This document shows positions 1-64,000 of a DNA stretch of 64,000 bases, one piece after another. This DNA comes from Halarcobacter ebronensis (lineage in GTDB: Bacteria; Campylobacterota; Campylobacteria; Campylobacterales; Arcobacteraceae). The stretch covers positions 1 through 64,000 of the forward strand of contig NZ_CP053836.1 of the NCBI RefSeq assembly GCF_013201825.1. Direction: 5' to 3'. The notes beneath the pieces are model-generated. The model made no database searches, was not told where the DNA came from, and saw only the letters and a list, made by a program, of their open reading frames with translations. The position numbers and the translations under genes were made by a program. Positions within the stretch are counted from its first letter, which is position 1. The number at the start of each line of letters is the position of its first letter.

Positions 1-1308
1 ATGACAAGCAAAGAGTTTTTAACTATTATTAAAAAAGAGGCAAATCCAACTGATTATAAAAGATATCTCAAACAGCTTATATATAAGAAGATAACTTCAG
101 ATGATAAGTTGGCTGTTTTTGAAGTATCTAACAGATATTTGGCTTCTTGGATAAAGAGTAAATACAAACCTTTAATTCAACACTGTTTCGAAATTTACGA
201 TGGTACCAAACCAGATATTGAAATAAAACTTGCAGGTGAAAAAAAGAGTAAAAAAGAGATTATCTCTGAAAAAGCAAAAAAAGAAGAGACAGAGAGTACA
301 ATTTTAAACCCATCATATACTTTTGACTCTTTTGTAGTTGGAAGCTCTAACCAAATGGCTTATAATGCCTCTGTTGCAGTATCTGAAAAACCAGGAATTT
401 TATATAATCCATTATTTATTTATGGGGGAACAGGACTTGGTAAAACTCACCTTTTACAATCGATTGGTAATGATGCAATTGAAAAAGGAAAAACTGTTAT
501 ATATGTAACTATTGAGCAGTTTATGAATGATTTTACCTTCTCAATCAAAAACAAAAATATGGAACACTTTAGAAGCAAATATAGAAAATGTGATGTTCTA
601 TTAATAGATGATATTCAATTTTTATCTGGAAAAGAACAGACTCAAGAGGAGTTTTTTCACACCTTTAATGAACTTCACAATGCTAAAAAACAAATTGTTA
701 TGACAAGTGATAGACTTCCATCACAAATAGCAGGACTTGTTGATAGGCTTAAATCTAGATTTGAGTGGGGATTAACAGCTGATATTCAAATCCCAGGACT
801 TGAGACAAAAATAGCAATTATTGAGAAAAAAAGCGAACTTAATGGTATTCACCTAAGCAGAGAAATCGTAAACTATATTGCAACAAATCTTGATAACTCT
901 ATTAGGGAGATTGAAGGGGTTTTAATCAAACTAAATGCAAGTGCTTCACTACTTAATCAAGAGATTAATTTAGAACTTGCACAAAATCTTTTAAAAGAGC
1001 AAATTAAAGAAAAAAAAGAGAATATAAAACTACCTGATATTATCTCACTTGTGGCAAATGAGCTTAATATAAAACCAAGTGATATTAAATCTAAAAAAAG
1101 AACAGCGACAGTTGCAAATGCAAGAAGAATAGTAATATATCTAGCAAGAGAGTTAACACATAACTCTATGCCAGATATTGCAAAATTTTTAGGTATGAAA
1201 GATCATAGTTCAATATCTAAAAATATTCAAAAAACAAATGAGTTAATGGAAACGGATGAAAACTTTAAATTAATCATCCAAAATTTAAAAAATAAAATCA
1301 TACATTAA
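1..1308 (+). CDS. dnaA: Chromosomal replication initiator DnaA
   Basis: This is the AAA+ ATPase that binds DnaA boxes and opens the origin. The 435-aa protein has an N-terminal interaction domain (about 1-80), a charged linker, an AAA+ core with Walker A GGTGLGKTH (142-150) and Walker B VLLIDDIQ, and a C-terminal helix-turn-helix carrying the signature DHSSISKNI. Length is normal for the family. The window begins on its ATG, so its promoter lies outside. dnaN follows after a 165-bp gap that holds DnaA-box-like words. Confidence 0.98.
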   Translation: MTSKEFLTIIKKEANPTDYKRYLKQLIYKKITSDDKLAVFEVSNRYLASWIKSKYKPLIQHCFEIYDGTKPDIEIKLAGEKKSKKEIISEKAKKEETESTILNPSYTFDSFVVGSSNQMAYNASVAVSEKPGILYNPLFIYGGTGLGKTHLLQSIGNDAIEKGKTVIYVTIEQFMNDFTFSIKNKNMEHFRSKYRKCDVLLIDDIQFLSGKEQTQEEFFHTFNELHNAKKQIVMTSDRLPSQIAGLVDRLKSRFEWGLTADIQIPGLETKIAIIEKKSELNGIHLSREIVNYIATNLDNSIREIEGVLIKLNASASLLNQEINLELAQNLLKEQIKEKKENIKLPDIISLVANELNIKPSDIKSKKRTATVANARRIVIYLARELTHNSMPDIAKFLGMKDHSSISKNIQKTNELMETDENFKLIIQNLKNKIIH

Positions 1309-1473
1309 GGGGTGGAAAAAAAAGTTTAGAATTAAAATGTGAAAAGATGTGAACTATTAAACCTATTTTATTCACATACAAAGTGACCGTAAAATAGAGA
1401 GTTAGATAATATTTTCATCTTTTCACATTGTCTACTACTTCCACTAATTAATATAAATAAATAGGAGCTATAA
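1309..1473. other. dnaA-dnaN intergenic region, candidate origin (oriC) part
   Basis: This 165-bp AT-rich gap contains a clustered set of TTCACA-type words. TTATTCACA at 1368-1376 is one base from the consensus DnaA box TTATCCACA. TGTGAAAAG (1338-1346) and TGTGAACTA (1348-1356) lie on the opposite strand and CTTTTCACA at 1419-1427 on the plus strand. Campylobacterota origins often flank dnaA, sometimes as two parts; any upstream part is outside the window. Origin function is inferred from position and motifs. Confidence 0.5.
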
Positions 1474-2544
1474 ATGAAGTTCATAATTACAAAAAGCATA
1501 TTTGAGAATATTGTCTCATCAATGCAACCATTTTTAGAAAAGAAAGATGCAAGTTCAATTACTTCACATATATATTTAGAAGTAAATGAAACTAAACTAA
1601 TATTGAAAGCAACAGATTATGAGATAGGATTAGAGTGTTCAATAGAATCAATTACTGAAGCTATATATGGAAAAGCAACAGTTAATGGATCTAATCTATT
1701 AGGTATTATTAAAAGATTAAAAGATGCAGATATTATTATTGAAACAGCAGAAAACAATCTTGTTATTAAACAAAACAAATCAACATTTAAATTACCAATG
1801 TATGATGCAGATGAATATCCATCACTTGTTTTAAATAACAATCTAAAAAAATTAGAGATATCTACTGTTAATTTAATTAACTCTATTAGAAAAATTACAC
1901 CTGCAATTGATAATAACAATCCTAAATTTGAATTAAATGGTGCATTAATAGATATTAAAAGCTCTAAAATAAACTTTGTTGCAACAGATACAAGAAGATT
2001 AGCTATTTCAAATCTACAAAATATTTCAAATGATGAAGCACAATTTATTATTCCTAAAAAAGCTATAATAGAGATTCAAAAACTTTTCTTGGATGATGCA
2101 ACACTGATGTATGATGAAAACAATCTTATTGTTTCAAATTCAAATATGAAATTTTTTACAAAATTAATTAATGGAAAATTCCCAGATTATGAAAGAATAA
2201 TTCCTTCAAATCTAAAATATACAATGTCTGTTTCAAAAAGTATGTTGGTTGAATCAATCAAACTTGTAACTTCATTATTTTCAAATATTAAAATTTCATT
2301 TAAACCACACTCAATTGTATTTGAATCTTTGGATGAAGATACAGAGTCTAAAACACAAGTTGATATTGAACTAAATATTGATCAAGAGTTTTATTTAGCA
2401 GTAAATGCAAAATATATGTTAGACTTTTTAAGTCAAACAAATAATGAAAATGTAAAAATTGGATTTAATGAATCAAACTTACCATTCTATTTAGAAGATG
2501 AAAAATTTTTTACAATAGTTATGCCAATAGTTTTAGAAAAATAA
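1474..2544 (+). CDS. dnaN: DNA polymerase III beta subunit (sliding clamp)
   Basis: The 356-aa protein is the ring-shaped processivity clamp that tethers the replicase to DNA. It shows the repeated three-domain clamp organisation, with the motif FVATDTRRLAI in the middle domain and a typical C-terminal tail ending in VMPIVLEK. Length is normal. It has an AGGAG-type ribosome site (ataggagct) before the ATG and lies between dnaA and gyrB, the usual bacterial order. Confidence 0.97.
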   Translation: MKFIITKSIFENIVSSMQPFLEKKDASSITSHIYLEVNETKLILKATDYEIGLECSIESITEAIYGKATVNGSNLLGIIKRLKDADIIIETAENNLVIKQNKSTFKLPMYDADEYPSLVLNNNLKKLEISTVNLINSIRKITPAIDNNNPKFELNGALIDIKSSKINFVATDTRRLAISNLQNISNDEAQFIIPKKAIIEIQKLFLDDATLMYDENNLIVSNSNMKFFTKLINGKFPDYERIIPSNLKYTMSVSKSMLVESIKLVTSLFSNIKISFKPHSIVFESLDEDTESKTQVDIELNIDQEFYLAVNAKYMLDFLSQTNNENVKIGFNESNLPFYLEDEKFFTIVMPIVLEK

Positions 2545-2552
2545 TTTAATAA

Positions 2553-4884
<2,332 letters not shown>

Positions 4885-4886
<2 letters not shown>

Positions 4887-4918
4887 AGAAGAGAGGTATT
4901 TCTCTTCTTTACTTTTTT
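4885..4918 (+). terminator. Rho-independent terminator of gyrB
   Basis: A perfect 10-bp stem, AAAGAAGAGA (4885-4894) with TCTCTTCTTT (4901-4910), has a 6-nt loop and is followed by ACTTTTTT. It begins at the gyrB stop codon. The T-tract contains the TTG that an ORF finder would take as the start of the next gene, which argues against that start. Confidence 0.85.
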
Positions 4919-4937
4919 GAAAAGATTTGGAGAGTTT

Positions 4938-5459
4938 ATGAGAAAAAAACAACTACTATCTTTTGAAGCTAAGTTTATTTTAGGTGTAATTCTTATTATC
5001 GCACTAATCATACTTCCAATAGAGTTTTCCCAATATTTTAATTTAGTAAAAAAGATTGTTATAGATTATTATAAAAAATATATTGATATCTACCCTTTGT
5101 GGACTCAATTTGCTGTACTATTTTCACCAATATTAATCTATATAATTGTAGTTCAAATTAGAAAAAATAGATGTGATTATAAAAAAGATTTTATTTATGG
5201 AGTTAAATGGAAATGGGAGTGGTATGGAAAAGAGGTTATAGATTTACAATGTTTTTGTCCAAATTGTAATGAGGAGTTATATTATAATATTCATAATTCA
5301 AGTGATGAAAACCTAACAATTGGAAAGTTTGACTTTATTTGCGATAAGTGTGATAAAGTTGTAGCTTCTATTCCAAACAGTAACTCAAGTACAAGATCAT
5401 CAAATAATATAAAAACAGAGATAGAGAGAGTAATAAAAAAAAGATTAACAAAAAGATAA
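4938..5459 (+). CDS. Membrane protein with C-terminal CxxC zinc-ribbon-like motif, unknown function
   Basis: I do not recognise this 173-aa protein. It has two hydrophobic helices (about 12-31 and 53-72 from the ATG at 4938), followed by a soluble domain with paired cysteines, CPNC and CDKC, arranged like a zinc ribbon. The ATG at 4938 has a TGGAGAG ribosome site; an upstream in-frame TTG at 4917 falls in the gyrB terminator and is unlikely. A role in metal binding or protein contact at the inner membrane is only a guess. Confidence 0.75.
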   Translation: MRKKQLLSFEAKFILGVILIIALIILPIEFSQYFNLVKKIVIDYYKKYIDIYPLWTQFAVLFSPILIYIIVVQIRKNRCDYKKDFIYGVKWKWEWYGKEVIDLQCFCPNCNEELYYNIHNSSDENLTIGKFDFICDKCDKVVASIPNSNSSTRSSNNIKTEIERVIKKRLTKR

Positions 5460-5524
5460 TTTCATCTATTATACTTAATAAATTAATTTTATGGTAAAAT
5501 ATTATTTTAAGAAAAGGTTTATAT

Positions 5525-6397
5525 ATGAAACTCTTTAAAACTATTTTTTTAACTCTTCTGTTTTTAACTCAATTAGTCTCATCTAATTTGAAAAATGATG
5601 AAAAAATTCCTGCAATTGTAACTATTGATTGGCTTAAAACAAATCTGAATAATCCAAATTTAGTCCTTGTTGATTTAAGAGAAAAAGATGAATATTTAAA
5701 AGGTCATTTAAAAAATGCAGTAAATATTCCTGGATTAAAATCACTCTTTGATGAGAAGTTTTTAATGCCAAAATTAGATTTTCTAAAAGAGCTTTTAAGT
5801 AATGCAGGTATTAATAGCAATAGTTTAGTAGTTGCTTATGATAATGGAGATTTCATTTGGGCAGCAAGATTTTATTGGATATTGCAAACTTTAGGACATG
5901 ATAATGTTGCTCTTTTAAAAGTTGCCTATGGTTCTTTATTAAAAGAGAACTTTAATATTACAAATGATGAGTATAAACCTGTAAGAAAAGAGTTTATTCC
6001 AAGAGTAGATAATAAAAAGATACAGACAAAACTAAGTACCCTTTTAGCAATTGGTAAAAAGACTATTATTGATGGTAGAAAAGAGTCACACTATGAAGGT
6101 AAAGAGTCTTTAGCAAAAAGATTTGGACATATTCCAACTGCTTTAAACTATCAATGTACACAAAATTATCAAGTTTCTAAAGATGGTAATAGTATGAAAG
6201 ATTTGGGCAAATTAGAAGAGATATATAAAGATATTCCAAAAGATAAAGAGATTATTCTTTATTGTGATGGTGGAGCAGAAGCGGCACTTAATTATATAGT
6301 ACTGCAAGAGTTGGGTTACAAAGTATCTGTTTATGATGGCTCTTGGCTTGAGTGGGGAAATGATACTGAAGTTCCTATTGTAAATCCTTCAAAATAG
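5525..6397 (+). CDS. Periplasmic two-domain rhodanese (thiosulfate sulfurtransferase type)
   Basis: The 290-aa protein starts with a signal peptide (residues 1-20, ending LVSS) and contains two rhodanese domains (about 27-150 and 165-285). The second carries the catalytic cysteine, Cys247, in the loop YCDGGAEAA. The first has Asp in place of Cys (AYDNGDF), as in TST/SseA-type enzymes, where only the C-terminal domain is active. It probably moves sulfane sulfur in the periplasm. The next gene, a histidine kinase, starts 14 bp downstream, so the two may be cotranscribed. Confidence 0.88.
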   Translation: MKLFKTIFLTLLFLTQLVSSNLKNDEKIPAIVTIDWLKTNLNNPNLVLVDLREKDEYLKGHLKNAVNIPGLKSLFDEKFLMPKLDFLKELLSNAGINSNSLVVAYDNGDFIWAARFYWILQTLGHDNVALLKVAYGSLLKENFNITNDEYKPVRKEFIPRVDNKKIQTKLSTLLAIGKKTIIDGRKESHYEGKESLAKRFGHIPTALNYQCTQNYQVSKDGNSMKDLGKLEEIYKDIPKDKEIILYCDGGAEAALNYIVLQELGYKVSVYDGSWLEWGNDTEVPIVNPSK

Positions 6398-6411
6398 ATT
6401 ATTGGTTGTAG

Positions 6412-8229
6412 ATGGAATATAAGGGATCAATTAAAAAAAGATTAACTTTAATAATTGTCCTTGTGACAATACTTACAGGTTTTATTGGATATAGCACCTT
6501 TGTATATTGGTATATGACAAATCAATACAATAATACCCTTAAACTATCAAAATCTATTGGATTGGTTTTAGGTCAAGATGTTGCAAAACTAATTCTTCTA
6601 AATGATATTTCAGCAGCAGCAGATATAACCACAAAATTAAAATCATTTTCAAATCTTGACTCTATGGTTTTATATAAATTAGATGGTAAACCTATTTTAC
6701 AATATAGTAAAGATCAAAAAAGTTTTGTTGCAAATGGTCTTCCAAATAATTATGAGGAGATAAATTCTATTATTGATAGCAAATTTTTAACACTATATGT
6801 TGATGCAAAATATGAGGATAATCATTTAGGACATATAGAGTTTAAATTTACCATTAATACAATATATGATGTTATAAAAAAAGATTTACAAGTTTTAACT
6901 ATAATTTTATTTTTTATGTTGATTATTTCATATATTTTAGCAACTTTTTTTGCAAGAAGATTTACAAATCCAATATTAAAATTAGTAGAATTTTTAGAGA
7001 ATATACAGTTTTCAGACTCTTTAAATAAGAGAGTTACAACATCTGAGAATAATGAGTTTGGTAGACTTTATAATGAAGTAAATACTATGCTTAAACGTTT
7101 GGAAAAATCTAAACATGAACTACAAATAGCAGCAGCCTCTTTTGATACGCAAAGTGGAATGATAATTACAGATAAAACTTTAAGAATATTAAGGGTTAAC
7201 AAGGCTTTTACAAATATTACAGGATATAGTGCAAAAGAGGCTATTGGAAATACTCCAAGCATACTTAAATCAGGAATTCACAATAAAGATTTTTATGATA
7301 ATATGTATAACTCTTTAAGAGAAAATCACTACTGGATGGGTGAAATTAATAATAAACACAAAGATGGAAGAATTGTAAATGAGTTATTAACTATCCATGT
7401 AATTTTAGATAACAATAATGAAGTTTTGTATTATGTAAGTTCGTTTTTGGATATTACCTCGCAAAAACTTGCAGAAGCAAAATTGAAAGAGAAAGAGAAT
7501 CTTCTAATACAAAAATCAAAAATGGCTTCAATGGGTGAAATGCTTGAAAATATTGCCCACCAATGGAGACAACCCCTTTCAATTATTTCAACTACATCAA
7601 GTGGACTTCTACTTAGAAAAAATTTAGGTTTTGAGGTAAATATAAATGAGGAGATAGAGGATTTACAAAAAATTGGTGATACGGTTAAATATCTCTCTCA
7701 AACAATAGATGACTTTAGAAACTATTTTAAACCAAATAAAGATAAAGAGGTTTTTAATCTTAGAACTTGTTATGAAAAGACACTAAAACTTTTAAGTACC
7801 AAGTTTGATATATTAAATATCACAATAGTTGAAAATCTGGAAGATGTGGAAGTTTATGGATTTGAAAATGAGTTTACTCAAGTTATTATGAATCTTTTAA
7901 ACAATACAAAAGATGTTTTAATGGAAAAAATAGAAGATAATCGACTTATAATTGTAACCATTCATAAAGAGCAAGATAGTGTATTTTTTTCAATAAGAGA
8001 TAATGGTGGTGGTGTTCCAAAAGAGATAATGGATAAAATATTTGAGCCTTACTTTACCACAAAAGGGAAAGAGGAGGGTACAGGAATAGGTCTTTATATG
8101 TCAAAAGAGATAGTTGAAAAACATATGAATGGAAAATTAGAGCTTCATAATAAAAATTATATCCATGAAGGTAGAGAGTATAAAGGAGCTTGTTTTAAAA
8201 TAATACTTCCTTTGAGTAAATCAAAATAA
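6412..8229 (+). CDS. Membrane sensor histidine kinase (TM-sensor-TM-HAMP-PAS-HK)
   Basis: The 605-aa protein has transmembrane segments near residues 13-35 and 162-182, enclosing a periplasmic sensor. These are followed by HAMP, a PAS domain (about 245-350), a dimerisation helix with the phospho-accepting His in NIAHQWRQPLS, and an HATPase domain with DNGGGV and GTGIGLYMS. The HQWRQPL form is common in Arcobacter-like kinases. No response regulator is adjacent. It follows the rhodanese gene by 14 bp, so a sulfur-related signal is possible but unproven. Confidence 0.9.
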   Translation: MEYKGSIKKRLTLIIVLVTILTGFIGYSTFVYWYMTNQYNNTLKLSKSIGLVLGQDVAKLILLNDISAAADITTKLKSFSNLDSMVLYKLDGKPILQYSKDQKSFVANGLPNNYEEINSIIDSKFLTLYVDAKYEDNHLGHIEFKFTINTIYDVIKKDLQVLTIILFFMLIISYILATFFARRFTNPILKLVEFLENIQFSDSLNKRVTTSENNEFGRLYNEVNTMLKRLEKSKHELQIAAASFDTQSGMIITDKTLRILRVNKAFTNITGYSAKEAIGNTPSILKSGIHNKDFYDNMYNSLRENHYWMGEINNKHKDGRIVNELLTIHVILDNNNEVLYYVSSFLDITSQKLAEAKLKEKENLLIQKSKMASMGEMLENIAHQWRQPLSIISTTSSGLLLRKNLGFEVNINEEIEDLQKIGDTVKYLSQTIDDFRNYFKPNKDKEVFNLRTCYEKTLKLLSTKFDILNITIVENLEDVEVYGFENEFTQVIMNLLNNTKDVLMEKIEDNRLIIVTIHKEQDSVFFSIRDNGGGVPKEIMDKIFEPYFTTKGKEEGTGIGLYMSKEIVEKHMNGKLELHNKNYIHEGREYKGACFKIILPLSKSK

Positions 8230-8307
8230 AACTCTTACAATTTGTAATCAAATAGTCTGAATATTTTTTTTTATCATATACTTTTACAAATATAAAAAGG
8301 AATTAAT

Positions 8308-8712
8308 GTGAATATTTGTGGAATAGAGCTAAAAAGTAATCAAGCAATGTTAGTAGTAATAAATGAAAATGGATATTTAGATTTAAAAACAAAAAAAATT
8401 GTTCTTGAAAATGATGAAGAACAAAATAGTATAAGAGAGTTTTGTAATCAATTTTTATTATTTTTAGAAGAGAATGCAATAGATGCAATTGCCATTAAAA
8501 AAAGAGGGAAAAAAGGGGCTTTTGCAGGAGGAGCAGTAACTTTTAAGATGGAAGGTTTGATTCAATTAAATCCTTTAACTAAGGTAGAGTTGCTTTCATC
8601 ACAAACAATTTCCTCTTTTGAAAAGAGAAACAATATAGAATATCCACAAAGTTTAAAAAAATATCAAGAACAGGCATATTTAACCGCATTAAGTTATAAA
8701 GATAAGATATAA
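8308..8712 (+). CDS. DUF3010 family protein
   Basis: This 134-aa protein begins NICGIELKSNQAMLVVI and contains a central KKRGKKGAFAGGA stretch, both resembling the DUF3010 family, whose function is not established. The RNase H/actin-like opening (a beta strand ending in GIE) suggests a ribonuclease H-like fold, which is inference. The start is GTG at 8308 behind AAAAAGGA; the overlapping ATG at 8306 is out of frame. Confidence 0.75.
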   Translation: MNICGIELKSNQAMLVVINENGYLDLKTKKIVLENDEEQNSIREFCNQFLLFLEENAIDAIAIKKRGKKGAFAGGAVTFKMEGLIQLNPLTKVELLSSQTISSFEKRNNIEYPQSLKKYQEQAYLTALSYKDKI

Positions 8713-8735
8713 TTGATAAAAAACTGGAGAATAAG

Positions 8736-9128
8736 ATGTTTGAAGTAAATAGCATTGATCATATAGTACTTACAGTTAAAGATATACAAAAGAGTGTAGA
8801 GTTTTATACAAATATTTTAGGGATGAAAGAAGAGATTTTTAAAGGTAATAGAGTTGCACTTAAATTTGGTCATCAAAAGATAAATTTACATGAATTGGGA
8901 AATGAGTTTGAACCAAAAGCACAAAATGTAAAAGAGGGAAGTGCTGATTTGTGTTTTATAACCCAAATGAGTGTTTTAGAGTTTAAAAATCATATTGAAT
9001 CATTTGGCATTGAAATAATTGAAGGACCTATAAAAAGAACAGGTGCAAATGGTGAAATTAACTCTATATATTTAAGAGATCCAGATGGAAATTTAATAGA
9101 AGTTTCAAACTATATTTATGCCATATAA
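8736..9128 (+). CDS. VOC (glyoxalase/dioxygenase) family protein
   Basis: The 130-aa protein has the two-half betaalphabetabetabeta layout of the vicinal oxygen chelate superfamily. Metal-ligand candidates are His in SIDHIVLTV, His in INLHEL and Glu in the C-terminal DPDGNLIEVSNY. The substrate cannot be deduced. It has an AACTGGAG ribosome site, lies 23 bp after the DUF3010 gene, and ends in a bidirectional hairpin shared with the convergent gene. Confidence 0.85.
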   Translation: MFEVNSIDHIVLTVKDIQKSVEFYTNILGMKEEIFKGNRVALKFGHQKINLHELGNEFEPKAQNVKEGSADLCFITQMSVLEFKNHIESFGIEIIEGPIKRTGANGEINSIYLRDPDGNLIEVSNYIYAI

Positions 9129-9150
9129 CATACCAAAAGGTATGTTATTT
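9125..9150. terminator. Bidirectional terminator between convergent genes
   Basis: A perfect 10-bp stem, ATAACATACC (9125-9134) with GGTATGTTAT (9139-9148), and an AAAA loop. It includes the stop codons of both the VOC gene and the convergent dehydrogenase, and short A/T tracts lie on both sides. Confidence 0.75.
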
Positions 9151-9993
9151 AAAAAGCTGATAAATTGAAGAGAAATCCTCTTCTCCTCTTCCATCTTTTT
9201 TCATTTGACCAAATAGTTCTTTTGGTACAGCTGCTGTAAATAGTGGTTGATTTAAACTATAAGCCAAATCTTGAAGAGTGTGTAGGTCTTTATAAATTGC
9301 ATTGTTTGAGAAGTGTGCAGAAAAATCCTCTTCAATTAGTTTTTGAGTTTTTCCTTTTAAAACTAATGATTGTCCACCACCAACTCCAAGTATCTCTAAA
9401 AGTTTTGGTTTTTCAATATCACAAGCCTCTCCAAGTGCAGTACACTCTGCAATTGTTGCCATAAATGAGCCCAAACACAGATTGTTTATAAGTTTCATTT
9501 TTGAAGCTTTTCCAGGTTCTTTTAGATAAAAAATCTCTTTCCCAAATTTTTCAAGTAGTGGTTTACACTCATCAAAAGTCTCTTTCTCTCCAGAAGCTAC
9601 AATTGTAACTGCTCCTTGAAGGGCAGGAATAACACTTCCAAAAATTGGAGCTTCTAAATACTCTCCACCATTTTGGGAAATTTTATTATGGAAAGTCAAA
9701 ACTTTTTCATAATGGTTTGTGGTTAAATCTATGATAGTTTTACCCTGTAAATCAGCACTTAATAAACCATTTTCCATTTCAAATATATTTTCAACTGCCA
9801 AAGACTCAAAAAGACACATAAAAACTATATCGCAGTTGTCTATAAGCTCTTTTGGTGAGTCAAATACTTCATAGCCTGAATCTAAAGCTTTAGATTTAGT
9901 TCTATTATAAACTTTCAGTTTTTCTCCCATGTCAGTTAATCTTTTTGCAACTGCACTTCCTAAATTTCCCAGTCCTATAAATCCAATAGCCAT
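9145..9993 (-). CDS. NAD(P)-dependent 3-hydroxyisobutyrate dehydrogenase-family oxidoreductase
   Basis: The 282-aa protein matches the beta-hydroxyacid dehydrogenase family. It has an N-terminal Rossmann motif GFIGLGNLGSA, a substrate-binding segment EAPIFGSVIPALQGAVTIVASG-like (about 115-136), and the catalytic Lys in KASKMKLINN. Family members reduce or oxidise short hydroxyacids and semialdehydes such as succinic semialdehyde and glyoxylate; the substrate here is unknown. It is a single gene, convergent with the VOC gene. Confidence 0.88.
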   Translation of the reverse strand: MAIGFIGLGNLGSAVAKRLTDMGEKLKVYNRTKSKALDSGYEVFDSPKELIDNCDIVFMCLFESLAVENIFEMENGLLSADLQGKTIIDLTTNHYEKVLTFHNKISQNGGEYLEAPIFGSVIPALQGAVTIVASGEKETFDECKPLLEKFGKEIFYLKEPGKASKMKLINNLCLGSFMATIAECTALGEACDIEKPKLLEILGVGGGQSLVLKGKTQKLIEEDFSAHFSNNAIYKDLHTLQDLAYSLNQPLFTAAVPKELFGQMKKDGRGEEDFSSIYQLFK

Positions 9994-10082
9994 ATTAATC
10001 CTTTCACTTTTTTTTATTATAGTTAATTTTATTTAAAATTTATATAGACAATAAAAATTATTAATATAAAAATTTTATTATT

Positions 10083-10098
10083 AGGAATAGTTTATGCA
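10083..10098 (+). promoter_or_regulatory. Sigma-54 (-24/-12) promoter of LRV-like gene 1
   Basis: AGGAATAGTTTATGCA has GG and GC separated by exactly 10 bases. It is followed by a predicted start near 10109, just ahead of the AGGAG ribosome site (10111-10115) and the ATG at 10121. The extended word matches the sites before the ferredoxin and the aldo/keto reductase operon at most positions (AGGAAYRGTTYWTGCAT). Sigma-54 use is inferred from the pattern. Confidence 0.7.
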
Positions 10099-10120
10099 TT
10101 AATAAAAAAAAGGAGTTAAC

Positions 10121-10441
10121 ATGAGTTTTATAGAAAAAACCGAAATGGAACTAATCCAGTTAGCTATTACAAGTGAAGATTTAGAGTTATTAGAGCTATT
10201 GTTTAAATCAGAGAAGATGAATGTAAGAAGAGCATTGGCAAGAAATAAAAATATTGATGCAACGTTGGCAAATAAACTACTTTTTGATCCAGTGTTAAAT
10301 GTCTCATATATTGCCTCTTTTAATCCTAATACAACCCAAAAAAGAGAGTTTGATGAAGATATGATAACACCCTGTGTTAAATGTAGTATTGATGAGAGAA
10401 AGTTGGATTGTTTAAATTGCATTTATTTTAAAAATTTATAG
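10121..10441 (+). CDS. LRV-like CxxC mini-protein 1
   Basis: The 106-aa protein is one of three paralogs in the window. Its centre (NVRRALARNKNIDATLANKL then DPVLNVSYIASFNP) repeats the helical pattern of leucine-rich repeat variant (LRV) units, which in known nif-linked proteins accompany a [4Fe-4S] cluster. The C-terminus has CVKC, eight residues, then CLNC, a possible metal or Fe-S site. No other domain is visible. The sigma-54-type promoter suggests expression with nitrogen fixation. LRV assignment and cofactor are inferences. Confidence 0.8.
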   Translation: MSFIEKTEMELIQLAITSEDLELLELLFKSEKMNVRRALARNKNIDATLANKLLFDPVLNVSYIASFNPNTTQKREFDEDMITPCVKCSIDERKLDCLNCIYFKNL

Positions 10442-10498
10442 AGTATCCCATTTTTTCCCCATATTATCCTTTTATACTACAAATAAAAAAGGATAAAA

Positions 10499-11398
10499 AT
10501 GAAAAAAATATTACTGTTATCATTTTCAGCTTGTATATTATTAGCAAGTGAACAAAATTTTGTGGAGTTTGGTGTTGCTACTAAAAGTAGTAAAAATAAT
10601 TTTTCTACTATTGGTGAAGATAGTATAAATTCACAAAAGGCAAAGAGTGAAAGTGACACCTCACCTTATTTGAACTTTTTTTATGGATATAACTTAAGTG
10701 ATTCTACAAATATCTATGCTAGTTATAATAATGAGTTAAGAGTTGGTTCTAAAATGAATACCTCTTTTGGAAATTTTAACTTTGGAATAAAATATAGTGC
10801 ATATGACGCTTGGGAAGACCCTTTTTTACTTGGTACCAATAGAGTGGAGACTGATGTAAGAGAGTTAGGCGCTTATTTAGAGTATGGAGTATCTTTTTCA
10901 AATATTCATCAAGGTAAAATCAAATATGAATTTAGTTCAGTAGATTATAATAAAGAAAATATAGTAAAAGAGTTAGAACGTGAAGGATATAGACATATAC
11001 TTGGTTTTGACAATATGTGGAAACTTAAATTTTTTGAAAGAGATATTAATTATATGGCAAATGTTTCTTACGAAATGTATGATGCTGATGGAAAAGCAAG
11101 TGCTTATGATAGATATGATTTAATATTAGGGTTTAGTACTCCTGTTTCTGAAAATCTTACTCTCTCTTCTTTTATAGATATTGGTAAAAAGAATTATGAT
11201 GAAACTAACCCTGTTTTTAATAAAAAAATTGATTCAACTATAACAGGAATCAATGCAAATCTAAGATGGGACAATATACTAAATTACAAAAGTGTATATA
11301 TGAATTTTAAAGCAGGATACTTAGAAGAAGATGCAAATACAGATTTTTATGATAAAGAGACAACTTATGGAATAATAAGTTTAGGTTACAAGTTTTAA
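10499..11398 (+). CDS. Outer-membrane beta-barrel protein, probable DUF2860 family
   Basis: The 299-aa protein has a signal peptide (MKKILLLSFSACILLASEQ) and alternating beta-strand sequence to a C-terminal GYKF; a terminal aromatic residue is typical of BAM-assembled barrels. The segment around WEDPFLLGTNRVETD and the strand pattern resemble DUF2860 proteins. Function is unknown. A -10-like TATACT lies at about 10474. It converges on a histidine kinase gene 16 bp downstream. Confidence 0.75.
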   Translation: MKKILLLSFSACILLASEQNFVEFGVATKSSKNNFSTIGEDSINSQKAKSESDTSPYLNFFYGYNLSDSTNIYASYNNELRVGSKMNTSFGNFNFGIKYSAYDAWEDPFLLGTNRVETDVRELGAYLEYGVSFSNIHQGKIKYEFSSVDYNKENIVKELEREGYRHILGFDNMWKLKFFERDINYMANVSYEMYDADGKASAYDRYDLILGFSTPVSENLTLSSFIDIGKKNYDETNPVFNKKIDSTITGINANLRWDNILNYKSVYMNFKAGYLEEDANTDFYDKETTYGIISLGYKF

Positions 11399-11414
11399 TT
11401 AAAACTTGAGGAGT

Positions 11415-13154
11415 TTATTTTGAAGTTAATAGACTAATTATAAACTCCGCACCATCTTTTCTATTTACAACTTCAAGCTTTCCTTTCATATTTTTTTCAA
11501 TGATAATTTTAGACATATAAAGACCTATTCCTAAGCCACTCTCTTTTGTTGTAAAATAGGGTTCAAAAATTTTTTTTAGGATTTTTTCTTCTATGCCACC
11601 AGCATTATCTATTATTTTGATAATAAAATATTTATCGGTTTTAGAGAGTTCTATTACTATTTTAGGATTTATTGTTTTATTTTTTATAAATTCATCTTTG
11701 GCATTATTCAATAGATTAAATATCACTTGAGAAAGCTGTCCTTTATAAGTGTTTATTTGAAAATCTTTTTTATAAAATAGTTTAATTTCTATATCTAATA
11801 CTTTAAAACTCTCATTTAACAACCTAATATTCTCTTTTATACACTCAATAAGTGAAAAATCGCTTTGAAGTTTTGATGTCTTAAAAAAATTCCTAAAATC
11901 ATCAATTGTTTGTGACATAAACTCTATTTGTCTATTTGCTTCTTCACTTTTTTTACTAATATATTCATTGTTTAGTTTGTTATTATCATAAGCAGCTTTA
12001 ATATTCATAATAATATATGATAAATGGGTTAGAGGTTGTCTCCATTGATGGGCAATATTACCTATCATTTCACCCATTGAAGCTAATTTACTCTGATTTA
12101 TCAAAAGGGTTTCATTTTGTTGTTTTTCTAGCTCTATTTGTCTGATTTTTAATCCTAATGCAAGGGAGAAAATAAGAGATTCCAAAGGTATTCCTATATG
12201 TAAAAGATATAAATCGTTCATCTCAAAAAAATTTGTTTCAGAGAAAAAGACAATTGAAAAAAGTAAAGCCCACCCTATTAAATAGATAATAGCAGTTTTA
12301 TTTCCCCTTTTTAATACAACAAATGCTGAAAAAATCAAAATCAAAATAACATAATGTAATGAGATGTACTCAAATATATTAAGACTTTGAGAAAATAGAA
12401 TCATAAAAGAGTTTATGATTATAATAAGAGCTAAAACTTTAAGAGCTTTATGGATAGATGGAGTATATTTTTTGGTATCTAAAAATTCCAAATTAAATAA
12501 AATGGAAAAAAATAGTATAAAATTTATCAATATTGAGATTGATGAATCTATAATTTTTTCATTAACAGTTGTTATGCAACTAAAAATAAACATCTCTTTA
12601 TACATAATAAGCAATAAAAAGAATAACAATAATTGTAAAATTGAATAGTATAAAAAAGCTCGTTTTTTATTTGATAAATAAAATACTAAATTGTATAAAA
12701 AAGCACAAAGCAATATACCATATGAGATTCCAAAAAAGATTTTTTCATTTTTTAAAATATAGTTATATTCCAACTCATTATATATTTTTATATAAAACTT
12801 TGGCAAGTTATTATTTGCTTTAAAGACTAAAATCAAAGGCTCATTAATATCTTTATCGATTTTTATTAGAGGATAATCATCATTTAGTCTATATTTTAAA
12901 TTTGAAGAGACAAAAATATCTGGTTTGCAAAATATTTTTATATAGAAGATTTCATTATTTAGTATTTTTTTGTTTATATTAATTTTAAAAGTTATATCTT
13001 TATTTGTTTGAATATTTTTATAATTAGAGTTTTCAAAAGGTTCAAAAGTGATTCCATCATATGAGATAAATTTTGAACCAAATAGTGAATCTTTTATTGT
13101 TGTAGCATCTAAGTTTATTAAAATTAAAAAGATAAAAAGGATAATTCTAAGCAT
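11415..13154 (-). CDS. 7TMR-DISM sensor histidine kinase
   Basis: The 579-aa protein has a signal/TM start, an extracellular beta-rich domain (about 20-130, 7TMR-DISMED2-like) and about seven transmembrane helices (about 135-330). A dimerisation helix with His in NIAHQWRQPLT and an HATPase domain (DNAGGI, GLGIGLYMS) follow. It overlaps the response regulator gene upstream by 8 bp (start 13154, regulator stop 13147), so the two form a translationally coupled two-component pair. The ligand is unknown. Confidence 0.9.
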   Translation of the reverse strand: MLRIILFIFLILINLDATTIKDSLFGSKFISYDGITFEPFENSNYKNIQTNKDITFKININKKILNNEIFYIKIFCKPDIFVSSNLKYRLNDDYPLIKIDKDINEPLILVFKANNNLPKFYIKIYNELEYNYILKNEKIFFGISYGILLCAFLYNLVFYLSNKKRAFLYYSILQLLLFFLLLIMYKEMFIFSCITTVNEKIIDSSISILINFILFFSILFNLEFLDTKKYTPSIHKALKVLALIIIINSFMILFSQSLNIFEYISLHYVILILIFSAFVVLKRGNKTAIIYLIGWALLFSIVFFSETNFFEMNDLYLLHIGIPLESLIFSLALGLKIRQIELEKQQNETLLINQSKLASMGEMIGNIAHQWRQPLTHLSYIIMNIKAAYDNNKLNNEYISKKSEEANRQIEFMSQTIDDFRNFFKTSKLQSDFSLIECIKENIRLLNESFKVLDIEIKLFYKKDFQINTYKGQLSQVIFNLLNNAKDEFIKNKTINPKIVIELSKTDKYFIIKIIDNAGGIEEKILKKIFEPYFTTKESGLGIGLYMSKIIIEKNMKGKLEVVNRKDGAEFIISLLTSK

Positions 13155-13815
13155 TTAATTTATAACCTATGCCAGATATGTTTTTGATACTCTCTTTTGA
13201 GATCTTTTTTCTTAACTCTTTTACAATAGTTCTTAAAGCATCTTCGGTCATCAAACCTTTCCACACATAATTGTTTAATTCACTATATTTTACTGCTCTT
13301 TTATTATTATTTATTAATAATTCTAAAAATAGAAGCTCTTTTTTTGTCAAAACTATAGGTTCTTTATCTTTGAATAAAGTTTTATTATAAGTATCAAAAG
13401 TAAAATTATCTGAAAATTTAAAAATATTTTTATTATCAATCATATCTTCTATACATGATTTTAATACGGGTAAAAGTTTATTAGCTGTTAATGGTTTTAA
13501 TAAATATTTTACCAAACCCAATTCAACAGCTTCAAGTAAATACGAAGTTTCTAAAAATGCAGTAGCTAATATTATTTTGGTTTTTTTATCATCTTTTCGT
13601 ATTTTTCTTATCATCTCCAATCCGTTTAGTTTAGGCATTTTTATATCTGTTATTATAATATCAGGGATATGAAGTTTATATTTTTCAAAACCCTCTAAAC
13701 CATCTTTTGCTTCAATTACATTATCACAATAAAAACCTAAATACTCTACGGCATTTTCCCTTATAAAATCTTCATCATCAATATATAAAATTTTTAAGTT
13801 TTTTAACTCTTCCAT
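13147..13815 (-). CDS. OmpR-type response regulator
   Basis: The 222-aa protein has a receiver domain with phospho-acceptor Asp in DIIITDIKMPKLNG and Lys in LLKPLT, then a winged-helix DNA-binding domain ending NISGIGYKLNA. It is the cognate regulator of the overlapping 7TMR-DISM kinase. Confidence 0.92.
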   Translation of the reverse strand: MEELKNLKILYIDDEDFIRENAVEYLGFYCDNVIEAKDGLEGFEKYKLHIPDIIITDIKMPKLNGLEMIRKIRKDDKKTKIILATAFLETSYLLEAVELGLVKYLLKPLTANKLLPVLKSCIEDMIDNKNIFKFSDNFTFDTYNKTLFKDKEPIVLTKKELLFLELLINNNKRAVKYSELNNYVWKGLMTEDALRTIVKELRKKISKESIKNISGIGYKLNA

Positions 13816-13872
13816 AATTAGTTCTCCTTTCTTATTATAATTAAAAAAAGATGTGGTAATTATGGTTTTAAT

Positions 13873-14493
13873 TTATATATTTATTAAAATTGCAATTATT
13901 ATAAGAATAAAGCCTGAACTCTTTTCTATATAGTTTGAATAGTTCTCCAAAAAAATCTTACTTTTTTTATTTGTAACCAAATAAACTATAAATATATCCC
14001 ACAATAAAACAGCAAAAAACATCCATGCTGCATAAAATATTTGGATTGAAAATGAAGTATCATTTTGTATAGAAATAGAAAACATTGTAAAATAAAATAT
14101 TGAATTTTTTGGGTTTAAAATCGCTGAAAAAAATCCCATAGAAAAGTATTTAAAGATATCTTTTTTTGTTTTCTTTTTTTCGATTTTTTTACCAAATAGT
14201 TCCCTTTTTTTCGATTTTAAGAGTAAAAAACCAATATATAAAAGATAAATAGAACCTAATATTTTTATTGTTGCAAATATTAATTGATTCTCTTTTATTA
14301 AACTTATTCCAAAAAGTGCAAGTAAAATATAAAAAAGGTTTGCAAAAGCAATACCTGTGGATGTTAATATTCCTCCCAATTTACCATATTTAGATGAGTT
14401 TGATAATATAATAAAAAAATCTACTCCTGGACTCAATAATGCCATAAAGTGAGCTAAAGCAAGGGTTAAAAACCCTATCATAAAATTTTCCAT
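13873..14493 (-). CDS. LysE/RhtB family amino-acid exporter
   Basis: The 206-aa protein is an integral membrane protein with about six helices and the family motif near the N-terminus, LLSPGVDFFIILSNSSKYG. Members export amino acids or similar metabolites. It lies 42 bp downstream of an AraC-type regulator on the same strand, which may control it. The substrate cannot be deduced. Confidence 0.88.
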   Translation of the reverse strand: MENFMIGFLTLALAHFMALLSPGVDFFIILSNSSKYGKLGGILTSTGIAFANLFYILLALFGISLIKENQLIFATIKILGSIYLLYIGFLLLKSKKRELFGKKIEKKKTKKDIFKYFSMGFFSAILNPKNSIFYFTMFSISIQNDTSFSIQIFYAAWMFFAVLLWDIFIVYLVTNKKSKIFLENYSNYIEKSSGFILIIIAILINI

Positions 14494-14535
14494 AATCCTC
14501 CTTTTAAAGAAGGAATTATAAATTACAATTTTGTT

Positions 14536-15348
14536 TTAGTCTTGTACAAAATTGAGTCTATAATTGTTTGGAGTAACTGCAACTATTTTTGTAAAATTTC
14601 TATGGAAATGGCTTTGGTCTGAAAAACCACATTCAAGGGCAACATCTACAATAGAACCTCCCTCTTGAAGAAGTTTTTTTGCTTGGTTTATTTTCAAATT
14701 GACTAAATAGGAATGGGGTGTTATTTTTAGTTGGTTTTTAAAAAGTCTTATAATATAAAAAAGGTTTAAATCAAACTCTTTTGATATCTCATTTAGTGAA
14801 ATGTTCTCTTTGTAATGGATTTTCAAATAGTCTAATATTTTATCAATTATCTCATTATCTTCATCATTTTTTATATCTTCAAAACCATCTTCGAAAAGAG
14901 TAGTAAAAAAACAGATAAGTTCATTTTCTTTCTCTTCAAATGAAATAGCACTAAAAAGATTTTCACATAAGTTTTTAAACTCTTCATAAACTTTATTATT
15001 TTCAATTAGATTTTTATTATAAGAAGTAAACTCTTTAATATTTTTGTAAATAGATTTTTGAATCTCAAAACACCAATTTTTATCCAAATAGAGCATATAA
15101 TATTGATTTGGTTTTTTATCCAAAGGGTTACAAGAGTGGATCTCATTTGGATTTATAACTGCCAACATTCCTTTTTTAAAATTATATTTATTATTTCTAT
15201 TTGTATAAATACTTTCTCCATCGATATTTATACCTATTGAAAAGGTTTCATGTAGGTGATCTTTGTATCGTTTTTCATTATTTGAATGTCTAAGTTCTAA
15301 ATAGGGCATATTTTCATGGGTGAATATTTTTGTAAAAATTTTATTCAT
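14536..15348 (-). CDS. AraC family transcriptional regulator
   Basis: The protein (270 aa from the ATG at 15348) has an N-terminal cupin-like sensing domain (HLHETFSIGINIDG) and a C-terminal pair of helix-turn-helices ending in a typical AraC signature (ALECGFSDQSHFHRNFTKIVAVTPNNYR-like, about 235-262). A longer reading to 15429 would run into the preceding tautomerase gene, so the internal ATG is preferred. It sits between the tautomerase and the LysE exporter on one strand. Confidence 0.88.
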   Translation of the reverse strand: MNKIFTKIFTHENMPYLELRHSNNEKRYKDHLHETFSIGINIDGESIYTNRNNKYNFKKGMLAVINPNEIHSCNPLDKKPNQYYMLYLDKNWCFEIQKSIYKNIKEFTSYNKNLIENNKVYEEFKNLCENLFSAISFEEKENELICFFTTLFEDGFEDIKNDEDNEIIDKILDYLKIHYKENISLNEISKEFDLNLFYIIRLFKNQLKITPHSYLVNLKINQAKKLLQEGGSIVDVALECGFSDQSHFHRNFTKIVAVTPNNYRLNFVQD

Positions 15349-15398
15349 GGTGTTATTATATGTTATTATTGATAAATAGTAAAGAAAAATTGTCCCTT

Positions 15399-15791
15399 TT
15401 ATGCAAGTGGATCTTCTCCATTTTTCCAAGAGGCAAGATATTTTTCTATTAAATGAAAATCCTCTCCTTTGTGTTCTGTAAAGGTTATATATTGATTTCT
15501 ATTTGCAATTTTGAACTCTTTATTTACAATTGACATAAACCTTAATGCTAATACTCTTCTTTGTTCTAAAGTTCTACCTTCTCTAACATCCAAATTCATT
15601 AAACAAAGTTCTTCATCAGGATTTGCTCTACCTATAGATAGATTATATTTATCATACTCTCTAATTGAAATAGCAATATGATCAGTTCCTGTTTGCATTA
15701 CTTCAGAGAAACTATCTCTAATCTTTGCTGCAAAATTCTTTTTTGTTTTATTATCTATATTTTTATTTATTTCAAATTGAAGATGGGGCAT
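15399..15791 (-). CDS. Tautomerase superfamily protein (CHMI/MIF-like)
   Basis: This 130-aa protein begins MPHLQFEI, giving the N-terminal Pro that serves as the catalytic base in tautomerases after Met removal. Length and the C-terminal FTEHKGEDFHL region fit the 5-carboxymethyl-2-hydroxymuconate isomerase type. The actual substrate is unknown. It is the first gene of a probable tautomerase-AraC-LysE unit. Confidence 0.75.
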   Translation of the reverse strand: MPHLQFEINKNIDNKTKKNFAAKIRDSFSEVMQTGTDHIAISIREYDKYNLSIGRANPDEELCLMNLDVREGRTLEQRRVLALRFMSIVNKEFKIANRNQYITFTEHKGEDFHLIEKYLASWKNGEDPLA

Positions 15792-15946
15792 GACAACTCC
15801 TTAAAAGATTTTTTTGATTATAAAGTAATAACTTCAATAGTTTAAATAAAGCTTTTAAATATATATAAAACTTAAGTTTCCTTAAATATTATATAAGTTG
15901 ACATAAAATAATATATAAATAATGTATAAACATATAAAGGAATAAC

Positions 15947-16276
15947 ATGGAAACATATTCTCAAAAAGAGCAACTTTCAAAAGCTATAGAGTCAAATTCT
16001 CTGGAAGAGTTGCATATATTACATCTCTCTAGGTATATGAATGTAAGAAGAGCAGTTGCAAGAAATAGTAATATTAGTACAGAGATTGCTAATAAACTAT
16101 TAATGGATCCTGTTATGAATGTAAGTTATATGGCATCCCTTCACCCTAAATGCACAAATGAAAGAGTTTTCCCAGAAGAGCATCTTACTTCTTGCGTAAT
16201 GTGTGAAAGAGATGAACGTGAACTTATTTGTGATAGTTGTAATCAAAAAGAATATAGTTCAAATATTATTTATTAA
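15947..16276 (+). CDS. LRV-like CxxC mini-protein 2
   Basis: The 109-aa protein is a paralog of the product at 10.1 kb. It shares NVRRAVARNSNISTEIANKL, then DPVMNVSYMASLHPKCT, and the C-terminal CVMC-x8-CDSC. It has an AAAGGA ribosome site. Unlike copy 1 it has no -24/-12 motif; TTGACA about 50 bp before the ATG suggests a sigma-70 promoter. A third copy follows 140 bp downstream. Confidence 0.78.
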   Translation: METYSQKEQLSKAIESNSLEELHILHLSRYMNVRRAVARNSNISTEIANKLLMDPVMNVSYMASLHPKCTNERVFPEEHLTSCVMCERDERELICDSCNQKEYSSNIIY

Positions 16277-16416
16277 ACTAAAAAATTATTTAATTAAGAA
16301 ATTTAATTATATAAATTAAGTAAAATATATATATTGTCTCAAAAATGTCTCTTTTTTAAAAAATTATAAGTATATATAAACTAAAATTAACTGATAATTT
16401 CATTTAAGGAATTGAT

Positions 16417-16749
16417 ATGACAATAAAAGAAGACTTATTGCAACATCAGCTAAAACGTGCAATTGAGTCAACAGATTTGGAAGAGTTAAAATTACTTCAC
16501 AGATCTCAGTATATGAATGTGAGAAGAGCAGTTGCAAAAAATAAAAGTATAGATTCGGAGATTGCAAATAATTTAGCCCATGATCCTGTTTTAAATGTAT
16601 GTTATATAGCATCACAAAATCCAAAATGTACTGAAAAAAGAGAGTTTAGTAAAGATATTATTACAGTATGTGTAACTTGTGAAAAAAGTGAAATTGAATT
16701 GGCTTGTGAAAGTTGCGAAAAACTTACAAACTCCTCTTTACATTTTTAG
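16417..16749 (+). CDS. LRV-like CxxC mini-protein 3
   Basis: The 110-aa protein is the third member of the family: NVRRAVAKNKSIDSEIANNL, DPVLNVCYIASQNPKCT, and C-terminal CVTC-x8-CESC. Copies 2 and 3 lie in tandem and probably arose by duplication. Its last 26 bp overlap the 3' end of the convergent transporter gene. Confidence 0.78.
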   Translation: MTIKEDLLQHQLKRAIESTDLEELKLLHRSQYMNVRRAVAKNKSIDSEIANNLAHDPVLNVCYIASQNPKCTEKREFSKDIITVCVTCEKSEIELACESCEKLTNSSLHF

Positions 16750-17599
16750 AGTTTAATATTGCTATTGCAATACCTATTAAAATAATATCAGTTGAGAAGA
16801 ATAGTTTAAAAGTAAAGGTTTCATCTAATAAAAATATTCCTAAAACTATAGCTAAAGGTGGAACAATTAGTTGGATTATCCCTGAAGTACTTATATCTAT
16901 TTGGGGAAGAATATGATACCAAAGAAGATATCCCAAAGAAGAAGTGATTCCCCCTGAAATAAAAGCTAAAAGAACCCCATAACTATTAAAGTAAATCGAA
17001 TCAATAAATAGCAAATAAAAAATAGTTGTAAAGAGTAGAGCCTTTACAAAATTATCAGTTGTATTATATAGGGCATTAATACTTTTTTTCCCAAGTATTG
17101 TATAAAAAGCCCAAGCAAATCCTGAGATAATCATAAGTAATACATAATAGAAGGGAAGATTTAACTCTTCACTTGGAAAAAGAAGATAAAAAAGACCCAT
17201 AAAAGCTAAAAATATCCCAAAAGATTTTCTTTTTGAAATTTTTTCACCTCTTAAAAAAGCTATTTTCATTATAACTAATTGAACAATGGCAAAGAGAATA
17301 AGGGTTCCTATCCCTGCATCAAGATTTATATATGCGTATGAAAAAGTTATTGCATATAAAAAAAGACAAAAGGCACTAAGCCAATTTATTTTTATATTAA
17401 TGGGGTATTTTTTCTCTTTTATAAAAAATATTAAAAGGAGAGTCAAAGCACCAAAGAAGAGTCTAAAAAATGTAAAACTAAAGGCATCTATATGATTATT
17501 TATCAATGCTGCTCTTGCAAGTAAAGAGCTTGTTGAAAAGAAAAAAAGTGTTATTACAATAAGGAGAAAAAGTTTTATATTATAAGACTTCTCCTTCAT
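16724..17599 (-). CDS. DMT superfamily (EamA) transporter
   Basis: The 291-aa protein has about ten transmembrane helices arranged as two EamA repeats, the second with a typical ending (QLIVPPLAIVLGIFLLDE). Family members are small-molecule exporters. The gene starts 4 bp after the oxidoreductase gene upstream, so the two are likely cotranscribed. Confidence 0.88.
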   Translation of the reverse strand: MKEKSYNIKLFLLIVITLFFFSTSSLLARAALINNHIDAFSFTFFRLFFGALTLLLIFFIKEKKYPINIKINWLSAFCLFLYAITFSYAYINLDAGIGTLILFAIVQLVIMKIAFLRGEKISKRKSFGIFLAFMGLFYLLFPSEELNLPFYYVLLMIISGFAWAFYTILGKKSINALYNTTDNFVKALLFTTIFYLLFIDSIYFNSYGVLLAFISGGITSSLGYLLWYHILPQIDISTSGIIQLIVPPLAIVLGIFLLDETFTFKLFFSTDIILIGIAIAILNSKNVKRSL

Positions 17600-17603
17600 T
17601 TTT

Positions 17604-18632
17604 TTAACTCCTAAACTCTGGATTATTTTTGAAAAACTCTTCTACTTTATGGGTATGGGAATAGATTTTTCCACTTCTTCTTAAAAAAGAGTTTACAATA
17701 TGATAACCATGATTTAGTGCTGCTGCTATTGAACCCCCTGTATTAAAGGCAATATCTCCTGCAACATAGAGTCTTGGAATATTTGTTCTATAATGTTCAT
17801 CATAGATTGGTTTTCCCTCTTTATCAACCTCTATTCCAACTTTTTTTAAAAAATCAACTGGTGAGGTTCCTCCTATTGCATAGATTATTCTATCATAGAT
17901 TGTATAGTAACCATCGTCGAAATTCACTTTTACTTTTCCTTGCTCATTCTCTAATGATTTTATATCTGTATTCATCCTAAGTCTTAATTTCTCTTGCCCA
18001 TTGTATTGATAAAGAATATCTTCATTTTCTGGATTAAGTCTTGTGAACTCATCTTTTCTATAAACTAAAGTTACAGTATTTCCTTCATCAGCAAGTTCAT
18101 AAGCATATTCAGCGGCACTATTTCCACCACCTACAACTAAAATCTTTTCACCCATAGAACAGTTATCAAGATTGAAGTTTATAAACTCTTTTATTGAGGG
18201 GGGAATTTTATATGAAGGCATATTTGGTTTTCCCATTTTTCCAATAGTAATAACCACAGCTTTTGCTCTAAAACTTTGAGTTGAAGTGCTTATTAAAAAT
18301 ATATCCTCTTCTTCATTTTTTACGATATTTTCGACTTCTGTATTAAAAGCTGTATCAATTTTTTCCTCATCAAGTAGTTTGTCAAAAAAGTTTAGAGTTG
18401 TCTCTTTTGTTCCATCCATAAAAGGGATATTCCCTTCTATATCTATGGTTTGACCTTTCCAATCTTTGTCAACTCTTTTATTTGCTTTATAAAATTTTCT
18501 AATAGTGCTAGAGTGATTGTCTGCTTTATCTATTAGTAGAATATTTTCAACCCCATGAACAGCTGCTTCCACTGCTGTTCCTATCCCTCCAGGACCTCCA
18601 CCAACTATGGCAATATCATAAATTATATTCAT
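17604..18632 (-). CDS. FAD/NAD(P)-dependent oxidoreductase, YpdA-like
   Basis: The 342-aa protein has the two-dinucleotide-domain layout of thioredoxin-reductase-like enzymes: FAD motif IVGGGPGGIG near the N-terminus, NAD(P) motif VVGGGNSAAEYA near 165, and the C-terminal FAD motif PRLYVAGDIAFNTGGSIAAA. There is no CxxC redox pair, so it is not a classical thioredoxin reductase; it resembles YpdA-type reductases. The electron acceptor is unknown. Confidence 0.82.
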   Translation of the reverse strand: MNIIYDIAIVGGGPGGIGTAVEAAVHGVENILLIDKADNHSSTIRKFYKANKRVDKDWKGQTIDIEGNIPFMDGTKETTLNFFDKLLDEEKIDTAFNTEVENIVKNEEEDIFLISTSTQSFRAKAVVITIGKMGKPNMPSYKIPPSIKEFINFNLDNCSMGEKILVVGGGNSAAEYAYELADEGNTVTLVYRKDEFTRLNPENEDILYQYNGQEKLRLRMNTDIKSLENEQGKVKVNFDDGYYTIYDRIIYAIGGTSPVDFLKKVGIEVDKEGKPIYDEHYRTNIPRLYVAGDIAFNTGGSIAAALNHGYHIVNSFLRRSGKIYSHTHKVEEFFKNNPEFRS

Positions 18633-18807
18633 TAGCTACTCCAAATATATAATTTTTTGTTAAGATACATACTATAATTTATAGTTATATAATATTCTAA
18701 AATAGTAATAATACACTATTCGTATAAAATTCATATAATAAAATCTGTAAGTATAGTTTGGATAAAATAGCTACTTTGAATTAAAAAAATAACAAAGGCT
18801 TATAAAT

Positions 18808-19185
18808 ATGAAATATGGTGAAAAAGAGATTGTTGATTTTGATATTAACAAAGAGGAAAATTTTTGGCCAAATAAAAATGAAAAAAACTATACAATAAAT
18901 ATTGAATTACCTGAATTTATGGCAAAATGTCCAAGAAGTGGATATCCAGATTTTGCTACTATTAAAATTGAATATATCCCTGAAAAACTGGTAATTGAGC
19001 TAAAAGCACTTAAAATATATATCAACACATTTATGTATAGAGAGGTTTCTCATGAAGATGTTGCAAATGAGATATTTGACACTTTATATGACAAATTAAA
19101 ACCAAGATTTTTAAAAGTTATTGCTGATTTTAAACCTCGAGGTAATGTTCACACTGTTATTGAAATAGATAGCAGTAAAATGTAA
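18808..19185 (+). CDS. queF: NADPH-dependent preQ0 reductase QueF (short type)
   Basis: QueF reduces 7-cyano-7-deazaguanine to preQ1 in queuosine tRNA modification. The 125-aa protein has the signature ELPEF, the nucleophile Cys41 and Asp48 in AKCPRSGYPDFA, and the C-terminal FKPRGNVHTVIEI. Length fits the single-domain YkvM-type enzyme. No preQ1 riboswitch was recognisable in the 175-bp AT-rich region upstream. Confidence 0.95.
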   Translation: MKYGEKEIVDFDINKEENFWPNKNEKNYTINIELPEFMAKCPRSGYPDFATIKIEYIPEKLVIELKALKIYINTFMYREVSHEDVANEIFDTLYDKLKPRFLKVIADFKPRGNVHTVIEIDSSKM

Positions 19186-19194
19186 GGTTAGACT

Positions 19195-19830
19195 TTGGAG
19201 AGATTGGTAACTACTGCACAAGCAGCTGAAATACTTGGAATATCTCTTCAAGGAATACACTACAGAATTAAGAAAAAACAACTAAAATCCCTTAAAAAAT
19301 CTGGCAAAACTTTTGTTTATGTTGATGATTATCAAGAGTTAAAAGAGAACAAAGAGCCAATAATTGAGCTAAAAGAGTTTGTTCCAAATGAAACAATAAA
19401 AGAGATAATAAAAGCAAAAGATGAACAAATTGATATTTTAAAAACTTCTGTTAAATGGATGAAAAAACAATATATTTCAGAGATTTCAAGACTGGAAAAA
19501 AATCAAAAAAGAATAATTGGTGTATTTAATAGGGAGATTGAACTACTTCAAAGTGCTTTTAATGAGATGCGTTCAATTTATAAACCCCAAATAGAATTTC
19601 ATACTCAACAAGCAGCAATGCAACAACAAAGCCATAAAGAGCAGTATGCAAAAGATAGATTTATGACTTTACAAGATTTTACACTACTAATGAAAAGAAA
19701 TAATAAAAGTGAAAAAGAGATAAAACTAATAATTTTAAAAGCTGTACAAGGTAGGGATAAACGATTTATTTATAATAGAAAAGATAAAAAACTTTTGATT
19801 TTAAAGGATGATTTCTCTGATTTGATTTGA
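19195..19830 (+). CDS. MerR/excisionase-like HTH protein with coiled coil
   Basis: This 211-aa protein starts with a helix-turn-helix of the excisionase/MerR-like type (TTAQAAEILGISLQGIHYRI), then a long charged helical region (about 65-145) likely to form a coiled coil. The C-terminal domain is not recognised. The start is TTG at 19195, 9 bp after queF, so it is probably cotranscribed. DNA binding is inferred; targets are unknown. Confidence 0.75.
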   Translation: MERLVTTAQAAEILGISLQGIHYRIKKKQLKSLKKSGKTFVYVDDYQELKENKEPIIELKEFVPNETIKEIIKAKDEQIDILKTSVKWMKKQYISEISRLEKNQKRIIGVFNREIELLQSAFNEMRSIYKPQIEFHTQQAAMQQQSHKEQYAKDRFMTLQDFTLLMKRNNKSEKEIKLIILKAVQGRDKRFIYNRKDKKLLILKDDFSDLI

Positions 19831-19851
19831 AAAGAGTACAAATAGTACTCT
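19829..19851 (-). terminator. Rho-independent terminator of the SRP RNA
   Basis: Read on the minus strand, AGAGTAC-TATTT-GTACTCT is followed by TTTTC. The 7-bp perfect stem directly follows the SRP RNA 3' end. The T-run is short and overlaps the stop of the convergent HTH gene. Confidence 0.6.
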
Positions 19852-19941
19852 TCTCCAGATACCCAAACACACCACAAAAAAAGGTGCCTTGCTGTGTTCC
19901 CACCCTGGGGCTTTGCCTTTAGATACGATTGTAAGGGTCTA
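19852..19941 (-). ncRNA. ffs: Signal recognition particle RNA (4.5S type)
   Basis: The minus strand carries CAGG-GTG-GGAA-CAC-AGCAAGG, matching the conserved SRP RNA core (CAGG, 3 bp, GGAA tetraloop, 3 bp, AGCA; E. coli has CAGGUCCGGAAGGAAGCAG). Flanking bases pair as expected for a long hairpin: AGACCC at the 5' end with GGGTATCT at the 3' end. TATGCT at 19948-19953 is a plausible -10 box and a terminator hairpin follows. Ends are approximate, about 90-100 nt. Confidence 0.8.
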
Positions 19942-20060
19942 AAGAAGAGCATAAAAAGTACCTAAATACTCTTTATGCTTCTCTTTTTAGGGTTGTAATT
20001 TTATCTTAAAGAAACTTAAAGTTTTAATAAATAGAATATCTAGATTAAAAAAGGTAATTT

Positions 20061-20474
20061 ATGCTCTATTTAACTCTCTTTTTATCGGCATTTATCTCAG
20101 CAACACTTATCCCTTTTGGAAGTGAAGCTTTGCTTATTTATAATATTACCCAAGGATATAATATTTATTATCTTTTATTTTTTGCAACTTTAGGAAATGT
20201 TTTAGGAGGAGTTGTAAACTACTATTTAGGTTTTAAAGGTGAAGAGTATTTAGAAAAGAAAAAAATTTTAGATAGAAAAAAAATTGATAAATATATAAAG
20301 TTTTTCTCAAAATATGGGGGAGTTTCTTTGCTTCTCTCTTGGGCTCCAATTATTGGAGATCCCATTACTTTTATTGCTGGCACTTTAAAATATGATTTTA
20401 AAAAGTTTTTGTTTTTAGTAACTTTTTCAAAGTTTGTTAGGTACCTATTTTTGGCTTTTATAACTTTATATTAG
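20061..20474 (+). CDS. YqaA/DedA-like small membrane protein
   Basis: This 137-aa membrane protein has about four hydrophobic segments, and its layout (FGSEALLIYNITQG, GNVLGGVVNYYLG, SWAPIIGDPITFIAGTL) matches the YqaA branch of the SNARE-associated/DedA family. Molecular function is not established for this branch. Its 3' end overlaps the convergent ureG by 9 bp. Confidence 0.85.
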   Translation: MLYLTLFLSAFISATLIPFGSEALLIYNITQGYNIYYLLFFATLGNVLGGVVNYYLGFKGEEYLEKKKILDRKKIDKYIKFFSKYGGVSLLLSWAPIIGDPITFIAGTLKYDFKKFLFLVTFSKFVRYLFLAFITLY

Positions 20475-21053
20475 AGCTTCTATCCACTCTTTTAATTTTT
20501 CAAAACTCTGTTCATCTTTGTTTGTTAGAAATAAACTTGGTTTATTTTTTCTATTGTTTTTCACATCCTCTTTATAACTTTCTAAATCAACATTTACATA
20601 AGCACAAAGGTCAGTTTTATTTATAACTAAAAGATCAGAAAAAAGTAGTCCAGCCCCTTTTTTTCTAGGTATGTCAGAGCCTTGAGCCACATCAATTACA
20701 TAAAGGTAGTAATCAATTAACTCATAAGAGAAGGTGGCACTAAGATTATCTCCACCGCTTTCAACAAAGATAATATCTGGGTTAAATTTTTTTTCCAACT
20801 CTAAAACAGCTTTTTGATTTATAGAGATATCATCTCTAATTGCTGTATGGGGACAACCACCTGTTTCCACACCAATAATTTGTTCACTGTTTAAATCAAG
20901 TTTTTCTTTTAGATAGTTTGCATCTTCTGTTGTATATATATCATTTGTAACTATCCCTAAAGTGTACTCATCTTTTAACATATTTGTTAGTTTCTCTATA
21001 ATTGAAGTTTTACCACTTCCTACTGGTCCTGCTATTCCTATTTTAATACTCAT
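20466..21053 (-). CDS. ureG: Urease accessory GTPase UreG
   Basis: UreG is the SIMIBI GTPase that delivers nickel to apo-urease with UreD, UreE and UreF. The 195-aa protein has P-loop GPVGSGKTS near the N-terminus, the metal-binding Cys-Pro-His (GGCPHTAIR), ESGGDNLSATFS and the NKTD guanine-specificity motif. It is the last gene of the urease operon. The 142-bp gap to ureF holds a structured inverted repeat. Confidence 0.97.
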   Translation of the reverse strand: MSIKIGIAGPVGSGKTSIIEKLTNMLKDEYTLGIVTNDIYTTEDANYLKEKLDLNSEQIIGVETGGCPHTAIRDDISINQKAVLELEKKFNPDIIFVESGGDNLSATFSYELIDYYLYVIDVAQGSDIPRKKGAGLLFSDLLVINKTDLCAYVNVDLESYKEDVKNNRKNKPSLFLTNKDEQSFEKLKEWIEALI

Positions 21054-21089
21054 ATAATTTCCTAATAATCAATATTTTTCAAAAATAAA

Positions 21090-21191
21090 CAATTCAAATA
21101 GTAGAGAAGAAAACCTCTGCAGAGGAAGGGACGAAATTTTAATTTCGGGGTTTCCACCACGAAGCCGTTTGATGACCTACTATTTGAATTA
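21090..21191. repeat. Four-stem inverted-repeat element between ureF and ureG
   Basis: A 14-bp perfect terminal inverted repeat, AATTCAAATAGTAG with CTACTATTTGAATT, encloses three hairpins. In operon orientation these are GGCTTC-GTGGTG-GAAACC (one G-U pair), CGAAATT-AA-AATTTCG and CCTC-TGCA-GAGG. The whole can fold as a four-way junction. It could be a MITE-like repeat or a structured RNA within the operon. It shares no sequence with the CTCG-hairpin elements elsewhere in the operon. Confidence 0.6.
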
Positions 21192-21195
21192 GTTA

Positions 21196-21870
21196 TCAAG
21201 TTACAAACATCTTTGGTTCTAAATTTAGATGACTAAAGATTACCTCTTCAAACAAAGGATTAAAATTACTCACATTTTTAGAACTATTTTTGATTTTTTC
21301 TTCTAAAATTTCATCAAAGCCAAAAAGGATTTGTTGAATTTCACTAGGTTTTATTCTTGAAATTTTCAAGCTTGCACTTGTTATATTTATCAAAGTTTTT
21401 TTACACCATAAAAGCAAAAATGTATCTTCATCAAGCCCTAATTCATAGGCATAAGAGCTTAAAATAAAAAGTTCATTTCCATATGTTTTATTCTCTTTTA
21501 CATTTTTGTAATATTCACTTACTATTGTTTTTTTAATCTTAAAATCTATATGTTTTAGGTAGTTTTCACCCAAATCTTTTGAAGCCTTTGCATACTCGAA
21601 GCTTAGCATTGAAGCAAACTTTTTATCCTCTTTTATTAGTAAGTTTAGATTATTTTGTTCTAAAAGTATAAAAACTTTTTTTACTACTGAAAACTCCATA
21701 TGCTGATATTGATCTTCTACAATATTTTCCAAAAAGTTTTTCAGACTCTTTTTATCATTTACAAGATTTAAAACCACATGGGGCTCAAGTCCAAAAGAGT
21801 GTACAAAAGCTCCTGAAGGAAAAATCCCATCAAGAAGCTGAATAAATCTACTAAGAGCTAAAGAGTTCAT
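21196..21870 (-). CDS. ureF: Urease accessory protein UreF
   Basis: UreF forms the UreD-UreF-UreG chaperone complex and acts as the platform for UreG. The protein is alpha-helical, with the N-terminal family motif LLDGIFPSGAFVHSFGLE. The ATG at 21870 lies just after the ureE stop; in-frame ATGs at 21891 and 21897 would overlap ureE, and the start remains uncertain because no ribosome site is decisive. Length is about 224 aa, normal for the family. Confidence 0.92.
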   Translation of the reverse strand: MNSLALSRFIQLLDGIFPSGAFVHSFGLEPHVVLNLVNDKKSLKNFLENIVEDQYQHMEFSVVKKVFILLEQNNLNLLIKEDKKFASMLSFEYAKASKDLGENYLKHIDFKIKKTIVSEYYKNVKENKTYGNELFILSSYAYELGLDEDTFLLLWCKKTLINITSASLKISRIKPSEIQQILFGFDEILEEKIKNSSKNVSNFNPLFEEVIFSHLNLEPKMFVT

Positions 21871-21871
21871 T

Positions 21872-22306
21872 TTAGTGGCTGTGATGAGCATTTCCATTTG
21901 GTTTAAAGATAGCTTTACTTTTTTCTACTTTTACACTATCAATTGCCTCACAAGCTTTTATAATATCTGCTGTTGAGATATCTTCTAAAATTGTGATTTT
22001 AAAATCCTCTATACAAATTGGTTGATGTCTATTTCCTATTTCGTAAGCAATTCTAGCAAAGGTAATATGGTCACTAAATTTAAGAGTATAGATATTATCC
22101 TCAGATTTAGATACTTTGATTGTGTAACCATCTTCACAAACTAATATATCATCTTCGTGTAGGTGGGTATATTTTGCCTTTACAATAAACTCAACACCCT
22201 CTTTTGTAATAGCACATAGATTTGGTTTTTGCATATCAAACCAATCTAAAAGTACACTATCTTGTGAGTCTATATCCCTTTTTATCTCTGTTGCTTTTTT
22301 AATCAT
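21872..22306 (-). CDS. ureE: Urease accessory nickel chaperone UreE
   Basis: UreE binds nickel and passes it to UreG. The 144-aa protein has the two-domain UreE layout, with the conserved region RIAYEIGNRHQPICIE containing the dimer-interface metal His, and a short histidine tail ending in HHSH. It lies after ureC, separated by a 158-bp gap that contains one of the CTCG-hairpin elements. Confidence 0.95.
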   Translation of the reverse strand: MIKKATEIKRDIDSQDSVLLDWFDMQKPNLCAITKEGVEFIVKAKYTHLHEDDILVCEDGYTIKVSKSEDNIYTLKFSDHITFARIAYEIGNRHQPICIEDFKITILEDISTADIIKACEAIDSVKVEKSKAIFKPNGNAHHSH

Positions 22307-22323
22307 ACATTATCCTTAAAAAT

Positions 22324-22464
22324 GTCCCATAATAAAGTGCCTAAAAAAATTGTTAATTTTTTCAGGGGACTTTAACGGGACCTATATTTTATTTCTACTT
22401 TTTAGCAGTGGATGTAAAATCCACTTAAAAGTAGCAAAATCCTAAAGTGAACAACGAGTTGTTC
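22324..22464 (-). repeat. CTCG-hairpin intergenic element, copy B (ureC-ureE)
   Basis: In operon orientation the element starts directly after the ureC stop with GAACAA-CTCG-TTGTTC, continues CTTTAGGATTTTGCTACTTTT, a local hairpin (AGTGGATTTTACATCCACT), then AAAAGTAG pairing back, and ends GGTCCC...GGGAC plus the ureE ribosome site. The same layout occurs after ureAB and after nifH with compensating stem changes. A 42-bp nested palindrome (22333-22374) interrupts the GTCCC/GGGAC loop here. Confidence 0.75.
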
Positions 22465-24168
22465 CTAGAATAAGAAATATTTTTTAGCCATTGGAAGCTC
22501 TTCTTGGTATGAAGACTCTATGATTTTTCCATTTACTTTAACATCATATGTCTCAGGGTCAACCTCAATATCTCCAATGAAATCATTTAATTTCATATCT
22601 TTTTTACCAATTTTTCTGGTGTTTTTAACTGGAAGCATCACTTTTTTTGTATCAAGTTTCTCTTCAAGTCCTTTTTCAATTGCTAAATGTGAGGTAAAAA
22701 CCGCACTTATATTAGCTGCTGCCTTTCCTAGACTTCCAAACATAGGTCTATAGATATTTGGTTCAGGGGTTGGAATAGAGGCATTACTATCTCCCATCAT
22801 TGCTAAGGCTATAAAACCACCTTTTAAGATAATCTCTGGTTTAACTCCAAAAAAGGCTGGTGTCCACAAACTTAAGTCAGCCATTTTACCAACTTCTACA
22901 CTTCCTACATATTCATCAATACCACAAGCAATAGCTGGATTTATAGTATATTTTGCAATATATCTTTTAATACGGTTATTATCGCTTAAAGAGTCATCAC
23001 CTTCAAGGGCTCCCCTTTGTTTTTTCATAGAGTCTGCTACTTGCCAAGTTCTAATAATTACTTCACCAACTCTTCCCATAGCTTGTGAATCGCTACTTGT
23101 AATAGAGATTGCTCCAATATCGTGTAAAACATCCTCAGCTGCAATAGTTTTGCCTCTAATTCTTGACTCTGCAAAACTTACATCTTCTGGAATTTTAGCA
23201 CTTAAATGGTGACAAACCATAAGCATATCAAGATGCTCTTCTATTGTATTTTTTGTATATGGCAAAGTTGGGTTTGTAGAAGATGGCAAGATATTCGCAA
23301 GCCCTGCCACCTTCATAATATCTGGGGCATGACCACCACCAGCACCTTCACTATGGAAAGTGTGAATTGTTCTTCCTGCAAAGGCATTTACTGTATTATC
23401 AACAAAACCTGACTCATTTAGTGTATCAGTGTGAATTGCAACTTGTACATCAAAGTCATCGGCAACTTTTAGGCAAGTGTCGATGGCATTTGGAGTAGTA
23501 CCCCAATCTTCATGAAGTTTAAGCCCCATAGCTCCTGCTTCTATTTGATGTTTAAGGGCTTCATAGTTTGAGCTATTTCCTTTTCCCATAAATCCAAAGT
23601 TTAGAGGTAGATCATCAACAGATTCAATCATCTTTTGGATATTAAACTCTCCTGGAGTACAAGTTGTGGCATTTGTTCCCGTATTTGGACCAGTTCCTCC
23701 ACCAATCATTGTAGTAACTCCACTTGATAAAGCTTCATCTATTTGTCCAGGACTTATAAAGTGAATATGTGAATCAATTCCACCAGCTGTGATTATTTTA
23801 CCCTCAGCTGAAAGAATTTCAGTGTTTGCTCCAATTTCTAAACCTTTTGTAATACCATCGCAGTTATATGGATTTCCACTTTTACCAATGGCACTTATTT
23901 TCCCATCTTTGATTCCAATATCTGCTTTGTAAATTCCAGTATAGTCAATGATTATTGCATTTGTAATAATTAAATCAGCCGTATCAACAGCAAGTGGAGA
24001 TTGACTCATCCCATCTCTTATGGTTTTTCCTCCACCAAATTTTGACTCTTCACCATAGGTTGTATAATCTTTTTCAATCTTTGCTACTAAAGAAGTATCA
24101 GCTAATCTAAACCTATCATTTGTAGTTGGTCCATACATTGATGCATATTTTGCTTTACTTATTTTCAT
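22465..24168 (-). CDS. ureC: Urease alpha (catalytic) subunit UreC
   Basis: The nickel hydrolase subunit that splits urea into ammonia and carbamate (the large subunit is called UreB in Helicobacter). It contains [10 protein letters not shown] with nickel-ligand histidines, the carbamylated Lys in [23 protein letters not shown], and the active-site flap [20 protein letters not shown] with Cys and His. The ATG at 24168 has an AAGGAAAG ribosome site and gives 567 aa, the normal length; a longer reading from TTG at 24192 is unlikely. Confidence 0.98.
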
Positions 24169-24185
24169 GTCTTTCCTTAAAATTT

Positions 24186-24285
24186 GTCCCAAATTTTTAG
24201 GGACCTTTTATTTTATAACTACTTTTAACCCATTGAATAAATCAATGGTAAAGTAGCAAACTCTAAAGAGTAAAACGAGTTTTAC
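24186..24285 (-). repeat. CTCG-hairpin intergenic element, copy A (ureAB-ureC)
   Basis: In operon orientation it reads GTAAAA-CTCG-TTTTAC (overlapping the ureAB stop), TCTTTAGAGTTTGCTACTTT, a small hairpin (CCATTGATTTATTCAATGG), AAAAGTAG, AATAAAA, then GGTCCC...GGGAC just before the ureC ribosome site. It is the simplest of the three copies, 100 bp, with no nested insert. Confidence 0.75.
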
Positions 24286-24962
24286 TTGCTACTTATAAAA
24301 TTTTCAAGATTTTTCATGGCATTTTTTTTAGTTGCTTTTTCATCTAAATAACCATTTACTAAACCATTAAATCCTGCAATATATCTTTTACCTTGGAAAG
24401 GCACAAGTTCAATAGCTTTTTTACTTCCTGGCTCAAATCTAACAGAGGTACCACTTGGAATATTTAATCTTTGTCCATAGGCTTTTTGTCTATCAAACTC
24501 CAAAAAGGCATTAGTTTCAAAAAAATGGTAGTGAGAACCAACTTGGATTGGTCTATCCCCAATATTTTCAACTTCAAGAGAAGTTACCTCAAGGTTGGCA
24601 TTTAGTTCAATCTCTCCCTCATCAATAAAATACTCCCCTGGAGTAACATCGGTTTTAGTTTCAGGAATTGGATTGTGAACAGTTACTAATTTAGTTCCAT
24701 CATCAAAGGTAGCTTCTGTTTGAACCATATGCATCATAGAAGCAACACCAGGAAGAACATCATCTGCTTTTAGAACTTTTGTAGCTTCAACCATAAGTTG
24801 GGCAACACTTTTTCCATCTCTTGCTCCTTCTAAAATGTATGAGCTAATTATTGCAACTGCTTCAGGATAATTAAGTTTTAATCCCCTCTCTTTTCTTTCA
24901 ATTGCTAACTTTGAAGCTGTATAAATCATCAGCTTCTCTTGTTCACGGTTCGTTAGGAACAT
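24282..24962 (-). CDS. ureAB: Urease gamma-beta fusion subunit UreAB
   Basis: The 226-aa protein fuses the small urease gamma subunit (about 1-100, [12 protein letters not shown]) with the beta subunit (about 105-210, [31 protein letters not shown]). This is the arrangement of Helicobacter UreA and not that of most bacteria, which have separate ureA and ureB. It is the first gene of the operon, with an AAAGGAG ribosome site. The 254-bp region upstream is shared with a divergent ABC importer. Confidence 0.97.
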
Positions 24963-25110
24963 TAGCTACTCCTTTATTTTTTTTCTTATATTATCTAAAA
25001 AAAATAGATTATTATTTTTTCAGCTGTATATTTAATATTAACTAATTATATAACATTTTTTTTATATTCTCTTCAATCAAAAAGAATTAATTTTTAATCA
25101 TCTTTTTTCT

Positions 25111-25132
25111 CAACTAAGTAACCATTTAGTTG
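25111..25132. promoter_or_regulatory. Operator-like dyad between ureAB and divergent ABC genes
   Basis: A perfect inverted repeat, CAACTAA (25111-25117) and TTAGTTG (25126-25132) with an 8-bp spacer, lies in the divergent promoter region. It resembles a dimeric repressor site. The rest of the 254-bp gap (24963-25216) is very AT-rich, with several possible -10 words and no other structure that I can support. Confidence 0.45.
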
Positions 25133-25216
25133 TAAAGATATAAAATATTTCACAACTTTTTTTAAAAAATCTTTTTAAGTTTAAAATAAATAACAAATCA
25201 TACTAAGGAATTCATT

Positions 25217-26176
25217 ATGAGATTAAGTTCAATTTTTAAAAGTGCTGTTGTGTCAACACTTTTAGTATCTTCTGCTTTACAAGCTAAACCTGTTTATATT
25301 GCAACAACTGCAATTGTAGAACATCCAGCACTAGATGCCGTAAGAGATGGAATCAAACAAGCATTAAATGATAATGGTTATAGTGGAGATAATCTTAAGT
25401 TTACTTATGAAAGTGCTCAAGGAAAACCAGATATTGCTTCACAAATTGCAAGAAAAATGGTAGGGGAAAACCCTGATATTATTGTTGCAATTGCAACTCC
25501 ATCAGCTCAAGCAGCGGTTACGGCTACAAAAACAATTCCGGTTGTATTTTCAGCTGTAACAGATCCATTAGCTGCAAAACTTGTTCCAACTTTAGAACAA
25601 CCGGGAGGAAATGTTACAGGTTTATCTGATATGGCTAATATTAAAGAACATTTTACTTTAATTAAAGAGTTTGTACCTAATCTTAAAGTGCTTGGTATTC
25701 CATACAATCCAGGTGAAGCAAATGCAGTTTCAATGCTTGAAAGTGCTAAAGTTGTAGCAGAAAAAATGGGTATTAAAATTGTAGAAGCAGCAGCTCCTAA
25801 ATCATCTGACGTAATGATTGCAGCTAAACAATTAGTGGGTAAAGCAGATGCAATTTATTGTCCAATTGATAATACTATTATTTCAGCTGTTGAATCGGTT
25901 ATAAAAGTTGGTATTGATGCACAGGTTCCAGTTTTTGCTGGGGATACAAGTACAGTTGAAAGAGGAGCAATTGCTGCTGTTGGTTATAACTACTTTGATT
26001 TGGGTCGTCAAACAGGAGATATTGTTGTAAGAATCTTAAAGGGTGAAAAACCAGGTTCAATTGATGTAAAAATGGCAAAAGGAACAGATCTATATGTTAA
26101 TCCAAAAATGGCAAAAAGAATGGGTATAGAAGTTCCAAAAGCAGTGCTTGAAAAAGCTACTAAAATTGTTAAATAG
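25217..26176 (+). CDS. ABC importer substrate-binding protein (ABC_sub_bind/TrpX type)
   Basis: The 319-aa protein has a signal peptide ending in SALQA and the two-lobed periplasmic-binding fold of the ABC_sub_bind family (ATPSAQAAVTATKTIPVVFSAVTDP, then PGGNVTGLSD). Known relatives take up tryptophan or other aromatic or organic ligands; the ligand here is unknown. It heads a three-gene importer operon on the strand opposite to the urea genes. Confidence 0.85.
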   Translation: MRLSSIFKSAVVSTLLVSSALQAKPVYIATTAIVEHPALDAVRDGIKQALNDNGYSGDNLKFTYESAQGKPDIASQIARKMVGENPDIIVAIATPSAQAAVTATKTIPVVFSAVTDPLAAKLVPTLEQPGGNVTGLSDMANIKEHFTLIKEFVPNLKVLGIPYNPGEANAVSMLESAKVVAEKMGIKIVEAAAPKSSDVMIAAKQLVGKADAIYCPIDNTIISAVESVIKVGIDAQVPVFAGDTSTVERGAIAAVGYNYFDLGRQTGDIVVRILKGEKPGSIDVKMAKGTDLYVNPKMAKRMGIEVPKAVLEKATKIVK

Positions 26177-26191
26177 TTAAAAGTTGTTAAT

Positions 26192-27094
26192 TTGTCACTT
26201 TATGCTTTTTTAGGAACATTAGAGATAGGGTTTATTTATGGTTTAGTTGCAATGGGAGTTTATCTTACTTTTCGTATTTTAGATTTCCCAGATTTAACTG
26301 TTGATGGAAGTTTTACATTAGGAGCAGCTGCAACTGCTGCTCTTATAGTTTCTGGAGTAAACCCTTATTTAGCAACTCTATTAGGTACACTTGCAGCTGC
26401 ATGTGCTGGTATTGTTACTGCTTGGTTAAACTTACGTTTTAATATCCTTCATCTGCTTGCAAGTATTCTTACAATGACAGCTTTATATACAATAAATCTT
26501 CGTGTGATGGGAAAACCAAATCTTGCTTTGATTATGGAGCCTACAGTTTTAACTCCATTTGAGGATTTAGGAATCCCAGCCATGTATTTAAAAGTTATAT
26601 TTGTAGCTGTTTGTGCAATTATTGGGGGTTTATTATTATCATGGTTTTTATATACTCAATATGGTTTAGCAATGAGAGCAGTTGGTTCTAATAAAAGAAT
26701 GGCTCAAGCAAATGGGATTGTTGTAAAAGAGAAAGTTTATGTGGGACTAGCTTTATCAAATGGTTTAGTAGGACTTGCAGGAGCTTTATTTGCACAAACA
26801 AGTGGTTTTGCTGATTCAACAATGGGGATTGGAACTATTGTTGTTGGACTTGCTGCTGTTATTATAGGTGAGTCTTTATTTGGTACAAAATCTATATTAG
26901 TTGTTGTATTAAGTTGTATTCTGGGTTCTATTCTTTATAGAATTGCAGTTTCAATGGCACTTAATGCAGATTTTTTAGGTTTCCAAGCATCTGATTTAAA
27001 TCTACTTACGGCTGTACTTGTTACCTTATCATTAATATTCCCAAAATTACGTAGTGAATATAAAGCGAAAAAAGCAAAAAGGAAAAAAGTATGA
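26192..27094 (+). CDS. ABC importer permease (TrpY-like)
   Basis: The 300-aa permease has about eight or nine membrane helices of the BPD_transp_2 (LivH-like) class (LEIGFIYGLVAMGVYLTFRI, GSNKRMAQANGI). The start is TTG at 26192, 15 bp after the binding-protein gene. Its end overlaps the ATPase gene by 4 bp (ATGA). Confidence 0.88.
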   Translation: MSLYAFLGTLEIGFIYGLVAMGVYLTFRILDFPDLTVDGSFTLGAAATAALIVSGVNPYLATLLGTLAAACAGIVTAWLNLRFNILHLLASILTMTALYTINLRVMGKPNLALIMEPTVLTPFEDLGIPAMYLKVIFVAVCAIIGGLLLSWFLYTQYGLAMRAVGSNKRMAQANGIVVKEKVYVGLALSNGLVGLAGALFAQTSGFADSTMGIGTIVVGLAAVIIGESLFGTKSILVVVLSCILGSILYRIAVSMALNADFLGFQASDLNLLTAVLVTLSLIFPKLRSEYKAKKAKRKKV

Positions 27095-27894
27095 TTCGTT
27101 GTAAGGATTTGCATGTTACTTTTAATCATGGCTTGGCAACTGAAAAGTTAGCTTTAAGGGGTGTCGATTTAACAATACCTACTGGTCAATTTGTAACTGT
27201 TATTGGCTCAAATGGTGCAGGAAAATCAACCTTACTTAATACAATTGCAGGGGATATTGAAGCAACCCATGGGCAAATATTTTTTAATGATAGGGATGTG
27301 ACATCTTTACCTGCAACAGGTCGTACAAAAGATATTGCAAGAGTATTTCAAGACCCACTTGCTGGAACTTGTGGTAATTTAACAGTTGAAGAGAATATGT
27401 GTCTTGCTTACGGTAGAGGTATAAGAGGTACTTTATCTTTGGCATTAAATAGTAAACTTAGAAAACTTTTTAAAGAACAATTAAGTAGGCTTAATCTAGG
27501 ACTTGAAGATAGATTAACTTCTCAAATGGGTCTTTTATCTGGAGGTCAGCGACAATCAGTTAGTCTTTTAATGTCTGCTTTACAACCAAGTAGTATTTTA
27601 TTATTAGATGAACATACAGCAGCGCTAGATCCAAAAACAGCTGCACTTATTATGGATATTACTTCACAAATTATTGAAGAAAAATCATTAACTGTAATGA
27701 TGGTAACCCACTCTATGAGACAAGCTCTTGACCATGGAAGCCGAACTATTATGTTACATGAAGGTAAAATTATCTTTGATTTAGAAGGTAAGGAAAGATC
27801 TAGTTATGAGGTGAAAGATCTTCTTAACTTATTTGCCCTTGCAAGAAAAGACGGCGAAGAGTTAGATGATGATAAATTATTATTAGACAGTTAA
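27091..27894 (+). CDS. ABC importer ATP-binding protein (TrpZ-like)
   Basis: The 267-aa ATPase has Walker A GSNGAGKSTL, signature LSGGQRQSVSL, Walker B SILLLDEHTAALDP and the switch His (VTHSM). It completes the importer with the two preceding genes, and the operon ends in a strong hairpin. Confidence 0.9.
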   Translation: MIRCKDLHVTFNHGLATEKLALRGVDLTIPTGQFVTVIGSNGAGKSTLLNTIAGDIEATHGQIFFNDRDVTSLPATGRTKDIARVFQDPLAGTCGNLTVEENMCLAYGRGIRGTLSLALNSKLRKLFKEQLSRLNLGLEDRLTSQMGLLSGGQRQSVSLLMSALQPSSILLLDEHTAALDPKTAALIMDITSQIIEEKSLTVMMVTHSMRQALDHGSRTIMLHEGKIIFDLEGKERSSYEVKDLLNLFALARKDGEELDDDKLLLDS

Positions 27895-27921
27895 CATAGT
27901 TTATTAACTATGTTACTGTTT
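27888..27921 (+). terminator. Terminator between ABC importer and ureD
   Basis: TAACATAGTT (27892-27901) pairs perfectly with AACTATGTTA (27906-27915) across a TATT loop. The stem extends through ACAG/CTGT around a bulge and TTTT follows. It lies between convergent genes and may serve both strands. Confidence 0.8.
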
Positions 27922-28662
27922 TCCTAAGTTAAACTCTTTTTTTTCAAGTTGGGCTCTATAGAGTCTCCAAATATCCTTCATCTTATTTTTTAGTAGCACC
28001 ATACTATTGCCACTTACTGAACCTATAATCATCTCTTTTGATTTTGTATAACAAAATGATTGATAGTTATTTTTATGTAAAATATTTAAAAAGTTATCAT
28101 TGTTTTTTGTTTTTATATATAGTTTTAAAAATAGATAGTTTTGAGTTTTATGCCGTTTGATATAGTTTTTTAAATCCTCTCCTACAACTTCAAAGTTCTC
28201 TAAATACTCTAAGTTTTTATCACAATAAAATTTGTTTCTAATAAGCATTGAATTAAAATCAAAATGCTCAAAACTTCTTCCTTGACTTAGAATATCACTA
28301 TAAAAAAATGTTGAATTTTTATCTGCACTTATTCTTACAATCTGAATAAGTTTAGAGTTTTTATAAAGAATCAACTCATCATTTAAAAATTCACAATTTG
28401 AGTTTTCTAATTTTATATTTATATAGTTTATTCCAAACTCTTTTTTTGATGGATAAACTTTTGTTGCCGATTCGGTTGTAAATATAGCATTTGAGTTTTG
28501 TAAATTTATATCTGTTTTAATTCTATCTTTTGGAAAAATCCCCTCACCAATACTTAGAAGTTTTATATAGTTCTCTTCATCTTTAAAGTAGTAGTGTCTT
28601 GTAGGAAGATTTATCTTTTTTAGGGAAAAAATCTCATCTTTAAACTCTAATGATATACTCAT
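27913..28662 (-). CDS. ureD: Urease accessory protein UreD (UreH)
   Basis: UreD binds apo-urease and links it to UreF-UreG during nickel insertion. The 249-aa protein shows the family motif FTTESATKVYPS and the later SQGRSFEHFDF region. Its ATG directly follows the urtE stop (TAAATG), so it is cotranscribed with the urea transporter and not with the other urease genes. Confidence 0.9.
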   Translation of the reverse strand: MSISLEFKDEIFSLKKINLPTRHYYFKDEENYIKLLSIGEGIFPKDRIKTDINLQNSNAIFTTESATKVYPSKKEFGINYINIKLENSNCEFLNDELILYKNSKLIQIVRISADKNSTFFYSDILSQGRSFEHFDFNSMLIRNKFYCDKNLEYLENFEVVGEDLKNYIKRHKTQNYLFLKLYIKTKNNDNFLNILHKNNYQSFCYTKSKEMIIGSVSGNSMVLLKNKMKDIWRLYRAQLEKKEFNLGKQ

Positions 28663-29358
28663 TTATACTGATAAATACTGCTCTACTATCTCATCACTTA
28701 GATCATTAATCTCACCTTTTGCAACCACACTTCCCCTATCAAGCAAATAGAAATCATCCCCATGTCGTCTGGCAAATGGCAGTTTTTGTTCTACTAGTAT
28801 TACAGTTATCTTCTCCTCTTTTGTAAGATAATCTATTACCCCACCAATTTGTTGTACTATATTTGGTTGAATACCTTCACTAGGTTCATCAAGTATCAAA
28901 AGTTTTGGCTCTAAACAAAGAGCTCTACCAATTGCTAATTGTTGTTGTTGCCCACCTGATAGGTCTCCACCTTTTCTTTTTAACATCTCTTTTAGTACAG
29001 GAAATAGTTCATATATTTTATCAGGAACTTGCTTTAAGCCGTTTCTATTTCCAAGTAGTCCAATCTCTAAATTCTCTTTAACGGTTAATTGTGAAAATAT
29101 CTCTCTTCCTTGGGGAACATACCCTATTCCAAGAGCTGCTCTTTTTTCACTTCCAAGGCGGCTTATATCTTGATTTTCATAAATTATTTGACCATTTTTA
29201 ATAGGAAGCAGTCCCATAACCGCTTTTGCTAAAGTTGTTTTACCAACTCCGTTTCTTCCCATAAGACAAGTACATTTAGCTGGTTCAATCTCTAAATTTA
29301 AGTCCCAAAGAGTATGACTTTGTCCATAAAATTGGTTTAGGTTTTTTACATTTATCAT
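28663..29358 (-). CDS. urtE: Urea ABC transporter ATPase UrtE
   Basis: The 231-aa ATPase of the LivF class has Walker A GRNGVGKTTL, signature LSGGQQQQLAIGRAL and Walker B LLILDEPSEGIQPN. The sequence LNQFYGQSHTLWDLNLE at the N-terminus is typical of UrtE. It is the last urt gene and abuts ureD; a 145-bp gap with a palindromic element separates it from urtD. Confidence 0.93.
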   Translation of the reverse strand: MINVKNLNQFYGQSHTLWDLNLEIEPAKCTCLMGRNGVGKTTLAKAVMGLLPIKNGQIIYENQDISRLGSEKRAALGIGYVPQGREIFSQLTVKENLEIGLLGNRNGLKQVPDKIYELFPVLKEMLKRKGGDLSGGQQQQLAIGRALCLEPKLLILDEPSEGIQPNIVQQIGGVIDYLTKEEKITVILVEQKLPFARRHGDDFYLLDRGSVVAKGEINDLSDEIVEQYLSV

Positions 29359-29413
29359 AATTATTTCCTTTTAAATTATCCCAAGTAAAATTGTTTTAAA
29401 ATTCAAAGTATGT

Positions 29414-29486
29414 TGCTAGTACAAGGCAAAATTTTTGCAGGTTTACTCTTTGTAAATTAAAAAAATTTTAACGCTGTAATAGTGAT
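29414..29486. repeat. REP/MITE-like palindromic element between urtD and urtE
   Basis: The ends form an imperfect inverted repeat, TTGCTAGTACAAGG on the plus strand and TCACTATTACAGCG on the minus strand. Inside lie the palindromes GCAAAATTTTTGC and TTTAC-TCTTT-GTAAA. The gap is otherwise empty, unlike the overlapping junctions elsewhere in the urt operon. It may be a dispersed repeat or an mRNA processing hairpin. Confidence 0.5.
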
Positions 29487-29503
29487 ATAATTTGGATTTT
29501 TTA

Positions 29504-30292
29504 CTATTCTCCTAGATATACTTTTCTCACCTTTTCATTATTTTGGATATCTTTCATAGAACCCTCAGCTAACACTGAACCCTCATGAAGTACGGTTACT
29601 TTTTTTGCAATACTTCTAATAAACTCCATATCGTGTTCAACCACAACAACAGAGTGGTTTTTTGACAGTTCTGTTAAAATCTGACCAGTTTTTTCAACCT
29701 CTCCTGGAGTCATACCAGCTACTGGTTCATCTACAAGTAATAGTTTTGGACTTTGCATTAAAAGCATTCCAATCTCAAGCCACTGTTTTTGCCCGTGTGA
29801 AAGAATAGAGGCTTTTTTATGATAGTGCTCTTTTAGTCCAATTAGCTCCATAGTTTGCTCGATTTTATCTTTTTGTTCCCCATTTAACTTAGCAAATAGA
29901 GTTTTGTAGAACCTTTTATCATCTTTCATGGCAAGCTCTAGGTTTTCAAAAATTGTATGACCTTCAAAAACTGTTGGTTTTTGGAATTTTCTTCCAATTC
30001 CTATTTGGGCAATTGTTGGTTCATCCATCTCCAATAAATTTGCAGCTTTTCCAAAAATAACATGACCATTGTCTGGTCTAGTTTTCCCTGTAATTACATC
30101 CATCATTGTTGATTTTCCAGCTCCATTTGCCCCAATAATACATCTAAGCTCTTCATACTCAATTGATAAAGATAGTGAGTTTAGGGCTTTAAATCCATCA
30201 AAACTAACTGTAACATCATCTAAATAGAGGATTCTATCACCTTTTTTTAGCTCACCTACATTCTCTTCATTATTTGTTTTAAGCAGGAACAT
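29504..30292 (-). CDS. urtD: Urea ABC transporter ATPase UrtD
   Basis: The 262-aa LivG-class ATPase has Walker A GANGAGKSTMMD, the UrtD-typical VITGKTRPDNG and GRKFQKPTVFE, and signature ILSHGQKQWLEIGMLL with LSHGQ in place of LSGGQ, as usual in UrtD. Its start at 30292 has a strong GGGGAGG ribosome site and overlaps the urtC end. Confidence 0.95.
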   Translation of the reverse strand: MFLLKTNNEENVGELKKGDRILYLDDVTVSFDGFKALNSLSLSIEYEELRCIIGANGAGKSTMMDVITGKTRPDNGHVIFGKAANLLEMDEPTIAQIGIGRKFQKPTVFEGHTIFENLELAMKDDKRFYKTLFAKLNGEQKDKIEQTMELIGLKEHYHKKASILSHGQKQWLEIGMLLMQSPKLLLVDEPVAGMTPGEVEKTGQILTELSKNHSVVVVEHDMEFIRSIAKKVTVLHEGSVLAEGSMKDIQNNEKVRKVYLGE

Positions 30293-31439
30293 TGGTTACC
30301 TCCCCTTTAGATTTTTTGAAATTTAGTTTTGAAAGAAGTCCCACAACTCCTTTTGGTAAAAACAGTGTTACTACTACAAATAATCCACCTAAAGCGTATA
30401 ACCAAACCTCTGGAAGAGCCGAAGTAAAATAAGTACTTGCATAATTTACTATAAATGCTCCAACAATTGCTCCATAAAGTGTTCCTCTCCCACCTATTGC
30501 AACCCAAATTACAAGTTCAATAGAAAAGAGTGGAGAGAATACATTTGGGTTTATAATTCCAACTTGCGGAACATATAAAGCTCCTGCAACTCCAGCCATA
30601 GCAGCACTAACTACAAAGATAAAAAGTTTATATTGTTCAACTTTGTAGCCAATAAATCTTGTTCTACTCTCAGCATCTCTAATAGCAATGCATACACGTC
30701 CAAGTCTTGAGTTTATAATAAATCTTGCTATTAGATATCCTACAAATAAAGCAAGAAATGAGACTATTAATAAAGAGATTCTAGTTGTATCAGCTGATAA
30801 ATCAAATCCTAAAATATCTTTAAAATCTGTTAGTCCATTGTTTCCACCAAATCCCATATCATTTCTAAAAAATGCTAACATAAGTGCATAGGTCATAGCT
30901 TGGGTAATAATTGATAGATAAACTCCTGTTACTCTTGATCTAAATGCTAAATATCCAAAAATAAAAGCCAAAAGTCCTGGAACTAAAACAATCATAAGCA
31001 TAGTAAAGATTGGATTATCAAATCCATACCAAAACCAAGGAAGTTCTTTTAGGTTCATAAATACCATAAAATCTGGAAGTTCTGGATTTCCATAAACTCC
31101 CCTATCTCCTATTTGTCTCATAAGATACATCCCCATTGCATATCCCCCAAGTGAGAAAAATGCCCCATGACCAAGACTTAGGATTCCTATATATCCCCAC
31201 ACTAAATCAAGAGCAAGTGCTAACAGAGCAAATGCTAGATATTTACCAAGCAAGGTTACAGTGTATGTTGACACATAAAAAAGTGAATCTTTTGGTAAAA
31301 GTAGATTTGAAAATGCTACGTAGAATACCACAAGAGCAAGTATTGATAGAACAATTTTTCCACCTCTATCGTTGTTTAAAATCTGTAAAATTATAGGTTT
31401 TCTTTTGCCTGCAAGCAGGATTTCACTTCGTTTCATCAT
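30279..31439 (-). CDS. urtC: Urea ABC transporter permease UrtC
   Basis: The LivM-class inner-membrane permease has about ten helices and motifs such as DLVWGYIGILSLGHGAFFSLGGYAMGMYL-like (about 85-113). The reading frame opens at an ATG at 31463 inside urtB, but AAGGTGG sits 5 bp before the ATG at 31439, which I prefer. About 386 aa, normal length. Confidence 0.93.
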   Translation of the reverse strand: MMKRSEILLAGKRKPIILQILNNDRGGKIVLSILALVVFYVAFSNLLLPKDSLFYVSTYTVTLLGKYLAFALLALALDLVWGYIGILSLGHGAFFSLGGYAMGMYLMRQIGDRGVYGNPELPDFMVFMNLKELPWFWYGFDNPIFTMLMIVLVPGLLAFIFGYLAFRSRVTGVYLSIITQAMTYALMLAFFRNDMGFGGNNGLTDFKDILGFDLSADTTRISLLIVSFLALFVGYLIARFIINSRLGRVCIAIRDAESRTRFIGYKVEQYKLFIFVVSAAMAGVAGALYVPQVGIINPNVFSPLFSIELVIWVAIGGRGTLYGAIVGAFIVNYASTYFTSALPEVWLYALGGLFVVVTLFLPKGVVGLLSKLNFKKSKGEVTNVPA

Positions 31440-31449
31440 CTTTTCCACC

Positions 31450-33054
31450 TTAGTCTTGTGCATCTCGACCCTTTTGAGGGAATAGCCCTCTAGGTCTTTT
31501 TTGAATAAACAGAATTATAAATACAAGGATAAGTACTTTTGCTAAAACTGCTCCTGCAACTGGTTCTATAAATTTATTGATTTCCCCAAGTGTAATTGCA
31601 CCAATTAGTGTTCCCCAAAGGTTTCCAACTCCACCAAATACAACAACCATAAAACTATCAACAATATAAGCTTGTCCAAGGTTTGGTCCTACATTTGTAA
31701 GTTGTGATAGGGCAACCCCTGCAATCCCTGCAATACCTGAACCAATACCAAAAGTCATAGCATCTATGAAAGAGGTTTTGATCCCCATTGCTTGTGCCAT
31801 CTCCCTATTTTGAGTAACAGCTCGCACTTTTAATCCTAGTGAAGTTTTATTTAATACAAGTAAAATTCCAATAAATACCAAAACTGCAAAGATAATAATA
31901 TAGAGTCTATTATAAGTTAAAGATAGAGCACTATTTATCCCCCAAGCTCCACTCATCCAAGATGGTGTTTTAACCTCTTGATTTAGTGGAGAGTAGATTG
32001 TTCTAACTAATTGTTGCAGAATCAAACTAATCCCAAAAGTTGCAAGTAGAGTCTCTAAAGGTCTTCCATATAGGTATCTAATAACAAGTCTTTCAATAAT
32101 AATACCAACAATTCCACTTACTATAAAAGCACAAGGAATTGCTATTAAAATTGAATACTCCATCAGATTTGGCATTATTTGTTGCAAAGTATAAGTTGTA
32201 TATGCTCCAATCATCATCATCTCACCATGAGCCATATTAATTACTTTCATAACTCCAAAGGTAATAGCAAGACCAATCGCTGCAAGAAGCAAAACTGAAC
32301 CAAGACTTAGACCAAAAAAGGCTTTTTCAACAACAGCATAATATGATCTAATTGTCTCAACTGAACCCAATGAAGATTTTGCTGCTTTAATTAGTTCAGG
32401 TTGATTGTTTTCATTATTTATAATCTCTTTTAAAGCAATCATTGTTTGGTTTGATAGATAATCTCCTAGCTGTACAACTGCTAAAAGTTGTTCCTCTGTA
32501 CTTGTACTATATTTTGCTTGTAAAATAGTATTTGCTTCAGTTAAAACCTCTTTTATATCACTGTTTGTCTCTTTTGCTAAAGCTTTTGTAATAAGCTCTT
32601 GTGAATCTTTATCTAGGTTTTTTAGAATATTTTTAGAAGATGCTAATCTCTTTTCATCTTTTTTTGAAAAAAGATTCATCTCTGCTAATTTACTATTAAT
32701 AATACTTCTTAATTTATTGTTTGTTTTTACTTTTTCAAAAATCTTTTTATCTTGTGCTTCAAGCTCTTTTCCTGTTAAAAGAGATTTTGAGTAGTAAGTG
32801 TTTCCCTCTTTTTTCTCTAAAATTACAAACTCGCCTGTAGTCTCTAAATAGTATAAATCTCCCTCTTCCATTTTTGTTAGAAGAAGATTTGTTCTATCAT
32901 CTTCGCTGTAAGTTTCAGCAAGTTGTACAACAACCTCTTGTTTATCTTTTAGGCTATTTGTTTTTAGTTTTTCAATATCTTGCTCAAAGTTTGCAAATAG
33001 TGAAGTTAGAAAAAATAAATTAAGAAAAACTATTTTTAAAATATTGATTTTCAT
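31450..33054 (-). CDS. urtB: Urea ABC transporter permease UrtB
   Basis: The 534-aa protein has the usual UrtB layout: signal peptide, a soluble helical N-terminal domain of about 200 residues, then a LivH-type permease domain with about eight helices (MAHGEMMMIGAYTTYTLQQ, TQNREMAQAMGI). It follows urtA after a hairpin and has an AAAAGG ribosome site. Confidence 0.95.
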   Translation of the reverse strand: MKINILKIVFLNLFFLTSLFANFEQDIEKLKTNSLKDKQEVVVQLAETYSEDDRTNLLLTKMEEGDLYYLETTGEFVILEKKEGNTYYSKSLLTGKELEAQDKKIFEKVKTNNKLRSIINSKLAEMNLFSKKDEKRLASSKNILKNLDKDSQELITKALAKETNSDIKEVLTEANTILQAKYSTSTEEQLLAVVQLGDYLSNQTMIALKEIINNENNQPELIKAAKSSLGSVETIRSYYAVVEKAFFGLSLGSVLLLAAIGLAITFGVMKVINMAHGEMMMIGAYTTYTLQQIMPNLMEYSILIAIPCAFIVSGIVGIIIERLVIRYLYGRPLETLLATFGISLILQQLVRTIYSPLNQEVKTPSWMSGAWGINSALSLTYNRLYIIIFAVLVFIGILLVLNKTSLGLKVRAVTQNREMAQAMGIKTSFIDAMTFGIGSGIAGIAGVALSQLTNVGPNLGQAYIVDSFMVVVFGGVGNLWGTLIGAITLGEINKFIEPVAGAVLAKVLILVFIILFIQKRPRGLFPQKGRDAQD

Positions 33055-33069
33055 TTAGATACCTTTTGT

Positions 33070-33110
33070 AAAAAGAGAGGGGTTTGTAGGAGATAAACTC
33101 CCCCTCTTTT
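33070..33110 (-). terminator. Attenuator-like hairpin between urtA and urtB
   Basis: In operon orientation AGAGGGG pairs with CCCCTCT across a 19-nt loop that contains an inner GGAG/CTCC pair, followed by CTTTTT. Partial terminators after a binding-protein gene commonly lower expression of the membrane components. Function is inferred. Confidence 0.65.
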
Positions 33111-33115
33111 GGTTT

Positions 33116-34396
33116 TTAGTAGTTTTGTCCTGAACACTTTTTAGTTTTAGTGTTGTAGTTACCACAATTAATTGGAGCTGTCCAATCAGCAATTACATCT
33201 TTAGATGAAGGTAAGAAATCTGACCATGCATCCCCATCAACCTCTTTTTTTGTTTGCCATACAGTCTCAAATTGACCATCCTCTTGAATCTCACCAATAA
33301 GTACCGGTTTTGTCAAGTGGTGGTTTTTAAGCATTTTAGCAGTTCCACCTGTTAAGTTTGGAACTTCAAGACCAATAATAGCTTTGCTAACTTTATCAAC
33401 ATCAGTAGTTCCAGCTTTTTCAACAGCTTTTACCCAAAGGTTAAATCCAATGTATGTAGCTTCCATAGGGTCGTTTGTAACTCTTTTATCATTTTTGATG
33501 AATTTTTTCCAAGCTTTAATAAATTTTTCATTCTCTGGAGTATCAACACTTTGGAAATAGTTCCAAGCTGCTAAGTGACCAACTAAAGGTTTTGTATCAA
33601 TACCTGAAAGCTCCTCTTCCCCAACAGAAAAAGCAACAACTGGAATATTTTCTGCACTAATACCTTGGTTTCCTAACTCTTTATAAAAAGGAACGTTTGC
33701 ATCTCCATTGATTGTTGAAACAACTGCAGTTTTAACTCCAGCAGATCCAAATTTTTTGATATCACTTACAATACTTTGCCAATCTGAGTGACCAAATGGT
33801 GTATAGTTAATCATAATATCTTCTGCTTTAACACCTTTAGCTTTTAAATATGCCTCTAAGATTTTGTTAGTTGTTCTTGGATAAACATAATCAGTACCTG
33901 CTAAAACCCATCTTTTAACACCAACTTCGTTCATTAAGTAATCAACAGCTGGAATTGCTTGTTGGTTTGGTGCAGCACCTGTATAAAATACATTTTTAGA
34001 AGACTCTTCACCCTCATATTGTACAGGGTAGAATAATAATCCATTTAACTCTTCAACAACTGGAAGAACAGATTTTCTTGATACTGATGTCCAACAACCA
34101 AATGTTACATCAACTTTCTCTTTTGTTAATAATCCTCTCATTTTTTCTGCAAACAAAGGCCAGTTTGAAGCTGGGTCAACAACAACAGCTTCTAGTTTTT
34201 TCCCTAACACTCCACCTTTTTTATTTTGCTCATCAATAAGCATTAAAACAGTATCTTTTAATGTAGTTTCACTAATTGCCATTGTTCCAGATAGAGAGTG
34301 TAGAACACCAACTTTAATTGTATCAGCAGCTTGGGCTAATGTACTCATAGCAACCAATGCAACAATCGATAAAGATTTTGCAAACATCCTATTCAT
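33116..34396 (-). CDS. urtA: Urea ABC transporter substrate-binding protein UrtA
   Basis: The 426-aa periplasmic protein has a signal peptide ending in LAQAA and the UrtA-typical start KVGVLHSLSGTMAISE, followed by GCWTSVSRKSVLPVVE and YPVQYEGEESSKNVFYTGA. It binds urea or short amides for UrtBCDE. It is the first gene of the operon; TATACT (minus strand, 34445-34450) is a possible -10 box. No -24/-12 motif was found. Confidence 0.96.
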   Translation of the reverse strand: MNRMFAKSLSIVALVAMSTLAQAADTIKVGVLHSLSGTMAISETTLKDTVLMLIDEQNKKGGVLGKKLEAVVVDPASNWPLFAEKMRGLLTKEKVDVTFGCWTSVSRKSVLPVVEELNGLLFYPVQYEGEESSKNVFYTGAAPNQQAIPAVDYLMNEVGVKRWVLAGTDYVYPRTTNKILEAYLKAKGVKAEDIMINYTPFGHSDWQSIVSDIKKFGSAGVKTAVVSTINGDANVPFYKELGNQGISAENIPVVAFSVGEEELSGIDTKPLVGHLAAWNYFQSVDTPENEKFIKAWKKFIKNDKRVTNDPMEATYIGFNLWVKAVEKAGTTDVDKVSKAIIGLEVPNLTGGTAKMLKNHHLTKPVLIGEIQEDGQFETVWQTKKEVDGDAWSDFLPSSKDVIADWTAPINCGNYNTKTKKCSGQNY

Positions 34397-34537
34397 TTGT
34401 ACTCCTTTTAATATTAAATACCTTTTTTGATATTTCTTAAGTGAAGTATAAAAGAGTTGTGTTGCTTTAGTGTTGTTTTTTGTGTTTCAAATAGATTTTG
34501 TTGTATATTAAACATACAGATGATTTTAGAAAAACCA

Positions 34538-37168
34538 CTATTCAACCTTTATGCAAAGCTCTAAAATTTTTTGATAGTTAAACTCTTCAACAAGTTTTTC
34601 TATCTCTTTTTTAGTCTTTAAATTAAGCTCTTTTTCTTTTAAAAGCTTTATTATTGAATCTCCATCAAGATTTATTGCATAATCTTTTATTTTTATGGCA
34701 AGCTCTTTTTCTAGAACTATTGCCTCTTCAAAGAAATCAATTTTCTCTTCATACTCAAACTCCAAGTTTAAAAATTTCTCTAAAGTATGGGTTATATCTC
34801 TCTCTTCAAAGGGTTTTGGAAGAAAATCATCAGCGCCACTATTTAATGCTTTTTGTCTATCATCTTCAAATACATTGGCAGAGATTGCAATAATTGGAAT
34901 ATTTTTTAAATCATTATCACTTTTTATTTTTAGAGTTGTCTGTAAACCATCTAAATTTGGCATTAGAATATCCATAAAAATCAAATCAAATCTCTGTTCT
35001 TTGCACAGTTTCAAAACCTCTAAACCATCTTTTGCTTCTGTGGTTGTTATGTTATAAGAGTTAAGAAATTGAACAAGCAGATCTCTATTTGCTTTTGTAT
35101 CATCTGCAACTAATATTTTGGCATTTGTAGGTTTTTTTATTTTGATTATCTTATCTGCTTCTATCTCTTCAAACTCTATGCTCTCAATCTTCTCATAATC
35201 AACTTCAAAGCAGAAACAACTACCCTCATCTTCTTTACTCTCTACACTTATTTTTCCACCCATTTTTTCAATTAACTCTTTTGTAATGGCAAGTCCAAGA
35301 CCAGTTCCAGCTTGTTTTTGTTTATGTTCATTTATCTGTTCAAAAGGTATAAAAATTAGTTCTAAAGCTTCTTTTTTTATTCCTATTCCTGTATCTGTAA
35401 TTGTAACTTTTAGCTTTGAATCAAGGGCTTCAACAAGAACTGTTACAGAACCTTTTTCAGTAAATTTTAGAGCATTCCCTAAGATATTTATAAATATCTG
35501 TCTTAGCCTTTTTTCATCACACTTTATATATTTTGGAACACTATTTTCTATTTTTAATCTAAAACTTAGTGCCTTATCTTCGCATTTTGAAGTAAATAGA
35601 GATTCTATCTCTTCAAGAAGTTTATAAAGATTAAAATCATTTGCAACAATATTTACTTTTCCTGCTTCAATTTTTGCAAACTCTAAAATCTCATTTATTA
35701 ATGAAAGAAGGTGTTGACCACTTCTATGAATAGTCTCTATATTCTGTTTTTCTGAGTTTATTAGGCTTTTTGATTTTTTAAGTAGAGTTGTAAAACCTAA
35801 AATTGCATTTAGTGGAGTTCTTAATTCATGGGACATATTTGTAAGAAAAATTGATTTGGATCTATTTGCATTTTGTGCTTCTATTGTGGCTTTTTTTAGT
35901 TGATTTTCATACTCTTTTCTTTTTGTTATATCTGAAAATACTACAACTGAACCCTCCAAAATTGTAGAGTTATTACTAAAAATAGGTGTACTTACATAAT
36001 CAATAGGAAACTCTTTGCCATTTTTAGAGATAAAGGTTTGATTCTCTTTTGAAACAAGCATAAGTCTCTCTTTTTGTTGGGCAGCTTTATTTGTAAGGTG
36101 TTTAGTTATAGTTTTATTTATATATTGTCCTATTAACTCTTTTGAGTTGTATCCTAAAAGCTCTGAGGCAGTTGGGTTTACAAAAATAAATCTTCCTTTA
36201 GAATCAAGACCAAAAATACCCTCACCTGCCAAATCAAGAAGTCTTTTGTTCTGTTTTTGTGAATCTATAAGTTTTATGGCATTATCTTTGAAAACTTCAA
36301 CTGCACCAATCATCTCACTTATTTCATCCATAAAGACTTTTTGAGGTAAATCAATATCCATCTCATTTTTTGCTAGTTTTAACATCCCTTTATTTAACAT
36401 CTCAACAGGTTGAATAATTCTATAAAGGATTATAAAAATAAATGAAAAAACAAAAAGAATTATTAGAAACAGTACTGCTAGTGAGAGGTAAGTTTCCATT
36501 TTTTTTACTGTAATATGAGCTTCATTTACTTTAGTTTGAGTTCTTGTTTCAAAGGCTTTATAAAACTCATTTAGAGGTTTCATAATAGCAATTTTTGCTC
36601 TATGGTATTCATCGGAGTGCATAATCTCTCTAGCTAGTTTGAAATTGGGCTCTTTTTTTATGGTGTAGTTTCCATTTCTATCTTGAAAAATACCTTTTAT
36701 GGCATTCATTGCTTTTGTTTCAAGATTTGTTAAATCATCTGACTCTTTTTGAGATTTGAAAAGAAGTGATAACTCCTCTTCAGGGAAGCCTGCTTGTTTC
36801 ATAAGTGTTCTAAGGGGAATTTTTTGACCGTCTAAAATTGGATTGCTTCCATCAAGGGTATAAAAATCCCAAAAGATTCTATTATAATATTTTGGTCTTG
36901 GTTTAAGACCATTTCTTATATCCAAAACAGTGTGAAACTGCTCTTTAAACATCTCTTTACCAGTTATAACATGGGTTCTTGCCATTCTTGTCAAATCATC
37001 ACTACTTTGTCTTAACTCATCTGCTAGAATTAAAGAACGATGTTGCATTTTATAGGCATTTTCTAGTTGATCAACAGCCCTTTGGTACTCACTTAAAATG
37101 AATACAACACTAATAAGAGTAGCACTATTTATGATAAGTAAAAGAATGAATAGTTGTTTAAGTTTCAT
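34538..37168 (-). CDS. Hybrid sensor histidine kinase (TM-HAMP-PAS-HK-REC)
   Basis: The 876-aa protein has an N-terminal TM helix, a periplasmic domain of about 200 residues, a second TM near 225-250, HAMP and PAS (about 310-425). A kinase core with His in NMSHELRTPLNAI and an HATPase domain (ILGNALKFTEKG, GTGLGLAIT) precede a receiver with Asp in IFMDILMPNLDG. The C-terminal 80 residues are helical and not assigned. It lies upstream of urtA on the same strand with a 141-bp gap; a role in urea sensing is only positional. Confidence 0.9.
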   Translation of the reverse strand: MKLKQLFILLLIINSATLISVVFILSEYQRAVDQLENAYKMQHRSLILADELRQSSDDLTRMARTHVITGKEMFKEQFHTVLDIRNGLKPRPKYYNRIFWDFYTLDGSNPILDGQKIPLRTLMKQAGFPEEELSLLFKSQKESDDLTNLETKAMNAIKGIFQDRNGNYTIKKEPNFKLAREIMHSDEYHRAKIAIMKPLNEFYKAFETRTQTKVNEAHITVKKMETYLSLAVLFLIILFVFSFIFIILYRIIQPVEMLNKGMLKLAKNEMDIDLPQKVFMDEISEMIGAVEVFKDNAIKLIDSQKQNKRLLDLAGEGIFGLDSKGRFIFVNPTASELLGYNSKELIGQYINKTITKHLTNKAAQQKERLMLVSKENQTFISKNGKEFPIDYVSTPIFSNNSTILEGSVVVFSDITKRKEYENQLKKATIEAQNANRSKSIFLTNMSHELRTPLNAILGFTTLLKKSKSLINSEKQNIETIHRSGQHLLSLINEILEFAKIEAGKVNIVANDFNLYKLLEEIESLFTSKCEDKALSFRLKIENSVPKYIKCDEKRLRQIFINILGNALKFTEKGSVTVLVEALDSKLKVTITDTGIGIKKEALELIFIPFEQINEHKQKQAGTGLGLAITKELIEKMGGKISVESKEDEGSCFCFEVDYEKIESIEFEEIEADKIIKIKKPTNAKILVADDTKANRDLLVQFLNSYNITTTEAKDGLEVLKLCKEQRFDLIFMDILMPNLDGLQTTLKIKSDNDLKNIPIIAISANVFEDDRQKALNSGADDFLPKPFEERDITHTLEKFLNLEFEYEEKIDFFEEAIVLEKELAIKIKDYAINLDGDSIIKLLKEKELNLKTKKEIEKLVEEFNYQKILELCIKVE

Positions 37169-37239
37169 ACAGCTTGTCTATTTTCTTTCTCTCTTTTTGA
37201 GTTATAATAACTAAAATTAGAGCTTAGATTAGAGATAAA

Positions 37240-38298
37240 ATGGATAAAAAATATACTATATTGATAGTTGATGATAAACTTGAGAATTTACAATATCTTC
37301 ATATAGTCTTAAAAGATGAGGATTATGATATTAGGGCAACTCCTGATGCAATGATGGCATTAGAAGCTGCAAAATTAAATACTCCAGATTTAATACTTTT
37401 AGATATAAAAATGCCAAATATTGATGGCTATGAGTTATGTAGAATGATAAAAAAGCAGGAGAGTCTAAAAGAGATACCAATAATATTTATCTCAGCTTTA
37501 GATAGTGTAGAAGATAAAGTAAAAGCATTTGAAGAGGGTGGTGTTGATTATATTACAAAACCCTTTGAACCAAAAGAGATACAAGCAAGGATTAAAACAC
37601 AACTACAAATCCATAAAAGCAAAATAATGATAGCAAGGCTCTATGAACAACAAGATCTATTTGTAAAGAAAATAATGCATGAGATGAATACTCCTGTTTC
37701 AATTATCTCTTTAAATACAGATTTAATGGAGAGACAAAATGGACCTTCAAAGGAAGTTGAAGCTATAAAGGCTTCTGTTAAAACTCTCTCTTCTATTTAT
37801 GGAGATTTATCCTATAAAATTAAAAAGGAGACTAAAGAGTATAAAATCTCTCAAATAAATCTTCTTGAATTTATTAGCTCAAGGGTTCAGTTTTTTGATG
37901 AACTTGCAAATACAAAAGATATTCATTTAAATTTGGAGTATAACAAAAACTGTGATGTTTTTATAAATAAGTATGAGCTTGAAAGAGTTATTGATAACAC
38001 CATAAGCAATGCAATAAAATATAGTAAACAAAGTAGTGAAATAAATATCTTTTTTGGAGAAGAAGCTGGAGATACAATTATTGAAATAGAGGATTTTGGA
38101 GTAGGAATTGAAGACCTTGATATGATATTTCAAGCCTATTATCAACAATCAAACAAAAGATTAGGACTGGGATTAGGTTTAAATATAGTAAAAGAGATTT
38201 GTGATAAATATGGTATTGATATAGATGTTATGAGCAAAAAAGGTGTTGGAACAAAATTTGTTTTTGATATAAAATCTATTGTAAAGAGTAGTTTATGA
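37240..38298 (+). CDS. Soluble receiver-histidine kinase fusion
   Basis: The 352-aa protein has a receiver domain first (Asp in LILLDIKMPNIDG, Lys in YITKPFEP), then a kinase dimerisation helix with His in KKIMHEMNTPVSIIS and an HATPase domain (NTISNAIKYSK, GLGLGLNIVKEI). No membrane segment is present. It overlaps the next response regulator gene by 4 bp (ATGA) and is divergent from the hybrid kinase, which may phosphorylate its receiver. Confidence 0.9.
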   Translation: MDKKYTILIVDDKLENLQYLHIVLKDEDYDIRATPDAMMALEAAKLNTPDLILLDIKMPNIDGYELCRMIKKQESLKEIPIIFISALDSVEDKVKAFEEGGVDYITKPFEPKEIQARIKTQLQIHKSKIMIARLYEQQDLFVKKIMHEMNTPVSIISLNTDLMERQNGPSKEVEAIKASVKTLSSIYGDLSYKIKKETKEYKISQINLLEFISSRVQFFDELANTKDIHLNLEYNKNCDVFINKYELERVIDNTISNAIKYSKQSSEINIFFGEEAGDTIIEIEDFGVGIEDLDMIFQAYYQQSNKRLGLGLGLNIVKEICDKYGIDIDVMSKKGVGTKFVFDIKSIVKSSL

Positions 38299-38972
38299 AA
38301 ATATTTTTGCTTGAGGACGATTTTTCACTAAATAGACTTATTTGCAATGCATTAGAACAAAGAGGTTTTTTTGTTACAAGTGTTGATGATGGTTATGATG
38401 CAATGACAAATATTTTAAACAATAAGTATGATCTTTATATTTTAGATATAAATGTTCCAGGTTTCTCAGGTCATGAGGTTTTAGAACAAATTAGAAAAAG
38501 CCACGAGAAGTTGCCAGTTATAATAGTAAGTGCGCAACTTGATATTGATAATATCTCAAAGGCGTATGATTTAGGGTGTAATGATTATTTAAAAAAGCCC
38601 TTTGAATTAGAAGAGTTGATTTTACATGTCAAATATCATATAAAGAGCATTTTGAAAAGTGATGTTGATAAGGATGTTATAGAATTAGGTTCAGGGTTTA
38701 GTTTTAATCTTAAAGAGCAAAGCCTATATAAACATAATCATGAGATTATATTAACCCAAAAAGAGAAACTGCTTTTAACTCTGCTTATAAACAATTTGGA
38801 TAAAACTGTTAGTTCTGAAATGATACATGAATATGTTTGGGACAGCAAAGAGATGGAAGCTGTTAGTATGAGAAGTATGGTTCATAAACTCCAAAAAAAA
38901 TTAAAAAGTGGAATGATAGTAAATATTAGAGGTATTGGTTATAGACTCATCAGTGCAAAAGTTGAGTTATAA
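38295..38972 (+). CDS. OmpR-type response regulator
   Basis: The 225-aa protein has a receiver domain (Asp in LYILDINVPGFSG, Lys in YLKKPFE) and a winged-helix output domain ending NIRGIGYRLI. It is translationally coupled to the receiver-kinase fusion and is probably its partner. Confidence 0.92.
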   Translation: MKIFLLEDDFSLNRLICNALEQRGFFVTSVDDGYDAMTNILNNKYDLYILDINVPGFSGHEVLEQIRKSHEKLPVIIVSAQLDIDNISKAYDLGCNDYLKKPFELEELILHVKYHIKSILKSDVDKDVIELGSGFSFNLKEQSLYKHNHEIILTQKEKLLLTLLINNLDKTVSSEMIHEYVWDSKEMEAVSMRSMVHKLQKKLKSGMIVNIRGIGYRLISAKVEL

Positions 38973-39020
38973 AAAAATCTTATAGAGCAATATAAAGCCT
39001 TTTTATGTTAGGATTTTATC

Positions 39021-40076
39021 TTGCAAAACGCCAATTATTTACTAAATATTTTCAATTATAAACTCTATAAATATACAAATAGAACATATATCAACTTTGT
39101 TGAGGATATCCTCGACTTTGATTTTGACAAATCAAAAATAAAAATTGTATATTTAAATGAATATAGTCACAGCAAATTTTTTAATGAACTTTTTTTGGTT
39201 GAAGATAATGGAGATATAAAATTTCTTCATAAACATAATCTTATAAAGTTTATATACTCAAAAAAGTGTGAAATAAACTCCTTACTAAATATAAATATAA
39301 AAAACCAAAAAACCTATGAATTAATAAGAGTTATAGAGATACTTCAAAAGAGTTTTTTAATAAGTAATGATTTAAAAGATTTAAAGAAGATAAGTCATGA
39401 AGATATATTAAAACTTCATAAAATACTTTTTAACAGCTTTTTATCAAAACCTATAATCAGCCTTATAATAAATAATACAAACTATCGAGATAGAAACAAT
39501 AATATTTTGAAACTTTCTTATCTTGTCCCTAAAAATCATTTTGTAAACTATATTAAAATAAAAAATATTTTAAGTATTCATCCTTTTGCAACTGATAAGT
39601 TATTGCAAGAGGAGTTAAAAAGAGTACATGGGGTTGAGATATCCACCGTGCAGATTTTTAAAATCAGGAAAAAATACTTTATTCCAAATAGATTTGAAAG
39701 ATTTATAAACAACAACTACAAAAGGTTTGAACTCTATTTCTCTACACCAAAACTTCTATCAAATGACAATATCAATTCTTATAGTAATCTCTCTGCGGCA
39801 TATGAGTTAATTGCTGTTACAAAAGTTAGTTATAACTACAGTGAAACAAATACAATTTATATAGGTTCAACAAAGAATTTATATAAAAGATTAAACGAGT
39901 ATAAAAATGGTAAAGGGCACTCTTCAAAAATGAGAGAATTCCTAAAAAATAATCAAATTTATTTTAGATTTATAGAGACTGAGAACTATAAGCATTTAGA
40001 AACAGTATTATTACATGAATTTATATTTTTTTATGGAGATATGCCCCTTTTAAATTTTAATAATGCAAAAAAATAA
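39021..40076 (+). CDS. Protein with RpoN C-terminal-like region fused to a GIY-YIG nuclease domain
   Basis: The 351-aa protein is unusual. Residues about 95-170 (LIRVIEILQKSFL, then LKKISHEDIL, then NNNILKLSYL) follow the pattern of the sigma-54 core-binding/HTH region. Residues 186-227 (HPFATDKLLQEELK, then STVQIFKIRKKYFIP) resemble the RpoN-box domain with a degenerate box. Residues 277-345 form a GIY-YIG-like domain: TIYIGSTKNLYKRLNEY with Arg290, Glu327 and Asn345. The start is TTG at 39021 with AGGA 7 bp before. The sigma-54 resemblance is by eye and needs profile search. Confidence 0.65.
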   Translation: MQNANYLLNIFNYKLYKYTNRTYINFVEDILDFDFDKSKIKIVYLNEYSHSKFFNELFLVEDNGDIKFLHKHNLIKFIYSKKCEINSLLNINIKNQKTYELIRVIEILQKSFLISNDLKDLKKISHEDILKLHKILFNSFLSKPIISLIINNTNYRDRNNNILKLSYLVPKNHFVNYIKIKNILSIHPFATDKLLQEELKRVHGVEISTVQIFKIRKKYFIPNRFERFINNNYKRFELYFSTPKLLSNDNINSYSNLSAAYELIAVTKVSYNYSETNTIYIGSTKNLYKRLNEYKNGKGHSSKMREFLKNNQIYFRFIETENYKHLETVLLHEFIFFYGDMPLLNFNNAKK

Positions 40077-40190
40077 TCCTATAAAGTATGTAACATTTTG
40101 CAAAATAAAGAAAATAATTTTATTAACCTTAATGAAAAGATAAGATAAGATAAGATACTCCATTATTAATAATAAAGTGGGGTATAAATA

Positions 40191-42053
40191 ATGTTGAAAA
40201 ATGTCAGTACAAGAGTTAAGCTTATGCTTTTTCCGGTTATGTTTATAATAGTAATTATTACTTCAAGTATTACGTTTAAGCATTATTTTGGTGTCTCAAA
40301 TACGCGCAATGACGCTGCTGTTAAAACAGAAATCTTTCTACAACAATTTTTAAAGACAAGAATTGCAGTTTATCAGTTTATGAAAAATCCCAATGAAGAA
40401 TCATCAAAAAATGTTACAAATTTGTTAACAACATTTAGTAGTGAGATGGAGGCTTTTAAGTCAAAACTCTCTAAAAAAGCCAATCGTGACATATGTGATG
40501 ATATACTAAAACATGTTGGAACATATAAGATTTACTTTGATTTACTTAGTAAAGCAGAGCTAAATAATAATGCAAATACTTCTGAATATAAACAAGATCT
40601 TGCCAATATGATAAGTGCTAGTGATAGGCTTGAAGAATCATTAGAAAAAATTAACAAAAGTGCAACAGAATTAAAAGAAGAATCTATTGTAACTATGGAG
40701 GGTGTCTTAATGGCATTAGCCATGTTTTTTACTGTAATTTTTATTGGTTTTTCTATCTTTATTGTAAAACTTATTATCTCTTCACTTGATGATTTTAAAG
40801 TTGGTTTGGAAAACTTTTTTAACTACTTAAATAGAAAAGCAGAAAAAACTACTCTTTTAGATGACAAAAGAAAAGATGAATTTGGGAAAATGGCTAAAAT
40901 GGTCAATGAAAATATAGTTAGAACAAAAGAGTCTGTTGAAGAGGATAGAGATGTTATTCAAAAAGTAATTGAGGTTTTAGGTGAGTTGGAAAAAGGTGAT
41001 TTATATCAAAGAGTAAAAGCAAAATCATCAAATCCTGCTTTAGAAAAGCTTATCTCATTGCTTAATGATATGAGTTCAAATCTTGAATCAAATATTGATA
41101 GAATCTTAAAAATACTTGCTCAGTACTCTGAATATAAATATGTAAACACGGTTGAAACTAAAAATCTTAAAGAGCATCTTCTAAGATTGGCTGAGGGTGT
41201 AAATATGTTAGGTGAATCAATAACAGGAATGTTAATTGAGAGTGACAAAAATGGAGCTATTTTAGATAATAGTTCAAATGTATTATTAAAAAATGTTGAT
41301 ATTTTAAATCAAAACTCAAATGAAGCAGCAGCTGCTCTTGAAGAGACAGCGGCAGCTTTAGAACAAATCACTGGAAATATTGTAAATAACACAGAGAATG
41401 TAGTGAAAATGTCAAACTATGCAAAAGAGTTAAGTAGATCTGCAAATGAAGGACAAAAACTTGCAACAAAAACAACATCTGCAATGGATGATATAAATAG
41501 TAAAGTTAACTCTATTAATGAAGCAATTACAGTTATTGATCAAATTGCTTTCCAAACAAATATTCTTTCACTAAATGCTGCTGTTGAAGCAGCAACAGCA
41601 GGAGAAGCTGGAAAAGGTTTTGCAGTTGTAGCTCAAGAGGTAAGAAATCTTGCTTCAAGAAGTGCAGAAGCAGCAAAAGAGATAAAAGAGTTGGTTGAAG
41701 ATGCTACAGTAAAAGCAAACTATGGGAAAGAGATAGCTGATGAGATGATAGTTGGATATGAGGGATTAAATAAAAATATTAAAAATACCCTTGATATTAT
41801 CTCTGATGTTGAAATGGCAAGTAAAGAGCAATCAACAGGGATTGAACAGATAAATGATGCGATAACTTCTCTTGACCAACAAACACAACAAAATGCTGCA
41901 ATTGCAACACAAACCCATGAAGTAGCAATGCAAACTGATGAGATAGCAAAAACAATTGTAGAAAGTGTTAATGAAAAAGAGTTTAACAAAAATTTGAAAA
42001 TTGAGCCAAAAATCAAAAAAGATGAAGTTGAGAAATTAGCTGATATCGCATAA
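40191..42053 (+). CDS. Methyl-accepting chemotaxis protein
   Basis: The 620-aa chemoreceptor has TM helices near 10-28 and 172-196 around a periplasmic four-helix type sensor, a HAMP-like region, and a cytoplasmic signalling domain with the conserved tip ([20 protein letters not shown]). There is no obvious CheR-binding pentapeptide at the C-terminus. The ligand is unknown. Upstream (40139-40157) is a short run of GATAA repeats. Confidence 0.93.
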
Positions 42054-42063
42054 AGGGTCTAAA

Positions 42064-44094
42064 ATGGAAAATGAACTCTCACCTAGAAAAGTTACAAAAT
42101 ATCCAGTAGATACTTTTGCAAATCAAGTAGATGCCTTAGTATATACAGTTGACATGGAGACTCAAGAGATTCTCTTTTGTAACGAAAAGTGTATGGAGGA
42201 GTTTGGTAATATTATTGGCAAAAAATGTCATGACCTATTGGAAAAAGTCTCGGTGAGTAGCTATTTAGACTCTTTTGATGATATACATTGGGGAGAAGAT
42301 GTAAGTGAGTATATGCACTCCCTAAGTAATAGAATATATCTATTTAGTGAGAAAATAGTTGAAGATTATAAGAAACTAAAAAAAGTAAAAGTTAGAGTTG
42401 GTGTTGATGTAACAACAAAAAAAAGTAATGGGAATAAAAGTAAAGATAAAAATCTTAAAAACAGTGATGTAATTGAGGCAATTTTAGATGCAACCATAGA
42501 GGGTATTTTTGTCTATGATGAGAAAAGAAAGTGCATAAAAGTTAATGATGTTGCCTCAAAAATATTTTGTTATACAAAAGATGAAATATTGGGAAAAGAT
42601 GTATCAAATTTTGTAGATCAAACATCTGTTCCAACAGTTAGAGAGATTCTTGCAACAGGATATGAAGAACCCTATGAAGCCACAATGATAAGGAGAAATG
42701 GAGAGAAATTTCCTTGTGTTTTAAGGGGTAAATATATCTATTTGAATAATGAAAAAGTAAGAGTTGTTGCAATTTTGGATATAAGTAATGTAAAAGAGAA
42801 AGAGGGTGAAATTGTAAAACTTGCTTTTTATGACTCCTTAACAAAACTGCCCAATAAAGTACTACTTAAAGATAGGGTAGATCAACTACTAACAAAGTTT
42901 AATAGAACAAATCACTATGGTGGACTTATTATAATTGATTTAGACCATTTTAAAAATATCAATGATACAAAAGGGCACTTTATTGGAGATAGAGTATTAG
43001 TAGAATTTGCGAAGAGATTACAAGCTTTAATAAGAAGATATGACACCATCTCAAGATTTGGAGGGGATGAGTTTATAGTATTAATTAATACTGAGTTTAG
43101 TGATAGAATTAAAGCCACTAATAGCATAAAAGAGATTGCAAAAAAGATATTAAAGAATATAAAAAAGAGTTTTAAAATAGATGAAGATGAGTATATTTTA
43201 ACAGCAAGTATTGGTATCTCTATTTTTGATAAAAATTTTACCTATGATGAAATTCTAAAGTGTGCAGATAGTGCTATGAATTTTGCAAAAAAAAGAGGTA
43301 GAGACAACTACAACTTTTTTGATTCAAAACTCCAATTAGAACTTGAGAGAAAGGCAATAATAACTACTAGATTAAGGGATGCCATAAGATATAATCAAAT
43401 ATCAATTGTATATCAAAAACAGGTACATTTAGATAAAAAAGTAGTTGGAGTGGAAGCCTTAGCTAGATGGGAAGATCAAGAGTTAGGATTAGTAAGTCCA
43501 AATGAGTTTATTCCTATAGCAGAAGAGAGTGGGTTAATCATAGAGTTTGGTTACCATCTTATTGAAGAGGCGGTAAAGCTTTTAAAAACGTGGCAAGAAA
43601 ATCATGAAAAGTCAAACTGGAGAGTCTCTGTAAATGTAAGTTTGAGTCAATTTGTAAAAGATGATTTTATAAAATATATTGAAAATATGGTTAATATATA
43701 TGGGATTGACCCAAAACTTTTAAGGCTAGAAATTACTGAAAGTTTTCTTTTAAGTAATGGTGATAATGCTATCAAGAAAATTGATTATCTAAAAAAATTG
43801 GGACTTAGTATCTCAATTGATGATTTTGGTACAGGTTACTCCTCTTTGGGATATTTAAAAAAATTATCAATAGATGAATTAAAGATTGACAAGATATTTA
43901 TTGATGATATTTTAGAAGATAAAAATGATGAAATACTTGTTTGTGCTATTTTAGAGATAGGAAATAAATTTGATATAGATGTTATTGCAGAAGGTGTTGA
44001 AAACAGCCAAACCCATGAGAAGTTGAAATCTCTTGGTTGTAAGTATTTTCAAGGGGATTACTTCTTTGTTCCACAAACAAGAAGTGAGCTATAA
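42064..44094 (+). CDS. PAS-GGDEF-EAL cyclic-di-GMP enzyme
   Basis: The 676-aa protein has an N-terminal PAS-like region, a second PAS domain (about 140-255), a GGDEF domain with intact RFGGDEFIVL (cyclase) and an EAL domain with VGVEALARWED and DDFGTGYSSLGYL (phosphodiesterase). Both catalytic signatures look intact, so the net activity cannot be predicted. It starts 10 bp after the chemoreceptor gene, so they are probably cotranscribed. Confidence 0.92.
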   Translation: MENELSPRKVTKYPVDTFANQVDALVYTVDMETQEILFCNEKCMEEFGNIIGKKCHDLLEKVSVSSYLDSFDDIHWGEDVSEYMHSLSNRIYLFSEKIVEDYKKLKKVKVRVGVDVTTKKSNGNKSKDKNLKNSDVIEAILDATIEGIFVYDEKRKCIKVNDVASKIFCYTKDEILGKDVSNFVDQTSVPTVREILATGYEEPYEATMIRRNGEKFPCVLRGKYIYLNNEKVRVVAILDISNVKEKEGEIVKLAFYDSLTKLPNKVLLKDRVDQLLTKFNRTNHYGGLIIIDLDHFKNINDTKGHFIGDRVLVEFAKRLQALIRRYDTISRFGGDEFIVLINTEFSDRIKATNSIKEIAKKILKNIKKSFKIDEDEYILTASIGISIFDKNFTYDEILKCADSAMNFAKKRGRDNYNFFDSKLQLELERKAIITTRLRDAIRYNQISIVYQKQVHLDKKVVGVEALARWEDQELGLVSPNEFIPIAEESGLIIEFGYHLIEEAVKLLKTWQENHEKSNWRVSVNVSLSQFVKDDFIKYIENMVNIYGIDPKLLRLEITESFLLSNGDNAIKKIDYLKKLGLSISIDDFGTGYSSLGYLKKLSIDELKIDKIFIDDILEDKNDEILVCAILEIGNKFDIDVIAEGVENSQTHEKLKSLGCKYFQGDYFFVPQTRSEL

Positions 44095-44124
44095 AAAGGC
44101 TTCTTTTAAGAAGCCTCTTTTTAG
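44093..44124. terminator. Bidirectional terminator after the GGDEF-EAL gene
   Basis: AGGCTTCTT (44097-44105) pairs with AAGAAGCCT (44108-44116), followed by CTTTTT on the plus strand and preceded by AAAAA, so it can serve the minus-strand ferredoxin gene as well. Confidence 0.8.
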
Positions 44125-44507
44125 AAGTTTTGTACGTTTGCCCCTGATTCTCTGTCAGCCATAGAGATATCAGAAATAAATTTTTGCTCTTTAACGCTTG
44201 GTAGCATAAGACCTTTTGATTTATGTTCTCTAATTTTATAGATACCTTCATCATTTTTCTCTGAGAAATAGTCATTAAACTCTGAAGTATAAGGCATATC
44301 CCATACAATAGCACCCTCAGTTGGACATGCTTCAGCACATCTTGGAGCATCTGCATGATCAACACACTCTACACATGTTTCAGGTTTTACATAAAAGAAA
44401 TCATCGTTTGGATTTTTTTCATTTCCCTCTTCTAAGATTGCCGCAACTGGACACTCCGAGATACATGCCTCACAACTTATGCATTCGTCAGTTATTCTTA
44501 CTGCCAT
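44121..44507 (-). CDS. 2[4Fe-4S] ferredoxin, nif-associated
   Basis: The 128-aa protein has two cluster-binding motifs, CISCEACISECP (C-x2-C-x2-C-x3-CP) and CVECVDHADAPRCAEACP (C-x2-C-x8-C-x3-CP). The long second spacing is typical of FdxN and related nif-linked ferredoxins. The C-terminal 60 residues are an extension of unknown role. It has its own sigma-54-type promoter and probably supplies low-potential electrons to nitrogenase or cofactor assembly. Confidence 0.88.
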   Translation of the reverse strand: MAVRITDECISCEACISECPVAAILEEGNEKNPNDDFFYVKPETCVECVDHADAPRCAEACPTEGAIVWDMPYTSEFNDYFSEKNDEGIYKIREHKSKGLMLPSVKEQKFISDISMADRESGANVQNF

Positions 44508-44542
44508 TTTTCATCCTTCACTTTAAATTATAAACTTAAAGA

Positions 44543-44558
44543 TGCAAAAACCATTCCT
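44543..44558 (-). promoter_or_regulatory. Sigma-54 promoter of the ferredoxin gene
   Basis: On the minus strand AGGAATGGTTTTTGCA has GG-N10-GC spacing and is followed by T. A start near 44532 would leave a 25-nt leader with a GAAGGA ribosome site. It matches AGGAAYRGTTYWTGCAT, shared with two other sites in the window. Confidence 0.75.
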
Positions 44559-44564
44559 TAATGG

Positions 44565-45026
44565 TTATTTTAGATGGTTATACCAAGCAGATAGATTACT
44601 TTTTTTAAATGATTTTTTAAGATAAAACTCTTTTGCAGAAGTATTGTCATTATCACATACAAGTTGAAGTCTTTTTATATGGTGCCTATGTGCATACTCT
44701 TTTAAATATTCAAAAAGGTAAGTTCCCACACCCATATCTCTATAATCATCATTTACTATGAAGTCTTCAATTAGTCCTGTTTTAGCTCCAACTGCTGTTG
44801 AAATAATTGTTTGCAAAGTAACCATTGCAACAATCTCTCCCTCAAATTTAGCCAAAACTATTACAGAGTCTCTTTGTTTGAGAAGAAGTTTTAACCCCTC
44901 TTTATGTTTCTCTTCGTCAAAAGTAAAATCTTTTTCAATTGCAAAGAGTTTTTTCAAAAGGGGTAAAAGTGAATTTATATCTTCCTCTGTAGCATTACAA
45001 ATTTGTAGATTATTTTTTAATATCAC
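44565..45026 (-). CDS. GNAT family N-acetyltransferase
   Basis: The 153-aa protein has the GNAT core, with the acetyl-CoA-binding motif DDYRDMGVGTYLFEYLKEYA (R/Q-x-x-G-x-G type), and a C-terminal NTSAKEFYLKKSF. It overlaps the end of clpX by 17 bp and so belongs to the nifA operon. The substrate is unknown. Confidence 0.88.
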   Translation of the reverse strand: MILKNNLQICNATEEDINSLLPLLKKLFAIEKDFTFDEEKHKEGLKLLLKQRDSVIVLAKFEGEIVAMVTLQTIISTAVGAKTGLIEDFIVNDDYRDMGVGTYLFEYLKEYAHRHHIKRLQLVCDNDNTSAKEFYLKKSFKKSNLSAWYNHLK

Positions 45027-46263
45027 CGTAATTAATCTCTTTTTTATCAGTCAATTTTTTATCACTTGGCTTTTTATATACCAAGTCTACGTCCTTCTGC
45101 TTAGTTATATAATCTTTTGTGATTATACATGAACCTAAGTTTTTTTCTGAAGGAATTGTATATTGTAATGGTAACATAATTTTCTCTATAATTCCCCTAA
45201 GCCCTCTAGCTCCTACATCTTTCTCAACAGCTATTTCTGCTATCTCTTCTAGGGCATCGTCACTGAAATTAAGTTCAACACCATCTAACTCAAAAAGTAT
45301 CTCATACTGTTTTGTAATGGCATTCTTTGGCTCTTTAAGAACTCTTATTAAATCTTCCCGTGAAAGTTTATCAAGTTCTGCAATTACAGGTATTCTTCCC
45401 ATAAATTCAGGAATTAAACCAAAATTAATAAGCTCTTTTGGCTCTATCTCTTTTTTTTCATCCTCTTTATTTTTACCATTTACAAATCCCATTACAGAAG
45501 ATTTATTTTTGTCCTTATCTTTTCGTAAACCTACAAAAGCACCACCACAGATAAAAAGAACATGGGTTGTATCAAATAAAACAGTTTCAGCAGTTGAGTT
45601 TTTTCTACTCCCTTTTACAGGAACATAAACATCAGCTCCTTCTAAAATCTTTAGAAGACCTTGTTGTACACCCTCTCCACTTACATCTCTACCACTTGTG
45701 GCACTCTCACTTTTATTTGCAATTTTATCTATCTCATCAATGTAGATAATTCCTCTTTTTGCTTTTTCCAAATCAAAATCAGCAGCTGCAAGAAGTCTTG
45801 AAAGAATTGATTCCACATCTTCTCCCACATATCCAGCTTCTGTTAAAGCAGTAGCATCAGCAACGGCAAAGGGAACATCCATAATTTTTGCCAAAGATTT
45901 TGCAAGTAGAGTTTTCCCTGAACCTGTTGGTCCAACTAACATAATATTTGATTTTTCTAGTTCAACATTTTTTACAATTGGTTTATCAATTCTTTTATAG
46001 TGATTATATAAAGCAACAGCTAGTACTTTTTTTGCATCATCTTGCCCAATTACATAGTCATCTAAATGCTCTTTTATTTTCACAGGTACACTAAGCCCTT
46101 TTTGAAACTCTCTTTTTGAAACTTGAACAGCCTCTTTATCTAAAACTGTAGAGCACATTGTGATACACTCATCACAAATATGTGCAGTTTCGCTACTAAA
46201 TATTTTCTTAACTTCATTTATCTGCTTACCGCAGAAATCACATCTAGTTGTTTTATTTTCCAT
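45010..46263 (-). CDS. clpX: ClpX-type unfoldase, probable nif-specific paralog
   Basis: The 417-aa AAA+ unfoldase has the N-terminal C4 zinc domain ([15 protein letters not shown]), Walker A GPTGSGKT, pore loop [15 protein letters not shown] and the sensor region ([13 protein letters not shown]). Two usually conserved loops differ: the RKH loop reads RKN, and the ClpP-docking IGF reads MGF. Within the nifA operon, overlapping its neighbours, it fits a specialised nif ClpX like ClpX2 of Azotobacter, which controls cofactor-assembly protein levels. That role is inference. Confidence 0.9.
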
Positions 46264-47080
46264 GGCTATCTATAAATTCGTCAATACTCACTTTAATATT
46301 CTCTAAAGAGTGAGTTTTGATAAATTTTTCCTCTTTTTTTGTTAATTCCTCTTTGTTTAAAAGTGTAACTCCACCTTTAAGACCAATTGTAATCTCGTTT
46401 GCAACCATTCTAAAAGTATCTCTAGCAAAGTCTACACCCATAAAAAGATACTCTTTATCTTTTCTATACTCTTTTAATACAGGAGGTATAGCGTACCCAC
46501 CCATAGCTTCAGTAAGCCAATCAACAAAATCTGCATCTGAGATAATAAAATTCATTTCAGGTTTTGTTGAACCCATTGGTTTAAAAAGAATAGGCAAATC
46601 TAGACTTAGACTCTCTTTTTCTACTCTTGTATATTCAGCTTTTGAAGAGTCATATTTATAAATCATAAATCTATCATAATCTGCTGTTATTCTTGAAACA
46701 CCCAGAATTAAAAAGTGATCACAATCGCTATAGATTTTTTGAAGTGAGTCATCTAACGTTGTATCAATTATATATTTTGGTTTAATCTCACTTAACCATT
46801 TGTATGTTTTTGGTATCTCATACTCTTTTGAACTAAAAATGTGATTTGTCATTTGAATAATGAACTCTCGACCTTTCCTTTGTTCCAAACTCATTGCAGC
46901 TCTACTATACTCATACATAAGTCTTTGACTCATTGCTCTTCCATTGTTTAGTGCTAAAATCATAGAGTCACTATCATATGGTAAGCTACTTCCATCTTTT
47001 GCAATGGTTCCTTCAAATATACCCATTCCTAAAAATGGTATAAGTTCTCCGCTTTTTAATTTTTCAACTATCTTATCCAT
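46253..47080 (-). CDS. SIR2-like domain protein in nifA operon
   Basis: The 275-aa protein (ATG at 47080; the TTG at 47089 is less likely) begins with a SIR2-like nucleotide-binding opening, GELIPFLGMGIFEG, and continues with a Rossmann-like pattern including PKYIIDTTLDDSLQ. The classical sirtuin catalytic His context is not evident. It overlaps the preceding Tpx-like gene by 8 bp and clpX by 11 bp. SIR2-like domains bind NAD or ADP-ribose, so a link to redox or nitrogenase regulation is possible but unproven. Confidence 0.75.
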   Translation of the reverse strand: MDKIVEKLKSGELIPFLGMGIFEGTIAKDGSSLPYDSDSMILALNNGRAMSQRLMYEYSRAAMSLEQRKGREFIIQMTNHIFSSKEYEIPKTYKWLSEIKPKYIIDTTLDDSLQKIYSDCDHFLILGVSRITADYDRFMIYKYDSSKAEYTRVEKESLSLDLPILFKPMGSTKPEMNFIISDADFVDWLTEAMGGYAIPPVLKEYRKDKEYLFMGVDFARDTFRMVANEITIGLKGGVTLLNKEELTKKEEKFIKTHSLENIKVSIDEFIDSHGK

Positions 47081-47582
47081 GACAACCAACTCCCGTGTAG
47101 GATTGATATACCTTATTTAGTTCAACTCGAATTCTCTCTACGTCAAGTAGAGTCTCTAAGTCATTTGGCATATCAATATGATAGATAGCTCCATCTTTCC
47201 CGATGATAAACAGAGCCTTTGTTAACTTATCTACAAAGGTACCACTTACAATTTTCGTTCCATACATATCTCCAAACTCATTATTTATGTCAAAAACAGG
47301 AATAATTTTCTTAAATTTGGGTAATTCTAGGGGTGAATTAAAAAATATGTAGGTGAAGATTTCAACCTTTGCTTCACTCATAAATTCATCAAAAGCTAGA
47401 ATCTCCTCTTTAAAATCTTCAAAATTGGGAAATGATAAAAAAATCTGAATCATTCTGTTAGCATTTGCCTTTTTAATAGTAAACTCTTTTCCATTAATAG
47501 CTTCAACATCAACATTTTCAGCCATATATCCAATATCAATTAGCTCATCAGTTAATTCAAACTCTTCATTTTTATATTTCAT
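47073..47582 (-). CDS. Thiol peroxidase-like (redoxin) protein lacking the peroxidatic Cys
   Basis: From the ATG at 47582 the protein has 169 aa and follows the Tpx pattern: a lead-in DIGYMAENVDVEAING, LSFPNFEDF where Tpx has PSxDTPVC, YGTKIVSGTFVDKLTKALFI and GKDGAIYHID. The peroxidatic Cys position is not cysteine; the only Cys is in the C-terminal GVGCHG. It is therefore probably not a normal peroxidase. It overlaps the 3' end of nifA by 11 bp. Confidence 0.72.
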   Translation of the reverse strand: MKYKNEEFELTDELIDIGYMAENVDVEAINGKEFTIKKANANRMIQIFLSFPNFEDFKEEILAFDEFMSEAKVEIFTYIFFNSPLELPKFKKIIPVFDINNEFGDMYGTKIVSGTFVDKLTKALFIIGKDGAIYHIDMPNDLETLLDVERIRVELNKVYQSYTGVGCHG

Positions 47583-49122
47583 GTGCAATCCCATATTTTT
47601 TTATTTTGTAGCCAATTTGTCTAAGGGTGATTCCCAACTCTTTTGCTGCATGAGATTGATTAAAGTTATTATTCTCTAAAGCTGTCTCTATAGCCTCTTT
47701 TTCAATCTCATCTAAACTTTTGTTTTCCATTGGAATTGTTTTATACTCTTTTTTTAGATTATCATCATTAAGTGCAGGAAGAAGAAGTAACATATCAAAT
47801 TTGTTTATCCCCTCTTCATTTCCCATTAAAACAATTCTCTCAATTGTATTTTCAAGCTCTCTAACATTTCCTGGCCAAGGATAATGAGCTAAAATATCCA
47901 TAGCTTCATCAGTTATTTTTACTATTTTTTTATGGTTTTTCATAGATCTTTCAAGGAAGAAGTTAACAAGTTGTTTAATATCATCTCCCCTTTGTCTAAG
48001 TGGTGGCAAATCAATAGGAATAACATTTAATCTATAATATAAATCCTCTCTAAATTTACCATCTTTTACCATTTGTTCAAGGTTTCTATTTGTTGCTGCA
48101 ACTAATCTTACATTTACTTTTATTGTTTTACTTCCACCAACTCTCTCAAACTCTCTCTCTTGTAAAACTCTTAAAAGTTTTACTTGAGCAGATGCTGAAA
48201 TATCTCCTATCTCATCTAAAAATAGAGTTCCCCCGTCAGCTAGTTCAAATCTTCCTTTTCTAGTCTCTCTAGCATCTGTAAAGGCACCTTTTTCATGTCC
48301 AAACAGTTCACTTTCAAGAAGAGTATCTGTAATAGCTGCACAGTTTAATTTTATAAAAGGCTCATCTTTTCTTTTACTTCTTTTGTGAATTGCAGCAGCT
48401 ACAAGCTCTTTACCTGTTCCTGTTTCACCTCTTACTAGTACTGTTACATCAGATTGAGCAATTCTTTGTATTACTTGGAAAACTTGTTGCATTTTTGGGC
48501 TGTCTCCAATAATATCTCCAAAGTTGTGAACTTTTGAGTCCCACTCCATTTTATAATAGAGTTTTAACTCCATTAATCTCTCTTTTTCCCTATTGTTTAG
48601 TTGAAAAGAGTAGATAGATTGGGCAAAAATAGAGGCAATAATTGTTAATATTCTAATACAATCTTCAAAGCCAATTTCGGTACTTTTTGTTAATGCAGCA
48701 CCTAAAACTCCAATGGTTTCATCTTCTACAATTAAAGGGACTGCTACATATGATAAGTTATTAAAATCTTTTTTTCCTGATTTATTCAAAAATAGTGAAT
48801 CACTATGAATATTTTCTACAACAACAGGCTCTTTTGATTGTGCAGCAACTCCTGTTACTCCTTCACCCATCTTATAAGAAGCTAGTTTTTTTTGAATTGA
48901 AGAGAGTTCAGCTGAAGCAAATACATTTAACATTTCATCCTCTTCAAGCAGGTGAACTGTACAGTTTGTTAAATGTAAAGAGTTTTTTAAAATCTTCATT
49001 GATTTTTCTAATGAAGTGTGCAAATCATAATTATTTGCCATTATTGATGCAATATCGTAAAGAGTTGTTAACTCTTTAGTTGTAAGACAGAACTCACAAG
49101 CTGACTTATCCATTAATGCCAT
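47572..49122 (-). CDS. nifA: Nif-specific sigma-54 activator NifA
   Basis: The 516-aa enhancer-binding protein has an N-terminal GAF domain (about 20-170) preceded by CEFC, a central AAA+ domain (GETGTGKE, ELFGHEKGAFTDA, GGTLFLDEIGD, REDLYYRLNV) and a Fis-type HTH (NQSHAAKELGITLRQIGYKI). The sigma-54-contact loop reads GAFTDA where GAFTGA is usual. There is no Cys-rich interdomain linker of the oxygen-sensitive rhizobial type. It heads a tightly overlapping operon; sigma-70-like TATAAT words lie upstream. Confidence 0.92.
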   Translation of the reverse strand: MALMDKSACEFCLTTKELTTLYDIASIMANNYDLHTSLEKSMKILKNSLHLTNCTVHLLEEDEMLNVFASAELSSIQKKLASYKMGEGVTGVAAQSKEPVVVENIHSDSLFLNKSGKKDFNNLSYVAVPLIVEDETIGVLGAALTKSTEIGFEDCIRILTIIASIFAQSIYSFQLNNREKERLMELKLYYKMEWDSKVHNFGDIIGDSPKMQQVFQVIQRIAQSDVTVLVRGETGTGKELVAAAIHKRSKRKDEPFIKLNCAAITDTLLESELFGHEKGAFTDARETRKGRFELADGGTLFLDEIGDISASAQVKLLRVLQEREFERVGGSKTIKVNVRLVAATNRNLEQMVKDGKFREDLYYRLNVIPIDLPPLRQRGDDIKQLVNFFLERSMKNHKKIVKITDEAMDILAHYPWPGNVRELENTIERIVLMGNEEGINKFDMLLLLPALNDDNLKKEYKTIPMENKSLDEIEKEAIETALENNNFNQSHAAKELGITLRQIGYKIKKYGIAHEI

Positions 49123-49233
49123 AGTTGAACTCCTTTTGTAGATGGAAAAATAAGATTGTATATTTTGTATATTATAGTATAAAAATTAGGGCACTTTATG
49201 AATTATCTTGTCTATAAAATACCCAGTGAATGA

Positions 49234-49443
49234 TTAATCAGAAATCTTTTTACAAACTTCTTCTTTTGGTAAATTTTTAGGTCCTGGTTGAATCCACCAT
49301 GTCTCACCATTTGAAAGTTCTACCTCTCCACCCCAGTTGTTTTCTGTATCAAATTCTAGGCTCTCTATTGTCTCTTCCATATCTTTCTTTGCAACATAAA
49401 AATATATTACACCATCATCTTCTCTAAGCATTACTTTTGCCAT
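49234..49443 (-). CDS. nifT: NifT/FixU
   Basis: The protein of about 69 aa (ATG at 49443, 6 bp after GGAG; another ATG at 49446) matches NifT: AKVMLREDDGVIYFYVAKKDMEE, then NNWGGEVELSNGETW. NifT is a small conserved nif protein without an established essential role. It follows the flavoprotein gene by about 20 bp, in the operon driven by the sigma-54-type site at 52.3 kb. Confidence 0.92.
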   Translation of the reverse strand: MAKVMLREDDGVIYFYVAKKDMEETIESLEFDTENNWGGEVELSNGETWWIQPGPKNLPKEEVCKKISD

Positions 49444-49463
49444 CATCTTCTCCTTTTTTTGAT

Positions 49464-51110
49464 TTAATGTTTGTTTATAATGAAGTCTCTAACTCTATTT
49501 AAAAAGCCTTTCTCTTCAAACTCCAATTTGAAAAAGCCTTTTTGTATCTCTTTTACCAAAATATGTTTTTGGTATTTCTCTTTTTGTTCTACATAGTCGC
49601 TTCTATGGTGAGCTCCTCTACTCTCTTTTCTTTTTTTAGCTGAAAGAATTACAGCTTCTGATACTTCAAGAGCGTTTCTTAACTCCAAAATTGAGACTAA
49701 CTCAACATTATTTCTTCTCTCTTTATTTATACAATGTAGAGAATATGATTGATTTCTTAAATATTTAACATAGTCAAATGCCCTAACAAGACTGCTTTTA
49801 CTTCTAATAATACCCACATCATTAAACATTGAATTTCCTAGTGAAACTCTAATTGCATTAAAGTTTTTAGAAGTGTCTCCAGCAAATATTTTATCAACAA
49901 TTTTAATATCTTTGATTACATCATTGTAATCTATTGGTAGGAACTCTTTTCCTTTTGCATATTGTAAAGCTTTTTGTCCTGCAAGTTCTCCAAAAACAGT
50001 ACCTTCAAGTAAAGAGTTTCCTCCAAGTCTATTTGCTCCATGGATACCATTAGCAGCCATCTCTCCACAAACAAAAAGACCAGCAATTTTTGTTTCACAC
50101 ATATTGCAATTAACTCCACCCATTGTGTAGTGTGCAACAGGTTTTATCTCCAATAACTCTTTGCTAATATCAACACCAACTTGGTTAAAAGCAACACTGT
50201 ATAAAGAGGGAAGTTTTTTCTCTATCTTCTCTACTCCTAAATGTCTTAGATCTATATATACTTTATGACCTTTTTCCTTCTCTTCTAAAATAGCTTTTGC
50301 AATTTTATCTCTAGTGTCAAGCTCATTTACAAAACGTTCCCCATCACTGTTTATAAGATAACCACCTTCACCTCTAGCTGCTTCTGTAACAAGATAGTTT
50401 GTTTTTGCAATACCTGTTGGGTGAAACTGTACAAACTCCATATCTTTTAATGCAAGTCCAGCTCTTAGAGCAACAGCAAGCAGGTCACCTGTATAATCTT
50501 GTGCATTTGTAGAATTTCCTCTGTAAATCCCTGCATAACCACCGCCAGCAAGAACAACTGCTTTAGCTGGATATACTAAAACTGTTGAGTCAATTCTTCT
50601 AAGAGCCACAACTCCACAAACAGATTTTTTATCTTTTGTTATATTTAGAACATAGGTATTTACTAAAAAAGTTATACCACACTCTTTTGCTTTTTTTATA
50701 AGAGCTTGAGTAATTGCTCCACCTGTTTTATCCCCTACATAACAGGTTCTATTGATCCCCGCTCCACCAAAAGGTCTTTGGGCAATATTTCCCTTTTCAT
50801 CTCTATCAAAAGGTACCCCATATCTAACAAGTTTTGAGATAATTTGAGAAGCCCTTTTACACATATAAGTAATATTTTTTCTATTACCTAATCCTTTAGA
50901 AGATTTAAAAGTATCTTCAATATGAGACTCTATTGCCTCTTTGTCTTCAGGTTTTAAAACTGCATTTATTCCACCACTTGCCATGGCAGAGTTTGATTTA
51001 AAGATATTTCCTTTGGTTATAAGTGCAACTTTATTTGTATCTGTTTTTGCTTCAATAGCAGCCATTAATCCAGCTACTCCACCCCCTACTACAACTATAT
51101 CATATATCAT
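49464..51110 (-). CDS. Fumarate reductase/L-aspartate oxidase-family flavoprotein
   Basis: The 548-aa protein has the FAD motif VVVGGGVAGLMAAIEA and the family sequences MASGGINAVL, MEFVQFHPTGI, AARGEGGYLIN, HYTMGGVNCN and GANRLGGNSLLEG. It could be a soluble fumarate reductase/succinate dehydrogenase flavoprotein or an aspartate oxidase; the TRDKIAKAI segment does not decide. It overlaps nothing but starts 4 bp after the aldo/keto reductase stop and is followed by nifT, so it is expected to be nif-regulated. No partner Fe-S subunit is present. Confidence 0.82.
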   Translation of the reverse strand: MIYDIVVVGGGVAGLMAAIEAKTDTNKVALITKGNIFKSNSAMASGGINAVLKPEDKEAIESHIEDTFKSSKGLGNRKNITYMCKRASQIISKLVRYGVPFDRDEKGNIAQRPFGGAGINRTCYVGDKTGGAITQALIKKAKECGITFLVNTYVLNITKDKKSVCGVVALRRIDSTVLVYPAKAVVLAGGGYAGIYRGNSTNAQDYTGDLLAVALRAGLALKDMEFVQFHPTGIAKTNYLVTEAARGEGGYLINSDGERFVNELDTRDKIAKAILEEKEKGHKVYIDLRHLGVEKIEKKLPSLYSVAFNQVGVDISKELLEIKPVAHYTMGGVNCNMCETKIAGLFVCGEMAANGIHGANRLGGNSLLEGTVFGELAGQKALQYAKGKEFLPIDYNDVIKDIKIVDKIFAGDTSKNFNAIRVSLGNSMFNDVGIIRSKSSLVRAFDYVKYLRNQSYSLHCINKERRNNVELVSILELRNALEVSEAVILSAKKRKESRGAHHRSDYVEQKEKYQKHILVKEIQKGFFKLEFEEKGFLNRVRDFIINKH

Positions 51111-51114
51111 ATTT

Positions 51115-52227
51115 TCATACTTTATATATCAAGTCGTAGTTTGCTCTAGGGCTAGCTTTGATTTTTGTAATCTCTAAATTCTCTTTTATATGAACAGGCA
51201 CTTTTGAAGCAAAAAGTGAACTAATAATTCCAGGGGTTGATCTTACAAATTGAAGAGCTAGTTGAATATCATTTTTCAAAATCATATTTGGATCAAGCAA
51301 GTAACCAGTTTCAGGTTTGATTGATTTTTTAAATAGATTCATTTGAAGAAGTGATGAACTAGAAATAACACCAATTCCCAATCTATGTGCTGCTTGTAAA
51401 AGAGTACATTTTTCATGTTTTACATATTGGGTTGGAAGGGTATATATAGAGGTTTTCCCCATATTAAATGGGCTTTGAATATACTTAAATCTATGATCTT
51501 TCCCTCCAACTTTTTTTGCAATCTCTACTAAATCTTCTAAATTTATTAGTTCATTTATAGTTCCATCATTTATAAAACCATTCCAAGTGGCAACACCATA
51601 ATAGTTTATTAAACCTTGGTCTGCCATTTTTTCAAATTTTTTAAAAATTGATTCAACTCTTTTTAGAAATTTACTTTTTCCAAGTTTAAGTAGTTGCATC
51701 TCTGGATTGTGTAAATAGTAGATATCAAAAGAATCAATACCCATATTTTCCAAAGATTTTTTACATGACCACTCAATAAAATCTGCCGTCATGCAGTGTT
51801 GGTCAAGTTCTATATCATCTTTTGTTGCAAATTTTTTTTCAATAATATTCTCTTCAATCCACTCATATGGATTTTCAGGAAAAGGATACTCAAGTTGAAT
51901 AAATCCACCTTTTGAACAGATAATTAACTCTTCTCTTTTAATTGCATTTTCATCAAACAGCTCCTTTAGAGCTATTCCTATCTCTTTTTCGCTTTGACCA
52001 TATCTATAATTACTTGCACTATCTATAAAGTTTATACCATTTTTGATAGCTGCTTTTACCCCTTCAATATAGTGAAATAGATAATTCTCTTCTTTATAAG
52101 GTTCTTTATTAAAGGTTCCAAGTCCAAGTTTCGAAAATATAAGATTATTGTGTTTTATGTAGAAGTCTTTGTAAGTTGAAAATTTTTTTGCATAATCTAA
52201 TGTTGCTTCTAATGTTGCTACGTGCAT
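51115..52227 (-). CDS. Aldo/keto reductase, nif-linked
   Basis: The 370-aa TIM-barrel oxidoreductase shows LGLGTFNKEPY, the catalytic-type region NFIDSASNYRYGQSEKEIG with Asp and Tyr, CSKGGFI with Lys, and YYLHNPEMQL with His. It is somewhat longer than usual (about 330). It heads the reductase-flavoprotein-nifT operon with an AAGGA ribosome site and a sigma-54-type promoter 100 bp upstream. The substrate is unknown. Confidence 0.85.
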   Translation of the reverse strand: MHVATLEATLDYAKKFSTYKDFYIKHNNLIFSKLGLGTFNKEPYKEENYLFHYIEGVKAAIKNGINFIDSASNYRYGQSEKEIGIALKELFDENAIKREELIICSKGGFIQLEYPFPENPYEWIEENIIEKKFATKDDIELDQHCMTADFIEWSCKKSLENMGIDSFDIYYLHNPEMQLLKLGKSKFLKRVESIFKKFEKMADQGLINYYGVATWNGFINDGTINELINLEDLVEIAKKVGGKDHRFKYIQSPFNMGKTSIYTLPTQYVKHEKCTLLQAAHRLGIGVISSSSLLQMNLFKKSIKPETGYLLDPNMILKNDIQLALQFVRSTPGIISSLFASKVPVHIKENLEITKIKASPRANYDLIYKV

Positions 52228-52251
52228 AAAACCATTTCCTTTTTCTTTTTT

Positions 52252-52294
52252 TGCAAAAAGAAAAGAGTAAGGGGCATTGAATTCCTTACTCTTT
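52252..52294 (-). terminator. Terminator-like hairpin upstream of the aldo/keto reductase
   Basis: On the minus strand an 11-bp perfect stem, AAAGAGTAAGG with CCTTACTCTTT, has an 11-nt loop and is followed by TTCTTTTTGC. It lies downstream of the sigma-54-type site (52327-52342) and 25 bp before the reductase ATG, so transcripts from that promoter must pass it. It may end the mod operon and also act as an attenuator. Confidence 0.75.
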
Positions 52295-52326
52295 AAAATC
52301 TAATTTACAAAAGGTATAAAATGATA

Positions 52327-52342
52327 TGCAAGAACTGTTCCT
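52327..52342 (-). promoter_or_regulatory. Sigma-54 promoter of the reductase-flavoprotein-nifT operon
   Basis: On the minus strand AGGAACAGTTCTTGCA has GG-N10-GC spacing and is followed by T. It is nearly identical to the ferredoxin and LRV-like gene sites. The predicted start is near 52315. It begins 5 bp after the stop codon of the 30-aa ORF. Confidence 0.78.
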
Positions 52343-52347
52343 TAAAA

Positions 52348-52440
52348 TCAACCCTTTTTATGCCTATAGTTTGAATAAAGTATGGCACCACTTATATAAA
52401 CAATTAAAACAAGTGGGAACAAAATTTTTTCTATATCCAT
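52348..52440 (-). CDS. Small 30-aa membrane protein ORF at the end of the mod operon
   Basis: A short ORF encodes MDIEKILFPLVLIVYISG followed by a short tail ending NYRHKKG: one hydrophobic helix with a positive C-terminus. It has a good ribosome site (TTGGAG, 7 bp before the ATG) and lies 43 bp after modD, before a terminator. Size and layout resemble small accessory subunits of membrane complexes (CcoQ- or CydX-like). I do not recognise a family. Confidence 0.5.
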   Translation of the reverse strand: MDIEKILFPLVLIVYISGAILYSNYRHKKG

Positions 52441-52483
52441 TATTACTCCAATCTTTTTGAAGTAATTGCAAGTTATATTCCCT

Positions 52484-53332
52484 TTACTCTATGATTTGGA
52501 TTCTACTACTTAGATTTGCTAAACCACAAACATAAACTGAACTAGTAACCACCCCATCTATCCCACATTTTGCATACTCTTGTACATTTGAGAGATTTAT
52601 TCCCCCTGCTGCAAGAACTTTAATATTTGGGAAGTTTACATTTTTGTAAGATACTATTTTTTCTAAAGTTTCTAAATCGACTTTATCAAGTTGTATTGTA
52701 TCAGCACCATATTTCATAAGTTCAATGGCATCTTCATAACTTTCACTCTCAACACCAATTTTTTTCTCACTGATTTTACTTTTAATATCTTTTATAGCTT
52801 CATAAAACTCTTTATTATCTTTATAGATTAATCTATGTCCATCAAAAAATAGTATTGATTCTGAAAGCCCAAGTCTATGTGGATTTGCTCCTCCACAAAT
52901 AACTGCTTTAATACAAAATCTCTTTGAAAAAGGAAAGGTCTTTCTTGTTGTAAGCAATTCACATGAACTGTTAACTTCATCAATCTTTTTTTTCATTTTA
53001 TAAGCATGGGTCGAGATTTTGCAACTATATTCCAAAAACATCTGTGTAGATCTCCAAGCTTTGTGAATATCTTCATACTCTCCACTATATTTTAAAAGAG
53101 TATCACCTTTTTTTATAAAGTTACAACTTTTTACAAAAGACTCAACTTCACAGTTAAGAAGTTTTGCTATATTTGCAGCCTCTTCTGTACAAGAGACCAC
53201 AATATCCTCTCTTGTATAGACTTCAAGTTGTGCTTTTTTATCCTTACATTTTTGTAAGCTTGTAGTTAAATCAAAATATGGAATATCCTCTTGGATATAA
53301 TTTTCCAATTCTGAATTTGTTAAATTAAACAT
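52484..53332 (-). CDS. modD: ModD, nicotinate-nucleotide pyrophosphorylase-like molybdenum protein
   Basis: The 282-aa protein belongs to the NadC/ModD family. It keeps phosphoribosyl-binding residues in TTRKTFPFSKRF and GGANPHRLGLSESILFF; the PHRLGLSE form is the ModD type. ModD has no settled biochemical role but travels with molybdate transport genes, as here. It starts 58 bp after the second modB. Confidence 0.85.
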   Translation of the reverse strand: MFNLTNSELENYIQEDIPYFDLTTSLQKCKDKKAQLEVYTREDIVVSCTEEAANIAKLLNCEVESFVKSCNFIKKGDTLLKYSGEYEDIHKAWRSTQMFLEYSCKISTHAYKMKKKIDEVNSSCELLTTRKTFPFSKRFCIKAVICGGANPHRLGLSESILFFDGHRLIYKDNKEFYEAIKDIKSKISEKKIGVESESYEDAIELMKYGADTIQLDKVDLETLEKIVSYKNVNFPNIKVLAAGGINLSNVQEYAKCGIDGVVTSSVYVCGLANLSSRIQIIE

Positions 53333-53390
53333 AATTCCTCATTTATTTTTATTTTTCAATATATCACTTGGCACTTTAAAAAGGCATAAG

Positions 53391-54074
53391 TTACTTTGAC
53401 AATTTTGTCTTTTTGTCAAAAAAGTTTAGGGCAATAAAAAACAAAATTGAGATAAAAACCAATATACCACTTAGTATAAGGGCTAAATCATAATCTCCAT
53501 CAAATACTGCATTATAAATTGCCAGTGAGATAGTATCAGTTTTTCCTATGATATTTCCCCCTAACATCAAAGTTATTCCCACCTCTCCCAAAGCTCTTGC
53601 AGTTGAGATAAGTAGTGCAACAATAAGAGCATTTTTAATTGTAGGTAAAATAACAAAAATAAAGGTATGAAAGTTTGATTTGCCACTTAAATATGAGGCC
53701 TCTTTTATCTCCTTTGGAAATTGTTCAATCCCTGCTTGTAAAGGTTTTACCATAAGAGGAAGACCTGCAATAAAAGCAGCAATTATAATACCTGTAAAAC
53801 TAAAGATTATCTCAATATTCAGTTTTAAAAGAAGCTCTCCTATAAAACCATGTTTACCTAAAAGTAGAAGTAGAAAAAATCCTACTGCAATTGGAGGGAA
53901 AATAAGTGGAAGGGTAACAAGGGTGTCCAAAAGCCATCTAAAAGGAAGAGTTTTTTTAGATAACAAATAGGCAATTGGTACACCTATTAGTAAAAAAAGT
54001 ATTGCAGTTACAAGAATTGCTTTAAAACTAAGCCATAAAGGTGTTGTAAGCTGTTCAATTACAATACCTTCCAC
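53391..54074 (-). CDS. modB: Molybdate ABC transporter permease, second copy (ModB2)
   Basis: The 227-aa permease has about five to six helices and the ATPase-contact EAA-like loop (EASYLSGKSNFHTF). It follows the second binding-protein gene by 3 bp. It is only a distant paralog of the other modB in the operon. No second modC is nearby, so it may share the single ModC. Confidence 0.85.
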   Translation of the reverse strand: MEGIVIEQLTTPLWLSFKAILVTAILFLLIGVPIAYLLSKKTLPFRWLLDTLVTLPLIFPPIAVGFFLLLLLGKHGFIGELLLKLNIEIIFSFTGIIIAAFIAGLPLMVKPLQAGIEQFPKEIKEASYLSGKSNFHTFIFVILPTIKNALIVALLISTARALGEVGITLMLGGNIIGKTDTISLAIYNAVFDGDYDLALILSGILVFISILFFIALNFFDKKTKLSK

Positions 54075-54077
54075 CTC

Positions 54078-54785
54078 TTATAATCCATAAGTATTAAAAA
54101 TCTCTTTTGATTTCTCATTTTGTAAAAACTGAATAAACTCTTCGCATTGTTCATTACAATTTTTAAGTTTAGCTACACCAATCTCTATTTTAGAGTATGA
54201 GTTTGAGTTAACTATTATGTATCCACCAATTTTATCTTTGTTCTCTAAAGCTGCTGTAAGATTTATAATACTTGCATCAACCTCTTTTGTAATAAGATAG
54301 GTTAAAGATTGGGGTACAGTTGCAACCACATAGAGTCTATCTTTAACTTTGTCATATAGGCTTTCATTTTTTAAGAACTCTTCACCAGCAATTCCATAAA
54401 TAGCCTTTTTAGGTTGTGGTATTGCAATCCTTTTTATCTCTTTATCTAACAAATCTTTTGAAGAGTTTAAGGGTTTAATACCTTTAGCATAAGCAATTGC
54501 AACTTTGCCCTCTCCAAGAGTAATAAATGAATCTACTTCTAAGCCACTTTTATTAAGGATAAAATTTTTATCTCCGATAACTAATGCAATATCGGTTTGT
54601 TTTGCTTGAGAACTAACTTGTTTCATATTCCCAAAAAAACCATCAATTTTTTTACCATTTTTTTCATACTCATTGATTATTTTAGTAACCACTTTTTTAT
54701 ATCCTGCACCAGCAGCAACTTTTAAATCATCTGCATATACAAAAAGTGTACTAAGTAAAATTATAATAAGAATCTTTTTAAACAT
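54078..54785 (-). CDS. modA: Molybdate-type substrate-binding protein, second copy (ModA2)
   Basis: The 235-aa protein has a signal peptide (ending LFVYADD) and ModA-like features: KVAAGAGYKKVV, AIPQPKKAIYGIAGEEFL and the C-terminal FLQNEKSKEIFNTYGL. It is shorter than and divergent from the first ModA. Different affinity or a different oxyanion (such as tungstate) is possible. Confidence 0.82.
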   Translation of the reverse strand: MFKKILIIILLSTLFVYADDLKVAAGAGYKKVVTKIINEYEKNGKKIDGFFGNMKQVSSQAKQTDIALVIGDKNFILNKSGLEVDSFITLGEGKVAIAYAKGIKPLNSSKDLLDKEIKRIAIPQPKKAIYGIAGEEFLKNESLYDKVKDRLYVVATVPQSLTYLITKEVDASIINLTAALENKDKIGGYIIVNSNSYSKIEIGVAKLKNCNEQCEEFIQFLQNEKSKEIFNTYGL

Positions 54786-54795
54786 TTTTTTACCT

Positions 54796-55650
54796 TTAAT
54801 TTTGTTTTATCATAGGAGCAAAAGCCTTAGTGCTTACACTAACACTTTGTCCTATTTTTAAATCTTTTGCTTCATCATTATCTATAACTACTTCAACAAT
54901 TTGTTGTCCAATAGCTACAATTGCAATATAAATTACATCCACTTTTTTTATATCAAGGAGTTCCCCTTCTAAAGAGAATTTTGCACTTCCTGTTGTTTTA
55001 AGTAGTACATCTTTTGCTTTACCATCTTTTACAACTCTACCTTGACTTAGCATTATCACTCTATTACTTAATCTATATATTTCACTTGGATCATGGCTTA
55101 CCATAATTGTTGTGGTTTCAAACTCTTTATGCAGTTGTAAAATCTCATTTTGAAGTTTTGTTCTCATATTTGGATCAAGAGCTGAAAGTGGTTCATCCAT
55201 CAAAAGTAGTTTTGGTCTATTCATTAAAGCTCTACAAAGACTAACTCTTTGTTTTTGTCCCCCACTTAAACTACTTGGATATCTTTTTGCCAACTCTTTT
55301 AACTCAGTCATCTCAAGAAGTTTATTTGCAAGTTCTTTATCTTTTTTTGCATATAAAAGATTCTCTATTACGCTCATATTAGGAAAAAGTGCATAATCTT
55401 GAAAAACAAAACCAATTTTCCTTTTTTGAGGAGGGATACAAAACTTTTCATCAAGCCAAACTTCATTATCAATTTTAAGAGTTCCTTTTGCTTCTTCAAG
55501 ACCAGAAAGTATTCTAAGAAGTGTTGTTTTACCACTCCCACTAACTCCTGCTAGAGCTATAAAATCTCCACTTTTAATCTCTAAATCTACATCTAAAGTC
55601 ATCTTTCCTGTTGAACCATGTAGCTCTTTTTTAATATCTATTTTTATCAT
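54796..55650 (-). CDS. modC: Molybdate ABC transporter ATPase ModC
   Basis: The 284-aa ATPase has Walker A GVSGSGKTTLL, signature LSGGQKQRVSLCRAL, Walker B LLLMDEPLSALDP, and a C-terminal TOBE-type regulatory segment with room for about one Mop unit. It is shorter than E. coli ModC (about 350 aa). Its start overlaps the modB stop by 1 bp. Confidence 0.92.
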   Translation of the reverse strand: MIKIDIKKELHGSTGKMTLDVDLEIKSGDFIALAGVSGSGKTTLLRILSGLEEAKGTLKIDNEVWLDEKFCIPPQKRKIGFVFQDYALFPNMSVIENLLYAKKDKELANKLLEMTELKELAKRYPSSLSGGQKQRVSLCRALMNRPKLLLMDEPLSALDPNMRTKLQNEILQLHKEFETTTIMVSHDPSEIYRLSNRVIMLSQGRVVKDGKAKDVLLKTTGSAKFSLEGELLDIKKVDVIYIAIVAIGQQIVEVVIDNDEAKDLKIGQSVSVSTKAFAPMIKQN

Positions 55651-56348
55651 TAAATACCACCAAATTTTTTATTTTGTTTATGGTTAAAAATATAGACACT
55701 TAAAAGTACAAAAAAGCTAATTATTACCATGATTCCACTATAGATGTGAGCTGCTGTATAATCCATGATTTCAACAAATTCATAAATTGCAACAGAAGCA
55801 ACTTTTGTCTCATCTGGAATACTTCCTCCTACCATTAAAACAACACCAAACTCTCCAACTGTATGTGCAAAAGTTACAATTATGGCAGTCATTAAAGAGG
55901 GTTTTATATTTGGTAAGGCAACTTTTAACAGGGTTTGCATTTTACCTTTCCCACTAATATAACTAGCCTCTAACATATTTTTACTAACACTTTCAAAGCC
56001 GCTTTGCAAAGGTTGCACCATAAAAGGAAGAGAATAAAAACAACTAGCAATTACAAGACCTGTAAAGTTAAATACAAGTTTGTAACCTAAAATATCCTCA
56101 AAAAATTTCCCCAAAGGAGAGTTATGTGATAAAGCCCAAAGAATATAAAAACCTAAAACAGAAGGGGGCAATACAATTGGAAGTGCTGTTAAAGCTTCCA
56201 TATATGGTTTAAATTTTGATTTTGTTTGTGATAAGTACCAGCTAAGAGGCATCGCAATTACAAACAAAATCAAAGTTGTTATTCCTGCAAGTTTAAAAGA
56301 TAGCAGAAAAGGACCAAACTCTATATTTCTTAAAATATCAATCATCAA
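55650..56348 (-). CDS. modB: Molybdate ABC transporter permease ModB
   Basis: The 232-aa inner-membrane permease has about five helices, the motif LTALPIVLPPSVLGFYIL and the EAA-type loop EASYISGKGKMQT. It overlaps the TOBE-protein gene by 11 bp and modC by 1 bp. Confidence 0.92.
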   Translation of the reverse strand: MMIDILRNIEFGPFLLSFKLAGITTLILFVIAMPLSWYLSQTKSKFKPYMEALTALPIVLPPSVLGFYILWALSHNSPLGKFFEDILGYKLVFNFTGLVIASCFYSLPFMVQPLQSGFESVSKNMLEASYISGKGKMQTLLKVALPNIKPSLMTAIIVTFAHTVGEFGVVLMVGGSIPDETKVASVAIYEFVEIMDYTAAHIYSGIMVIISFFVLLSVYIFNHKQNKKFGGI

Positions 56349-56739
56349 TCACTTCCAATATTGAGAGATCACTTGCTTTTATCAGTAGAGTAAGTTTATC
56401 TCCAATTTTTATATTCATTCTTTTTGCTGAGTCAGTAGTAATTATACTTTGCAGTTCAATCTCAGAAGCTTTTGCATAAATAACACTTAAAAGTTCACCT
56501 TCATCCATTTTAAAAACTTTTGATTCTATTTGATTTGAGTAACTTAAGTCACCACTTAAATTTTTTGCAACTGCAATATGAGTTGGTTTAACTGTTAAAA
56601 ATACACTTTGACCAACTTTTGTATTCTCTTTTAAATCTAAACTCATCATTTTAAGTTTCATACCCTCTGATTCAAACTCCACAATATTGAGGTTTTCAAT
56701 ATTGTGAATTTTTGAAATAGTCGCAACTATTTTATTCAT
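56338..56739 (-). CDS. TOBE/Mop-domain molybdenum-binding protein
   Basis: The 133-aa protein consists of two TOBE (molbindin-like) units, about 1-65 and 70-133. Such proteins bind molybdate or tungstate and may store it or complement a short ModC. It overlaps modA and modB by a few bases in the operon. Confidence 0.82.
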   Translation of the reverse strand: MNKIVATISKIHNIENLNIVEFESEGMKLKMMSLDLKENTKVGQSVFLTVKPTHIAVAKNLSGDLSYSNQIESKVFKMDEGELLSVIYAKASEIELQSIITTDSAKRMNIKIGDKLTLLIKASDLSILEVIDD

Positions 56740-57485
56740 GGAACTAAGTATCCATATTCAAGAAGTATTTTTTTAGCTTTTTCACTTAACATAAAGTCAT
56801 AAAATGCTTTTGCCTCTGGATTATTTTCTGCTTTTTTAAGTAATACTATTCCTTGGTTAATTGGAGTATATAGTTTTGGATCTACATCTTCCCAATTTAC
56901 ACCTTTTTTATACTCTTTCATTTTGTCGCTATAAAGTGTTGATTTTGCAATAAATCCAACATCAGTAGCAGTTAATGCATAAGTAACTGTTTGAGAAATA
57001 GATTCTGCAAATACTAAGTTAGCTTTAACTTTATCATAAACTTTTCCATTTGTCATAGCTTCAACAGCAGCTTTTCCATAAGGAGCAGTTTTAGGGTTTG
57101 CAATTGCAATTTTTTTAATATCTGATCCTGTTACTAAGTCTATCCCTTTAGAGTAGTCAAGTTGTTTGCTACTTAAATATGCTAAAGAACCTTGTGCATA
57201 AACTACAGGTTTAGTTACGGCTAAACCATCAGCATATAGTGCGTCTGGGAATTTCATATTTGCTGACATAAAGATATCAAATGGAGCACCATTCTTAATC
57301 TGAGCAGTTAATTTTCCACTACTTGTTAATGTTTCATGGATTTCAATATCTGGATAGATTTTATTAAACTCAGCTTTAAGCTCACCAATAGCATAACTTA
57401 CATTTGCTGCAATAGCAACATTTAATTTATCTGCAAACGCACCACTAATTAATAGTGAAACTACTAATAAAATCTTTTTAATCAT
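56736..57485 (-). CDS. modA: Molybdate ABC transporter substrate-binding protein ModA
   Basis: The 249-aa periplasmic protein (ATG at 57485 with a GGAG ribosome site; the frame extends to 57515 inside modE) has a signal peptide ending in GAFADK. ModA motifs AIAANVSYAIGELKAEF, SSGKLTAQIKNGAPFDIF and IANPKTAPYGKAA are present. It delivers molybdate to ModBC for nitrogenase cofactor synthesis. Confidence 0.94.
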   Translation of the reverse strand: MIKKILLVVSLLISGAFADKLNVAIAANVSYAIGELKAEFNKIYPDIEIHETLTSSGKLTAQIKNGAPFDIFMSANMKFPDALYADGLAVTKPVVYAQGSLAYLSSKQLDYSKGIDLVTGSDIKKIAIANPKTAPYGKAAVEAMTNGKVYDKVKANLVFAESISQTVTYALTATDVGFIAKSTLYSDKMKEYKKGVNWEDVDPKLYTPINQGIVLLKKAENNPEAKAFYDFMLSEKAKKILLEYGYLVP

Positions 57486-57504
57486 ATATTCTCCTTTATT
57501 TTGG

Positions 57505-58287
57505 CTATTTACCAATGATTATGTCACTTGCTTTTATAACGGCGCTAACTTTAGTACCCTCTTCTAAGCCTAAGGCTTTAACAGAACTTGAAGTGATAAC
57601 AGATGCAATTTTATCGCTTCCGCCAATGGTTATAATTACTTCTGTGTTCACTTCCCCTTCATGAATACTCTCAATAGTTCCTTGAAATTTATTTCTAGCA
57701 CTAATGTTTAGAGTGAAATCGGTTGTTAGTAATACTGTGCTTGATTTAAATATAGCAGTGGCTTCATCTCCAACATGAAGACCTAAGTTAGTCACTGCAC
57801 CTTTTGTAATTGTAGATACAAGTGTGTAACCACTTTTTAGCCTAATATATACTTCTGCATTAACGCGTCCTTCATTTATATATTCGACTACTCCGCTAAT
57901 TTGATTTCTTGCACTTATTTGCATTGCCAATCTCCCAATGTTTTTTAAGGTTCCAGTGTCAATATCAGCCATATTTTTTAGGTTATCAAGAAATTTTTTG
58001 TGTTCCTCTTTTAATACAAGATAAGTTTTTAGAAGATTCTCTCCATATTTAGTTAAGTTTGTTCCTCCACCACCTTTTCCTCCTGTTTCAGTATGAACTA
58101 CAGGGTTTGATGAGAGGTTGTTCATTGTATTAACAGCTTCCCAAGCTTTTTTATAACTCATAGGAACCTCTTTAGCAGCTTGACTAATTGAACCACATTT
58201 TTTTATGGCAAAAAGAAGGTCAATTCTCTTCTCCAATAAGAAGGGTTGATTTAATAACTCTAAAGTTAAACTTGATGATATTTCCAC
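57505..58287 (-). CDS. modE: Molybdate-responsive regulator ModE
   Basis: The 260-aa protein has an N-terminal LysR-type winged helix (KKCGSISQAAKEVPMSYKKAWEAV), then two TOBE/Mop domains (about 125-192 and 195-260, each starting SARNQ or SARNK). Full-length ModE represses mod genes when molybdate is bound. The start is GTG at 58287 behind AAGGAT. It heads the mod operon and probably autoregulates through the repeats upstream. Confidence 0.93.
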   Translation of the reverse strand: MEISSSLTLELLNQPFLLEKRIDLLFAIKKCGSISQAAKEVPMSYKKAWEAVNTMNNLSSNPVVHTETGGKGGGGTNLTKYGENLLKTYLVLKEEHKKFLDNLKNMADIDTGTLKNIGRLAMQISARNQISGVVEYINEGRVNAEVYIRLKSGYTLVSTITKGAVTNLGLHVGDEATAIFKSSTVLLTTDFTLNISARNKFQGTIESIHEGEVNTEVIITIGGSDKIASVITSSSVKALGLEEGTKVSAVIKASDIIIGK

Positions 58288-58301
58288 TTTATATCCTTTT
58301 A

Positions 58302-58364
58302 TATATAACGGTTTTTAAAAAAAAACTAAGGAAATTTTAGCATTATGTTCCTTAGTATATAACG
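58302..58364. promoter_or_regulatory. Operator-like repeats upstream of modE
   Basis: TATATAACG occurs twice in direct orientation (58302-58310 and 58356-58364), resembling half-sites of ModE operators (TATATA/ACG type). Between them lies the inverted repeat ACTAAGGAA...TTCCTTAGT, which could be a second operator or a hairpin. The region covers the expected modE promoter. ModE binding is inference. Confidence 0.55.
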
Positions 58365-58370
58365 TTATTT

Positions 58371-58403
58371 TAAAAAAAAACTAGAGGATTTCCTCTAGTT
58401 TTA
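58371..58403 (-). terminator. Terminator of the nifHDK operon
   Basis: On the minus strand AAAACTAGAGG-AAAT-CCTCTAGTTTTTTTTT forms an 8-to-11-bp stem with a long T-run, directly after the nifK stop. It separates the nif operon from the mod operon. Confidence 0.9.
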
Positions 58404-58407
58404 AAGA

Positions 58408-59952
58408 TTATCTTACTGCATCGAAGAAGTAATCTGTTTTTGCAATACCTTTAGTCTCTTCATCAAGTTGATCTAAGATTGCATTTGTAATCCATGTTAA
58501 TAGATTTAATGCACCTTCGTATCCACTTATAGAGTATCTATGTAGGTGGTGTCTATCGAAAATTGGGAAACCAATTCTAATCAATGGAATACCAGTATCT
58601 CTATAAAGCTCTTTACCATAAACATTTCCTATCATGAAATCTACTGGCTCAGTAAATAGTAATGATCTTAATGCCCAAAGGTCTTTATTTGGCCAAAGAT
58701 TACACTCATTTGCACTATTAGATTTAGCTAAGATAGCTTTCATCTCATCTTCCCAACCTTTTCTTGGTGCATTATTACATACAACGTGAGTTGGGATAGA
58801 ACCCATTTCAACTAAGAAAGAAACCATACCTAATAAGAAGTCAGGATCTCCCCAGATTGCAATTTTTTTACCATGCATATATGGATATGAATCTTGCATT
58901 GCATCTACTAATCTAGCTCTTTGAACTTTTAATTCCTCAGGAACCTCTTTACCAGTTAGTTCAGAAAGTTTCATAACGAATTCATCTGTTCCGCTTAAAC
59001 CAATTGGATTACAAGTTACATAATCTTGTTTCCATTTGTTTTTAATAGTTTTAGCTGTTGATACAGTTGAATATTTTTGTAATGAGATAGTTGCTTTCGC
59101 ATTAATTGCAGTTTTTGTATCTGCAATAGTTGTACCACCTGCATATAATTTATATTCACCAGCACCAGTATCCCATTGATCTTCGTGGTCACCAATCATA
59201 ATGATTTTGTCACCGAAAAGTTTAGAGATTTTTTTAATCTCTCTTAGAGAACCGATATATGGTTCAAACCCAGGGATAATATTAATTCTCTCTTCATCTT
59301 TAGCTTCAGCTTTTGGAGGATTTAATTGCTCTAAAATTGATTTCATCATATTGTCGTAACCAGTAATATGTGATCCAACAAATGATGGAGTATGAGCGTA
59401 AGGAATTTCGATATTATCTAATTCCCCTTCAGCCTCTTCTCTTGCACCAATAACGAATGCATTTAAGTCATCCCCAATAACCTCTGCCATACATGTAGTA
59501 GATACAGCGATCATTTTTGGTTTATATAAAGCATTACAGTTTCTTAAACCATCTTTCATATTTGCTAATCCACCGAAAACAGCCGCAGATTCAGACATTG
59601 AGTCAGATACACAAGGAGTTGGCTCTTTAAAGTGTCTAGTAAAATATGATCTGAAGTATGCAACACACCCATGAGAACCATGAACGTAAGGCATTGTATC
59701 TTCGAAACCTAATCCAACCATAACTGCACCTAATGGTTGACAAGCTTTAGCTGGGTTAATTGTAATTGCTTCTCGGCTTAAGTTTTTCTCTCTATAATCC
59801 CAAGATTTAGTCCACTCAGCAATCTCTTCTACTTTTTTAGGATCAACAGCACCTGTTGTTCCTTCAAATTGTTTTTTATTTTCAAAAACCGCTTGATATT
59901 CTGGTTTTAAAAATAGTTTTTGTCCGTTTACTATATTTTCTACGTCTTGCAT
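58408..59952 (-). CDS. nifK: Nitrogenase MoFe protein beta subunit NifK
   Basis: The 514-aa subunit holds half of the P-cluster ligands: Cys in NPAKACQPLGAV, GSHGCVAYFR and STTCMAEVIGDD. The overall length and the TAINAKATISLQKYST region fit NifK. It follows nifD by 10 bp with an AAGGAG ribosome site and is followed by a strong terminator. Confidence 0.97.
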   Translation of the reverse strand: MQDVENIVNGQKLFLKPEYQAVFENKKQFEGTTGAVDPKKVEEIAEWTKSWDYREKNLSREAITINPAKACQPLGAVMVGLGFEDTMPYVHGSHGCVAYFRSYFTRHFKEPTPCVSDSMSESAAVFGGLANMKDGLRNCNALYKPKMIAVSTTCMAEVIGDDLNAFVIGAREEAEGELDNIEIPYAHTPSFVGSHITGYDNMMKSILEQLNPPKAEAKDEERINIIPGFEPYIGSLREIKKISKLFGDKIIMIGDHEDQWDTGAGEYKLYAGGTTIADTKTAINAKATISLQKYSTVSTAKTIKNKWKQDYVTCNPIGLSGTDEFVMKLSELTGKEVPEELKVQRARLVDAMQDSYPYMHGKKIAIWGDPDFLLGMVSFLVEMGSIPTHVVCNNAPRKGWEDEMKAILAKSNSANECNLWPNKDLWALRSLLFTEPVDFMIGNVYGKELYRDTGIPLIRIGFPIFDRHHLHRYSISGYEGALNLLTWITNAILDQLDEETKGIAKTDYFFDAVR

Positions 59953-59962
59953 TCTATTCTCC

Positions 59963-61420
59963 TTACGCTTCTTTATCCCATGGAGCTTTAGAATGTCCCC
60001 ATACTGGTGAGTTCATAGCTAAATCCATGTCTCTAGCAAAAATTGCGAAAGCATCATAACCATGGTATGGACCACTGTAATCCCAAGAGTGCATTTGTCT
60101 AAATGGTAATCCCATTTTTTGGAATACATATTTCTCTTTAACCCCAGCAGCAACTAAGTCTGGTCTTAACTTTTTAACGAAAGCTTCTAATTCATACTCA
60201 TTAACATCATCATAAATTAGAGTTGATCTTTCGATATCATGTTTAGTTCTTTTATAATCATCACCGTGAGCGAACTCATAACCAGTACCGATTACTTCCA
60301 TTCCTAAATCTTCGTATGCTCCAATTACGTGTCTTGGTCTTAATCCACCAACATAAAGCATAACTTTTTTACCCTCTAATTTTGGTCTATATTTAGCAAT
60401 AACAGCATCAGTCATTGCAGTATATTTAGCAATAACAGCTTCTGCTTTTTCTTGAATTGATTCATCAAAAAATGAAGCAATTTTTCTAATAGACTCAGTT
60501 GTTTTAGATGGTCCAAAGAAGTTATATTCCATCCAAGGTATACCAAACTCTTGTTCCATATGTCTAGAAATATAGTTCATAGATCTATAACAGTGAAGTA
60601 AGTTTAATTTAGCTTTTGGTCCATTTGCCATCTCTTTATAAGATGCATCCCCTGACCATTGAGAAATTACTCTTAATCCCATCTCTTCTAAGATAAGTCT
60701 TGTTGCCCAAGCATCTCCACCGATGTTATAATCCCCAATAATTGATACATCATAAGGCGTTGATTCGTAATCTTTTCTGAATGCAGTATCTGGCATAACG
60801 TAGTCTCTGATCATGTCGTTTGCAATGTGGTGACCAAGAGATTGAGAAACCCCTCTAAATCCTTCACATGAAACTGCAACTGTTTGATGACCAGTCTCTT
60901 TTTTATGCACTTTTGCAACAGCTTGGATATCATCACCAATAAGTCCAATTGGACACTCAGATTGGATAGAGATACCGTTGTTTAGTGGGAATAACGAATC
61001 AATCTCTTCAAGAGCTTTTTTAAGTTTTTTGTCCCCTCCAAATACGATGTCTTTTTCATTGAAGTCTGTAGAGAAGTTCATTGTAACAAAAGTATCTACA
61101 CCAGTTGTTCCAATATAATAGTTTCTTCTACCACCTCTTGAATATTGTCCACATCCAATTGGTCCGTGAGAGATATGAATCATATCTTTAATTGGTCCCC
61201 AAACAACCCCTTTAGATCCCGCATATGCACAACCTCTTTGCGACATTACACCTGGAACTGTTTGTTTGTTTGATCTTGTTTTATCACAAGCACCTTTAAC
61301 ACCTTCTGGTGCATCTACACCCAAGTGCTTCGCTCTGTTCTTCGCAGCTTTTGCAGGATAAGCAGCTAGTACTTCCTCAATAGCTTCGTTTTGTAGACTC
61401 TCTAATGTTTCTGGTCCCAT
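59963..61420 (-). CDS. nifD: Nitrogenase MoFe protein alpha subunit NifD
   Basis: The 485-aa subunit carries FeMo-co. P-cluster cysteines appear as Cys64 in [11 protein letters not shown], Cys90 in GPIGCGQYS and Cys in [12 protein letters not shown]. The FeMo-co Cys is in [14 protein letters not shown] and the homocitrate-side His in [12 protein letters not shown]. It has an AAGGAG ribosome site and is separated from nifH by an unidentified 119-aa ORF. Confidence 0.98.
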
Positions 61421-61455
61421 TTTTTCTCCTTCTTACTTAGGCAAGCAAAAGAAGC

Positions 61456-61815
61456 TTACGCTACTTTTACTCTATATAGATTCATGTCATCTAATTTTTT
61501 ACATAAATCTTTAGTTGCTTCACCATCTACAGATTTAGAAATTTCTGAGATTTGGTATTTATTTGTATAATAAACCATTTTGAAACCATTTTTTTCTTGT
61601 ACTTCTGTGTTGTTAAAGTAATCAACAAGTGCTTTATGAGCAAAAGAACCTTCAGCTACTTCAATAGTTTCTAATAATTGACCTTCTCTTGTTTCAGAAG
61701 TTAATGTAACAGTTTTTCCTGCTGCATCTAATCCATCTTCAATTTTCTCAATAACTTTATCAAAACTTACATCGTTACCCATATCTGCTGGGAAGTGGTA
61801 TCCACATATAAACAT
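61456..61815 (-). CDS. Unidentified 119-aa protein between nifH and nifD
   Basis: I do not recognise this protein. It begins MFICGYHFPADMGND, is mostly acidic with alternating strands and helices, has only two cysteines (near 4 and 105), and has no signal peptide or membrane helix. It is not GlnB/NifI-like. It lies in the nifH operon with an AGGAG ribosome site supplied by the end of intergenic element C, so it should be strongly expressed with nitrogenase. Confidence 0.8.
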   Translation of the reverse strand: MFICGYHFPADMGNDVSFDKVIEKIEDGLDAAGKTVTLTSETREGQLLETIEVAEGSFAHKALVDYFNNTEVQEKNGFKMVYYTNKYQISEISKSVDGEATKDLCKKLDDMNLYRVKVA

Positions 61816-61834
61816 TTTCTTCTCCTAAAATTTT

Positions 61835-61973
61835 GTCCCAAAATTTGAGGGACCTTTTATTTTGACTTCTTTTGACAGTGGAAGTAAATTCCACTTAAAG
61901 GTCCCCTAAAAAAACATGAGTTTTTTCATGCACCTTTTAAGAAGCAAACCCTAAAGAGGTGAACGAGTTCACC
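61835..61973 (-). repeat. CTCG-hairpin intergenic element, copy C (after nifH)
   Basis: In operon orientation it has GGTGAA-CTCG-TTCACC, CTTTAGGGTTTGCTTCTT, a local hairpin (AGTGGAATTTACTTCCACT), AAGAAG pairing with CTTCTT, AATAAAA, and GGTCCC...GGGAC before the next ribosome site. Compared with copies A and B, CTACTT/AAGTAG becomes CTTCTT/AAGAAG, a compensating change. A 41-bp palindrome (61897-61937) is nested inside. The remaining 53 bp up to the nifH stop show nothing further. Confidence 0.75.
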
Positions 61974-62026
61974 TTAACTCTTTGCCTAAATTTGCTTGTA
62001 TCTATTTATTCAATAGGACGAAGCTA

Positions 62027-63248
<1,222 letters not shown>

Positions 63249-64000
63249 TTGGAGCTCTCAAACCTTATTATATATGCTCTTATTATATTAAGAGAATTTA
63301 CTATTATTTTTGTACTTATTCATATGATATATAAAAGAAGAGAACCAAGCAGTATGATTGCTTGGCTTCTATTTCTTATTTTAGTTCCTTACTTAGCCCT
63401 TGTTCTATACTTTATTTTTGGAACAAGAAAGGTAAAAAGTAAATATAAAAAAGAGAATATCTCCGTAAATAGAAAAAACCACACAAGTAGTACTGAAGAG
63501 TTTGAAATATATAAAAGTGCAACAAATGGGAAGATGGAACTCTTTTTTGACTATATAGAATCTTATAATGAGTTTGTAAAATCAATTAATGAAGCAAAAA
63601 AGAGTATCTATATCTGCACCTATGTTTTTAAATATGATAGTGTAACAAAAGAGATAATCTCTTTACTAGAAGAGAAAGCAAAACAGGGGCTAGAAGTAAA
63701 AATATTAATAGACTCTTTGGGTTCTTTATATACATATCTTTTTCAAAGTAAATTTAAAACCCTAAAAAATTTAGGAGCAGAGATAAAGTTTTTTATGCCA
63801 ATTTTCCAAATACCTTTTAGAAACTATATAAATTTAAGAAACCATAGAAAGATATATATTTTTGATAATCAAAAGGTTTTAAGTGGTGGAGTCAATCTTT
63901 CAAATGAGTATTTTGGAAAAGAGTATATTAAAGATAGATGGGAAGATATACTTTTCTCTTGTAAAGGCTCTTGTGTGGAAGATTTTTTTACTATCTTTGC
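63249..64000 (+). CDS. cls: Cardiolipin synthase-type phospholipase D family protein (partial)
   Basis: The frame from TTG at 63249 runs off the window end after about 250 codons. It has two N-terminal membrane helices, with MIAWLLFLILVPYLALVLYF typical of cardiolipin synthase, then a PLD domain with the first HKD motif HRKIYIFD and GGVNLSNEYFG. The second HKD motif would lie beyond the window. The start is uncertain; AAAAAGGA lies 13 bp upstream. Confidence 0.85.
   Translation, partial: MELSNLIIYALIILREFTIIFVLIHMIYKRREPSSMIAWLLFLILVPYLALVLYFIFGTRKVKSKYKKENISVNRKNHTSSTEEFEIYKSATNGKMELFFDYIESYNEFVKSINEAKKSIYICTYVFKYDSVTKEIISLLEEKAKQGLEVKILIDSLGSLYTYLFQSKFKTLKNLGAEIKFFMPIFQIPFRNYINLRNHRKIYIFDNQKVLSGGVNLSNEYFGKEYIKDRWEDILFSCKGSCVEDFFTIF

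Follow-up and report, generated by a model that had tools for sequence, protein, structure and literature searches.

Sigma-54 (RpoN) binds the -24 element of its promoters through the RpoN box and the -12 element through a helix-turn-helix (HTH) motif (PMC6028918, PMC7057263). The consensus of these promoters is GG-N10-GC, and the arginines of the RpoN box contact the -24 GG. To our knowledge, the DNA-binding part of sigma-54 has not been described outside a sigma factor. Among GIY-YIG endonucleases, I-TevI offers a precedent for one protein acting as both endonuclease and autorepressor (PMC2988022). Short tandem units can serve as an operator, as in the (GGTATA)3 operator of NanR (PMC8012715). 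Phase-variable simple-repeat loci carry short tandem repeats next to or within surface or signalling genes, and are not known to have a dedicated nuclease.

Here we analyse a gene within a 64,000-nucleotide stretch of the Halarcobacter ebronensis genome (the window) that resembles each of these systems in part. Its product resembles RpoN (PF04552 region) in having part of the extra-long helix (ELH)-HTH and an RpoN box, ordered as they are there, and outside the window's genus the DNA element linked to it has GG-N10-G spacing; unlike RpoN, it lacks region I and the core-binding domain, has a nuclease attached and occurs in genomes without a detectable rpoN. Like I-TevI and the T4 GIY-YIG endonucleases, it combines a GIY-YIG domain with a separate HTH-containing DNA-binding part, but here the binding part, which is of sigma-54 type, precedes the nuclease domain in the chain, the gene is chromosomal or plasmid-borne, and the elements stand at many host promoters. 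The element recalls the NanR operator in its short tandem units; NanR, however, is a GntR-type protein, whereas here five-base units follow a -24/-12-like core. It also recalls phase-variable loci in placing short tandem repeats by signalling genes, but the number of units is nearly fixed in Campylobacterota.

No fusion of GIY-YIG and sigma-54 DNA-binding parts was found in the open-access literature searched, most subscription papers lying outside the search; an earlier reading of the sequence without database searches (the sequence-only reading) had likewise known of none. The same literature contained no paper on GIY-YIG proteins in Arcobacteraceae or on Arcobacter chemoreceptors with sigma-54, and the words 'sigma' and 'RpoN' are absent from the main text of a survey of the GIY-YIG superfamily (PMC1564403). 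Only co-mentions were seen, once each: GIY-YIG with RpoN in a Paraburkholderia secretion-system paper, and GIY-YIG with Arcobacter in a Burkholderia genome paper. What is new would be the way in which head, nuclease, element and gene set come together, a statement that rests on an inferred link between protein and element.

A sigma-54-type DNA-binding region joined to a GIY-YIG domain

The fusion gene (39,021-40,076, forward strand) starts with TTG and encodes 351 amino acids in three parts, all on that strand. An N-terminal region of unknown fold (aa 1-90, 39,021-39,290) is followed by a sigma-54-type region (aa 91-230, 39,291-39,710), whose homology is to the RpoN box and to part of the ELH-HTH. 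The GIY-YIG nuclease domain (aa 259-345, 39,795-40,055) comes last. The window protein alone has no match to an RpoN or sigma-54 family in Pfam, and with four sequences from the window's genus (g1) the link to RpoN is weak (hhalign probability 1.9, P 0.025) and not demonstrable; in the default hhalign run with realignment, the best match of this four-sequence alignment lay elsewhere. A profile of 16 homologs, however, aligned aa 91-230 with residues 288-427 of 433 of an RpoN profile built from 30 Campylobacterota loci out of 37 listed PF04552 matches (probability 95.9, P 5.8e-9). The piece 85-235 reached P 2.3e-10 and a score of 73; none of 100 column shuffles scored above 21, and the reversed alignment scored 12. 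Taken separately, the RpoN-box half (172-235) gave P 1.8e-9 and the HTH half (85-175) P 0.0011. Compared with the full-length RpoN profile, aa 1-90 gave P 0.31, that is, no match, and the GIY part P 0.18.

Three of five relatives scanned pass the Pfam cut-offs for both Sigma54_DBD (PF04552) and GIY-YIG, namely the Sulfuricystis plasmid protein (38.5 and 26.4 bits, respectively) and the proteins of loci L041 and L044; the other two pass for GIY-YIG only. In a PDB search with the family profile the first 13 of 26 matches were sigma-54 chains (E 1e-4 to 0.012), and the next was Endonuclease II (E 0.013). Run over a sample of 397 Campylobacterota genomes, with at most five candidates scored per genome, the family profile matched at least 276; matches in genomes without the gene went down to E 5e-9 and mostly covered model positions ~95-250. 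An RpoN-box protein is encoded at 21 of the 22 non-fusion loci fetched, the 22nd remaining unresolved by motif. The middle third of the fusion is homologous to the part of sigma-54 that reads the -12 and -24 elements.

The similarity begins near residue 333 in the 477-aa sigma-54 chains of the PDB, a position which the residue ranges in PMC6028918 place inside the ELH. The ELH/HTH and RpoN box are therefore present and the core-binding domain is absent. Region I, which interacts with the activator, is absent as well, given that aa 1-90 have no RpoN match and Pfam finds no sigma-54 family. The RpoN-box equivalent of the window protein, GVEISTVQIFKIRKKYFIP (aa 204-222, 39,630-39,686, forward strand), has Thr-Val in place of the Arg-Arg of the box. 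The box is better kept outside the genus (ISRRTVCDIRNKYLIP; LSRRSIAAIRHQLAVP) than in the window protein (ISTVQIFKIRKKYFIP; degenerate, STVQ): all 12 aligned homologs from outside g1 have Arg-Arg, and none of the four g1 proteins does.

At the other end, the window protein passes the Pfam cut-offs for GIY-YIG (PF01541; 27.5 bits against 22.6) and T5orf172 (22.6 bits against 20). The GIY half reads AAYEL at aa 259-263, the glycine of the motif being alanine in all four proteins of the genus, and is GVYEL or of the GIYEL type outside it. The domain has the hallmarks of the superfamily, both the GIY and the YIG motif together with Arg, Glu and Asn, and all 16 aligned homologs share Y261, Y280, R290, E327 and N345. 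The arginine, glutamate and asparagine are catalytic in I-TevI (PMC2988022), and the roles of the two tyrosines of the GIY-YIG domain are also established. The catalytic residues are kept in the fusion; DNA cleavage itself is inferred, there being no biochemistry, although preservation of the active site suggests that the protein does cut at some point. Structure prediction from two sequences yielded no usable model (pLDDT 38.5).

Most of what the sequence-only reading had said of the protein held. Its fusion of a sigma-54-like C-terminal region with a GIY-YIG domain is borne out by the profile comparison and by Pfam in relatives, and a profile search that could have assigned residues 90-230 to an unrelated fold found sigma-54 instead. 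Its claims that the last box is degenerate, that the N-terminal activator-interacting region is missing and that Arg290 and Glu327 are plausible catalytic residues stand too, the last as invariant residues with catalysis inferred. The order of RpoN regions that it saw in residues 95-227 holds for the HTH and RpoN box but not for the core-binding region, and its GIY-YIG domain at 277-345 holds in part, the domain beginning earlier, at aa 259.

Distribution of the gene and its neighbourhood

Three further genomes of the window's genus encode orthologs, at 74, 63 and 58% identity. In a profile search of the family, 14 of 104 genomes, from 3 of 20 genera, proved to carry the gene: 4 of 16 genomes in g1, 9 of 31 in g11 and 1 of 2 in g9, where a stop interrupts the sole copy. 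Carriers in the phylum sample number 8 of 397. Homologs were also found on the plasmids pACLO of Arcobacter cloacae, pSTJ2 of Sulfuricystis multivorans and pDCB1 of Diaphorobacter sp. JS3051; pDCB1 is typed as conjugative. Profile searches of phages and viral contigs found no relatives at the sensitivity used, and a phage origin of the fusion was rejected on that ground. Scanning a contig collection gave no match with the genus alignment and only Aliarcobacter vitoriensis with the g11 alignment.

Copies vary in state. G072 has two uninterrupted copies (L092, L093), each adjoining a different chemoreceptor. G088 has a degraded second copy with several stops (contig C1, 612033-612407; L096), and in G112 a stop cuts off the N-terminal part of the fusion (C1, 432485-433565; L094); the adjoining element and chemoreceptor look intact in both. 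A full-length rpoN is present in six of the 14 carriers (G000, G002, G014, G068, G088 and G112) and was not found in the other eight. In the window's genome rpoN lies at 75505-75969, outside the window.

In the window the fusion gene heads a trio, followed by a methyl-accepting chemotaxis protein (MCP; 40,191-42,053, forward strand, Pfam MCPsignal 136 bits) and a PAS-GGDEF-EAL protein (42,064-44,094, forward strand, domains from Pfam). An OmpR-like response regulator (38,295-38,972, forward strand) forms the left border of this module and a ferredoxin-like gene (44,124-44,507, reverse strand), named by eye from its cysteine motif, the right. In all four g1 carriers a chemoreceptor gene and then a PAS-GGDEF-EAL gene come after the fusion. 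Over the 17 loci compared, 15 from 14 Campylobacterota genomes and two from betaproteobacterial plasmids, a chemoreceptor adjoins the fusion at 14, the exceptions being L089, L090 and L081. The third partner is less constant, no GGDEF/EAL gene adjoining the fusion in 8 of 14 carriers.

The position of the trio differs among genomes of the genus, which indicates that the module has moved. It lies between the response regulator and the ferredoxin-like gene in three genomes; in G009 it adjoins a fumC-like gene and the response regulator is elsewhere. In G010 and G001 it is missing and the two border genes are neighbours, with a 106-aa ORF between them in G010. These were two of seven fetched response-regulator regions of the genus without the module there, the other five having different neighbours. 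An ortholog of the PAS-GGDEF-EAL protein (E <= 1e-120) is found in 5 of 16 genus genomes, the four carriers and G004. In G004 it stands at a contig edge (L135, start of contig 10), so the fusion may lie in the gap and the count of carriers could be one too low.

The (AAGAT)4 element and the genes behind it

A putative target or operator element lies downstream of the fusion gene in the window (40,121-40,156, forward strand). It consists of TATTAACCTTAATGAA followed by (AAGAT)4 at 40,137-40,156, and the MCP gene starts 34 bp past the repeat. Across the family (AAGAT)4 occurs in 14 of 104 genomes. These are precisely the carriers of the gene, and the remaining 90 lack the repeat; of the 397 genomes in the phylum sample 8 have it, once more the carriers and no others. 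The reversed pattern of (AAGAT)4 was found in none of the family genomes. (AAGAT)3 adds to the 14 carriers only single matches in G090, G022 and G116. If genomes were independent, the chance of such co-occurrence would be 1e-17 in the family, 5e-4 in g1 and 5e-8 in g11; they are not independent, and the association reflects shared descent in part. The repeat was also seen in 28 viral-contig stretches, whose contents were not inspected.

Of the 15 Campylobacterota loci, 13 have four or five units between the fusion and its neighbour, one of these tracts containing a mismatch; L086 and L089 do not. Six of the 14 carriers have four-copy sites away from an intact gene: 12 of 13 matches in G070, 3 of 3 in G062, 3 of 3 in G071, 3 of 4 in G089, 1 of 2 in G072, and 1 of 2 in G088, where the match lies beside the degraded copy. 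In G062 and G071 the element is not beside the gene at all, only elsewhere in the genome, and in G112 it is intact though the gene is interrupted.

Outside the window's genus the usual form of the element is TGG-N8-T(A/T)G(A/C)-(AAGAT)4, with the -24/-12 spacing of sigma-54. Among 32 aligned g11/g9 sites the first T is present in 31, the two Gs in 32 and 31, then come ten bases including TAAT, a further G in 31, and the four AAGAT units; this GG-N10-G spacing is that of sigma-54 promoters, and three of four sites in G089 have TTGC at -12. In counts over all sites, GG is present in 32 of 33 g11/g9 sites against 0 of 4 in g1, and the G twelve bases past the first G likewise in 32 of 33 against 0 of 4; TAAT is kept in 31 of 33 and in 4 of 4, the window's site being one that keeps TAAT and lacks the GG and the G. 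Where several registers were possible the TGG-bearing one was preferred, so these counts favour TGG; without that preference, over exact runs of at least three units, TGG stands at the fixed position in 29 of 33 g11/g9 sites and in none of the four in g1.

The search for sites tolerated no more than 3 mismatches in 20 and was confined to stretches surrounding matches already known. Two identical G070 sites were collapsed to one; a three-copy site in G072 (777770, before an MCP) was lost through the threshold. A three-copy match within an ORF of G088 was left out as chance, as were the single three-copy matches in G090, G022 and G116, two of which are inside ORFs and one between. Exactly four perfect units are present at 30 of 37 Campylobacterota sites and five at two, and this near-constancy favours an operator of fixed length and disfavours free slippage.

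The g1 lineage has lost both the Arg-Arg of the RpoN box and the GG of the site. As both losses, and that of the G, fall in one lineage of four genomes with one site each, they count as one event and not as repeated covariation. Two conventional identities for the element were considered. A sigma-54 promoter was rejected, because in the eight carriers in which rpoN was not found the element cannot serve, or be read by, sigma-54. A sigma-70 -10 box is not favoured: the sites of G070 match TATAAT, but ATTAAT stands at that place in many others.

All 37 distinct sites precede signalling genes, at distances of 11 to 428 bp. The downstream gene was taken as the first same-strand ORF of at least 200 aa starting within 700 bp, a small ORF often coming first. 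By site, these are 29 chemoreceptors and three more cut by contig ends, three response-regulator-GGDEF proteins, one histidine kinase and one dCache sensor protein; the 37 sites lead to 35 genes, as two MCPs (in G062 and G071) have two sites each. MCP and GGDEF labels come from a motif script, with five proteins checked by Pfam, and the three truncated MCPs were named through shared sequence only. One mark of a regulon, a shared element upstream of functionally related and partly unlinked genes, is present; an effect on expression is inferred. For scale, the whole genome of A. butzleri RM4018 has 29 MCPs (PMC2147049), though carriage of the gene in A. butzleri is not established. MCPs 76-81% identical to the neighbour of the A. 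cloacae fusion are found in G063, G079 and (partial) G075, which have neither gene nor element.

At several sites (L091, L092, L095, L176, L181, L182, L185 and L186) a small protein of 53-78 aa with the pattern KDI..LHE.RR lies between element and chemoreceptor; two members scanned had no Pfam match. At L176, in G070, 4227 bp (8574-12800) are exactly repeated 4195 bp onward, a recent tandem duplication of element-headed chemoreceptor units whose breakpoints fall within MCP coding sequence.

The sequence-only reading had placed the gene in a window with several sigma-54-type promoters. This was fair: TTGG-N8-TTGCW occurs six times in the whole window against 1.7 expected, a number reached by none of 100 shuffles, and all six matches are more than 8 kb from the fusion gene.

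A putative regulator of chemoreceptor genes and its rivals

The reading we favour, by a modest margin, is that the fusion is a site-specific DNA-binding regulator, derived from sigma-54 and bearing a nuclease, of a chemoreceptor and c-di-GMP regulon; binding, cleavage and the effect on expression are all inferred. Under this proposal the RpoN box would read GG and the HTH the TNG 12 bp further on, while the N-terminal region, or further subunits, would cover the four AAGAT units. Binding would set the expression of the genes downstream of the element and, where the gene is divergent from the site, also that of the fusion gene itself. The nuclease would probably nick or cut at or near the element under some condition, the role of cutting in regulation being open; an active nuclease directed against its own promoters would be costly unless restrained. 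The suggestion, made from the sequence alone, of a DNA-targeted nuclease recognising -12-type sites is supported by the co-occurrence of element and gene, with binding and cutting inferred.

One objection is that the element could be read by some other protein which invariably accompanies the gene. A bolder reading, which we hold only as a possibility, is that the sigma-54 head finds the elements before chemoreceptor genes and a nick or cut in the repeat acts as a switch, which would operate through changed repeat number or promoter state.

The rival that survives best, though we think it unlikely, is a repeat-switch enzyme that would cut beside the -12-like half and so cause gain or loss of tandem repeats, turning chemoreceptor and c-di-GMP genes on and off. 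In its favour are the invariant catalytic residues, two Campylobacterota sites with five units, and the two betaproteobacterial plasmids, in which tandem repeats of differing length follow a canonical TGG-N8-TTGC. On pSTJ2 and pDCB1, TTGG-N8-TTGC stands directly before (GCAA)6 and (GCAA)5, respectively, at the start of the EAL gene adjoining the fusion, and a second TGG-N8-TTGC stands one base before (GAA)7 and (GAA)8 inside that gene. The layout of a sigma-54-like core and then short tandem repeats is thus retained, with other units and within coding sequence, but this is only suggestive, coming from two related modules. With its two simple-repeat tracts the EAL gene (L081, ~13125-14060; L082, reverse strand) looks phase-variable. 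Against the rival, the Campylobacterota unit is always AAGAT and is present in exactly four perfect copies at most sites, whereas slippage tracts would vary more; the Campylobacterota repeats lie upstream of genes and not in coding sequence; the betaproteobacterial modules are only two and closely related; and the plasmid stretches in question, 22.6 and 25.1 kb long, contain 10 and 8 copies of TGG-N8-TTGC, respectively.

We consider it very improbable that the fusion is a cassette mobiliser, which would cut at elements to recombine or spread element-headed chemoreceptor cassettes. The differing places of the trio in the genus and its absence between the same border genes in G010 and G001, the plasmid homologs, one of them on a plasmid typed as conjugative, and the arrays of element-MCP units in G070 would suit it. 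However, the one recent duplication found (the 4.2-kb repeat in G070) breaks within MCP coding sequence and not at elements, on which ground recombination at elements was rejected; non-carriers have no elements as landing sites; and no terminal repeats were seen by eye at the borders of the trio.

It is equally hard to credit that the element belongs to another co-carried regulator, for example the PAS-GGDEF-EAL partner, with the fusion only hitch-hiking. The trio does travel together in the window's genus, but PAS-GGDEF-EAL orthologs occur without gene and element in G063, G075, G079 and G084, among others, the majority of carriers have no adjoining GGDEF/EAL gene, and the sigma-54 spacing of the element fits the fusion's own head.

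A homing endonuclease with a new DNA-binding head, for which the GIY-YIG domain, the patchy distribution (14 of 104) and the degraded and interrupted copies in G088 and G112 might speak, is for the most part ruled out and was rejected because the 90 gene-less family genomes lack the four-copy element (taking the element to be the target), the element is intact beside the gene and is also found at many other promoters, and phages and viral contigs hold no relatives at the sensitivity used; the domesticated homing-type enzyme of the sequence-only reading is unsupported for the same lack of a target element in gene-less genomes.

On the favoured reading, the DNA-binding part of sigma-54 has been separated from the sigma factor and attached to a nuclease, and it has its own sigma-54-like element and putative target genes that encode chemoreceptors and c-di-GMP enzymes; some relatives lie on plasmids in Campylobacterota and Betaproteobacteria, and the fusion persists in genomes without a detectable rpoN. 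Within the genomes searched, the pairing of gene and element points to an unknown control of the sensor genes that steer swimming, and as both partners are defined, a protein and a DNA element, such control of sensing genes would be directly testable.
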